DNA of 64,000 nt from assembly GCA_905250025.1 (NCBI GenBank), contig CAJNOJ010000002.1:1240001-1304000 (forward strand). The letters are read 5' to 3'. The stretch comes from Adineta ricciae. Taxonomy: Eukaryota > Rotifera > Eurotatoria > Adinetida > Adinetidae. The position numbers and the translations under genes are program-made. Below are positions 1 through 64,000 of this stretch, in pieces. Positions within the stretch are counted from its first letter, which is position 1; each line of letters begins with the position of its first letter. The notes under the pieces are model-generated. The model did no database searches. It was not told the DNA's origin and saw only the letters and a program-made list of their open reading frames with translations.

Positions 1-43
1 TTCAGTAGTCCATCCTCTTTTCACAAGTAATTCGTTTTGAAAG

Positions 44-843
44 AATACAAAACATGATTTGCTTTCTATTGAAATGAAAGTGCCGGATGATGTGTTACCC
101 ATTGATGAAAATACATTCTATGTTTCGAATGTTTATCACTATCGTGTCGATAAATCACCATATTTACATCTATTCGAAACGTTCGGAAGACGACCTTGGA
201 CTGATGTATTACTATGTTCGAAAACAAATGAATGGCAGTGCAAAATAGTAATATCCTATTTGAAATGGACTGAAAAACTGAACGTGAATTCCTTTAGCTA
301 ATTGATTCTATGGCCACATCGAACGGTATCGCAGCTTCATTAGATTTCAAAACAATCTTTATTGCTTTCACCGCAGACAAAAGTGTAAGTTTTATTGCAC
401 TGATCAAATCGATTCTTACTAACGATCGTATCATTAGGTCCGTGTGTACAAATACAATTCAGAAAACAATCTATTGACTTACACACAAAGCTTGTACGTC
501 GAATTCTTTCCGGATAACCTTATGGTTAATGATAAAGATGAACTGATCGTTGCCGGTCATCCAAAACCTCTCGTTTTTGTTCAACATGAGAAAGATCGTC
601 ATGTTCGTTCACCTTCCGAAATAGTTATATTTCGCAATCCCACATCAAGTAAATCGTCTTACTATTCACTTCAGTTAGATCATTAAGAGTTTCTTTTACA
701 ATGTAGATTCCACTTACGAGAGTCTTTTACTGACCAATGGTGAAATCTTATCAGCATCGACTGTTGGTGCGACATATAAACATAAACTTCTTGTTGGTGC
801 TTTATGTGATCACGGAATCCTGATGTGTCACGATTTGTCTTAG
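44..843 (+). CDS. Paraoxonase/arylesterase-like protein, 3' part (5' end outside window)
   Basis: Seen: four exons (44-247, 385?-adjusted acceptor at 297-384, 438-648, 707-843) joined by introns 248-296, 385-437 and 649-706, all GT-AG and 49-58 nt. The spliced protein follows the C-terminal half of animal PON proteins: a TFYVSN segment (compare FYxTND), NGIAASLD, VDN-like DNLMVNDKDELIVAGHP, then ASTVGATYKHKLLVGALC to the stop TAG at 841. PONs are calcium-dependent lactonase/arylesterase beta-propellers, secreted or membrane-anchored. The 5' half lies outside the window, and the first exon here probably starts after a TTTTGAAAG acceptor at 43. Odd: the same frame upstream of that acceptor has a TGA at 38-40, so if 1-43 is not intron the copy is broken. 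Family call is firm; intactness is not. Confidence 0.75.
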
Positions 844-1174
844 GAAAACGAAAGGATTTCAAGATATTTTTCACTAAATTTTGTAATCAAACTTTAACAA
901 ACGATTAATTTTCTTTTCGTAATAAAGATTTTTCTTTGACGCGATGCGGAAGGTCAAACTAAAACATATTTTAATACAAAGAATCAACTGTTTGAAAAAC
1001 TGAATGAGCAAGTTTCTACAGTAGAAACTATCTGTTTTCTTTGTTTGCTATAATGACACCAATGATAAAAAAAAGGTGTTTGAAAAATAGTTCGGTGGAG
1101 AATGTAAAGATAAGAGTTTGTGTTACTAATACATTCACCTTGAAGTCTTATTTTGTGTAAAACAATTGGACGTT
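844..1174. other. Intergenic gap
   Basis: No coding segment, repeat or structured RNA is visible here. It holds the 3' flank of the paraoxonase-like gene (an AATAAA-like AATAAAG lies near 919) and the promoter side of the next gene. Confidence 0.5.
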
Positions 1175-1798
1175 ATGCCACCCCAAGCAAAATACGCTGT
1201 GCCGCCGCCAGATGTAAAAGGTTTTCGTGTCTTTGTAAAAACTGCGTATCCACCTCGATACAATTTTGCTGTTGAAAACTACAATGCAGTTTCGGTTAAT
1301 CATAAAACCACGATGCGTGGCGGTCGTTTACTATTATTTCGATCTGTAGTCGCAGTCGTCTGGATTGTAGCTATGGTCTTTGCATTTCTGACTTTTATCA
1401 GCGCTGCACTCGTCACTTTCAACGTATTGTTAAGTGCGCTCTACATTGGTCTATCATTATACAATGGTTATGTTTATTTTAATAATCGTGATCTTCTGAA
1501 TGCGTCACGTCTTCTACTAGCGAAAACTGCTGGACCAAATGGTCTCGATTACGAATGGGTATCTGTTCCATTAGATTCGCGCAGTGCCAATGAGAGATTA
1601 TCTGCTGTTGATCAATCAGCGATCGATCGAGTTCGAAAAGAATTTGTCGGTAGTAATCAAAGCGAGATGATGTGTATGGTTTATACTGCACGCTATGCCA
1701 ACAACTATCCAACATTTCCTAAAGAACTTTTGATTCATTTAGCAGCATTTCTTGTATCCATCACCATTGGTTTTTGTGTGCTTGGACTTAAGCTTTAA
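1175..1798 (+). CDS. Small three-helix membrane protein, unknown family
   Basis: Single-exon frame of 207 residues starting at the first ATG of the frame (1175, MPPQAKYAVPPP); a TTG nine bases upstream is not needed. Seen: a proline-rich N-terminus, then a long hydrophobic stretch at about residues 55-100 that reads as two adjacent membrane helices, a polar middle domain of about 85 residues, and a C-terminal helix at about 185-205 ending CVLGLKL. This suggests an integral membrane protein with a large loop between helices 2 and 3. A polyadenylation-type AATAAA follows at about 1864. I do not recognise the family and assign no function. Confidence 0.6.
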   Translation: MPPQAKYAVPPPDVKGFRVFVKTAYPPRYNFAVENYNAVSVNHKTTMRGGRLLLFRSVVAVVWIVAMVFAFLTFISAALVTFNVLLSALYIGLSLYNGYVYFNNRDLLNASRLLLAKTAGPNGLDYEWVSVPLDSRSANERLSAVDQSAIDRVRKEFVGSNQSEMMCMVYTARYANNYPTFPKELLIHLAAFLVSITIGFCVLGLKL

Positions 1799-1942
1799 AT
1801 GGATTGTTATCTGTTTTGTATTCTTTTCTTTTTCTTTGAAATATGAAACATATAAAATATTTGAATAAAACTTCAAGATAAAAATTGAAAATATTTGCGA
1901 ACAAGAGATTCTGAAGGATACAGATAAACCTCATTAGATAAA

Positions 1943-2802
1943 TTAAAATGGAGCCGGAGAATGACAAACTGAGCAAAAACTTGGTCCATTTTCTCGTAGA
2001 TTATTGATTGTCTTACAACCAATACATGCATACGTTGTAGATGATCGTGAGCCTGTGCTTAATGATGCAGTTCGAGAAACCGTTCGATAGAAATTTGGAG
2101 TGTGTGTCGAAGATGAATATGGGTGTCGACTCAAAGACATTGTATTATGAGAGCCTAAACAAACAAATGAACACTTTTTCTTTCAGAAAGAAATCGGTTA
2201 CTTCGATTCAATGAATTGTTCAGATTTGGACTTGATGGCACACTTGTAGATGTCATGGTCATGTGTGGTGCTTTGTTCGTTGCAACAAATAACATTGTAT
2301 CCCAATTGATATTTCTCGAATTCGATGAATCGACATGGATTTTGTTATGAGATTGTTGAACGGTGTCATTCAACTTAATTAATTGTTGTCGGAGTCGATT
2401 CAAATCACTCTCGATGTATCCATTTGTCTTCTGTTGTCGTTGCAGTTCTTTAGAAATTTCATCAAATTCATTGCGAATGTTACTATTGATTTCAAAGGTT
2501 AGTTTATAAACAGTATCCCGCGCTGCAGCAGTGATGCGATCAATATGAGCGTGCATTTCATTCTGCCATCGATCAATCTTTTCAAAACACGGATTTACAT
2601 TTAACGAATCATTATTTAACTGACTATTGATCACTTCCATAAGCTCATTTCGGCGATTGAATAGATCGTCTAATTCAAGTGATAAATCGTTTCGGTGTTT
2701 ATTGAAACAAGTATAACAAAATTTCTTCTGACAACCTTCACATAGTGATACACTTGGTAGAGCTGTACATAAGGCACAAGTATTTGATCTATTGAATGAC
2801 AT
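1943..2802 (-). CDS. B-box-type zinc finger/coiled-coil protein, paralog 1
   Basis: Two exons, 2802-2202 and 2154-1943, joined across a 47-nt intron; 270 residues. The N-terminus carries a B-box-like cysteine set (CALC, CEGC, CYTC, then HR) at about residues 9-36, followed by a long helical coiled-coil region (about 40-165) with a repeated FEKIDRWQ and INWDTML pattern shared with the next gene. The second exon adds a serine-rich linker and a C-terminal zinc-ribbon-like CIGC...CSVC. A pyrimidine tract and AG end 3 nt before the ATG, as expected for a trans-splice acceptor. Proteins of this layout are often TRIM-related without a RING domain; substrate and role cannot be read from sequence. It heads a cluster of three related genes. 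Confidence 0.75.
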
Positions 2803-2924
2803 GATCTAGAAGTAAAATAAGGTAAGCAAATCACAAAATCAAAACTTATTGTATCGAAAAAAAAACTATGAAAAATATGAAAGTTCCCTGACTGATGTAT
2901 TACGATAAAATCATACTGCTCAAT

Positions 2925-3812
2925 TTAAGCGTCTGATGCCTGAGGAAGAAATTGATCGTAGTCGGTTGTAAATGCCATGTATTTGAATGGATCGTCGTTT
3001 GAAAACGGATTTGATGAAGAATTATCTGCACTTGCTGAATCAAGTTTAGATTTGACGTGTTGCTGTACGTTGGATGAGCCATAAGAAGTCAGAGCAATAG
3101 GTTCAAAAGCTGCATTTGTGCTTTGTCGAAAGCTGGATTGTCTACTATGAGGCTCATTGATAGTAACGTACTTATTTTTGAGTAGCCGACGTAAATTCAT
3201 CCAAATCTTTTCTTGTGGCGAATTTGCTTGTTCGACAGGCAATTCCGACGGATTCAAATGTTTTTCGAGAAATTTTTTCTTTGATGTAACATACAACAAC
3301 AAATTCCAATTGATCTTATTCGTTCCCGAGATATCGAGGCGTACTCTTTCGTGAGCATGGTCTATATCACTACTCAATTGCTCCAATTGATTGCGTACAC
3401 CCGCTATATCATTATCTAAATAATTGCCTTCTTGTTGACGTTGTTCCATATCGAAAGCGAGTTGATCTAATCGACGACGAATATCCGACAAATGTTTTGT
3501 CACCATTTCATGAGTCGTTATTCGAGCTCTAGCTGCAATCTGTTGAACGCGACTAATAATCTCTTGTTCCCATCGATCGATATCAGTCAAACAAGGATGT
3601 TCTCCGTTTGTTTCCCAAGTCGATTCAACCGCATTAAATTCTTCTTTGACTTCCTTCTGAGTACTGATTAACAATTCAAAATGAGACTTAAGTTCATCAT
3701 GATGTTGACTCATACAAGATAAACAATATAACTGACGACATCCTTCACAGCGTGCATTACCTTTGCGTTCGTTACATGATATGAATGTCCATAAAAGATG
3801 TGAGAGACTCAC
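2925..3812 (-). CDS. B-box-type zinc finger/coiled-coil protein, paralog 2
   Basis: Open frame of about 290 residues related along its length to the gene at 1943-2802: CEGCRQLYCLSCMSQHHDEL, then the coiled coil with LTDIDRWEQEI, GNYLDNDI and INWNLLLYVTSKK. The C-terminus differs: it has a serine-rich tail ending LPQASDA and no zinc ribbon. The 5' end is unsure. The open frame has no ATG, and the first Cys of the expected CxxC is missing before CNERKGNAR. One possible rescue is a small first exon beginning at an ATG near 3888 that splices in phase to an acceptor near 3822. Otherwise this copy has lost its start. It lies 122 nt from paralog 1 in the same orientation. Confidence 0.65.
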   Translation of the reverse strand: MSLSHLLWTFISCNERKGNARCEGCRQLYCLSCMSQHHDELKSHFELLISTQKEVKEEFNAVESTWETNGEHPCLTDIDRWEQEIISRVQQIAARARITTHEMVTKHLSDIRRRLDQLAFDMEQRQQEGNYLDNDIAGVRNQLEQLSSDIDHAHERVRLDISGTNKINWNLLLYVTSKKKFLEKHLNPSELPVEQANSPQEKIWMNLRRLLKNKYVTINEPHSRQSSFRQSTNAAFEPIALTSYGSSNVQQHVKSKLDSASADNSSSNPFSNDDPFKYMAFTTDYDQFLPQASDA

Positions 3813-4462
3813 AAAACTTTTTCTATCGTCAACAACGAATCAAACTCAACGACGTCCTATTACAATAACTTCAAATTACACTTCATTGTTTCTGTCGTTC
3901 TATGGATCTAATAATTTATCTAGAAAAGAAAAGAAGAAGAAGAAGAACAACATGAAGAAGTGATATTTAAAGAATGATATGTGTATGTGACTTTATTAAT
4001 AGGTAGAAAAGATAAGTATGATAGTGCGAAATGTGAATATCACGGTGTTTATATAGAATTGAAGGATGTACTTTTCAGAATATTGAAAAGAAAAGATAAA
4101 GATCCTTGATACTCGCATTTAGTTAGTTTACTATATGGTTTTAGCTTGTATCAGCGTGTATTAAAGTGAAGTTAGAGGAAGAATTAAAAACTTCGATTAT
4201 TATTCAACTTGTGCGTTACCATGAAGTTTTCAAAATGCATGTCATATGCGTCTCTCAGAAAGGTTCGAGTTGGATTTTAGAAGAGACAAAATACTGGATT
4301 ATTCGTTGTATTTTGTCACTTCTACACTAGTTGAATATGTTTGCGGTACATTGCAGTCAAAACCATGAATATCTATATCATACAATGGCAAATAAAAATG
4401 CCAAACATTATTTCTCTTTTGAATTTGTGTTTATGAAATTTTGAATCGAATTGTTGTTATCA

Positions 4463-5200
4463 CTAAAAGTCAGTTATACCAGCTCTCCGTTCACTATAAA
4501 TATTCTCCGTTGCAATTTCTGGATCACTCATAAAATCAGCGCTTTGACCATTTGTACAAATAAATCCAATTGAACCCATTCTTTGAAGCTCAGTACTTGT
4601 TGGGGTTCGTTCTGTTGTTTGTTGGACAGCGATACGACGAACGGGATGTTGTTTTGACGAACTGTCATAGGCATCTCCAATAATTTTCTTCTTTCTTAGT
4701 TTTATATAATAAATATCGTTCTGAACTATCTGCGTATTGGTTTTGAGTGATATATTAATTTTTCTCCACTATGCTGATCAACTTGTCCCATTGAATATTT
4801 TCTCCATTAGAAGCATCGACAGTCTCAGCCACAGGCTGTAAACTATTTTGCAGCTCTTTCAGTCTATTTTTAATCATCTCAACATAATTCTCTAGGTAAT
4901 TCTCTTCTTTTTTGTCGCTTTTGTATATCTGATGATAATTTTTCAAATTGATCACGTAATTCAGCTCTGTTCTTTGCCAACAACGAATGTCAGCAATACA
5001 GGGAACATTATCATCGTTTTTTCAATTGTGATTCGATTGTTTTTAAAGATTCATTTAGCTGATTTCTACTATCGATCAACAATTGAAATTGATTGGTCAG
5101 AACCTCATGATGTTTATTCATGCACTGCAAACAAAATAGTCAGTGACATTCTACGCATTTCATCTTCTATCTCCAGTCTACAAGCGAAAGAATATGTTGA
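4463..5200 (-). pseudogene. Decayed B-box/coiled-coil paralog 3
   Basis: Reading the minus strand gives pieces of the same family in order. First comes a B-box remnant (KCVECH, stop TGA, LFCLQCMNKHHEVL) and a coiled-coil start ending in a double stop. A different frame then gives VPCIADIRCWQ, followed by a segment missing relative to the paralogs. A further one-base shift in an A-run near 4915 leads to KEENYLENYVEMIKNRL and INGENIQWDKL-like sequence ending EKN. The last exon-like piece (about 4690-4463) is open and ends AGITDF. At least one in-frame stop, two frameshifts and an internal loss make a functional product unlikely. Seen directly; the decay order is inference. Confidence 0.7.
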
Positions 5201-5220
5201 GTACAAAAGCATTAGAATAA

Positions 5221-5913
5221 TCAGAAACATTCAAGCGCAGTTATCTCGCTCAAACTAAACACACTCTTTTATGCCTGTCATAGGTAAGTTAAAATATCGA
5301 ACTTATTCCGAATGATCGATTTGTAATGATGCAATTGTAATCAACAATCACAGCGCATCAATCTATCTGAGATACAATTTGTAAAAGAAAAACGCTTTAT
5401 TCCGAAAATACTACTTGCCACAACTTGTGTATAGAATCGTTCGTTTTCCAAAATATATCGTTCACGCCATCAGAATCATAATTAGGGGAAAAGTCGACGC
5501 TGCGACGTGAGAATTATCTAAGAAGAGAATGAAACATTTAGCAAGATTATTTTCTCATGTTTTCTTTTTACTTCATCAATTGAAAGTCGAAAAACAAATG
5601 AGAAGGGAAAAAGATATAATTGTAGCATTATAACCAACTGAAACATTACAAACCAAAAGACAAAAAGTAAAAAAATAGGGAAAGCAATAACCACGAGATG
5701 TTTGTTTTCTCTTGTTCGTCATTATACTCGTTCAATAAGAAATCTCTTCTCTTTAACAAGCAAAAAATATACAGAAGAAAAAGAATACCAACAAGGAAAC
5801 ATGTATTAGCCATACATAGAATTATCACATGAAAACAAATTCGAGACAAATACAAAACATGACTGTTCTTCGCTTTCGGAACAACTCGTTTTTGTTGTTA
5901 ATTTCGTGAAAGT
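5221..5913. other. Intergenic gap
   Basis: AT-rich spacer between the decayed B-box copy and the 3' end of the OTU gene. The open frames in it are short, hydrophobic or low in complexity, and nothing in it resembles a known protein. Confidence 0.5.
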
Positions 5914-8834
5914 TATAGATCACGGTGACAAACAGAGCAAAGGTATTCATTTCCACGGTACCTATCATTAATCATATTGACATTGTTACAATGTCGACAG
6001 AGAAGCCTATTCAAAGGTCTCAATCGTGTAGTTGTTGTATGTGCATATGGTGTAATGAAATCAGAAGCTGCTGTTAGTCGTGGATATGTATATATAGGTG
6101 GTACTCGGGTGGTTGGTTGATAACCAACAGTAGGACGAATGGGATGTTTCGAGTTATAATCACAATCGCGACATATTCTTGTTGATGATATATCATCGAA
6201 ATTTAGTTTGCATACAATGCACGGACGAATTCTATCCGTCTTTTGTTCGAAGTCGATCAGATTGGATGGCGAATTGGTTTTCTCGAAGTGAATAGGAATT
6301 TGAACAGAAGAATAAGCAGGCGTTTGTCGTGGTGGTTCTAAAACAAGACAAGAACAATCGTAGTACTCTGCATATCAATCGAACGAAAACGTTTGATTTA
6401 ATGAGCTATAAGTAATTAGTGCTAGTAGACTAGGAAAGCTTTTTTCCTATTGACTATTGATTGTTCAATGTGCCTTTAGAAGTGAAAAAAAAACAATGTC
6501 AAAGAAGATGAGATGATCACAAGTAAGATTACAAAAAACGTGCAATCAATATCTCACTTTTATCTCCTGACTATACATGTATATGTGTACGTCAATAGAC
6601 ATTTATAATATACAACATATCGCACTTTGACTTTTCATGTCTATAAAATGATAGGAGAAAGATAAAATGATGTGTTATTAGATGAAGAATGATCGAGCTG
6701 TTTATCTAATATCTTTCATTCGCTGGTACGTTTTGTGAGAAAGCATGTTAGTTGAGTGAAAGCTGTATATATGGCAAGCAAAAGAGAGCAGGTATATAGA
6801 TGTATAAAATGTGATAGAATTAAAACGATAGCGAATAAGAGTGTAGCAAGGAAAGTATGGAGGAAGAAAAACAATAAACCATACTGGCACGCACTCTTAC
6901 ATCAGTCATTAACACCCCTGGGTCGTAAACACGCCAGAGCAACTAGAAGACAGAAAATGTTTTCCAGTCAAATATGATGCAAAAGTTTGGAAGTAGTCAT
7001 TGAAAAAGAAAAAATCGATGGTGATGATATTTCAAGAGATAAGTATGCGTTTTTTTTTTGTTGAGCTAGAGAAACACACGCGCACACGTAATAGATAAAA
7101 CAATTTGGCTTCTTTTTTAATTGAATTATTTCAAACGCATGATGGGAACTTACCTTGTCGAAATCTGGAATCATTTCCTCGCGAATTACTATTCGAACTA
7201 CTTGTCGATTTCGCACCAGATTCATGTTCATCATGGGGAGAATCCCAATCACTTCGATTCATGGCAAGATGTTTGTTATTCGTATTGACTAATGGTCGAC
7301 GATCGAGGAACGATTGCGAATAATTTTGTGCTGTAGAACTAGGCGGTTCGAAGACATTTTCGTTAGCTACAGCTTTATCATAAGACGATCGTCGTTCATA
7401 AGTCGAATAAGGTTTCGTTTCACTTGTACGTGTGGAAACGATTGACCCATACGAAGGTGGCGGTGATGGTGAAGAAGATAAAATATCGGTTTTCTTGGAC
7501 AACCGTGGATATGCATTGTCTGATAAATTATTCGAATAATAATAATCTTGCTGACGTCGTCGGTTTTCTTCTTCTTCTAGTTTTTGTTGTTGTACTTTTT
7601 TCTTTTGCGTATCAAAAAAATCCACAAGATACTGATAATACATGAAAATATAATCATGTTTTTCGGGCAAATTTTTGCGACCTAGCTCGGCACATCGAAT
7701 AGGTATCGAAGCTGATTTGACATCCGGGTAATGGGATAATACTTTTATACGTAAGTACGTTTGCAACAATTTATCGACGGTTTCCGGACTACTGTCATTG
7801 CCCAGAAACCTTATTGGTAGTAAAGTTTGTTTGTGTATATGATCCATCGATTGGTAAAGTGGCAAATAATTGTCCGATGATGAACCATTTTGTTTATTAC
7901 TGACTTGCAATGGACAAAAATGCGATTGGTCGTATGCTAATACGATTGGTTCGGATATACAATCTTGTGGTCTGGAGAGAGCAGGTAAATAGATACCGAA
8001 CAGATCATTGTATGAGATAGCTTCACCGTGTTTGTTTCGTACGACTTCTTCCGATAGGATGATAATGGGACGAGCAAGCATATTGGATATAGAAAATATA
8101 TGCACACCTTCGAGAAATTGTAGATTAGATGTTGCTTGTCCATCGTCGGAATTTTCATAACGAACGAGATCGCACAATTCTTCCCATTCCTAGGCAAACA
8201 ATTCATTAACAATAGAATTTCCAAAGAATTAATTTACATTATCAAGCTCAGGATCTTCGGATTGAATGCCGTACAACTTATCAGTTTTTAATCGTTCGTT
8301 CTTCCAGTTTGATTTCAATATTTCTTTGTTCTTATCCATAAATTGAAGCAAACGATCACGTAGATTCAGATTAAAATCATGTACACCAGCCATGGCAATA
8401 AGTACAGCATGAAGAAGACAATTTCCATTGCCTGATGTTCGTACCGGATAGAGATTCTTCAATGATGGCATCCAATTGATAATCCGCGCATCAGTCATCA
8501 TTTTAAACATAATACGATCAACTAGATATCGTTGACCATCTTGTATTTGATCTTGTTCAAAAACTTCATAAGGTAATACACTGGTATATTGTGTAAGGTC
8601 CGCAAGTCGTTCGATGACATGTTGATTAAGAGTTGAAAGTATTTCATTACTTTTCACTATGAATTTTTCTGGAATAGGAACGAAATCTTTTGCTGATGAA
8701 GATGTGGATGCTGTTGTTTTCGATTTCGGACCAGAACAATAGTTTTGAAACGAACTGAAATAATGCGGAGTTGCTCGATCCGATTGTTTGCTCGTCCGAG
8801 TTAATGTTCCTGATACATTTGTCGCGTCAGTCAT
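5914..8834 (-). CDS. OTU-domain deubiquitinase of the A20/Cezanne type with C-terminal zinc motifs
   Basis: Exons 8834-8238, 8187-7154 and 6337-5914; 684 residues. The OTU domain (about residues 100-330) shows GNGNCLLHAV around the catalytic Cys, EWEELCDLV, NLQFLEGVHIF, LARPIIILS and YDQSHFCPL with the catalytic His, the order seen in A20, Cezanne and TRABID, which cleave polyubiquitin. A low-complexity middle follows. The last exon carries two Cys clusters, CIVC...CRDC and CRHC...CSVC, possible ubiquitin-binding zinc ribbons. Odd points: the usual GDGNC reads GNGNC (Asp to Asn), and the second intron is 816 nt, long for this genome, although the phase across it fits. The start is the first ATG, with an AG acceptor 12 nt upstream. 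Enzyme class is firm, linkage preference unknown. Confidence 0.85.
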
Positions 8835-9338
8835 CCTTACTCAATTCTATAATAACATAATATCATGTCGAAACTAAAATGCAGGCTGTAAAAATAAATT
8901 CAATCTAGAAAAACAAAATTTTACACTGAGTGAATCACACGACTACTATGTTAAGTGTATTTTCGTCACTTGATCGGAATGTAGGTAGGAAGATTACTAC
9001 GAAAACAACGAAAATGTGGCATCGTCAAATATTTCCCCATTGAATTAATGTCACATATAATTCGATCATCAAACGCATGAAAATCAACGTAACTGTTTTA
9101 CACCCGTATTTAGATATGAAAAAAACACTTGTTGATATTCTTCCTAGTTTTTTTTTTCTTTCTCTTTTTTCCTTCTGTAACGAAGGAAGAAAACCAACAA
9201 TAATAACAACAACATCAATATTATGCGCAAGTTTTTTTTTCTTTTTTCTTTCCTTCTCCAAGGAAAAGAACGCGATGCCGTTGACAGACAAAAACGTAAT
9301 TTTCATTCCGAACCGTTTCTTTTCGTCTCCTAGCGGAA
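8835..9338. other. Divergent intergenic region
   Basis: Lies between the OTU gene (leftward) and the small secreted-protein gene (rightward), so it should hold both promoters. It contains T-rich runs near 9151-9180 and 9231-9250. No gene is supported. Confidence 0.45.
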
Positions 9339-9658
9339 ATGTTACTACTGATTGTTCTTCTCCTCGGAACGCTTATCTATCCGATCGAAAGTTTAACGCC
9401 AATGCCGTCGTCGAACGCCATCGAGTCCGAACTAACTATGACAACATCAACAAAACCACATACGCATAAGAAGAATGGTTCGCCTAATGTCTTTTTTTCT
9501 TTTAAGCAAATCTTTTTTTAGAGCAACCAATCGCGATCGAAGGACGCTTCATCATAGCAGAAGGCAACTCTGATCATTTGTTTCATCCATCAGATTTCAT
9601 TAAAGAAGAAGCTGTTCAATGCGTGGAAGGTGACACTAAGACTACAAAGAATGACTGA
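9339..9658 (+). CDS. Candidate small secreted protein
   Basis: Proposed exons 9339-9477 and 9522-9658 with a 44-nt T-rich intron; 91 residues. The N-terminus is a textbook signal peptide (MLLLIVLLLGTLIYPIESL). The mature part is polar and acidic: a Ser/Thr-rich stretch, THKKN, then EQPIAIEGRFIIAEGN and HPSDFIKEEAVQCVEGD. No dibasic repeat pattern and only one Cys are present. The 3' end is uncertain: a GTGACA donor at 9631 could instead join further sequence near 9708. I do not recognise a family; it may be a short secreted or peptide-hormone-like product, but that is inference. Confidence 0.4.
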
Positions 9659-10326
9659 CAAGAGGTTAGGTGATAGATTTTATTCAAACGTTAATCCATT
9701 CTCTAGATAGTCCTCTGGATATTCATGTGATACCCTCAATCCAGTTTCACCTAACGAAGGTTATTTAATATCCTCTGAAGAAAATTTAGCAATAGATGAC
9801 GCAATTCATGTCAGATAGGCGCAGGTTATTTACCTATTTTCTTTGTGAATAAAATCTAATCGAGCGAAACGAGAAAAACGAAAATAACTCATACAGTTTT
9901 CATTTTGACCATTGCTCACAATGTTGTTTGTTCTGTATTGTCAATGAATACATTTGACGTATAAACGATAAAATAAACATCTGCAACGAAAAAAATCAAA
10001 TTCATTTTTCGATACTCAACTTCATAAAATCTTCGTCGAACTAATACAGAATAACTGTGTATTTTACAATGAGTCAACTGTGTGTGTACACTTCCATGAA
10101 GAGTACCTATAACGTTCAAGGATAAATCAATTAAAGATAACATTCATTTTCCTATAGGGAAATAAATCTCTGAAAAAAACCTTCATGACGAAAATTCCCG
10201 TTTGACAATAAATATATCAAAAATTGCAACAGAAAATGTTTGTAAGCGATAAATAGGAAAAAAGATGAATTTATTCCCGAAAGTCAGAAAAAAAAACATT
10301 GAACATCAATTTCGAAAGATGTCAGT
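9659..10326. other. Intergenic region, possible extra exon
   Basis: A short open segment near 9714-9820 preceded by a CTCTAG acceptor might be another exon of the secreted-protein gene, but the phase does not close. No other feature is visible. Confidence 0.35.
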
Positions 10327-10848
10327 TTAGTCCGATGTGTGACTTCTACATGAAAAATCGATTTGTTTCTTCCTACGCACAGAAATAGCAGGCATTTTTG
10401 CATACAACAGATCATTTGATGGACAAATATCAGAATGTGTTAACGTTGACATCTTTGGATATTCATCATTGTGTTGGTTTCTCGGTGTAAAATTGATCGG
10501 TTTCTTTACTTTGATAGACTAAAACGAAAAGAAAATGATGTTTTCATATAAGATAATGTCATAAGATTGATAGCATACTTTTGGGGTTAGTTTTGGAAAT
10601 GTGAATTGGTCGTCGCGTTTTGTATGATTTGATTCTAACATTGGTAGAAAAGATTTGACAGAACAATCAGTTTGTTTGTCTTGGCATTCGAAATCTGTAG
10701 TTGGAACAGGAAATATAGTGACAGTTTCCGAATGATTCCAACCTAGCTGGCGTTTTCGTAATATTTTTTGTTCGGTAAACTTGTTTTTGTACGAACATTT
10801 TTCTGCATCTTGTGAATAACTTCGTCGCATACTTCTGCTGTCTGCCAT
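10327..10848 (-). CDS. Unrecognised basic protein
   Basis: Two exons, 10848-10579 and 10518-10327, across a 60-nt intron with good GTATGC donor and TTTTAG acceptor; 153 residues, complete from ATG (MADSRSMRRSYSQD) to stop. The protein is rich in Lys, Ser and Thr, has no membrane segment or signal peptide, and contains many scattered short basic motifs (KILRKRQ, VRRKKQ). It looks largely disordered. No family is recognised. The clean splice and codon continuity over the intron are the main support for a real gene. Confidence 0.55.
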
Positions 10849-11250
10849 TGTAAAAAAATGAGAGTATAATATGCAACCTATCCGTGCTAATCAAATATGA
10901 ACGTGGTAATGAAGGAGAAAGAAACGTTTCAAACAGCATTCATTACACAGAAACTAGTAGTTCATTATTTTTATCTTTGCAAAACTACCGTTTGCTGAGT
11001 GCTGTTTGTTATCAATAATTTCTTTTGAGAGACTTGTCATGTTTTTTTTCCTCTGACAGATGAAACGTCAAGATCGTATGTACTTTTCTTCTCATATGAT
11101 ATATTTCCACTTATCAAACACGTTCATAAATAAACGATTTGACAAACAGCAAACCAGAAGAGAACACACATACACAAAAATAGAAAGATCAACTATAGCT
11201 AGGTCAATTGAACAAGCAACGGACGACGCAGAAAGATTTGTCTGATAGTT

Positions 11251-11930
11251 CTATTCTAAGTCTGGTTCAGTTATGATTGCACCGCCACCCATCGAGGAAC
11301 TATTCATGGTCTAAAACGAGAAAATGAGAAGTTTTGTTAAATTTTTTCATCATCTGGAAAGTTTACTTGAGCGATGCGAGGTAGGCGTATGATAATTTCC
11401 TGGAATAATTCAGGCGGTAATGTTTGCTGGAATAGGGCCATTAGATTTTGAGGTTGACTGCAAACAGCTACAGCTTTAGCTAAATGATCAACACCGTTGT
11501 TAAGATCGCCTAACAAACGAAGAGAATGAAACGGGTTTGAACAATAGAAGAAGGAATTCAACGTACCACGAGATAGACAATCTTCGCCTTGTTGGATTTG
11601 TTCAAGAAAATATCGACGCATTTCATCGGGATCACTGGTATTGACCTGAAATAAACTGTCAAAAAGTCCAAATCGAACTGATAAATATGATCTCTTACAT
11701 GACTTTGTGATATATCAACCGTTTGTTTCTGTTTTCTTCGTTCTAAAAGCAAATATTAGACATGTAGCAATGTTATATACATTCACTCGACACTGACTGG
11801 CTTTCAACTTTTCGGAAAAGTCAGGAGCATTTCGTCGTTTTCGATCAAAATACACACAATAACCAACGAAACTAACACCGAGTCCAACCGCTGCCACTAA
11901 TGGCCATAATGTTTTGCTGGTTGTGTTCAT
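11251..11930 (-). CDS. TOMM20: TOM20, mitochondrial import receptor subunit
   Basis: Exons 11930-11798, 11742-11699, 11645-11567, 11509-11367 and 11310-11251; 152 residues in frame. An N-terminal membrane anchor (about residues 8-28, ending YCVYFDRKRR as in animal TOM20) is followed by a basic linker, RRYFLEQIQQGEDCLSRGD, the TPR-like motif NNGVDHLAKAVAVCSQPQNL, and ALFQQTLPPELF. The C-terminus ends EPDLE, close to the acidic DDVE end of vertebrate TOM20. The protein sits in the outer mitochondrial membrane and binds presequences. Start: the ATG follows directly after a TATTTTCAG acceptor. Length and motif order match the family (about 145 residues). Confidence 0.93.
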
Positions 11931-12137
11931 CTGAAAATAACCACGTCATCGAATACATGTGGAAAGAAAGAATACACTGCATCACAATGGTTATGTCAAC
12001 ATTAGCTAAACACTACCTTTTATAACTCTTTTTCGTATAACTGAAATATACGAAAGTAGTTTCTGAAAAAGGATGGAATCTTTTTTCCGTTAAATACGTG
12101 AGGTTTGGTCATTATTTAGCCGTAAAGAATCAGCACG

Positions 12138-12407
12138 AATTTTGATGCTGCTGGTAAAACAACTATTCTAATGAAAATTAAATCAGATAAAGCTGCCGAA
12201 ACTACATCTGTACTAGGAGTGAATTTCACTGTATCTATCATCCCAAAACAAGGAAGAACACTGCGATATTATTCTTACAATTTGGATGGATTTCTGTTTG
12301 TTATTGATGTTGCAGATCATGATTGAATCAACGAGGCATGTGCTTATCTTCTTAGCATCATGCAACAACTATCGCCATTAATGGAGGAAAATACGAACAA
12401 AAACTGA
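12138..12407 (+). pseudogene. Decayed ARF-family GTPase fragment
   Basis: Reading from about 12141 gives [14 protein letters not shown], then LGVNFTV, DGFLFVIDVADHD, a TGA stop, and INEACAYLL. These align with the P-loop, switch and RDINEA-like regions of the ARF gene 800 nt downstream. It lacks introns, lacks the WDVGGQ switch 2 segment, has an in-frame stop and has no start region. It looks like a retrocopy or an old tandem duplicate in decay. It lies upstream of, and in the same direction as, the intact ARF gene. Confidence 0.7.
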
Positions 12408-12727
12408 TCAGAATTGAAATTTATTTTTTGAAATATTTCATGAAATTACGAAAAAATTAGCAAATTTCTTTTGATCTACTTCAATTATCTTCTCTTATCG
12501 GGCATTATACTTTAGCGTATTGCGCTATTTTTATGTTTTACCATATCTATTGCATGAAATCAGGTTAGATAAACTAGGGGCTAGCAAAATTTCTGAAATT
12601 ATTTTCATAAATCTTCATCGACTTTCTTTCTTTCTTTCGATTTGAAGGCATGGTTAATTTTTCTGATGTAAACAATCAAAAAACTTATGCAAACTAACTT
12701 CCTTGCCTAATTTCAACATAACATGAA

Positions 12728-12793
12728 TGAGTCACGTTGATGCGACACGTCGCCCAGGTGAAAGAGAAGAATAGTCAACAGCTGACTGAGTCA
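12728..12793 (+). promoter_or_regulatory. Paired TGAGTCA (AP-1/CREB-type) motifs upstream of ARF gene
   Basis: The exact heptamer TGAGTCA occurs at 12728-12734 and 12787-12793, 59 nt apart, followed by ACGT-core sequences to about 12850 and then the ARF start codon at 12940. bZIP factors bind such sites in animals. Function here is inference from the motif alone. Confidence 0.3.
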
Positions 12794-12939
12794 CTGCAAG
12801 ATTTGTTATTGCATGCGTACGGGTGTCGACGTGTCTCCTACGACGTGGCAATGCTGAAAATCTTTTTAAATATCGATCACTGACGACTTTTCTCATCAAA
12901 CATTTCTAAACCAACTCATACGACAACAGTCAACCAATC

Positions 12940-13688
12940 ATGGGTCTTTTCCTTAGTCGAATGTACGAAGTTCTCTCTTCATTCAGCAATGACAAACCAG
13001 CGCGACTTTTAATGCTCGGTCTTGATGCTGCTGGTAAAACGACAATTTTGTACAAACTCAAACTCGACGAAAATCTGCAAACCATTCCTACCATCGGTAA
13101 ATCTCTTATCATCAATAAGAACTTCCTTCTACCCTATTTTTTATCATAGGATTTAACGTTGAACAAATCAGTCCATGTCGTGGAGTATCATTTACTGTTT
13201 GGGATGTAAGTGTGACGAACTTTCGATTTCAAAGTCTTCTGACATGATTTCTCGTTTTGTTGAATAGGTTGGTGGTCAAGAAAAAATTCGTCGCCTCTGG
13301 CAGCATTACTATCAAAACTCAGATGGTTTAATCTTCGTTGTAGATAGTAGTGATGCGGAACGAATAAATGAAGCTCGTGAAGAACTTCATGGTATTCTCT
13401 CTTCTTCAGAAATGTCGACTGTACCTGTGGTTATCCTTGCTAACAAACAAGATTTACCAAGTATGTAGACAATTCTGGAGAAAATCTGAAAATTTCTATA
13501 AAAACATTTCTTGAATAGTGGCAATGAAACCTGCTGATATTGTTCAAAAACTCGATATGAATTCCCTACGTGGTAAACACAAATGGTTTATTCAAGCTGC
13601 GTGTGCAACAACCGGTGAGGGTTTGATCGAGGGAATGCTCGAAATGAGTAACCTCGTTAAACAACATCGTAAAGAAACTGGTTATTAA
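12940..13688 (+). CDS. ARF-family small GTPase
   Basis: Exons 12940-13096, 13150-13205, 13268-13460 and 13519-13688; 191 residues. Seen in order: MGLFLSRM with Gly2 for N-myristoylation, GLDAAGKTT (P-loop), PTIGFNVE (switch 1), [10 protein letters not shown] (switch 2), NKQDLP (guanine specificity) and CATTGEG. ARF proteins recruit coats and lipid enzymes to Golgi and endosomal membranes. It is about 10 residues longer than canonical ARF1 because of an inserted N-terminal segment and a longer tail ending KETGY, so it is a diverged ARF or an ARL rather than plain ARF1. All three introns are 53-62 nt with good consensus. The start is the only ATG giving Gly2. Confidence 0.9.
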
Positions 13689-14049
13689 TTGTGATAATAA
13701 ACGCAACCTGATTTCTCTCTCTCTCTTTCTCTTTGTACATCAATCATTTCGAATTTTCTAGTTCTTTTTCAAATAAAACAAAGACAAATTTTGTTTTTGT
13801 TATTTATAAATAGAATTTTTTTCGAAATCAAAAGTTGATTTTCCCTCACGAAAAGAAAAAAAGAAACCTACAATGAACAAGACAATTGTACAGAAAAGAA
13901 AAGCGAACTGTTAATAATCTATCCCCATAGCTGATACAAAATAAATGAGTGAATAGTTCAAGTGGTTGTGTGTGTGTGTGGTTTTTTTTTCTTCAGATAA
14001 ATCTATTTGACCAAGTCACAGTGAGTTTTGCAAGTAAAATTTCATCAGA

Positions 14050-15924
14050 TCAGTATAATTCATCATTATTATTTGCATTAAATCGTACAGGAAACATCAA
14101 TGCTTTGGCACTCATGAAACTTAAGTTAGGCAAAGTATCCATAATACGTTTGGCATCATCAGATATGATTGTAGTTGAACCGGGAAAGAGATCAACTGTT
14201 TTGATTGGTATCGCCGATTTGGCTTGTGGAATAATCGGACTGTCTGTTGCTTGACTGGACGATGGAGATGTGATGTGTTCCTCTTCGGTTGGTGATTTCA
14301 TCGTAGGAACGTAAAAATCCAGATCGAGTGTTTTGTTTGCATCGAAAACTTGAAGGAGAAGAGAAGAATTCATGTAAAACTTGACTAGTACAGGAGGATT
14401 ATTTAATTCATATTTGTTAGTAATTACATGCAAGAACATTCGATGTTTAGTTAATAGAGCAAATTATAACTGAAAATGAGCGACGTGCGATTTCATACTT
14501 ACCATTCTCCTCATTCTTACTGACGTTGGATGAAAGAGATGAGCTATCATTATCTATGGTTTTGGCAATAATTATTTATGGTTTTCGATAGTGGAGTAGT
14601 CAACTGCGAAAAAAGGCGGTTGAAAATTCTTACCTGTTAGAGGATTTTGTAGTCCACTTTGCTTCCAATCAAAATGCGGACGAATGGATTCAGTTGCCAG
14701 CTAACATAATCAAGAGAAATAATGGTTTGCTTGAAGAAGAAACGTATGTTCCTACTTTGTTTCCATTTTCAGTATCTTCAGAATCATTACTCACTGATAC
14801 GATAGATTTGACTTTTTCCGGCTGTAAAATTTCCGGTGTTAATGGAACATTTTTCGCCTATTTTTATGTAAAATAAGATCGGTGAATTGAAAGAAAAGAA
14901 ATAACATACGCGAAAGCGTTCATTAACACCCAATGCTTGATGAAACAAGCGTTCTGTATTCGATTTACGCCATTGAAATTGAATGCCAACTGGATCATTG
15001 GATAGATTTGATAAAACATTCCACAGCCTTTCAAAACATAATGAATATCAAAGTTACTTCTTGATCTGTGTGAAACACTTACGATAGACTAGATTGAAGA
15101 TATGCTAATTGTTTTGCTGGGTTTCGACAGGATGTAAAGGACGGTAAATCAGTAGAGGGAACAGCATAATTTTCATTCGCTATCGAAGGCGATGGTGGTT
15201 CCAAAGGAAAGCATGTTGATATTAAAGAATCGATTTGTTCAGAACTTAATGTATTCTAGGGATAATGAAGAAATTAGAACGATGGAGACAATAAAAGATG
15301 AAGTAAATAAACAGACTGTTGGAAGAGAAGATGCCTGAGGTTTGGGAGCCACTTGTACTTCACTAAATTCACCGAAATCATCATCATCTTCGTCTTCGAT
15401 CGGTTTAGTAGTTTGTTCATCACTAGATGATTGCACTACTTGTTCAGAAGATGGTACCGTAGTTGATTCAAAACTAGCCCAACCATTCTCGTCGTTCTCT
15501 GTAGTTGCATTGGATGTTGTTGCTGGAGCGGCCTGAAATCGTCATCGAATTAAACTTCAGATAAGAAAGACCAAAAAAGAGATCCTTTTTTTACCTCCAC
15601 AGTATCTTCTGCTTTCGTTTCAAATGCAGCAAAATTTGCCCAGTTATCATCGGTATTATTTTCTTCATGTGGATTTTCACCATTCATCGAGTTCTTTTCT
15701 ATCTCAGTCGACGGCACATCATCTTGAATTTGAGCAATATCAGTATCATTATTATCATCAACTGATTTCCATTCTTCGTTACTATCTTCTACTACATCCG
15801 GCAAAATTGGTGATATGATTTCGTTGGATTTTATTGTAGTAGTTGTATCATTTTCGTCGACATCATCGTCGAATGGTGGTGGTGATGTATCGTGCACAGG
15901 AGGTATGACAACCGACTGGCTCAT
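14050..15924 (-). CDS. AFTPH: Aftiphilin-like clathrin accessory protein
   Basis: Eight exons (15924-15595, 15532-15317, 15255-15083, 15027-14910, 14857-14795, 14700-14634, 14553-14503, 14348-14050) give 438 residues. Landmarks of aftiphilin: the N-terminal SPPPFDDD, acidic DDDDFGEFSEV and DNWANFAAF motifs (gamma-ear/clathrin binding), the WRKSNTERLFHQALGVN box, then HFDWKQSGLQNPLT, ANKTLDLDFY and LPNLSFMSAKALMFPV near the end. Aftiphilin works with AP-1 and clathrin on trans-Golgi and endosomal carriers. It is shorter than the vertebrate protein (about 930) through loss of disordered linkers. The ATG lies 5 nt after a TTTACAG acceptor and 181 nt after the SART1 stop. Confidence 0.88.
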
Positions 15925-16105
15925 AACATCTGTAAACATCAAGAAAACATTTAGATAAGAATCGATAAACCGAAATCATTCATCAATAGGACTTCTTCGA
16001 TATTTATTGGTTTAGTCAAACTCATATACAATACGACAAGAATAACAGAGAAATGTTCGTTTTCTATAATAATTCAAGAATTAACGTTTGCTTGAATAGA
16101 TTTTG

Positions 16106-19100
16106 TTATTTATATCCAGGAGGCAGTTGCGAATCTTTTGAACGATTTGCACTTAAAACAATGTAGGGCTGTTGTAATTGAATTTGTTTTTGTTTTAAGA
16201 GATTACAAGTTTGTAGTGGAGTGTCAACACTGGACATCTTTTTCATGGCCTGAAAAACAAGAATGTTGTTTAACTTTGCTTTGATTTCATGAAAAATAAC
16301 TTACATCTTCTTCAGCGTGTTTCTTCGCTCGTTTTTCTGTCTTCTTCTTACCACTACCTTTACCATGGAAACGATGTGAAAGTGCACGAAATGCTTCTTT
16401 GGCATTCATTTTTCGACCGCCTTCATCGACATATTCAAGTTTGACTTCAGGACGATAATGCTCTTTTTCTTTAAAGTCAGTCAAGGGTCCTGATGTATAC
16501 CGGTCACGTCGTGCATGTTTATCTTCAATTTCACTAGAAAATAATAAATTTTCGATCATCGAGAACGCACCTATAAATTGATTTCTACTTACTAGGAATT
16601 CTTCTCTTCAACTGTAAAATTTTTTGCTGAAATATCGCTGATAATACGAGCATTTTGCCGATTTTTGTCTTGTTCAATGTATCCTAGTGACAAAAAAAAG
16701 TCTAGGTACATTCCAAAAAAGTAGAGTAACCAACCTTTCTGTAATGCAAGTCTGAGTGCACTACCAATTCCACGATCCAATGATGTCTCTTCTGGTAAAA
16801 TCGATTCTTCTAGACGAAACGGTTTTGTATTAACATTGTCGGCCGGTGTATCGTCCATAGCGTCATCATCCATAGCATCATTTTCCAATGCATGCTGTAA
16901 TAATTCATCGTCGGGGTCTATTGCCGCATGAGGTTTTGAAGTCGACTTTTTACTGGATGAAACGTTAGTACGATTGATTTTTTTCGACTTCCGTAATGCT
17001 GGAATGCTTGCTAATGAATCAATAGTATTGCCACCAACATTACGACAAAATTCAGACATGGTGTCAAGGACGAGACTTTTATCATCGGGAGGTGTGGGAC
17101 CAGGTGGAAGAATAATACCGGTTTCCATCGGTTCAGATTTTATTTCAACTTTCAATTTTCGATCGCGTTCTTCGATCAATTCACTCAAGACCTAAATGAA
17201 TACAATTAACTTCTTTTATTGGAATAGACTATTTCATACCTTTTCAGCCGAACTACTTTCTTTTTTCGTTTTCAGTTTCATTGTTTTATTAACAACAGCC
17301 TGAAGCTCATCAAAAGCATCATCGGTAATGGCAATATTAGAAAGATCATCATCAGGGCCAACCAAATCGTCTAATAGATAGAAATATTTGTATTTTTCTT
17401 TCGTCGAAATCTTACTGTTTTGCTTACCATCATCTCTTTCAGTCGTCGTGATGATTTCTCGTTTAATTTTATTCAGAGAAGCACTAGCTGGACGTTCCCT
17501 ACAATAAAAGATCTTGCAACGCAAACTAAAACCTGTCGGGACATACTTTGATGATGATGAGATTGCTGTAGCACGGCGAGCGTCAGCCGGACGTAGTGAC
17601 ACTGATGCCGATGATTCATTTGGTTCACTACTATCCATGGCTAATAGGTCGTCAGCCTTGAGCATTTTTCGTGATCGAAGCTTTTTCTTAGTTACCTTTT
17701 TTGGCTTTTTGAATTGTTCCTAGAGAAGAAGATTTTCATAGATTTGACTCTCCTTGACAAGCAATTCAAGTATATTTACCATTTCAGCAGCGGTATAAAA
17801 GTCGCTCGCTACTTTTGGTGCTGCTGCAGTTAAACTCTGCATTCGTGCTCGAATTTCCTCTTTCATATTGTCCATGAATTTCTCATCAGCCATATCGTAT
17901 GTACCTCCGGTATCTAAACAATAACATCAAACTCTACTTCTGTCTTTCCAGATAGAATATCAAACGATTTACCTAATCGAAATGATGATTTCTTCTTATC
18001 ATCGTATTGTTCAAGCATTTTATTACGATTGAACTAAATTGAAAATGAAAATAAGTATTTTCCTCATTCGAAAATCCAACTTACCATTCCGAACTGATCC
18101 GGCGTGTCATCATCATCGTTATACGATCGATAACCAGGCGTTTTCTTTTTTGCTAATTCAACACGTTCTTTTGCCCGTTCATTGTCCGTAATATTAACAT
18201 TGATTAAAACATCTTCATCATCATCCTCATCGTCATCTTCACCTGCTTTTTTGTCGCTAAGAATTTCTAGAATACACAACAATTAATTCGTTCATACACA
18301 AGGTCTTTTTTTATCTACTTTTATCTTTCAATGTTAATATGACTTGTTGTCCTTCTTTGAATTCATCGATTGAATGTTCAATACGAAGACCAGTTAAATC
18401 CTTCGCTCCATATTTCTAGAACGAAAGCAGAATAAAGCGAATGTAAACTTAACGGAAGTGTCGATAGATCTTACTCTATGTTTTCGTTTCTCGGCTTCAT
18501 CACGCATGACATTTCCAACGCTGAATTCTTCATCCATTTGTTCAAGTTGTTTGGCCTTAGAAAAGTAAACAATCGACAAAGATTAATCATTCAACTCTTG
18601 AAAGATACATACGCGTGCAGCTGCTCTACGTTTTTCCTCCTCCATTTGTCGCATCTTTTCCACCCATGAGACAGCTGATTCGCTTGGCTCAGAAGCTATA
18701 GTTGGTGTGGTCCTGTATGAAAAGAAACGTTTCTAATGAATCTCCTTGCAACTTCAGATTCGAATACATACAAGAATTTTTCTTGCAATAATCGTTTTTC
18801 TTTTTGGACGCCAAGTTTTTCCAAGACTTGTTCGGTTCTCTTCTTTTCAGTAAGATTAGCTGCTGGTCGATGAACGAAATTTTCATCGCTATTTCCACTT
18901 TTCTTTGGCTCATTAGAATCTCCCGATGCACCAGCATCGACGGTTAATGGCTTAAGACCAAGAGAGGCCCGTAATTTGTTTGTTTCTTCTATGGAGAGCG
19001 ATGCACGTTCAGTTCCTTCGCGCTCATTGTCTGATGTATCATTCGCTTGCGATTTCGTTGGTGTCGCAGACCGAGATCGATCATCGTCGGATGGTGAACG

Positions 19101-19242
19101 TCGATCGCGTTTTCGTATTTTTTCCACACGATTGTGATCGCTACGATGTTTATCTAAATAGTGATTATTTGACTCAGAGTGGAACTCAATGCATCTACTT
19201 ACGTTTCTCCGAACTTTTCTCCTTTTTCGAATTCGAAACCAT
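16106..19242 (-). CDS. SART1: SART1/Snu66, U4/U6.U5 tri-snRNP protein
   Basis: Fifteen exons from 19242 to 16106 close in frame to 790 residues (human SART1 has 800). Landmarks: the RS/KD-rich N-terminus, [110 protein letters not shown], then [19 protein letters not shown] and [12 protein letters not shown], ending PPGYK. The protein bridges U4/U6 and U5 in the spliceosome before activation. Exon list: 19242-19203, 19153-18772, 18712-18613, 18555-18475, 18415-18319, 18266-18085, 18033-17973, 17913-17780, 17719-17547, 17498-17428, 17370-17240, 17191-16735, 16683-16593, 16533-16305, 16249-16106. Introns are 47-66 nt. Identification is firm. Confidence 0.95.
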
Positions 19243-21060
19243 AATCGACACTGACAATCTGTAATGAAATTCGTGTAACTTTCTTATTGCAAACTTAATT
19301 AAAACGTACTCGAAGAAATTTTATATTATCTTTCGCAAGTAGACGATCCAACCATAGCCACATACTCAAATCCGAGTTACCCTCTACGCGAATTATCGCT
19401 CATTATTCTTGACTTAACCGTTCTCCAACGACATCTACCGTGACTTCCCTATACCCATATATAAATATATTACTTATACTCCATTTTCAAATTAATCGCT
19501 AACAATTTAATAACATAAATGGAAGTTGTATCAACAATTCATATTCACAACATCTTGATAGCCTGTTGATCTTCTCATAATCATACACATATTATAATGG
19601 AACATATGTACTTCTGAGCAAAATTCATCATTCTCTCCAACCCACTACCATCTCAACTTAAACAATGATAACATTCGCATTCCATTAGAAATTAATTTCA
19701 TCGATATATTTTCGTGTGCAACATGCACTACTCCTTTTCACCGATGTATTTTTCATTTTCTAAAACAAGTTGCTCTGGCAGTTTCATGTTTCCACGAATC
19801 CGCAACTATTCGTCATCGCAACTAAGATTCCTCCGTTTGAAATATTTACCTCTTAGTAACTTGAAGTAAGTAAAATTTGGCTGACTCGAAATGCAAGACG
19901 TCCTATTCGTTCTTGCACATGAAGAATTGGATATATGTATGAAAATGAATTGTGTATAGACAAACTAGATTTCGTGCACTTTACGGTAATCGGACGTTGC
20001 TTATTACAACTTACCAAGAGGTAAAAATTCCAAAGCTGCGGAATTCTAGTTGCGATGACGAAAAGTTGCGGGTTCGTAGAAACACGGAACCGCCAGAGCA
20101 ACATTTGTTAAATTAATTTAAATTTGTCGGAAATGACTGGGTGATAAGAATCATGTAAATGTGGGAGCGCCTACTCTCGTGTGTTCAACGTAGACGTGTG
20201 ACGACAATATAGGTGAAATAGATATTAGAAATTGGGGAAACATGACGATGGTGTGTAGTTTAATCTGAACAAATTTTGTCATTCTCAAATGTTCGAACTG
20301 AGTATTTGAAGAGCATCGATATTGGAATAAACTTCCTTGAAATGAACTTTTGAGTGTAACCTGTATGAAAGATGAAAGGTTGATGTTGTTGGTTTATTGA
20401 CGTATACTCCTATTATTGACAATCTACCATTGCTGATTTTATTCCTACTCAACTGAATTTTATCTAAAATTCATCTACGCCATCGCATTCATAATGATGT
20501 TGAATTTTCAGAGTTGATAGAAGGAACCGTATGTTGTCTGAAGGTAGTATGTAATTTTAGGGTCTATATTGATAAGTGTTTTTTCCATCTACTATTAATT
20601 ATTTTCTAGTTTGTAAATATTTTAAGAGAATGCCAGTTTTTAAGCCGAACCAGCGTAGCGTATAGAGCACTTTCTAATAGGAGAACAAGTTAAAGTATAT
20701 GGAGAGAAAGAGAGAAGTATTCAAAAATATTTAATCGCAAAGTTCCGCACTATATTCTCACAATCCTAAAAGAGCACATACATTTGTAAACTTCCACTCT
20801 TTTTTTTTATATCGTGACAAAGCTGAACTATAGATACGCTATTTTGGAGGTGTTGAAGTAAAAGGTATTTGAAACCTAACCTACCTTTAGTATACCACTG
20901 GCTTCTGGTCTCATGAACGACTAATAAAAATGGTTCTATCACTTATATCTTAACTTAACATATACACTTTGTCTGCATTTGAAACTGAATGTAGGCTGTA
21001 TCTCTTTTTTGCAGATATTCACTTTCAAATCTGACCTCTCTTGCACTAAATCGAAGAACC
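19243..21060. other. Gene-poor region
   Basis: About 1.8 kb of AT-rich DNA between SART1 and the prohormone gene. It contains the foldback element listed separately at 19769-20102. No coding exon or structured RNA gene is supported. Confidence 0.5.
19769..20102. repeat. Imperfect long inverted repeat (foldback/MITE-like)
   Basis: Left arm 19769-19861 starts GTTGCTCTGGCAGTTTCATG. Right arm 20009-20102 ends CGCCAGAGCAAC. The reverse complement of one arm matches the other over about 90 nt with scattered mismatches (shared blocks include CTCTGGC/GCCAGAG, GTCATCGCAACTA/TAGTTGCGATGAC and TTACCTCTTAGTAA-like sequence). The loop is about 147 nt. Weaker symmetry continues outward. No transposase is present, so this is either a non-autonomous element or a transcribed hairpin. 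Confidence 0.65.
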
Positions 21061-21401
21061 ATGCAGTGCTTCATTATTCTATCCATCCTGTTTGGTAAGT
21101 TTCTTTACTTTATTGGTAACGATTAGTGAAATTCGTATGTTTAGTGGTATTTGCTGTCAAAATGAGTTATGCCGTACCGATAGTTTCTGATACGTTTGAT
21201 GAATTAAATACACTTGGTGATGAACCAAATCTGACTAAAAGAAAACTGCCAGTTGAAGGCATACTAATCGGTCGACGATCGTTTCCAGCCGAAGGTATCC
21301 TAATTGGAAGACGCAATTATCTAGCCGAACGTAACCTAAGCGGAAAACATCGTTATCCAACAGAAGGCATTCTGATTGGTAAACGCAGTTCGCGCTTTTA
21401 A
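21061..21401 (+). CDS. Neuropeptide prohormone with repeated EGILI-amide peptides
   Basis: Exons 21061-21094 and 21145-21401; 96 residues. Signal peptide MQCFIILSILFVVFAV, then an acidic spacer ending NLTKR. After it come dibasic-flanked repeats, each with a C-terminal Gly amidation donor: KLPVEGILIG-RR, SFPAEGILIG-RR, NYLAERNLSG-KH, RYPTEGILIG-KR, and a tail SSRF. Prohormone convertase and carboxypeptidase cutting, then amidation, would give three peptides ending EGILI-amide. The third repeat is degenerate. Known: this layout is the standard animal neuropeptide precursor. I do not recognise the EGILI-amide family. AATAAA follows at about 21562. Coding by layout is strong; receptor and role are unknown. 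Confidence 0.88.
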
Positions 21402-21886
21402 CTATGAACTTCAGTGATCATCACAACTGTTGAAAAAACAATGACTCGATGTAACCGGATAATTGGGATGTCATCATAAAATGTTGTTGTGTTCTTTTTT
21501 CTATCATTCGTGAATAATCTTCTGTTGAAAACTATTATGAGTGGTCAGTAAGAACCAAATAATAAAGATAAATTTCATTGACGTCTTAGCAAAGTTTTAC
21601 TCATACACTCAAGGAGCAATTAAAAAACCATCACTTTATCGTATATGTATATAAGCCAAAGTGGCAATTCTCAATAGATTAGTGTATAACTTTTGTTTTC
21701 ATTGATTTCGAATAAAATAATCAAACGATATTGAATCGAGTAAGGAGAAGAGAACATTTGTTTTTTTTTTACAAAAGAAGTAGATAATAAACAAACAGAT
21801 AGAAACTGAAAAAAGAGAAGTAGCATGATTATACGCGAACAGATATACCGCTGATTGAAAATTTATCATTGCTTTCATCGCTAACT
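21402..21886. other. Intergenic gap
   Basis: Convergent 3' flanks of the prohormone gene and VPS4 copy A. A polyadenylation-like AATAAA lies near 21562. No other feature is seen. Confidence 0.45.
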
Positions 21887-23770
21887 TTAAGAGCCTTCTT
21901 GACCGAATTCTTGTGTGAACTTTTGCTGCAGTTTTAAATCATCTTCGCCTACTGTTGGCTTTTGCGTAGCAAGTGCTGCTGCCATATCACTCTACATAGA
22001 TACAAACAATCAGTGTTTATTATAATTTATTAGAAGAGATCTTTTATAATGACTAACCATAGATACAGGAGGTTCGCATAGTTCTTCTGATGAAATTTCG
22101 TCTAATGTTTTTCCTACAGCACCTTGATCACCCGGTGAACAAGCTAGCCAAAGCAATCGAGGTCCGTCAGGTTTCGGATTAGGTACCTTTATAAAGAATA
22201 AATATCGTGCTAGAAAACCAATGTCATTAAGGAGCAAAATAACATACTTGTTTGAAATGGGTGGCACTGCCTAGACGTCGTATAGGTCTTAGTAACGCTT
22301 CACGACAAACAACTGCTATATCAGCACCAGAATAGCTATGCACACAAGTACAATATACTCCTCCACTTCTTACATATACCATGTTTTACTTACTGCTCAG
22401 CACGTTGTGCTAACTGCATCCATTCGTGTTCCTTGATGGTATGATATGTATTGACGCCTAAGTGTGTTTTGAACATGGCAGCACGTTCATTGACTCCAGG
22501 AAGTGGAATATAGATTCTCTTCTCAAAACTAGAACAACAACAACACATCCAACGTCTATCTTACAAATGTATCAGAACATACCGTCGTCGAATAGCTGTA
22601 TCTAACGCCCAGGGAATGTTAGTAGCAGCAAGAACAAGAACGCCAGAATTATCCGTTCCCACGCCTGAAAACAAACATGCTTGTGTCCGTATTTGTATAT
22701 ATCACCATGGGGAAAGTAGCATACCTTGCATTTGTACAAGAAATTCAGTTTTAACGCGTCTTGACGATTCGGATTCAGTGTCGTTACGTTGTCCACAAAG
22801 TGCATCGATTTCATCGATGAATACAATACATGGTTGTCGTTCGCGAGCTAGTTCAAACAAACATTTCACACCCTTTTCACTTTCTCCTAGCCACTTCGAG
22901 AGAAGATCAGATGAGCTGACTGAGATAAAAGTGCTTTTGCATTCGGTAGCAATTGCTTTAGCGAGATAGGACTTTCCAGTACCAGGCGGCTGAAAGCGAA
23001 GAGATAAAATGAGGAAGGACCGGAATAAATGATTACCTACTCCGTATAGTAAAATACCAGCCCACGGCTTGCGTTTTCCTGCAGAAATGTCATCATATAC
23101 TATAATCAAAACTCTTCTGTGAATTGCTCACCTTGAAAAAGTTGAGGAAATTTAACTGGTAAGATAACAGCTTCTTTCAATGCTTCTTTTGCTTGTTCTA
23201 ATCCAACGACATCAGCAAAAGTAACGTTAGGATCGGTAACAATAGCTCCTGAAAATATCAACCAACGCTAGTATATGGATAATCATTATCTTTATTAGCC
23301 TATACCTTCGAACTTTTGCATCATGCGTCTTCTATCTGGATCTGCATTGTCATCATCATCACCTTTGTTGTCTTTCGAATTTCCGCGTCCGTTAGATGTA
23401 TCAGCAACAGCTTTCTTTTTCGTCGGGCCTTTCTTTAGAATTTCTTTGATTTCTTCTGCTCGCTTTACATAACTTTCTATTTTAGCCAGAATTGTTTGTT
23501 TCATCTGTGCGTTCATCGATCCATCTAAAATAGATTTCCAAAGATCATTAATCAGCCTTCGTCTCCATCTACTAACATTTTCTTGCTTGCATAAGCCATT
23601 CTGCTGCTGTCATATAATGTTTTGCCGCAGCTTCATAATTATGTGCCTTATCTTCCTCTGTCGCTTGCTCAGCACTTCGAATACCTTTCTGAGAAAACAC
23701 GCCGTATGCAGAAACTTCCAGATGACGATTAAACTCTTACTTGAATATAATCACTTTGACCACTACTCAT
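21887..23770 (-). CDS. VPS4: VPS4 AAA ATPase, copy A
   Basis: Eleven exons (23770-23741, 23688-23577, 23524-23306, 23248-23132, 23078-23041, 22989-22725, 22664-22583, 22528-22394, 22335-22248, 22186-22058, 21991-21887) give 439 residues, the VPS4 length. An N-terminal MIT domain ([20 protein letters not shown]) is followed by Walker [14 protein letters not shown], Walker [17 protein letters not shown], sensor [10 protein letters not shown], arginine fingers [13 protein letters not shown] and the C-terminal helix ending FGQEGS. VPS4 disassembles ESCRT-III on endosomes and at abscission. Intron positions match copy B exactly, and parts of the two copies are nearly identical, introns included. 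All catalytic motifs are intact. Confidence 0.94.
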
Positions 23771-24657
23771 TGTTTTAATAATTTTATGATAAGATTTGAG
23801 AGTTGTTAAAAAAATATTCAATAAATATAACTGAGGCTACACACAGTCGGAGAAAGATAAATTCATATCTGAAATGGAAGAAATGAGTAATCGACAGAAT
23901 TACTTCATCATTTGAAATATTGACTAAACTCAACAGGAGAAAATATGAAACGTTGTTTATCCTTTCGAATACACATGACATGAATGATCGTGATCGAGTC
24001 GAATTGAATTGAGTGTGGGATAAGGCATGAGTCATCATAATCTCGAATAAAAATGAATGAATGAATGAATTCTGTTTGTCTGACAACGATAGTCGAATAG
24101 AAAAATTTCCAAGTTAATCAAATGATTATGATCATTCACACACGAAATGATTCGAAAAATAATAAATACAACAAAATTTTCAAAACTACTTTGTTATCAT
24201 TTCGAATTTTCTCTTTGCCGTTCTTATCGTTCCATTACAATATTTATTAATCATTCCTTCAGATGGCAGGAGTTGCTGTAGAAAAACAAAGCGACTGACG
24301 CCATAGAACAACAATGATTTGTGTTCATCTAGGTTTCTTTGTTTATTCATCTGTTATTTGCGGAACAGAAACTCGAGAATAAAAGTTGAAAATCTCTATT
24401 AGCAAGACCTTTTCAAAGCTTTTCTATTAAAACAATCAAAGGAAGACTATACCGATCAATTGAAACTAATCAATATCACGAATTTGTACAGAGCGTTGTA
24501 GGACCGTAGTATTTTCGTTTATTATCAAACTTGAAAGTCTTTTGTATCATAAAAGTCATAAACGCGTATGTACATAACTTCGGAAAAAATAGTTCATAAA
24601 ACCGCCGGGATTCATATTAGCAAGTGACATGAATAATTTGGACAGAGTTTTATTTTT
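23771..24657. other. Spacer between tandem VPS4 genes
   Basis: AT-rich spacer of about 890 nt. Includes a short (GAAT)n run near 24053-24069. No gene is visible. It must contain the promoter of copy A and the 3' flank of copy B. Confidence 0.45.
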
Positions 24658-26547
24658 TTATGAACCGCCTTGGCCGAACTTTTCAGTAAATGCGTCATAC
24701 TTCTTTAGCTCTTCTACGCATACTGTCCCTTTTTGTGTTTCAACAGCAGCTAACATGTCAGTCTACAAAAATCGATGGATGTTATTATAAATTTCTACAA
24801 GTAAACATTTCCTCTGCTACAACTTACCATCGTTACTGGTGGTTCACCTATTTCATCTGGATCTATATTGTCTAATGTCAGCGATTTCGCACTTGCATCT
24901 CCTGGTGAGCAAGGAAACCAGAGATGAGTAGGTTCATTGGGATCAACATTCGGATTTGGCATCTACGAGAAAAATATTTCAAAATCGAAAGTTTTTTCTT
25001 ATTGATACGAACTTGTTTAAAATGAGTTGCATCGCTGAGTCGTCGTATAGGTCTTAGTAACGCTTCACGACAAACAACTGCTATATCAGCACCAGAGTAG
25101 CTATGCACACAAGTACAATATACTCCTCCACTTCTTACATATACCATGTTTTACTTACTGCTCAGCACGTTGTGCTAACTGCATCCATTCGTGTTCCTTG
25201 ATGGTATGATATGTGTTGACGCCTAAGTGTGTTTTGAACATGGCAGCACGTTCATTGACTCCAGGAAGTGGAATATAGATTCTCTTCTCAAAACTAAAAC
25301 AACGATAAAACATCCGACACTTATCTTGTAACGATATTCCTAAGCATCAGAGAGTACCGTCTTCGCATGCCTTGATCAAGTTCCCAAGGCATGTTAGTTG
25401 CACCAAGAAAAAGCACACCAGAATTGTCACTTGCAACACCTAACAATAAATACATGTAAATAACAAGAACGAATGCCGACGGCGATCTATATGATTTGAA
25501 TTCAAAGGAAGGTCGAACATACCGTCCATTTGTACGAGGAATTCGTTTTTCACGCGTCGTGCTGATTCTGACTCATTTTCATTGCGTTGTCCACAGAGTG
25601 CATCAACTTCATCGATGAATACAACGCATGGTTTCCGTTCGCGAGCGAGCTCGAATAGGCATGTAACAGCCTTTTCACTGTCGCCGAGCCATCTCGAGAG
25701 AAGATTAGACGAAGTGACTGAGATAAAAGTGCTTTTGCATTCGGTAGCAATTGCTTTAGCGAGATAGGACTTTCCAGTACCAGGAGGCTGAAAGAGAAGA
25801 GATAAAATGACGAGAAATAGAATCGATGGTGGCTTACTCCATAGAGCAGAATACCGATAAATGGTTTACGTTGTCCTAAAATATAGAATCACACTTTATT
25901 GCATGTTTATTATTCACTAAAGACATGAATCTACCTTTAAATAGTTTTGGAAGTTTGATCGGTAAGATAACAGCTTCTCTCAGTGCTCGTTTTGCTTGAT
26001 CCAAACCAACGACATTAGCAAATGAAACTTGTGGATTATCAACGATCGATTCTAAAATTTCAATAAAGTCATTGTTACCTATATCTAACAAATAGACGTA
26101 ATGGAACTGACGTTCTAGTCGTTGCATAGTGCGCTTTTTATCTGGATCTATGACGCCACCATCATTGCCTTGAGCAGCATCCGAAACAGCAACTGCTTGT
26201 TTCGACGGTTGCTTATTCCTGATCTCTTCTGCTCTTTTCAAATATGTATCGACTTTTGTTCGTATGGTTGTCTTCGTTGCATCATTCATAGCTCCATCTA
26301 GTAATGGAAATGCATTGACCAGTTTGAATATAGACCTACAATACTTACATTTCATTGCGTGCATGAAATAATTACTTGCATCCATGTAAAGTCCTGCAGC
26401 CGTTTCGTAATCACGTTGTCTGTCTGCTTCCGTAGCTCGTTCAGCAAGTTGTTTACCTTTCTGGTAAATAAATAACATTAGGTATACTGGTCAACGATAA
26501 TAATAGTTAAAATTTACCTCTATGGCATCCATGTAATTTAGAGTCAT
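24658..26547 (-). CDS. VPS4: VPS4 AAA ATPase, copy B
   Basis: Eleven exons (26547-26518, 26460-26349, 26297-26112, 26051-25935, 25875-25838, 25787-25523, 25439-25358, 25293-25159, 25100-25013, 24962-24828, 24762-24658) give 430 residues. MIT domain [20 protein letters not shown], Walker [14 protein letters not shown], Walker [31 protein letters not shown] and a C-terminus ending FGQGGS. All catalytic residues are kept, so it should be an active paralog of copy A. MIT domain, linker and C-terminal domain have diverged more than the ATPase core, which hints at different ESCRT-III partners (inference). Same strand as copy A, 887 nt apart. Confidence 0.93.
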
Positions 26548-27383
26548 TGATTTATAATATTTTCTAACAATATATAGAAAACGATAAAAGATCGACCAGT
26601 TCTTTTCTGAAAACCTTAATCTCGCAAATAAAAGATGTGTTCTTCGTCTGTAGAAACCAAAAGCAAAGTTACAGAATTAGTAATACATGTTTGCTTTATA
26701 TACAGACAATTTTGTCGCTTGAAAATGAGTAATCGTCAGAGAAAACAGAGCGTTTGCTTTTTCCAGGTATGAAAAATGAGTCAAGACTTTACATTCACCT
26801 ATTCATCAATAATATTAGTCATTTTTATCACTGTGTTGTATTTCATATGAGAATTTCGAATGAATTCTAGGCATGCAAAGAATTACGCAATTTTTGTGCA
26901 TGTTGTGTATATCGAACTTGAAATCTCTTTCGGAACATTTTCAAAATGGTAACAATCGAATGAATTTTGAACTACTTTTCAATTCAGAATATAGTGAACA
27001 GACTCCACACTTTCGCACGCCACACGCGTTCATAATGTTCATCTATTATTTTTATTTCGTATACGTATAAAGAGCAACATTCTTTACCGACAGTTTCAAA
27101 GATCAGTATTGAAATCATTTGATTCGGCGAGCTCTATCTACTATTTTTATCCAAAATAACAGTCCGAATTGCAAAAAAGTCAGCTGTAGACGATTTGTAA
27201 TGTTAATATAGATGACACTATGCATCATACATTGGCAATGTCGAAAATGACTGACCAATGAAATTGAAATATAAACAGCATAGCGTACAACATGATATAC
27301 GACTACGGGAAGTGTAAGTTCCGAAAATTTTTCCGAAGTTTATCATCGAAAAGTTCGACATTTGACCAGATAGACATAAGACT
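26548..27383. other. Divergent intergenic region
   Basis: Separates VPS4 copy B (leftward) from glyoxalase II (rightward), so it should hold both promoters. Short open frames here (for example 26873-27070) have no family resemblance and no splice support. Confidence 0.45.
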
Positions 27384-28488
27384 ATGCTTGTACGACATCA
27401 GTCGTTGTTGAAGTAAGTCGGAGTAATGTTTCTTGAACTAAAACTAGAAAATCTTGATATTGTAAAGATATGATTTCTATTTTTGCTTCAGATTTTCATC
27501 TTTTATTCATCATCTTTGTTCTCGCACAATGAAAATTCGTCATTTCAATGCATTAGAAGATAACTATATGTATTTAATCACTAGTGACAAATCAAACGAG
27601 TGTGCTGTGGTAGATCCTGCTGAACCCGCCGAAGTAGATATTCTCTCAAACATATCAACTTTATATTCCTTTATTCTTGTACGATTAGCTAGTGAAAACC
27701 ATCAAAAACGAAGGTTTAAAGTTAACGACTATTCTAACTACACATCATCATTATGATCATGCTGGTGGTAACAGTAAGATGCTCGAAATGATGGGCGCGG
27801 AAAAAGATCAAATACAAGTTGTCGGTGGTGATAAATCATTACAAGCTCTGACACATCCCGTTAAAGACAATGAAAAACTTCAAGTATTCGATTTCTCTAT
27901 TTCCATATATTCACATCAAGTTTTCCTATTGCAATAGATCGGAGAATTAGAAGTTACTTGTTTGTCAACACCTTGCCATACAGCTGGTCATGTATGTTAC
28001 GTTGTTTCTGGTGAGAAACATGGAAGTTGTTTGTTCATTATTTTCTAAATAAAAATCATTCCAGACGGAAGGGAACAAGCTGTTTTTACCGGTGATACTC
28101 TATTCATTGGCGGTTGCGGCAAATTTTTTGAAGGTACAGCAGCACAAATGCAATCAAGTCTTCAGAAACTCGCATCACTTGATCCTAAAACTGTATAATA
28201 TCTTAACTTCGTTTTTAAATATACATTGAATATTTTTAGCTTGTGTATTGTGGACATGAATATACCAAGAAGAATCTTGAATTTGCAGCAACGGTCGAAC
28301 CGGATAATCAGGATTTGAAATCTAAACAAGCAAGTTTGAAATCGGTGACCATTCCATCGACGATTGGTGATGAGTTGAAGTTTAATCCATTTATGCGTAC
28401 GAATCAAGCGAGTGTTCAAGCATTTACCGGTAAAAAAGATCCAGTTGAATGTATGGCTGAATTGCGTGAACGAAAAAATAAATTTTAA
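27384..28488 (+). CDS. HAGH: Hydroxyacylglutathione hydrolase (glyoxalase II), mitochondrial and cytosolic starts
   Basis: Exons 27384-27412, 27492-27633, 27689-27883, 27938-28010, 28065-28192 and 28240-28488 give 271 residues. The metal-binding motif [36 protein letters not shown] and [13 protein letters not shown] identify glyoxalase II, which hydrolyses S-D-lactoylglutathione to lactate and glutathione using a binuclear metal site. The first exon plus the 5' end of the second encode [10 protein letters not shown] and [12 protein letters not shown], a basic, hydroxylated presequence ending just before a second in-frame ATG at 27529 ([15 protein letters not shown]). Translation from 27384 would give a mitochondrial form, from 27529 a cytosolic form of 249 residues, as known for the human gene. 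Confidence 0.92.
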
Positions 28489-28812
28489 AGCATAGTTTTC
28501 TATTAATCGAGCAAGAATTATCCGTTTTTGAATAAACTAGCGAGACTCGAAATCATCGATATCTAGTTCTTTGAATAGTATTTTTATCGTTTAGATATTT
28601 ATACAAAGGAATCAGATGATTCCTCGCTTAATAGAAGTATTTTACCAAAACTAGACATTTTTCGAATTTTCACGATGATAAGAGACGGAAAATTACGTGT
28701 GGCGCGTTGTTTTTCTTTTCCATTTCGATGTACATTGCTGAAATCGTACACAACTCAACTGTTTGTTCTTATTTCTAGATAATCACTTGAATTTCGAAGT
28801 CATCTATTCGAA
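28489..28812. other. Intergenic gap
   Basis: Short spacer. A TTCTTATTTCTAG acceptor-like site at about 28766-28778 lies 34 nt before the GALNT start codon. Nothing else is seen. Confidence 0.4.
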
Positions 28813-31156
28813 ATGATCAAAGGTCGTTTAGGACGATATTTAATCATATTTGCTGGATTGTATTTTACATGTGTTTTCGTCTTTTTCCGTTCGTTTACTT
28901 CTGACAAATCTGATATTGTTTCAACATCACCACGAATTCAAGCACATCTCGTCAACGATGACGCTGAACTACAGAAGGACATTCCACATCATATAGCTGT
29001 TCGACAGATCGACAGGGATCAGAATTCCAAACAGATTTCAAAAGTGAAAAAAAGGAAAAATGTTCGTTCGAAACTGGAACCATTTATGACGAAAGGTGTG
29101 TTAGGAAATTATGAAGAACAAGATGTTCGTCGAGTTACAGGTCCTGGTGAAGGAGGTGAAGGAGTGGTTTTGCAAGGAGAAGATGTTAAACTCGGTGAAC
29201 AATCCGTTGCAGAATATGGCTTCAATGAAGTTGCAAGTGATAAAATCTCATTGGATCGTCGTGCACGTGACACAAGGTGCGATGATTGAAGAGGAAATTT
29301 TCAAAAAGATAAATTCTATTGTATATTGTTTAGGCCAGCTGGATGTAAATATTGGAATTATCCAAGCGTTGAGAAACTACCGACTGCATCAGTTATTCTG
29401 GTGTTTCATAATGAAGGATGGTCAACGTTAGTCCGAACGATTCATTCTGTGATCAATACAAGTCCAAAAGAATTGTTAAAAGATGTTATTCTTGTTGATG
29501 ATTACAGTGATCAGGAGCATATCACTGTTCGTTTACCAGAATATATCAAACGATGGAATGGTCTTGTTAAATATACTCGGACTGAAAAACGGTATGTTCA
29601 CTTTTCAAAAAACGAGAGTTGCTGATCGAGATGAACTTTTCTAGTGTTGGACTTGTCGAAGCTCGTGTGATCGGTGCTCGAATTTGTGAAGGTGATGTTA
29701 TTGTCATTTTAGATGCTCATTGCGAATGCGTAAGAACAATATATGTTGTTTTATTATCACCACATTCTTTTTCACTAGGTAACTAATTGGCTACCACCAT
29801 TATTGACTCGAATCGCACTGAATCAACGAACTTTAGCTGTGCCGATTGTCGATGGCATTGAATGGAATACGCTTCGACATAATACCGCGTATGGCGGAAC
29901 ACTTTATCGAGGCATCTGGGAATGGGGATTTTTATATAAAGAATCTGAATTATCACAACGGGAAAGAAATTTAATGAAACATCCAACTGAACCATATAAG
30001 AGTCCAACTGTAAGATAAGAATGCAATCATTTTGACGTTAATAACGAGAAATTTCTTGTTTACAGCATGCTGGCGGTCTACTTGCGATTGATAAGAAATG
30101 GTTCTTCCAATTGGGTGGTTACGATCCAGATATTAAAATTTGGTAAATATTTTAAGAATTTACCTTTGACGTTCTGAAATATAACACTTCTTTTTTCTCT
30201 TGCAGGGGAGGTATGAATTTCGCTTCTGTTGCTCATCTTTTACCTATAATAGCATTAATTATTAGGCGAACAGTATGAATTGAGCTTTAAGGTTTGGATG
30301 TGTGGAGGTCAGATCGAATGGTAAATGAAAACAAACAAGCTTTCGCTCATCAAAGTCTCTTTGTTCTGTATTCAGGGTTAGCTGCAGTCATGTTGGACAC
30401 ATCTATCGAGGCCCTCGTCGGCGCGCTATGCAACCTCGAGACGGAAATCCTCAACAAAGTCATATCAATCATCTTCGTGTTGCTGAGGTATTCACCAGAA
30501 TCTGCTCGTATAAACAAGTCTGTTCATCTCATCGTAGGTATGGATGGACGAATATAAAGAATATTACTTACGACGAAATCCGCATCATGCCCGTTTGGAC
30601 ATCGGTGATACGAGTGCTTATAAAGCGATACGCCAAAGTTTGAATTGTTCGAGTTTTAAATGGTTTTTGGATGAAGTTGCTTATGAAATGGAAGCAAAAT
30701 ATCCGTTGCCTCCAGCAAATCTGGTTTGGGGTGAGATGCGCAATGAAAATTATTCTCAAACATGCGCTGATGTATACGACAATAAGTATGGTCGACCAAT
30801 TGGTGTGTCCGGCTGTCACCATCAAGGTGGTAATCAATTGTTTCGTCTAAATGTTGAAGGTGAATGGTCAGTAGGTGAACATTGTTTTGTATCCGAAGGC
30901 ACAACCGTTGTTGCAAAGTAAAACATAACGTTATCTCATATCATATTTACTTTTTTGTCTTTCTACCAGACATTGTGTACAAATGGGCCAATGGATACCG
31001 AAAGGTGAATGGACGTACGACAGTCAAATACGACAAATTCGCTCAAAGAAAGTTGATAAATGTGTTTCAACGAATGGCCAACGATTATTTTTAGAGATTT
31101 GTGATGAGAATTCAGCAGCTCAGAAATGGGTGTGGAGTGAAATTTATCTGAGCTGA
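28813..31156 (+). CDS. GALNT: Polypeptide N-acetylgalactosaminyltransferase (GALNT), type II Golgi enzyme
   Basis: Ten exons (28813-29276, 29334-29591, 29645-29729, 29779-30009, 30066-30142, 30206-30210, 30266-30320, 30376-30487, 30538-30917, 30970-31156) give 617 residues. A short cytosolic tail and signal anchor (about residues 8-27) lead to a stem. The catalytic domain has [17 protein letters not shown], the metal-binding DxH (ILDAHCEC), [31 protein letters not shown] and [11 protein letters not shown]-terminal beta-trefoil lectin domain of the ricin-B fold follows (C...[21 protein letters not shown]). It transfers GalNAc to Ser/Thr to start mucin-type O-glycans in the Golgi. Odd: the WGGE motif is completed by a 5-nt exon. 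Isoform number cannot be assigned. Confidence 0.93.
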
Positions 31157-31449
31157 TAAGGAGAAATCCATGTCTTGCTTCCAAAGAATCTCCAGTGAAT
31201 TTTGTCTTATTCTATGCAATACCTGATCATTTTTTTATTACTGGCTTATGTTCGGTTATTCTCTTTTATATGCTTTCGAATTGTGTTTCTTTTTCTTGTT
31301 GAATCCTATGTTAATTTATTCTTCTGGTGGCTTCTAATTTTTTTAAAGCAATTTGTTACGTGGCAATATGAACGAGTTTTAAAATGAAAGAAAAACAAAA
31401 CCTAAATAAAGAGATGTATATCATCTACGATCTCTTTACTTTAGATAAA

Positions 31450-34240
31450 ATGTTACAATTTCTAGCAAGACGAACACATCTAACGAATCGACACACATTA
31501 CATTTCTCCAAGTCACTTGTCCGTAATAGTTATTATCTCGTGTAAGTATTCTATTGTTCCTACAGACAATTGAATTTCTATGTTTTCATCGTTGCACAGA
31601 GTACCTGAGTTACCACCTGTTGTCGAAGGTAGTGACGCACTGTTTCATTGGGATACATTTCCATCTTACGAACATGCGACACCTCAAGCCGTTGTGAGTG
31701 GAGGTCTTCGATTGTGTTCGGAGACGGATACAGCGATACAACATCACGTGGAAAAAACAGCACATGGTAAAGAAGCAATTGATGAATCTTGAAAACAATT
31801 TCGATTTTGTAGAATCATCGAAGCCAACATTTGAATCAATATTTAATCCAATTGAAGATTTAAATGTTCCATTCGAAACAGGTTTCTGTACGATTCGTCA
31901 GCTAGCGTTAGTTGATCAACGAAAGTTTGCTAATTTGTATTCCAAAGTCAGTCACGACATTTCAATTAACTTTTCAACTGTTCGTATTCAATTAGTTCGA
32001 TGGTCACTTTACCATGCATCGAGAATTTCGCTTTCAAGATCCAACTCTCTACAATCTTGTTCAAGTAATGTCCAACCACATTCTACTCTTTTCTATTTTC
32101 AAACTCGATCGTACACTGTAGAGTCTTAATACTGATGAAAAACGTGCAAAGTTAAAAGATTGGCAACAAACTTTAATCAATCTTTACTTACATTTCGGAA
32201 AGCTGAACGGTTGTCATTTGCAAAATGAAGAACTTGATCAATTACAGTTACTCAATGGAAAACTTAGTCAACATCAATACAGCTTTGCGTTAGTAGAAAG
32301 AACGTGTGTGTGTGTATCATCATCTTTTCGCTCTTTTTTTTCGAATAGACAAAGGCTGCTCTACGCGAATAAAACATTTACACATCTTGAACTGGATCCA
32401 TTTGCTTTTGACGATGTGCCATATCATATCAAACAGCAATTCGCTGTTGATAAGTGAGAGAACCTAAGAAATACTCTCCTTATTTCCGAGTTTGTTTTTC
32501 TCGACTAGATCAAAACCAGAATCTGGTCCGTGGAAATTAGATTTATCTGATCGAACATTTCATACGATTATGACATACTCCGGCAATCGTCCGTTACGAA
32601 AATTGCTGTTCGAAGCATATTACGGTCGTGCCTCACCAACAGTTGATCGCTTGAATCGAAATGTGGAAAATATTGTTGAAATTACTCGAAAAAGGTTTTT
32701 CTTCTTTTTTTTTCTCATTCTTATGTATTCTCTCGTTTTAACCTTTCATAGAAAGTTAATCGCAAAATTTCTTGGTTATTCTTGTTTTGCTGACATTGTT
32801 CTGCAATCCAAGATGGCTCGAACGAAAGAAACAGTTCAAGATTTCATCGAGAGTACTCGTTCAAAATTGAAGCCTATTCATGATGAAAATATCCGTGAAC
32901 TAACTGCATATGCTCAAGAGAAATCGAAGAAACCGAAAGAATATGAACAGCTACAAGCATGGGATGTTGCTTACTGGCGTCAAAGACAATTACAAGATTT
33001 ATCCTCATCGTTGAAAATCGATTCATCGCAAATCAGTCGATATTTCTCATACGATCGTGTACTCAATGGGCTTTTCGAATTTGTTGAAACTCTCTTTGGT
33101 GTCAAATTTCAATTAGAAACTAATTTTGATGATCAATACAAATGGCATCCGGATGTGCAAGTTTATCGATGTGTAGAAAATGGTAAGGCAATCTTTAGTT
33201 GAATTCATCAAGGATAAAAGGATATTCTTTTAGAAAATGTCATTGGACATTTGTTTGTTGATGCGTTTGCTCGACCAAACCAGAAATCAGAATTGTGTCT
33301 TGCTACTACTGGTCGAGGTAAGTCAACGATGGAATGTGGTTTATTACAAACGCATGTGATTTTTATTTTCAAGATCGTTGTCAACGACATAACGTCTTAC
33401 CAATTGCTTATCTCAATATGAATTTACCACGAATCGATGGAACAGCAACATTGATGACATTGGCACAACTCAAAGAAATGTTTTTCTCTGTATGTACTTA
33501 CTGTTGAGCTTTCGAGAAGTATTTCTCATCATTAATATTTCTTTAGTTCGGTCGAGTTCTTCAAGTTCTTCTTACCCAATCACCGAATCACGAATTAGCT
33601 GGCATTCGCAACCTAGAAGCCGATGCTCTTGACATTATCCCACATTTCTTAGTTCAATGTCTTCGTGATCCAAACATTCTCCCCTACATCAGCGAAAACG
33701 TCGAAACGAAAAAGACTCTCGACGCTTCAACATATCATCGTGCTTTAAATGAAATCGACCAGCATATGATTACTCATGATGTTCTCCGACAATTATACTT
33801 AAGTGCATTTGATCTAGAAATTCATACGAATGCAACAAACTACTATGATGCTATGGCAAAATTATGGCCGTCGTTCACGTCTGTTCCATTGCATAATCGT
33901 GACTTTCATCCATGCAGCTTTGAACAAATCTATTGTGAACAATTAGCATCAGCGTACTACTCACACAAATGGTCAGAAATGATTGCTTGTGATTTATTCA
34001 ATGCTTTCAAAGAAGTGGGAATGAACGAGAAAGACAAAATCTCTGAACTTGGAAAGAAGTAAGAGGCACACACATACACAAGAGGCGAATTTCTCACTAA
34101 TTCCTATGTTTTATTTTAGATTTCGTAGTACAATTTTAGCACGTGGTGGTACAGTTAGTATGCGCGAACTTTTCCGAGAATTTCGCTCGCGAGAGCCAAA
34201 TTATGAGCATTACATTCAAAGACTAACCACACAAGTTTAG
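31450..34240 (+). CDS. Peptidase family M3 homolog without the zinc motif (predicted inactive)
   Basis: Twelve exons (31450-31541, 31600-31766, 31813-31946, 31996-32064, 32122-32288, 32349-32453, 32509-32694, 32752-33182, 33234-33317, 33374-33489, 33547-34058, 34120-34240) give 727 residues. The N-terminus (MLQFLARRTHLTNRHTLHFS) looks like a mitochondrial presequence. Body motifs of oligopeptidase A/thimet-type M3 enzymes are kept: FDGHFTMHREFRF, LRKLLFEAYYGRAS, AWDVAYWRQRQ, ELAGIRNLEADALDIIPHF, and the C-terminal LARGGTVSMRELFREF (compare GGS...F). At the position of HEFGH, however, the protein reads FSFGR, removing both zinc His ligands and the catalytic Glu. The frame is otherwise intact, so it is a pseudoenzyme rather than a pseudogene. 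Role unknown. Confidence 0.85.
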
Positions 34241-34429
34241 ACTCGTCAGTTTTTTCTTGTAGTTCATGTTTTTCTAGATAATAAAAAGAAAACATCACAA
34301 AGTGTTCTCATGCTATACATTGACTTGTTTCGGCTTTTTATTTTAAACTTAGACTAGAATAAAAGTAATATGTACGTAAATTTGACTGTAAAGTATCAGA
34401 CACGACGGAACAAAAGAGACAAAGTTCAT

Positions 34430-36884
34430 TCAAGTCATATTTGATTGATTCATTCGATCATCAATACGTTGTAAGACATTGCTTATTGATTGCATTTGCT
34501 GTTCAACTACTGTTAAACGTTCATTAAATAATTGCAAATGTTCGAGAATTGTTTTTTGACCAGGACGAGAATTTGTTGACGAACGATTCGATCGATATCG
34601 TGACAAAGAATGTGATGAATGTGCACGCGATGATATTGTATTATCTCGAGATAATGGAGCAGAACCAAGTGTTGAATCAAGCCTCAAATAACACAAAACA
34701 TTCGCTTGTAGTTTTCAATTTTGCTCAATAATTACTTTCGTTGAATATCTTTCAATTTGATCATTAGTGCTTGATTATCTTCAGCTGTTTGTTTGACAAG
34801 TTCGGTCATGTCACTTGGCTTTCTCGCTTCCTAGAAACCATTCCGTACGAGAATCGACTGAAAATGGTTTTTTAACATACTTGAAATTTTCGACGTGCAA
34901 CAAAGAATTTCATTCGGCGCATGACTCGAATTGCTTGCTTGAATTTTTCGGGCAATCTTCAAACAGAAAAGATTTATCTTCAAGTTTTCGATTTACTCCT
35001 AAACCTACTGGTGACTTCCTGCTTGATACGTTAACGGTGAATTCTCTAAAGATGAATGTGCATCGCCTACCAAACAGAAAGAAATATCACCTGCATTAGT
35101 ACTGATTAGAAAGGAATATTTTACCAGAATACTGAGCGACGGGTCGACGTCGAAGTATGGAACTATCCCGTGACCTTGATAACATTTTTTCTGCTAGAAA
35201 AATCTCAATCTTATCGAGGCATTTGTTCGCATTCTGAAAATCGATTTTTACCAAATGTTGGATCGACAAGTTTGTAGAGACGCCATGTAGCATTATCCTG
35301 ATGTAGACGACTGGTCGCATGCATACGCCATGCGGTTTGTATCAATTCTGCTGCAGCTGGATACTGCTTATGAAACATTTTTTGCTTTTCTTTTTGCTGA
35401 ACATGTAAAGCAAAACCAGACCCTTAAAGGAAATAAATATGAAATCACATATCATTCGTCGATAGACAAACCTAGAATGCCCTAAACGTACAAACGATTA
35501 GCATTTATCATATGACTTAAATATTCGCTTACAGCTGGTAAACTGAAGAATGCAATGCCAACCATTGATAAACAAGCAGTAACAATTCTCCCAGGCCCTG
35601 TAGAATATCGATAAATCAACCTGTAGCATATTTTTGCAGTCATTTGACTTACACGTATGAGGAACACGATCTCCATATCCAATCGTGGCAACTGAAAATT
35701 TCTCCGCAGTGACTCCTTCTTAATTCAAAACCATCATCTATCTTACCAGTGACAATACCGAACCAAAGTGCATCAGCATAGGATTCAAATGGTTTAACTC
35801 CTTCTTTGATAAAATCTCGTTCTGCTAGATAGACTAGATAGGACGTAACAATAAGAACAATAAAACCCATGTACATAGTTGTTATCAATTCAATTCGATG
35901 TAAATATGCCACATTAAGAAGTAATTTCCACGAATGTGCTTTGCGATCAACATGTAACATACGTAGAATTTGAAAAAATCGAATTATTCTAAAACGAGGA
36001 AATGATGTACATATTTAAAAACACACATTTTTCTTTTTACCGAAGTGCAGGTGACGCGGCCATGACTAATGAAAAATACGAATCAAGAAATGTATTTGCT
36101 CATTTTACCATCTAGTCATACCTGGATTAGCTGAATCGATACGACCAGAGATATGAAATCCAATGACAACAGATGATGCCAAAACAACAAATAAATCGAT
36201 CAAACTAATTGGTGTTCTCATAAAATGAAGTCTTCCAATCCATCCTTTAAACTTTGCTCGACATCCTGATGACCAAACACGAATAATATATTCCAATGCG
36301 AAAAAAACCAACAGAACTGCTTCCTAAAAATCGATTCCTTCTCGAAAATCTTCTCGCACACGTCGACATATTTACCACATAGATAAATTTCTGAGTTATT
36401 TTCTCCTCATATTCACCGATAGTACAAATAACACCAATAACCAAACAGAATAAAACGATCAGAAACCTAGAAATGAAAATTCGTTTAGCTCATCTTAGTT
36501 TTTCTCTTCGCGAGTTTTAGTTGTCATTCAAAATCAACTAGAATAGCAAGATTAGACAAACATGCAAAGAAGGCACAAACGTTCTCATACAAAGTTATTA
36601 ACTTACAAACATCAGTTGTAGGTTTTTTTTGTACTAGAAAAGTTTTCAAGTGATTTTTTTTTACATGCAAAGTTTTCAATATGGGCAAAAGTCTTCTGTC
36701 CTTTAAGATACTTACTTACACCATGAAATGATATGCGAAGCAAAACCAACCGCGACTTGGCCGTTCTAGAAAGTAACATGATTAGAAATTCTCTTTCATC
36801 GCTTTTCATACCGAGAAAGTTGTAGACTTTCTTCTGAAAGATTTTCATATCCAGATCAAAGTATGGTCTGCTCTCCGAGCCCAT
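34430..36884 (-). CDS. KCNQ: KCNQ (Kv7) voltage-gated potassium channel
   Basis: Fifteen exons (36884-36812, 36765-36720, 36466-36376, 36323-36122, 36065-36041, 35988-35747, 35691-35653, 35597-35533, 35481-35472, 35422-35252, 35190-35125, 35090-35030, 34956-34881, 34830-34736, 34682-34430) give 504 residues. KVYNFLGERP opens the fold. S2 includes [24 protein letters not shown]4 is [14 protein letters not shown] plus the next arginine. The filter TIGYGD falls at residues 229-234. S6 reads AFFSLPAGILGSGFAL. Helix A has [11 protein letters not shown], helix [18 protein letters not shown], and a short coiled coil ends MNQSNMT. Kv7 channels are calmodulin- and PIP2-regulated. GILG is encoded by a 10-nt exon. 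The ATG lies 3 nt after a TTTGTAG acceptor, 117 nt from the UBL4A stop. Confidence 0.94.
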
Positions 36885-37000
36885 TATCTACAAATAAACA
36901 TGAATGTTCGATTTCATACAATGGCGAGTTCAGGCAAATTGTATATATAGAAATGAGTTTATTATGTTTGAAGAAATAGAGAAGAGAGTATAGTACAATA

Positions 37001-37536
37001 TCACGATGGTGAATGATTTAATCGATCAGTACACAGTTTTTCGATGTCATCAAGACTTAAATGATCAATTGTATTCTTCATTTCCTAGAAAAAGAAGCAA
37101 AGATCGACGAGTACTAACGAGTTTGTTCGTACTTTTTGAAATGCATTGACGAATGCTTCACGTTCTTGGGGATTCTGAAGCCATTTTGAAGCTAATTGTT
37201 GAAGTTCACACAAAAATGCATTATTAATTGGTTTGCTCGATACTGGCGTCGTAGGCGACGAAGAAATCAAATGTAATTTTGTTCCATCAACAATATGACA
37301 ATCTTCTAATGTGCCTTCGTGTAAAGGTTTTCCTTTGTGAACTAATTTTTGCTGATGAATTGGAATATTCAATTGAGTGAAAAGACGAGATTTGATTTCT
37401 TGTATGGTATCATTTGGGGAAACCTATGAGTATAATCAATAAGTGATAAAAAGCAGAAAGTGATCGAGGGACAACTTACTTGTAATTGAATTTCAGCTAA
37501 GGCCGGATTGTTCAGTACTTTGACATGAATTAACAT
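37001..37536 (-). CDS. UBL4A: UBL4A/Get5, ubiquitin-like subunit of the BAG6 tail-anchor pathway
   Basis: Exons 37536-37480, 37423-37133 and 37084-37001; 143 residues. The N-terminal ubiquitin-like domain (MLIHVKVLNNPALAEIQLQV, QQKLVHKGKPLHEGTLED, GTKLHLI) lacks a C-terminal Gly-Gly, so it is not processed for conjugation. A middle linker and the C-terminal Tugs-type helix (TIDHLSLDDIEKLCTDRL) match UBL4A, which docks on BAG6 and passes tail-anchored proteins to TRC40. Human UBL4A has 157 residues. The ATG directly follows a CATTTCTAG acceptor. It sits between KCNQ and MAPKAPK on the same strand. Confidence 0.85.
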
Positions 37537-37876
37537 CTAGAAATGAGCGCAGAGGCACATAGATACAAATGTTTATTTCGTTTTTTTTTCTTTTTCTACT
37601 AAGATATATATTTATGTTCAATCAAATATTTACCTCTAAAATATAGAAATATATATAGAGCAAAAAGTTGAATGAATCGACAAAGACGTGAACACATATT
37701 TGTTTAGAACAGATACAAATTTGTTGATCAAATGGAGATAGAGAGAAAGAAAAATACAAGGGTTCAATATACATCTCCATTATGAAGATGATCACACGAT
37801 ACTAATGATAATGAAGACAGCAAATGATTCCATATGGTAAATATAAAAAAGATTAGAGAGAAAAAATGTTTGTGTT

Positions 37877-40041
<2,165 letters not shown>

Positions 40042-41382
40042 GTTTAACTAAGCAGATATCTATCTTGAAATTGTAAAACACTTTTGAAAAAGAATTTATG
40101 TAAAGAAAAAGAAAAACTACACGCACTGACTTGATAAAACAACATATGGTTTATATTCTCATTGTCCTATCAATACACTCAATGATCACGAATGCGGTGT
40201 AATCAATGGTATATCTGATCCCTCAACTTAATAGAGTCTACCTGAGCATATATACGTCAAATATGCATGACGCTTGTTCTAGGCATGCAGTGACAACGTG
40301 AGCTGTATCGACGTATACAAATGACGATGTTCTCTTCACTAGTTTTTCTTCCATTGACAAATGGTGATTATATAGCGACGTGTTTCTGTTTTTTTTATCG
40401 TTTCTACGTGATAGTCATGACTCAGGAGAGGAACCTTGAACACTTTGGCAAATATAATATTGAAAGTACAAAAGCACCCACATATGACTACGAACGCATT
40501 TATTTCTCATAATCTAACTTCCATCAATGATTCATGAATTGGGATAAATGTGAGAGAAAAAAAAGGAAGACCTGTTAAAGATTCTCATGAAATCGATTTT
40601 ATATAGACTTCAATTTTCACCTAACATTATACACTAATCATAAAGTCAATAAGACATGATTAATCCAGCAAATAACAGTCTTTGAGTTCGCCCCCACTTA
40701 CCTATTTCTTAACAAACAAATATTACGAGTAAATTTTTATGTTAAAAAAAACTTTTTGACTCAAGTTTCTGCTATTTATATATTTTAATCATAAGCACCT
40801 ACTTTTTAGTTGATGATGCCTTCTTTTCTGCCATTCAAATTGTCGTTGACGTACAAGAAAGAGAATGAAAATAAATCTAAATGAAAATGTATATATAGAC
40901 ATGATGAAATCCATCATTTGACTTATGTTTCAAATGGTCGATGAAATTCTTCGGTATCTAGTCGAAATATAAATGTGGACTTTTTCACTTCCATATTGCA
41001 ATATAGAGGAAATGACATCAACAACAATAACAATGACAACAACAACAACAACAGAACAACTATACTGTCAACGACTACATAGCTAAACTCGACGTTGCTT
41101 TTTCTTTTTTGCTCTTATAACGAATAATTTAGTAAATAAATTTCGTGCTTAAATCAGTAAACAAATTCGTAAAGGCAAACTTGTGTACGTGTAGCGCTCG
41201 TTTTCCATTGGATGGTTTGCACCAATCGGAATCGATACTGTCAGCTGCTTGCTCTATCCTATCACATTGCTATTTTATTCTATTCCGTTTCAAGAATGAC
41301 ACTTTATCTGTGAATGATTTTGCGAAGATTATAAAAGCGAGAAAGTACCGCTTGTTTCAGATCTTGCAATATATTTTTTTAC
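40042..41382. other. Divergent intergenic region with CAA repeat
   Basis: About 1.3 kb separating MAPKAPK (leftward) from EPG5 (rightward). It contains a (CAA)n-type run at about 41017-41057. The short open frames at 40321 and 41145 have no support. Confidence 0.45.
41017..41057 (+). repeat. CAA-rich microsatellite
   Basis: Interrupted (CAA/ACA)n tract in the spacer upstream of EPG5, read directly in the sequence. Confidence 0.8.
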
Positions 41383-44300
41383 ATGGCTGAGTTAGAACGT
41401 CCTGCGATACGTTCGGAAAAGGTAGAAAAGTTCTTTTAGTTTGAATTCAGAGAGACTTTTTTTGGTGTGTTTTCTAGAAAAAAGTGAAAGAGACAACGGT
41501 AGAAGATCAAGAATCGCAACTAGAAGATCGCATACGTGGTTTAAAGGAATTTTTTGATGAAAGACAGGTAACGATTTAGAAATGAAGTTTAAAGATGTCT
41601 ACATTCGTATCATTCAAGGATCAAACTACTGATGAATCGGTTGATATTTCGAATTCAAATGTCGAAGAAATTCCAAAAGATAATGAACAAAATCTTACAA
41701 CAACTGAAGCAAGTGTTAACGAATCAACGACGAATGCAGAAATCAGCTCAAATGAGAACCAAACAGAATCTGAACAGTTAAAGGATGAAACTGAGACACA
41801 TATCGAGAATAATCTACAGGAAACATCACTTCAATCTGATCAAACGTCAATTCTTGAAGAAACAGCGATAAACACTAATGATAACCAAAACGAAATCATC
41901 AACAGCACAACGGTATGTGAATCGGTGAGAATTTATCTCGAGATACTTTCTTTTATCCGATTATACAGAGACTCATTTACAAGGAAAATTACTTTATACA
42001 ACCGCTTGAAATAACATTACACTATAGAGAAAGTATTTTTTTTCTTTTTCTAGACACTCGAGTCAACTGAGACACACGAAGAAGTACTCCCAACGACATT
42101 AAACAATTATGAAAATTCTGCCTTCATCTATCCGCGTTTATCCTTATCATTATGGTCTCCAGCTACAGCACCACTGTCTTCTCTCGAAGCTGAAGTCAAC
42201 ACATCAGTTCATGATCCATATTCGATAGAAAACTTCAAGCCTTCGCTTCTTCAAATGGAATTACGTCAGACTTATTTACCATTTATCAACATTACAGATG
42301 AATATTTTCTAAGCGAACATGAAAAACTAATTACGAATAATCCACGTTATCGTTCGTTGATAACAAAAGAAGAAACCGATGAAAATAACACTAACGAAGA
42401 CGATGACGAGTTTTACTTTTTAATTTCTTCATTCTACGATATACGAACCAAGATCGATCAGTTAACCAATGAGTACGACGTATTGCAACGAAAAATAGCG
42501 TCTCTCTTGCCACATGTTTGGTCGTTTTCATCGGAGAAAATCGAATCCGGTTCGTACTGTGGCGACAATGTTTATTTGAAACGCTCAATTCTCTACGAAC
42601 AAGCGAATTTCGATCGAAATTTAGCCAAAGAAATCGAAGATACACTAAAACAACTACGTGCCATTATTTATCAGCAATATGTCGCATTAAAATATGAAAC
42701 TCTTTGGTACAAAATGAAAATCGATATCTACATCAATAATCTCCTGTCAATCAACAAAACAACCAAAAAACTTCTCCATACCATTGAAATTCTCTTCAAT
42801 TTTCAACGTTATCGCACACGCGATAGTCTCTTCTATACATATACCCGGCAGTTACTAAAGCAAACCATTGATGTTGTCTATAAATATGGCAATTACAATG
42901 AAACTTTATTCATTATTAATCATGTTCTCAGATGTCCACCTGGCATTCATCAATGGGCGACTCATTTCGTACGATTTCTATTACCTACGTCCTTCGAAAT
43001 TCTTTGTTCACCTATGTACATACGCTACATCGCTCATTTCCTTGCCATACTTTTATTTCCAGTTAAAAATCGTGATATATTCTTACAAAACTGGCTAGGT
43101 GAAAATGGTGAAACCGTTCCTCAACTTTCATCATTGCCAACCACGACAACAAATCAACAGCATTGGATGCTCATCGATGCCGATGGACAAGAACGTGCAG
43201 CATTACTACGATGGGATACATTGAACGAAGATGATTTGATAGCGCTGTTGAATCAATTTAATTTAAATTATTTAATGAACGTACTTTTCAGCTTAAACGA
43301 ACAGGCAAACCAAAGACAACATTGTGTAACATATGATAATACTGTACGCATATTGGCGATATTGGATTTATTCGTAGAAATACTTTGCCGTGGTTTTGAT
43401 ACGTATGCTGATTCACAATATAAGAATTTTCATAAGCATATCGGGAAAATGATTCGGTATGTTCAGTTGTTATTTTGGGAAGAAAAGGAATTCAATGAAT
43501 TTTTGTATTTCAGCGATTGTGTTCATGTTTGTCGATATCATGTCGATGGAGTTCTACAACATTTGAATCATGAAGATCGAATACGATTGCGAGATCACTA
43601 TTTTGCATATATTTATCGTTCAGTGGAAAACATCATTAGACAATGCAGGTAGAATGTCATCTAATTTTTCTTCGCACTATGTTATCTTTTTTCTTTTCAA
43701 CAGAAATGTTCGCTGGAGTTTATTATCTCTGTTCGCTCTCTTCGATCTGCCATCATCATTACAAAATCGTTTGCTTCATCTGATTTGTTCGATTCCAGAT
43801 GACGAACCTGTGACCGGTAATGAACTGTTTTACCGAGTTTTCTGTTAATAATCGAAGATTTTCTATTTTCGATGTAGTGGAAACTAGTGCCGCTGTTGAT
43901 CAAATGCTAAATTCTTCGACGCCAAGCGAAATTCTATCTCTTCTCAAAGTCCTACATAATCTCGGACAAACTGGTGATGAGTCCGGCCAAATTTCGAATG
44001 TCATCTTTTACATTACCTGCTTACATCCCATCTCACGCGAATATTCACTGCGTGATGGACGTTCTATTCTAGCACATTTCGCTTCATTGCGCCCAACAAT
44101 CATCAGTCATTTGTTAAAACTAGCTTCAGCACATATCGATGCCGTCGGTAAAGTTCTTTTCGGACTTTTTCGCTCATTACCAATGGAAATCTGGATGCCA
44201 AACGATAGTGACTTATCCATTATTGAGAAATGGCTCGATGATCTGTCTCAATCATCGATTGCTTTTCAATTAGCACTTCATCTAATCGATACGATGAATT

Positions 44301-47300
44301 GGCAAAATCTACCTGATAAACAGCAACTCTGCGTACCATATGCCACACATTGCGAAATCGCTTTGATTCTACTGAAGTTGCATTTAAAATATTGTGATAA
44401 GAGTGCTCCATCCAAAGAGAATCAATTACAAGTAAAATATCTTGCTTCTGGTTGTTCTTTGGAAAAAAAGTACTTGATTGTTTTTAGTTGCAAAACTTTA
44501 TGAAAAATACCCAGATTAATCTCGATCAATGGATATGGGCAGCTGTTCTTCGTTTACAACTAAATCAATCGTGTCTTTCAGCTGATTCATTTATTGATAG
44601 TATGAATCAGGAGCATGTGGGTAGCATTCATCGAACCGAGCAAAGTCCTTCAACTGATAATGGAATGTCCGATGAAGCCATGAACGATATTCGACGTGCT
44701 ATTGAACATTATCATAGTCCAATTGCATATTATATCTCATTTGGTTTGGATCAGCCAGGTGTCAGGTAAGTTTCGATCTATTCTAACGAATTCCATAAAG
44801 TCTCTCTTTAGTGCTGCTGGTTTCTTTGAGCATGGAATTGAGTACCTCTCACAACTCGTTCAAGCCAATAAGTATGCTGCAGCTATTCGAGTCCTTCATG
44901 ATATGTCTGGCATTCTCGTACGAAGTGTTGACTATCTCATTGAACATGCCACGTACGTCATCGAAAATGTTCTTCTCGAATTTTTCGAAGCGTTCACTTA
45001 TTTAGATTCATGAGCACATTAAAAACACTATTGAATGTATCTGATACATCGGCATCTCTGTTGAGAACAGCATCTTCGTACATTATTCAACAAAGAACGT
45101 ATGACGAAACAACTAATGCAAAGTTATTAACAGCTGCAATTCTTGATCTACTCATTTGGCTTGAAGACAATCCCAAATCTCGACGTTTACTCTTGCTTCT
45201 CTGGTTTAAACTACTAACAGCTTTAAAAGACTGGAATAAAGACAGGTATGAGTTAACATAATCTCTATTCGAGCGAAGATCATCCTTGTTTCAGTTCAAT
45301 TCTATATGTTCTTGACAATCTTCTCGCGCATTCATTCGTTCATGACGTGATGAACAAAGAAGTTACGGATCATTTATTTGAATTAGCTGTGGTAAGTATG
45401 GCTGACTTTGGATGACAAAAGGAAACAGACTTTAAATTTAGTCGGCACTCAATCCACGACAAACTCAACAAATCGCACGATCAGGTTTCCTATCTTGGAT
45501 ACCTTTACCATCGTCAGTGACATCGACTCAGACCTATTGGTCATCATTATCGATTGATTCCACACTTTTATCACGGTATCCCGTTGTTAGTTATTATTTT
45601 CTAAATGCGGAAAACTCTTTTGAAATCGATCAAAATGTTCTGGTGGAATTAAAAGCAGAACTTGAACTGAATCCAACCGGCAAAGTTGATCAGATTTGGA
45701 AGGTTTGTTGCAATCCTCATTGACACAAAAGCCGTTACTCTGTTTAACTTTTAGAAATTGATCCAACAACGTCACTATCCGCTCATACCTTTAACAAGTC
45801 TTTCCATCTATCGCTGGGGCTCAATGGCATGTGAAATGCCTCCTTCCCATGCCCTATTGCCGCTTGTCTGGGAAAAATTCTTTACCATTTATTTATCGAA
45901 GCACGACAACTGTTTACATCGGGTTGGCCATCGCTTATTCGAAAGTCCAGCGCAAACAACATTTCTCAAACAGATGAAACGTTCCTTATGTCAAGCGAGT
46001 GAATATTTTTCATCGTCAAACCTTCCCTATTCAAATCAATTGTCAACATTCTATCACTCATTATCTTTATGGATTGACGAACCACGTTTACATGATCCAC
46101 AATTGAACATTCTCTCTCTTCCACAACAATATGATAATGAACGTCTAGCTCATTTGTTCAATGCAGATTATCGAATATTCGACATAAAATGGCTTGAATT
46201 GGTCGATTTAAGACAAATCTACGAAACGTTGATTAAGTTCACAAATGAATTATGGATGAGAAAACACCCGAATATAGATACTAATCAACGTTCACTAACC
46301 AATCCGACTCGGCAAATTATGACATCATCGGATAAACTTCGAGATCTTGTTTCCAACGTTCAACGACCATCACCTAGTGCTAAAATAACTATCATTACTA
46401 ATGAGTCAAACACCGCACCGAACCAACTAGCCATACCCAACAATCCAAATGAAATGAAAGTTGTCTTTGAAGCCGAATTGACGAAGATTGTCAACTGGCT
46501 GAAAACACATTGTCAAAGGCATATGAAACAAATTGAACTTGATCAAACACTGATGAGTATCTTACCTTTATTGTGGAAAAATGAATTTCAGGAGGTAATT
46601 CCAAACGAACATTACCCGATGATGATCTTTCATCCCTATAGATGCAAACATAATACTTCTTTTTTTCTTTTAGCAATCCATCCAAGCTTCCTGTCAGAAT
46701 GTTTTAAATCCTGTTCATCAATGTACTCGTCCAGCATACATCATTGTTCGTTACAAATCGAAACAACAATGTCAAACCTCGAATCAACGTCTGGAAATTA
46801 TCTTAAATGAGCATAAACAATTACTAACTGATGCTTGTCGTTCATGTGATATTGACATATGTCGTTCGATTGAATTACTCATTCACATCGTTCAAGATCT
46901 CACACGACAATTATCATCACCAATGTTTAATGATCAACAATCGTTGACAACTATTGTCGATGATGGTACAGAACTATTTTACTCACTGTTATCCGCTTAT
47001 GATGATACATATAACGAATTTATGCAACCAGTGGGTGAACAATTGAATTCATTATATGATACACTAGGCGAAATATTTGTCAAATCAGATCCTCGTCAAC
47101 CACAGAAGATATTGGAATATATTGTTTTAAATCGTCCAAATATTGCACGTTTAATTCCATATTTTAATCCGAATTCATTGATTCAATCTGATAAATTCAT
47201 CGATATTTACAACAAACTATCGAAAATGTTTACATTTGTTGAATATACTCCATATCTATTGCAAATGTTTCGAAAATTCAATGTTAAACAATGGTTTGAA

Positions 47301-50062
47301 ACTGTTTCAAACAGCAATCAACACACTGCATTCATCGATACGTTATTCAATCATTTCCGTTCTTTAGTAGATAATTTCACTCTCGCTGCTAAACGTGAGA
47401 ATCCACCTGGTTACGACGAGTTACCATTGATTGAACAAACCAATCAATTATTCGACATATCCATCGGACATATGATTCAAATCTTGAACTATTCGTACCC
47501 TTCACAGATCGGTTATCTGTTCCGTAATCTCATCGAGAGTATTCAAACCATGCGGAAGAAGCAAAAACTTATTCAGCAACAGAACAATTCTTTAACGCCA
47601 TTGGAATTTCAAACATCGGTCGAACGTGGACTATTACCAACGAAAGTTTTATCAGAATTTCTTGATCAATTACATTATTTGGAAAACACATCGACAATAA
47701 CACTGGGCAAACAGCAACTTGATGAAATGATTCAATGGCTACAGACGTTCGTACTGAAGCAAATTGTAAGTGATGAAGTATTTTGAAGAAAGAAAAGTCT
47801 TTGTATTGTGATTGTTTAGGATGAACATAATGACAAACGTTTACTCCAATTATATCAATGTTGGCGACCGTGTTTGAACGAATTAACAAGAATTTATTCG
47901 ATTATCTTGATTTTAAATATTCAAAAATGTCGAATTCATCATGAGTTTAACATGTCTCAAATCTTCGAACAAATTCTTTATCTTTATGGTCCGTTTATTG
48001 ATCAAACCTATTCATTATTTTCCTTAACCGAATGGAAAACAATCATCGACCATCATGGTGATATGTTAACACGACTAATCAAAACATTCTTACAATTATA
48101 CGAAGAATTCTACGAATATATCAATGAATTCTACCATCATCAACAAGGATTTTTCCATTGTATATTTCAATACTGGTACAAAATTGTGAAATGTCTAATA
48201 ACACAAGAATATACTCATCCTATTATGGATATTTATCATCGATACTTACCAAAATTATCTTGGGCTAATTATCGTTTGAATATCGAATGCTTATTGATCT
48301 TTGATGAATTGATCAGCGCGAATAATCTGGAAAATATTCCTTCGACATCATTGTATGAATTCATTATTCATATCCTTTCGACTGTAGACATTCATACGTG
48401 GATGATCGAGAATGACGAAAGAACGATACATTCGTTGGTACCGAACTATTTTCGTTTGCTGATTAATATCTTTCTTAGTCCACAAGCAAAATATGTTCAA
48501 GTAAATTCGGAAATTCAAATGTTTTGGTTTTTTTTTCTCATTTCTTTGTTTTCACATTTAGAATAATGATCAGCTGAGTCGGTTAGCAAGCCAATGTGAA
48601 GCAGTCAATTGGAGTCACTTAGATGATGAAATTTATGTCAATGTAATCAATACTATCATGTCGAAAATCGAACATGATTTCATTCTTGCGCCACGAGCAT
48701 CGACTGATGGATATTTGAATAGGTTAGTCGAAGGGAATCTCAATACATATGTATGAGTTTTGTTTTCTTGTAGAATTCTTCGTTGTGCTTGTGAATTCAA
48801 TTCTTCATCATTGGTAACTGATCGCGTACGGATGAAACGTTTATCGTATTTCGGTTTGATTGAACAATGTTTGATCAATGCAAAGAATCAACATAATCAA
48901 GATGAATACCGATTAATACTAATTAATCTTCTCAATGATATTGAATCTTTAGCTATTCAAGGCAAATTACTTGTTCCTGATGAACTCGAAGATATATTCA
49001 CCGAACTCATACGTTTCCTCAATATAAGTTCACTCGGACAAACAATCTTGAATTCTTATCAAACTTATTTTCTTGACTGGATACGCCAAAGTCAGAATTC
49101 GATCACCATGTTACCATTATTTGTCAGTGTATGTCGAACATTGAAAGACCGACATCGAAAGATTCTCTTCATCGAAATTATTCTGTACATTTATTTCATC
49201 CATGATCGTGTACATGATTGGTCGATTATATTTCGTTTATTTGAACAGAACGAAGAACTTGAAAATACCAAAACCGATGATTATATACAATTATGTTGTG
49301 AATACAATGCATTCTTAACATTATATCTCATGTCGGAATATGAATTAAGTCATAATAAACAGCAGAGTAATGATGAGATATTGAACAATGAATATAAATA
49401 TTTGGAGAAATTAATTGAATTGTTAACCAATGGTAAATTAAAGATCATTCATGGTGAAGAAGAACGTGTTCTCTTGTTAATGATCAAAATTAATCGAATT
49501 ATCATTCATCAATTAGAATACGGACGAAGTACAGATGTGCTATTAACACGATTGATTCGAAATTATGCACACTGGCTTTTGGCACTTGGAACAGATAACA
49601 AAGAATATGCATACGCAGGTATTTTTGCAATTATTGGAATTGGAAAGAAAGCTCAATATTCGCTCAGGTAATAAAACAAGTTCGTTTCGTCATTGAAAAG
49701 AAAAACGAAAATTTCGTTTTCGTAGATTTCGTTTATTTGTCAAACTACTCGGCATCATGCAATTGGAACAATTAACTGATGAACCATTTAAGATTCGCAT
49801 TGATGCGAATGATCGCCGTCCAGATCTTTCATCGGCAAATAATACTATATTTAAACAGCATTTAACAAACATATCATCGGCGACGACAACATCCAATGAA
49901 TACAGTGATTTCAAAAGCGAACTTGTCTATTGTAACAGTGAATATTTACAACGACCCGAGGTTACATTCTTTCAAGTTTCTCAATTGATCCATTATCTAT
50001 GTACACATCTATTCGCCGATCTGCCTTATTTAACCCACGTTTCCATCCATGAGTTACAATGA
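41383..50062 (+). CDS. EPG5: EPG5, autophagosome-lysosome tethering protein
   Basis: Seventeen exons (41383-41421, 41478-41567, 41619-41912, 42054-43648, 43704-43816, 43878-44431, 44488-44765, 44812-44952, 45006-45245, 45295-45391, 45442-45702, 45755-46594, 46674-47765, 47820-48500, 48562-48722, 48774-49667, 49726-50062) give 2568 residues in one frame (human EPG5 has 2579). Diagnostic stretches: LSIYRWGSMACEMPPSHALL followed by LVWEKFFTIYL, GHRLFESPAQTTFLKQMKR, LPQQYDNERLAHLF, IFAIIGIGKKAQYSLRFRLF and the C-terminal PEVTFFQVSQLIHYLC. The N-terminal 200 residues are acidic, Ser/Thr-rich and probably disordered. EPG5 is a RAB7 effector that tethers late endosomes or lysosomes to autophagosomes. 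Introns are 50-140 nt. The frame is complete and intact. Confidence 0.93.
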
Positions 50063-50194
50063 CTATAAATAACTGTTCGCTTTTCCTTTTCATCTGTAAA
50101 TTTTCTTTTGTACTTATCGTTCTTCTTTTTATACATACAAGAAAAAACACGTTACGCAGGATGATTGTTACTCTTTTTCTTCGTCTTGCGTATA

Positions 50195-50395
50195 TACAAG
50201 GTGGCCTGTAAATAACGCAATCGAAATCAAAAGTAGAATATTTTCATCGATGATAGGGACAAATGCAAGCTTTGACAGATAGCTCATCGAAGGATTCTGT
50301 CGAATAGGAAACAAAAGGTATGCACGAAAATGAAAGAAAATACGCTTATAGAGAATATAAACCATTTGATTGCGTTATTCGTGGGCCACTCTGTA
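50195..50395. mobile_element. Small Tc1/mariner-like MITE
   Basis: About 201 nt bounded by imperfect terminal inverted repeats: left TACAAGGTGGCCTGTAAATA, continuing ACGCAATC; right, reverse-complemented, TACAGAGTGGCCCACGAATA, continuing ACGCAATC (22 of 28 matches). Flanking TA dinucleotides at both ends fit the TA target duplication of Tc1/mariner. No transposase fits in the interior. It sits between the EPG5 stop and the spermidine synthase start, about 65 nt before that ATG. Confidence 0.7.
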
Positions 50396-50460
50396 TACAT
50401 TATAAACAATCAAGGACTTGATTAGTTACGGGGCATATTTTTTAGAATATTTTTGCACGT

Positions 50461-51603
<1,143 letters not shown>

Positions 51604-52505
51604 GAAGACTCCGTTCCAGAAAAAAGAATGAACCAAAAAATGATTGTTTGATTTAACTTTTTTTCAAAATACAGCAATAAAGAAATCAGACTAAACGAAA
51701 ATATCTTGCAATGTAAACAATCCATGATCGATGATCCTCAAAACGAATTTGAAAAAATAAACATTGAAACGATTCATTCGATTTTGTACGAGAAAGTAAA
51801 ACCATTATGAAACTGTCCGATGTCAATTTTTCTTTCTCGTCTCACATCATCTCGAATATCCATGAATAAACTTCATCATTATTTGTTTTTTTTTTGTTAT
51901 ATAGTCAAACATACGACACTAAACTCAGATCAAAGACGATTAATCAGTAGATTAGCTTTTGTCACGAAATCAAAATGTAGAAACCGAAACGATGGGCGCT
52001 TCTTCTTATGACAATCATCAGTCGATTTGAATATGAATCTCATGTAACTTCATTTAATCCTTTTCGAAAGAATGTGATATGTAAACATCATCACATTTTT
52101 ATGTAATCAACACACAGGTCATCTTAGTTTGTGTTGTTTTTCGTCAAGATAGGAAAGAAGTTCATTGCATATTCTAATGAAAATCAATTCATACCTTTGA
52201 ATCTTATCAGCTTATTGAATATCCGGTGTTAACATAAACATTATTTCATCTGATCGAGACATGTCTGAAACAATAATCATTCATTTCGATTTATTTTAAC
52301 AGACAATCAGATAAGAAGGAGAAGAAAATATAAAACAAATATATATATGTATAGAGCGACAAGAGAACGAGCATTGACATCACTAAAAAAGAAGAAAAAA
52401 AAGAATTCAATTCTACAATTCATTGATAATAAATGTTTATACCTGAGAGAAAACAAAGATGTTGATTCATATCACAGTTACATTGAATTTTCTCTGATTA
52501 TTTGT
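51604..52505. other. Intergenic gap
   Basis: Convergent 3' flanks of SRM and the Ig-domain gene. AT-rich; AATAAAG occurs near 51676. No gene is supported. Confidence 0.45.
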
Positions 52506-53706
52506 TTAGCTTTTCGAAATAAAGATGAATAGAAAGCAAATCCATACAATGATCATCAGTGGAGATGTATATTGAGAGCCTAAACGAATGATCGAAGAAA
52601 AGAACATGAATATTTCTTTGATTGAATAAAACTTACCGTTAGAAGAAAGAGTCATCGTTCTTAGACTTTCGGTAGAATAGAAATCCAATGATGCATCTGC
52701 TGTCGTTGTTGTTGTTGTTCTCATTGGTTTTGGTCGTTTATGTCTCGAAGTGATTCTCTCCATTTTCATGGTTGTTGTCGTTGGTGATAATGAGATAATT
52801 TGGACAGTTTGCGAAGTTCTTCCAAGCAAATTTGAAGCAACGCATGAATATTCTCCCGGATAATCACCTCTCAAATCATCGATAATCATCTCCAATATAA
52901 TGTATTTATCAAGATGATAAATTTGGTAATTCCACTCGACTTTCTGATTATCCTTCAGCCAAAAGACTTTCTCAAACGGATTCATTATAACTCGACATTT
53001 CAGACGTATGTCATTCGCATTGGAATTGATAAATAACATATTGGTGACAATTTCATCGTTGATGAAAAGATTTATTTCAGGTGGATATTGAACAGTTAGC
53101 TGAACAGAACGAGCAACATCCGGTGGGTAACCATTGCTGGCAATACATTCATAGTGACGCTCTGTATGACGAGATATATTGTAAATCGTAACTTCATTCT
53201 TATCACTTATAACTAAAGAGCAAACAAAGTACTTTCAATCTTTGTCGGGTAGATATAGAAATACATACTTCTTGGATTTTCAGCTTGGTCATACGCGAGA
53301 ATACGAATGTTTGGTGTTGGTTTGCCATGTGCATGACATTTTATTGTAAAATTCGAGCCGACACGAATCGAAGGTGGATAAGGCACTGTTGTTAATTCGT
53401 CCACAATCTTTGGTGGAACTAAATGTATAAATTTAGTAACAATCGAGTTCTTCTTTCAAATCTACCTTTGACATCCAGGCTGACTGTTTTATACTTTCCA
53501 TTATTAACAAAACATCGATAGGTTCCGGCATCATCTTCATCAATGTCATCAATTTGTAAATTCCACTCGTCAGCATATGCATGTAACAATGATATTCTCG
53601 GATCACCATTGATTGCTCGATCTTCCATTGTTAAAATCGAACTATTATTTAATTTCATCCATATAATCTAAAATTGATTAGATGATTACATCGTTCTTCT
53701 TTCTTT

Positions 53707-53739
<33 letters not shown>

Positions 53740-54713
53740 AACATATGATTATTACTTTGAACGTATCCATGCCGTTGTTCTTGACATCTTTTAATGAGAC
53801 GTAACATGGTAATAACGCTCGTTTACCGACAACAACAGACACAGTTTCATATAATCGATCAAATTGTGGTTGGAAAACTTGATCTAGAACAAGAATAGCT
53901 CATCTAATCTGATTTGTCAGAAGCAAAAGTGTACGTAAGAATGATAAATGAGAAACAACAGATAAGTATATCATGTCTATAATGATTCTTTCATCAAAAT
54001 TTTCGCTCATTACAATCAAGATTGAATATGATTTCATTGTTTTCGCCTTTCCCAGATCTATCTTAATAAAATAGAACGACATTCTCTTTTTCTCTTCTAT
54101 TTGACATGTACAATAATAATCTTCTCAAGCATAGTTTCGTATTAGTAAGGAGCCATAATGGGTATACTTCTTTAACGGACAAACATACTTCAGACAGAAA
54201 CACTCTTCTTTGCTTTTCTCATATGTGTCATTTAATGACAATAGCTTATCCGATTCTTCTCTCCAATGAACTTTTCTCTAGCTAATGTTTTTTATGTTTA
54301 ACTAACAACGAACATGTTCAAACAGTGTATCAATATAGAACTTTGATTTCCATCTTTTCTGTACACAAGTGTTAGTCTGTTAGCCACGTTAAGGTGATAA
54401 AATCATGTCCATTTCTTTCTATTTGAGATTTACTCTTCTACTCATTCGTGATCGCCTCGAGGATATTTGTTTGATATTTGAGATCCATCTGGCATAGTCG
54501 AACTCTTCGTAGACAGATGAAATTTAAAGAAAATAGTTAACTCATGTTCAATATGCATATATTATATGCTTGAAAAAAGTCTATTGATTCAATGTATTTC
54601 ATAATCATCAGTTGAATTGGAATAAATTTCTTCTTTTAAAACATACCTGAATCATTTTCAATTGATGTGGTTGAAGTAATTGAAATAATTGTAAATAGAA
54701 TCAGTAATAGCAT
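52506..54713 (-). CDS. Three-Ig-domain cell-surface protein (IgLON/lachesin-like, probable GPI anchor)
   Basis: Exons 54713-54647, 53883-53756, 53667-53466, 53418-53269, 53212-52637 and 52579-52506; 398 residues. Signal peptide MLLLILFTIISITSTTSI, then three Ig domains. Ig1 runs from ALLPCYV to DAGTYRCFV, Ig2 from SNFTIKCHAHG to RHYECIASNG, and Ig3 from DIRLKCRV to YPGEYSCVASN. A Thr-rich linker and a C-terminal hydrophobic stretch (PLMIIVWICFLFIFI) with almost nothing after it fit a GPI signal. Related animal proteins (lachesin, neurotrimin, DPR-interacting proteins) mediate neuronal adhesion. The first intron is 763 nt and the second contains a (TC)n run. Domain call is firm; ortholog not assigned. 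Confidence 0.85.
53707..53735 (+). repeat. TC dinucleotide microsatellite
   Basis: (TC)n tract of about 29 nt within the intron between the exons at 53756-53883 and 53466-53667 of the Ig-domain gene. Confidence 0.85.
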
Positions 54714-56695
54714 TGCGGATATGCAGATGTCGATCACGGTTGTGGTGACGCAGAGATGTCTTTATGTACAGTTCGTGATACGATTTAATTATATCACAAA
54801 ATGTATGTATGCTTCGTTAACAGATGTAAGAGCCAAAATGTGGTTCCTTCTTTTTTTTATATGTATATGGATGGAACGAGAGATGAGCGAAACGATGTAA
54901 AAAAAAAGAAGGAGAGCGAGAGGAGAAGAAGAGAGAGAGAAAAATCGATGAACAGCCAACCCGCTCTCCTTCTCTCTTCCTTTCGTTCTGAAGTGCACGA
55001 CGACTGAAAAATGAGCAGTTGATAATGATGATGATCTGTCTAGATCAGAGAAGAACGGTAGTTCCTTTTATATTTCTTCAAATACAATGAACTATAGATA
55101 CACATACACAAAGAAACCAGGAAGGCGAAAAAGAAGAAGTGGACAAAGAATGTGTTACTTCATTCACTAAAGATATAAAAGCAGAAAAAGATGAGTTAAT
55201 CACTTCTCTCGAGAATACTAATGGTGTCATCAATGTCATAAACAAGAAGTACGTGTTAATAAAATCATCAATGAACCGTGACATGTTGAATAAATGTCGT
55301 TTGAAACCGTTCATTCGACAAATAGCGTGAAAATATTCATTTTGATCTGTGAGAAAGAGACTTCAATAGCATGTCTCATCGTGCGCGTGTTCCTATTAAA
55401 TCAATGACCTTAAAAAATGTGAACCTTATCATACGTCGTGAATCTCATTTTCCATTTCGAAATTCTGACGAGAACGTCGCATCGAGTGTGTCTTATTAAA
55501 CTAGACTTTGATCAAAACGTGATCATCTTACACAAATGATTAACTTTAGGTGATCAAAATGAGATAGATCTAGTTGCCAGCGTGAGAAAGAGAAGCTTAT
55601 ATTACGTTTACCATCTAGACAGCGTAACACATCTCCATGAGACTATTAGATAGTAATGATAGAAGAAATTGAAATGAAATTACATCTAACACATCGAGAG
55701 AAAAATGAGCATCATCAGCAAATCTGTTATAGATTGATTTAGATATGTTAGAAAATAATCAAACAAACAGCTTATGAAATTGACAAAGAGAAGAAGATTC
55801 AATCTTCTTGTAGACATAAGGATCAGATAGATTCTTTCGCAGTGAACATTTCTAATACCTTGAAATGCAGATTTTATCTATGATTTATATAAATGTTAGA
55901 GATATTTTGACTTGCGGAGAAAGTCTTCTGAAATAGAAAAAAACGCATTGCGTCATCATCAATTGCTTCATTTAATGAATATTCAGTGTTGTCTTTTGAG
56001 AGAGAGAGAGAGAAAAAGATCAACTAAATTGACCAGAATACTTGTTCTAATTATATGCAATTGCCAGATGAATCAACACGTTGAAGAACTGAATGTATTT
56101 GATGAAAAGTAACCATTATCTTCAATTGTCCAGACCTTTTCGATTTATGATTTAATTAAGAATATCCTTGGATCAATGGCATGCTCATTAAATTTGATCT
56201 AGATTCACTTCTTCTTAGACTTGTTTATCTATTTCGCGTCGAATGGTGAGTGTTTGTGGCTTTCGGTCTTTGAATATTGATTTACGTTCATTAATGAAAA
56301 ACACTATTTTCTTGCAGAATTTTTCTAAGGAAGGAAAAGTCACTGACCAGCGAACTGGTTTCAGTTCTAATGAACAAGCTGCTTAAGATTGATTACGCAT
56401 GAACTCGAGAAATAGACTCATATTCCACGATTAGATAATCATTCATGGTTTCAGCTATCATTGTTCTATAAAAAAATATAATCACGTACAGTTTGGCAAC
56501 AAAAGTATATACATTGATCTTTTTTATTCATTAGTAATTAAAGTATTGTCTAACCTCAGGAAGAGTATTGTTCAAATTTATTGAAAACCGATCACCAATC
56601 TTTATTAAAATGAATAAAAATGCTTTTCTTACACCAAATATAGGCAAAAAGGGGTTGACTAGGTTTTTTTCTGTTCAAAAAAAAAAGGAAAACGT
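54714..56695. other. Gene-poor region
   Basis: About 2 kb. Purine-rich tracts occur near 54900-54945. The only splice-like arrangement is a CTTCTTCTTAG acceptor at about 56219 with ATG at 56246 abutting a GTGAGT donor and an acceptor near 56318, which would encode only about 23 residues (NFSKEGKVTDQRTGFSSNEQ...). This is too short to call. Confidence 0.4.
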
Positions 56696-57115
56696 TTATT
56701 TATTATCTTGTGTGCCCGAAACACATTGATCCATAAATTGAGCCATTTGGGCATCGTAAGTCGACAGACCGTTGAGATCGTGTGTACTTAATGTAACTTC
56801 AACTTTATTGTAAACATTGAACCATTCAGGATGATGATCGAGTTTTTCAGCCAATAGAGCGACGCGCGTCATAAAACCAAAGGCTTGATTGAAATTTTTG
56901 AATAAAAATGTTTTCGATAAAGCGTCTCGGTCATTCGCTAATTTCCATCCATTGGATTGTAGTTGTTTCAACGCATCACTTCGTTGGTCACCTTCGAGTT
57001 TTGCGCGCATTGTTCTCTTGAGAAAATGAGTTGGTAAAGCACTGGAATGTTTGAATGATCTAGAAGACTTCAATGGATGGAGTAAGTTTAGAAGTTGAAG
57101 GTAAGTTCGAGTCAT
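56696..57115 (-). CDS. PCBD: Pterin-4a-carbinolamine dehydratase (PCBD/DCoH)
   Basis: Single coding exon. From the inner ATG at 57010 the protein is 104 residues, exactly the family length. [20 protein letters not shown] followed by [16 protein letters not shown] is the diagnostic core with the active-site HH pair and downstream His. The enzyme dehydrates 4a-hydroxy-tetrahydrobiopterin in the aromatic amino acid hydroxylase cycle. An outer in-frame ATG at 57115 would add a basic, hydroxylated 35-residue leader ([20 protein letters not shown]...) resembling a mitochondrial presequence. A TTTGTTTTCAG acceptor at 57145 precedes it, 111 nt after the myosin light chain stop, so the two may be cotranscribed. 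Which ATG is used is unknown. Confidence 0.92.
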
Positions 57116-57257
57116 CAAAAGAAATTCTTTTTCGAAATCAATCTCTGAAAACAAACAAACAAGCACAATTATCTGACGCTATCGATATCTTTATATATGT
57201 AAGGATCTGATTTATACAGAAAGAAAAACGAAAAAGAAATGTTTTCATTCTCATGAA

Positions 57258-57758
57258 TTAACGTTGAAGCACAGCTTTGATAAAATCTTCATAGACAACC
57301 ATGCCTTGTTTATCTTCGAATTCGTAAATCAATTGTTCGACTTCGTCGTCGGTTAAACGTTCACCTAACGTTGTTAATAAATGACGTAGTTCGGTGGCTG
57401 GTATCAAACCATTTCCATCCTTGTCGAAAACACGTAAACCATCGACAAATTCGTCAGCGGGTGCGACCGATTCCTTTTGTCGACATAGACGTTCGAATAT
57501 AACCTGAAATTGCTGCATGGATAAACGTTCAACTCGATTCAGATCAGTAAGAAGTAAACGAATCTCGGCTTCAGTTGGATTCAATCCCAATGCACGTACA
57601 GCTTCGCCTAGATAATGCTTTGGAATATGATCATCACCACGATCATCGTATAAACTAAAAACTGGAAAACAGATTCTTCAATAGTTTCTCTTTTTTTCTC
57701 ACAAATTTTTCCTACCATCGCGAATATCTGCAAGAATCTCGTCGGTAAGGCCTGGCAT
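57258..57758 (-). CDS. Myosin essential (alkali) light chain
   Basis: Exons 57758-57716 and 57661-57258; 148 residues, the usual size. The protein begins [20 protein letters not shown] (EF-hand 1), then [33 protein letters not shown] (the one EF loop with intact calcium ligands) and [20 protein letters not shown], ending [11 protein letters not shown]. Essential light chains wrap the IQ1 motif of the myosin lever arm. The LNPTEAE and [10 protein letters not shown] pattern separates it from calmodulin and troponin C. It lies just upstream of PCBD on the same strand. Confidence 0.9.
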
Positions 57759-59570
57759 AGTAGGAAAATGTAAGACACAGATTGGCTTTTATTCGAAGAG
57801 GAGAGGAAAAGAATGAATGACCGGTCGACTACTTGTTTGATTTGAGTGATTCTTCTTCTTTCTTGAATAAATATTTGCGCAGCTGGCGCGCAACGAATGA
57901 CATTTCGATCATCAATGGATGTCACTATTGAACAGTGCTCAAAAGCATGCAGAAGAGAACTGATTAATACATTTTCAACAATCAATATTTAAAAACTCGA
58001 CGACATTCTTCGGAAATATTCACGTTTACCCATTTTTATGGCATGTCAATGAAAATAAAATAATCTATGACGTTTTTCCCTTTCTGTGCATCACATTAGG
58101 TTAATATTTAATAGCAAATGTCATACGTTGGAGGAAATAGTGACATGAACTCACTGCTCCATTGTGTTGCACTGAACGAACAGTTCTAATATTAGGTTAT
58201 ACGTCGGAAGAAAACACAAAAGCTTAATGAAGGTTTTCTGGTAGTATAGAACACAATTTTCGATTTCCGTTAGGGCAAAGTACTCAGACATCTTGATTAA
58301 ACTAAAAATAATCTTTCTGAGCAATTTTACATTCGGATGCATGTTTTCCTCAAAGAAATCAATCATTCGAGCAAATAAGTAATATTGTCTGGATGAGTTT
58401 TCATTGAGAGATAAAACTCAGCTGACTGAAGCAGTCGGTACATTATACGAATTCAAAATAAGTGAATAGTTCAAAAGTTCTTGAGCGTAAACATGGAATT
58501 GAATTGCTAAAAAGTATTTTCTATTGCATAAATAAGTCATTGTATCAAATCTGTCAAGTGCTAGGTACCAAACGTAGTACGACACTGCACTTTTCCATGA
58601 GAAAGGGATTGTTTGAGAGAAAATTTACGCGACAACATTTTTCTCTGAAGAAACGAAATACTATTTCATTATCTTCTACAACATGTGCAATTTATTGAGT
58701 AATCATAGACGGGGTATCATCACGCAATAGAAGAAATTTTTTCTAGACTCTAGGAGTCATTGGCGACAAAGTAACGAAGGCATATAATGCTGATCGTAAA
58801 GTTTTGCATGTCAGAAAATGAAGTGCGCAGAGAAGAATGTACTCGACAGTTTTCTGACTTTATCATCATACGTATCTAACGGTGCATAATGAACATTGGC
58901 TATGTAGCATTTCCGCTCTGATTGAAATCTTTCTTTTTTAGAATATTATTTCAATTTTCAGTTCCACAGTTATCTGTGCATAGCGTTTTTTGTGTATTTT
59001 AAGACCGATTATATGATTATTTCTCAAAATAAGTAAGATAAAATCCGATTAGGTTATTAGAAATGCAGACGATATTAAACTTCGAGATTGCAATAGTCTT
59101 GTTTAAGTGTTTGTGAATTGTTTTGCCAATGAATAAGAACCGAAGATATTTGAATTATCAGTTAGTCATTGATTAAACGTTCATGTTCTATGTTGGTAGT
59201 AGTTCCATCTCTTTTTGAATTTTCTCTGAGGAAAAACATTCTTATAAAGCGATTCTCTTATAAAGGACTACACAGCTTTTCTTTACTATAAATCACTGTA
59301 GAATCCAATTCAGAGCGATGAAAATTCCGTTTACCATACGAAAAGTCTATGTGCTCAAATGAGATACAGCACTCCAAAATGGATACGTTTGGCAGCTCTG
59401 CATTTGATGCACATTGAAAGATGTGAAAGTGTTTTCTTATTGATATTCCTTGAAGCAATGTGAATAGCTGTAGAGAAAAGAACTTAATTATTTTATTGAT
59501 TTTTCACAAACGTAGTCTCTGGACGAAAAAGATGAACAACAAATAAGATTTTATATGTACATGTCGATTA
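57759..59570. other. Gene-poor region
   Basis: About 1.8 kb between the myosin light chain start and the GPCR stop. Short open frames (58151, 58462, 59258) show no family resemblance or splice support. Confidence 0.45.
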
Positions 59571-61450
59571 TCAGTTATAAACAACGTCGGAATGCGATTG
59601 TTTATTGGAACTGATCGATGTGTTGAGTGATGTATTCAATTCGTTATTGACATAATCATCGTCGGTATTAGAGAAGACATCCATCGAATTTTGAAAATTA
59701 ACCATACGTTTTTGATGACATTGCTGTGTAACATTTAACGAGCTTTTTTTGTTCTCTAATAAAACTGTTCGGTAATAAACACGATTGTTGTCTTTACTAT
59801 TTGTTGTGGTTGTCAATGATTGTATCATTTTCTTTTTCCAAACTTTGTTTTTCCGATTAATTGACGTTTGCCGACAGAAATTGTACAATTGAGCATAATA
59901 ATTATTGGTTGTATCTGCTGCTAGCTGCTGTTGTTGTTGATGAGAATTATTCGATGTATTCGATAGAATGAACGAGCCTCGGTCAGCACCACGTAGTCGC
60001 GCTTGCCGAGTTTTGATTAGTTTTTGAGTTGAACATTTTCTCCAGATTATCTGTTGACATGTTCGAGCGAATTTTTCCGATAAAAAGCAATAAAGTATAA
60101 AGTCAATCGACGCATTGATACACAGGAATAAATTAGCAAAATTATTAAAAATTAACAAAGCCATTCGTCGCTTTGGTGACATATCGCTGTAACTTTCAAT
60201 CAGTGTTTCGTAGGTTAATGATAAACTTTGAGGTGTCCATAGTAGTAAAGCAACAAATAAGCAGCAAATTAACACTATTGTTACTTTACGTTTTCGAATA
60301 TATGACCGACTATGCCGACGTAAATTAGCCGCGTAAGATGATTTCAATGGCATGTTGGGTGAACATGATTGATAGTTACTGGGACAGAAGTTTGCTTTCA
60401 CTGGTGACGTAGGCATTGAATATGTGTCATCGACGGACTTTGGCTGAGCATCGACGTCAAAGCGGCGTGATCGATGAACATACCTAGAACACATTCGGAT
60501 TCAATGAGTAGATTTGCATCACGCAAAGTCTTAGCGTGACTTTCAAGTCGAAACTGTGTAAATATAGATAAGTAATACGATGCTGTGTTTTTTCCTAATG
60601 GATTAACCAGAATGAGTTCAATACAAAGAAGAAAGTGATATACTTTTATGAATATGAAAGATTCATAAACGTATTCAGCTAATCTTTCGTGAAAAATAGC
60701 AACTCGATCGAATAGTTCTCCTCGAATACGTTTATAACAACTGTTTCGTTCTTTTCTCCTAGGATGATCAACTTACCAGATCAGAATTGAATTGCAAACA
60801 CAGAGGAGAACTAGTGGAATCCAAATAATAACAATACATATAAATATGAGGTATAAACGATGAATTGTTAAGAATAATTCCTGTTGTTTCTTCGATCGAG
60901 TTCGTTGTGTTGAATTGAGACCATCGCATTCATTGATCTCACGTGTAAATGTTCCCTCGAAATAAGTTGGCGTTGAAATTAGAAAACAAATAACCAATAA
61001 TGTACAAATTAAATGACGTGAACGTCGCACAGAACACGTTCGTTTCGCATAAATTGGCTTTGCAACTGCTAACGTACGTTCCAGGGTAAAACAAACAATC
61101 AACCATGTTGCTGTATTGGAACTAAAGTCGGCTAGAGGGCGTAGAATATATAATATATTCTGCACTAAGACACTTTCAGTAAAACTTGGATGCGAGCCAA
61201 AATTAAGAATCAATGTAAAGATCAAATAACATGAATCGAACACTGCGAGGATAGTCAAATAATTGTTTGTACTAGTTCGTATCAATCGCCGTCGAGTTAG
61301 GACAAGAATTGATAAGCTATTACCGATTAAACCGAAAACAGCAAGTAATGGCCAGAGATAAAATTTGACAATGAGACGGACACGTGATAGAACTAGGAAG
61401 TTACTATGCAGTGTTGAATTCAATTCGACCGTTGTGTTCGCTAAATCCAT
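59571..61450 (-). CDS. Class A (rhodopsin-like) GPCR, probable peptide receptor
   Basis: Exons 61450-60777 and 60483-59571; 528 residues. Extracellular N-terminus with N-glycosylation sites (NTT, NST), then TM1 with GNSLSILVL, TM2 NYLTILAVFDS, TM3 ending CFTLERTLAVAKP, TM4, TM5, a long third loop, TM6 LICCLFVALLLWTPQ and TM7 NASIDFILYCFLSEKF. The DRY position reads ERT, and NPxxY is replaced by SIDFILY, both seen among invertebrate FMRFamide-type receptors. A long Asn/Ser/Gln-rich cytoplasmic tail follows. A peptide ligand is likely but inferred. The 293-nt intron falls after TM5. Confidence 0.85.
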
Positions 61451-64000
61451 AAATAAACGGACTGAATATATCTAGAATTCAAACAGATAAGTGATTACTT
61501 AGGAAGACTTTCTCCAGCTGACGTTTGCTGTCTTTTTTGTTGATTTATGATATGTGACTAATTGTCAGCAAGCTATCATTTCGAGTTTTTTTTTCTTCAG
61601 AAAACGTAATTAACAATCGAGATACTTCTAAAGCATACCAACCCGGCATAATCGTCCATCAATCATGACAAAGAAGTTATGTCTTATTAGTTTCTCTCAC
61701 GAGATTTTTATTCTGTTGTGTTGCTGCACTATCGCTTTCTACATAGTTGACTTTCTTTTTGTCGAGCAAAAAAAACAGAAAAGATTAGAAAATATGACGT
61801 CAAGACTAGCTAAACTGATTTCTTTCTACCAAGTGTATATGCTCATCTCTTGACATAGTAATAAAGAATTTCAGAGTAGTCTAAGAATCGTCTGAATATT
61901 TGACTAAATATTAATAATACAAAGAAGAGATAACTTAATATCTAGGCGACCTTGCTCGTGTTTTAAAAGAAAAACAATCATTTTGATATATATATGCTAG
62001 CCTATATTTTGAAAGAGAATTTTATATTTAACCAACCTGTCTTAGGGCGGTGCTTAGATGTCGATTAATAGTACACTTCTGCAGGTATTCGTCAGTAGAA
62101 AAGAAGAAAGATAGAAGAATCTGTAATTATTTTTGAAGTTGATCTCGTCAGTCGGCACGTATTTCAAGTAATCCATTCGGTCTGTCTCCGTGTGCAGAAG
62201 TGTAAATGATTAATTCGCAGTCAAGTTTCAGTTGAATGGTGATAACGTGCTCGCAAAGAAGAAGAGAATTGTCTTTCCAAATATCCTGATTTCTAAAAAA
62301 GTAACTCATTTGACAACATCTTACGTGATGAAAAGGATTTACAGATTATGAGTCGCTGGGCACTATTACTACGAAAAATGTCTCGAATTACATGCGCTCT
62401 ATATCTTTCTCGTATATTGGTGGCGCTTGATGACATACTATTGTTGTCTATGTGACTGAGCAGAACTAACATATCGAAAACGTGGATCATAAGGCATTTA
62501 TAAGTAGAGAGACTTTGCAGAACTTAACACTTCGTAGGAATGATCGCTTGTGAGAATTGATTATGTTCTATACATGAAACATAGTTAAGAAAAACGCTCG
62601 CAGCGTGAACGTAGGATGTTGTCAATCTCTCTGGAGAATTTTCACGTAACTGACTGTGAAGTAGACTAGTTTCGAAACAGAATTAACGTTGAATTGTACA
62701 TATTCAGCGTCTGTAAAAATTCTATTTATGGACATCCTATTTCATTTTATTCCTCGACGAGCAGGTTCAAAGGAGATCCGTTTCTTTTTTAACATAAAAC
62801 TTTAATAGTCATGACTGCCAGTCAAGTATTTGCGAAGGATGAAATACGATAAAGAATAAGCTATTTATTCTATACTCTTAGTTTGATCTTCGAATGCTTT
62901 CGAGTGTAATGAGTTGGCGCTCAGATTTCTCTTTAACATAGCACTAACCGAAAAGTCGTATAGTAGAAGTCAACTCAGCCTGTCCACGGAGCAAGATGAT
63001 TCCGTCACGTTGTTTTGAATGCACAGAAAACTATTTTCACTCGTTCGATACCAGGTTTTGTTAGGTACAATCAACCGTTTAAAACTATAAGACCATTGAG
63101 TCCTACGAATGCGCTCCTCATAAATCATTCAATGAATACAGCGTGCCGGAAATACGTTTCACATGGACAGGCTCAAATATGTTCATCTAGCTAGTTAATA
63201 CAAATAACTCAATTAGAAGTTATTTGATATTTAATCAGCTGGCTGATGATTTCATATGAATGAAATGAGACATTTCTACAGGAAAATGTAGGAAATAAAA
63301 GAATGTAATTAAGTTTCAATGGTTAGAAAGTTATCGAGTGACTGATCGTATTAATAAAATTTTGACGTAGAAGGAAGATAAATAATGAGATCTTTGTCAC
63401 TGAATCACAGTTATTCATTATTTATATTCTACACTTATTGTTCCAATGAAATAGGCGAACGTATTCTTTTTCATACAGAAAGTCATTTCCTCTAACAAAT
63501 TGATTACCATGTTAGATAATTAGTATCGTCTTCTACTCCTAATACAAGCTTTTGTTTAATATGCGTAACATATGCTACCAGGACTTCCGTAGATTGAAAA
63601 CTTTTCTTAATTTCTGTACTGTTCTAAGAGGGTATTTTGTCAGGTCTTCATTAATCTGAAAAACGATGTTATTCTGTTGTTTTGACATGCTAAAATTATA
63701 GCTTAAATAGAAGGACTAACGAGAACATTGCAAGGTTTACCGACTGACTTATAACATCTTCGATACGAGTAAATATATCAAAGAATGTCAAATGAAAGTT
63801 TATAAATGAAAAAACTGGATGTGTTTTATGTAAAGATCTATATTATACACGACATGGTCAATGTAAAACAAGAGTGTGTTGTGCCTGCTGATTTACAACA
63901 GAGGTTTTCTTCACTGTTATATAAGGCTGTTCATCTCATAGTAATCGTAAGAGTTCCTCACATTTGATTTCATTATCCTCTACCACCTTTCTTACATCAA
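61451..64000. other. Gene-poor region to window end
   Basis: About 2.5 kb upstream of the GPCR. It should contain the promoter. Open frames at 61665 and 62293 are short with no recognisable domain. No tRNA, repeat array or transposon end is recognised. Confidence 0.45.

Follow-up and report, generated by a model that had tools for sequence, protein, structure and literature searches.

A candidate family of four multicopy amidated neuropeptide precursors with the motif PxE[GAS][IV][LM][LI]-amide in the bdelloid rotifer Adineta ricciae

According to the available part of PMC8557429 (2021), earlier work on the rotifer genus Rotaria found very few proneuropeptides, and an in-depth survey of gnathiferans is the next frontier. 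The closest described systems are the FCAPs of molluscs, in which several short peptides lie between basic cleavage sites in one precursor, and the "FCAP-related" repeats already reported from bdelloids. The molluscan peptides end in HG[YF] or GL[IV] (PMC5996578) or in HGGW/HGGGW (PMC8735849). The precursors from three Rotaria species are described, in the accessible part of the source, as carrying a peptide of 11 residues repeated 8 or 9 times (PMC6425005, 2019). Other rotifer systems include the EP/CCHamide orthologues (PMC6617912) and the APGWamide/AKH precursor of Brachionus (PMC10730642), and as far as the available portions of these two papers describe them, neither resembles the peptides reported here.

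The locus described here lies in a 64,000-nucleotide stretch of Adineta ricciae DNA (the window), which is part of contig C2 in a genome of 130.46 Mb and 1033 contigs. The gene most probably encodes a secreted prohormone, likely a neuropeptide precursor, and is one of four genes found in the genome that share a PxE[GAS][IV][LM][LI]-amide motif and an intron that interrupts the signal-peptide coding region in phase 1; a probability of about 0.85 is assigned to this reading. The gene and the family are judged to be real, and the family is probably a new neuropeptide family with an ordinary architecture.

The gene is on the forward strand. Exon 1 (21061..21094, 34 nt, ending in phase 1) carries the start codon and the beginning of the signal peptide (MQCFIILSILF plus one nucleotide), and is followed by a 50-bp phase-1 GT-AG intron (21095..21144, GTAAGT...TTTAG). 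Exon 2 (21145..21401) encodes the rest of the signal peptide, a spacer, four 12-residue units and SSRF, and ends in TAA. The two exons splice to exactly 96 residues, the length of the complete precursor proposed by a first-pass annotation of this DNA, in the order MQCFIILSILFVVFAVKMSYAVPIVSDTFDELNTLGDEPNLTKR, four units and SSRF. The signal peptide extends to about position 21173, with a cleavage site set by eye. The N-termini of all four precursors are hydrophobic, as expected of signal peptides, with a best 11-residue Kyte-Doolittle mean of 3.37 for the window gene and 2.98, 2.48, and 2.40 for the paralogues. The first candidate poly(A) signal, AATAAA at 21561..21566 (forward strand), is a consensus match about 160 nt past the stop codon. 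TATA-like boxes (three of the four genes) and 3' splice-like sites are found upstream of the start codons, but their positions vary from gene to gene and they are not taken as evidence of a promoter.

Units 1, 2, and 4 of the precursor carry EGILIG[KR]R, which bears out the three amidation-ready EGILI copies of the first-pass annotation. Unit 1 (KLPVEGILIGRR, 21243..21278) and unit 2 (SFPAEGILIGRR, 21279..21314) are predicted to yield KLPVEGILI-amide and SFPAEGILI-amide, and unit 4 (RYPTEGILIGKR, 21351..21386) is predicted to yield (R)YPTEGILI-amide. Unit 4 is preceded by ...GKHR rather than by a dibasic pair, so that the peptide may start as RYPTEGILI or as YPTEGILI, and the sequence alone is compatible with either. 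The repeat previously called degenerate is unit 3 (NYLAERNLSGKH, 21315..21350), which keeps its length, the Glu and the Gly but no longer has the Pro, the dibasic site or most of GILI. The codons for EGILIG in the three good units differ only at synonymous positions, which is the outcome expected from selection on the peptide. When the codons of exon 2 were shuffled, not a single EGILIG[KR]R appeared in 20,000 shuffles, and none of a further 20,000 gave two identical 5-mers followed by Gly and [KR]R.

Stronger evidence against chance than these shuffles comes from three other genomic loci with a matching exon structure and motif. A protein query built from the repeat region found them on contigs C160, C20, and C39, with E values of 1.1e-14, 4.0e-8, and 8.7e-7 among the best candidates scored. 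Two queries built from the paralogues recovered the same four loci and, again among the best candidates scored, no credible fifth. A candidate on C7 (E 0.004 with one query and 1.63 with another) is an out-of-frame reading of a coding repeat rich in Gly, Pro, and Gln, and the minus-strand matches on C20, C39, and C160 come from reading the peptide repeats themselves in antisense. The C160 precursor has 165 residues and seven units of the form [DE]YP[MT]EGI[LM]LG[KR]R. The C20 precursor is 162 residues long and contains seven x[LI]PxE[AG][VI]LLG units after an atypical first unit ending in GIMLGKR; its eight Gly-ending units are spaced by 12 residues in the regular part, and seven are followed by KR or RR and the last by Lys and the stop codon. 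The C39 precursor is 118 residues long; its first unit is atypical and ends in SLLLGKR, three units read RLPSESILLGKR, and an RLPDEAVLLG adjoins the stop codon. The last units, which end in Gly-Lys-stop in C20 and Gly-stop in C39, could still be amidated. In each of the four genes a single phase-1 intron splits the signal-peptide coding part, with lengths of 50 bp in the window gene, 55 bp in C160, 120 bp in C20, and 47 bp in C39.

The family motif, taken over 21 units from the four genes, is PxE[GAS][IV][LM][LI]-Gly. These units were selected by Pro3 and Glu5, so the invariance of both residues is a product of the selection rule; the set excludes the window gene's decayed unit 3, as well as the atypical unit that opens the array in C20 and in C39. 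Gly10 is invariant (21/21), and [KR]R follows it in 19 units, the remaining two ending at a stop codon. Position 6 is G in 11 units, A in 7, and S in 3; position 7 is I in 16 and V in 5; position 8 is L in 18 and M in 3; and position 9 is L in 18 and I in 3. The combination of a repeated peptide, a Gly amide donor and dibasic flanks is that of an amidated multicopy neuropeptide precursor. The peptides end in EGI[LM]L in C160, in E[AG][VI]LL in C20, and in ESILL or EAVLL in C39. EGILI is special to the window gene, and the earlier family name, EGILI-amide, is too narrow. The peptide core is conserved beyond its DNA: pN/pS, calculated without the visibly variable columns 1, 2, and 4 and therefore biased low, is 0.071 within C2, 0.140 within C160, 0.150 within C20, and 0.126 within C39. 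Between genes the core ratio is 0.182 for C2 and C160, 0.175 for C20 and C39, and 0.25–0.32 across the pairs. Near-saturated pS is a caveat on all of these ratios, as is repeat turnover by duplication or conversion, which means that the units of one gene are not independent. Two regular-expression matches were taken out of the unit set for this calculation: a chance match in the spacer (residue 27 of the window precursor) and unit 3, which is decayed. The expression does not capture the atypical opening units of C20 and C39. The earlier reading of a prohormone thus gains from the gene structure, the three paralogues and a conservation that is centered on the amidated core. The repeat had also been proposed as something to seek in relatives; the search covered this genome, where the three paralogues carry the family form of it.

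The motif bears on whether these genes are the bdelloid representative of a spiralian family that already has a name, with the FCAP-related repeats of Rotaria as the foremost candidate; this reading is considered unlikely. The C20 precursor, with its eight regularly spaced Gly-ending units, is comparable in layout to the Rotaria precursors, and the stated repeat length of 11 residues in the available text does not fit the nine-residue amides predicted here (PMC6425005). The E[GAS][IV][LM][LI] ending differs from all of the printed molluscan FCAP endings, and a C-terminus of HG plus an aromatic residue or of GL[IV] occurs in none of the 21 units (PMC5996578, PMC8735849). Genome queries made from scallop FCAP-1 and FCAP-2 peptides, run without a positive control, gave one false match in one case and nothing in the other; the false match, on C19 (E 0.34), is a repeat rich in Pro, Gly, and Met. 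A diverged LASGLVamide-type peptide is a far more remote prospect. LASGLVamides are also amidated and end in two aliphatic residues, and the Pro of MMDPLASGLVamide stands at position -7, as it does in RLPSESILL-amide, but the Gly at -3 of LA[SN]GL[VI] is replaced by Ile or Val in 21/21 units and the Ala at -5 by Glu in 21/21, the Glu being part of the selection rule. The LA[SN]GL[VI]-amide core is found in 0/21 units, and a genome query with LASGLV-type peptides, also without a positive control, found nothing.

The surroundings of the genes suggest how the family arose. For C2 and C160, collinearity extends to either side of the peptide gene. Upstream, they match over genes at 11364-15025 of the window, which by our reading would include a TOM20-like and an ARF-like gene, and the peptide repeats match next. 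Downstream, the matches cover a VPS4-like pair (21886-26490) and the stretches 29201-31089 and 37014-37578. C20 and C39 are collinear downstream only (10507-15465 of the C20 stretch), through a protein-kinase exon; their upstream match of eight short rows, none above 24.9 bits and out of register, is not convincing. When 20-kb stretches of C160, C20, and C39 were compared with the first 52 kb of the window, only the peptide repeats matched across the two pairs at E 1e-4. Two collinear pairs that share only the peptide repeats are what would be expected if the gene had first duplicated and the whole genome had done so later, and a genome duplication is cited for bdelloids in the available part of PMC5818035. 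The four genes may accordingly be viewed as two pairs from an older duplication, with the members of each pair derived from the bdelloid genome duplication.

Several other features were observed in the same region. The VPS4-like genes are two in tandem on the minus strand, with a Pfam AAA match in the first and a MIT match in the second; the C160 region also has two matches to this pair, and the tandem may predate the split of C2 and C160. A SART1-like gene (SART-1 and HIND profiles) lies on the minus strand at 16592-19283, in the gap that separates the peptide gene from the collinear block upstream of it. The corresponding interval in C160 is about 2.7 kb long compared with about 6 kb in the window, and the SART1-like gene, a spliced-leader-like pair, or both may be missing there.

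This pair, some 1 kb upstream of the peptide gene, consists of two spliced-leader RNA-like copies arranged head to head. The plus-strand copy (19998-20112) is a member of a repeated element of about 110 bp; it starts with TGCTTATTACAACTTACCAAGAG followed by GTA and has a full leader and a GT donor. The leader of the minus-strand copy (19764-19870) is diverged. The first bases, TGCTTATTACAACTTACCAAGAG, presumably correspond to the bdelloid spliced leader. The element has at least 40 matches in the genome (40 of 49 candidates scored), and the leader is identical in all ten inspected loci from other contigs (C43, C146, C8, and C6). Among the 40 matches listed there are 13 divergent pairs 127-131 bp apart (C2, C6, C8, C43, C77, and C99) and three wider ones (C79 and C146). 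Rfam gave nothing for the spliced-leader-like copy beyond a sub-threshold U3 match. According to the available text of PMC1925144, bdelloids share a 23-nt leader derived from SL RNAs of about 100 nt and have introns of about 60 nt, and the monogonont Brachionus showed no spliced leader. Together with the paired loci, the leader-like element is indicative of a bdelloid genome.

The number of units differs within each pair. Of the four units of the window gene three are good and one is dead, compared with seven intact units in C160, and C39 has fewer units than C20 and, by eye, one more decayed twelve-residue unit in register past its stop codon (3989-4053 of the stretch read). The dead and decayed units suggest that in each pair one of the two genes is losing units. 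The window copy may itself be decaying, which counts against the main reading of a neuropeptide precursor. That it is a decaying duplicate, with the paralogues performing its function, is a lesser possibility, although not a negligible one, and is compatible with the main reading. The synonymous-only differences among the three EGILIG blocks and the intact reading frame and splice sites of the window gene argue against it. A bolder history, to which roughly even odds are given, is that of an undescribed PxE[GAS][IV][LM][LI]-amide family with two subfamilies (EGILL/EGILI and EAVLL/ESILL) that separated in an old duplication, the bdelloid genome duplication later turning each of them into a pair; one copy per pair would then have lost units and drifted, and the four peptide sets may now act on different receptors.

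The simplest and standard route for such precursors would lead from the secreted prohormone to short amidated peptides. The signal peptide would be removed, a convertase would cut at KR or RR, a carboxypeptidase would trim the basic residues, and the exposed Gly would be converted to an amide by a peptidylglycine monooxygenase. The products would be the nine-residue amides KLPVEGILI-amide, SFPAEGILI-amide, and (R)YPTEGILI-amide, with computed [M+H]+ values for predicted amidated peptides of, for example, 980.650 and 945.540, and the released peptides would most likely serve as neuropeptides that act through a peptide receptor. That the gene is expressed, that its product is processed, amidated and released from neurons, and that a receptor exists are all predictions, and every step after translation is deduced from the precursor. 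Candidates for the enzymes are present in the genome. P-domain exons of the proprotein-convertase type gave 13 matches, of which one locus was read, and 1 of 14 control genomes also matched. Copper monooxygenase (Cu2_monooxygen) exons gave at least 24 matches listed in the genome and matched in 0 of 14 controls; seven loci were inspected (C18, C61, C4, C448, C359, C94, and C48). PHM-like exons are found among the weaker of these matches. The exons at C94:257500-260500, judged by eye on the motifs HHILLYGC and KYLVLQVHY, are presumably like the PHM half of PAM, and C98 has a second match of the same profile span. The best match, on C18, looks DBH-type rather than PAM, and C61 was not recognized as PAM on reading. 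Copper monooxygenase exons of the DBH/PHM type look numerous in this genome (C18, C61, C152, C448, and others).

The peptides could also be secreted products of another kind, for example antimicrobial or structural, because what points to neurons is the layout of the precursor. This seems improbable. Antimicrobial peptides of the contrasted kind are cationic, and the C160 peptides are acidic (DYPTEGILL and EYPMEGIML), which argues against such a role, as does the amide-donor Gly kept in 21/21 units. For the favored reading, a neuropeptide precursor, the four-gene family with its clear motif provides exact queries for a neuropeptide survey of gnathiferans and concrete synthetic peptides for receptor screening, and the paired genes provide a case for following the decay or divergence of peptide genes after duplication. 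Its value is that of a query set and a test case; the architecture is ordinary and holds no conceptual surprise.

Database comparisons agree with a new family. The window, C160, and C20 precursors were scanned, and none has a match above the cut-off in Pfam or to any NCBIfam family (0 families). The window precursor lacks even a sub-threshold Pfam match; a Pro-MCH match of C160 (E 0.028, 14.9 bits, cut-off 24) and a PG_1098_N match of C20 (E 0.058, 13.3 bits, cut-off 23.6) were taken as chance. The same applies to the PDB matches of the C20 precursor, the sole one compared, to an endonuclease and ribosomal protein L1 (E 0.13, 0.59, and 0.66). Searches of prokaryote and viral collections with one peptide pattern each matched 8 and 12 stretches and confirmed 0, a result that is expected and carries little weight. 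No family bearing this motif turned up in full-text searches of the literature, a weak negative since whole-word searches for short strings miss longer printed peptides. The suggestion of a possible new family in the first-pass annotation is upheld as far as these comparisons reach, the literature negatives being weak. A match to a named family, which would have spoken against it, was sought in part: the units depart from the molluscan FCAP, LASGLVamide, buccalin, and SALMFamide motifs, and the Rotaria FCAP-related repeats, compared through their description in the available part of PMC6425005, are the lead by which the family could yet prove to be a named one.

Among other known systems, peptides of the EFLGamide/TRH type have a Glu followed by hydrophobic residues before the amidation site, as is found here. 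The present family differs in having no E-F-L, and its spacing is E-x-[IV]-[LM]-[LI]. The L-type-like sea cucumber peptide MGFTGNTGILLamide, from a SALMFamide precursor, shares a GILL-amide end with three of the C160 unit types, such as EYPTEGILL-amide, but as described in the available part of PMC3594158 it is a single 11-residue copy beside LxF-amides in an echinoderm and has no P-x-E, and the overlap is read as a probable four-residue coincidence. The LxF-amide end of the SALMFamides, as given in the same part of PMC3594158, is absent from units whose last residue is L or I in 21/21 cases. Allatostatin A and buccalin are likewise multicopy Leu-amides; their molluscan form is GxL-amide (PMC5996578), whereas in the present family the Gly, where present, stands at -4 and position -3 is Ile or Val in 21/21 units.
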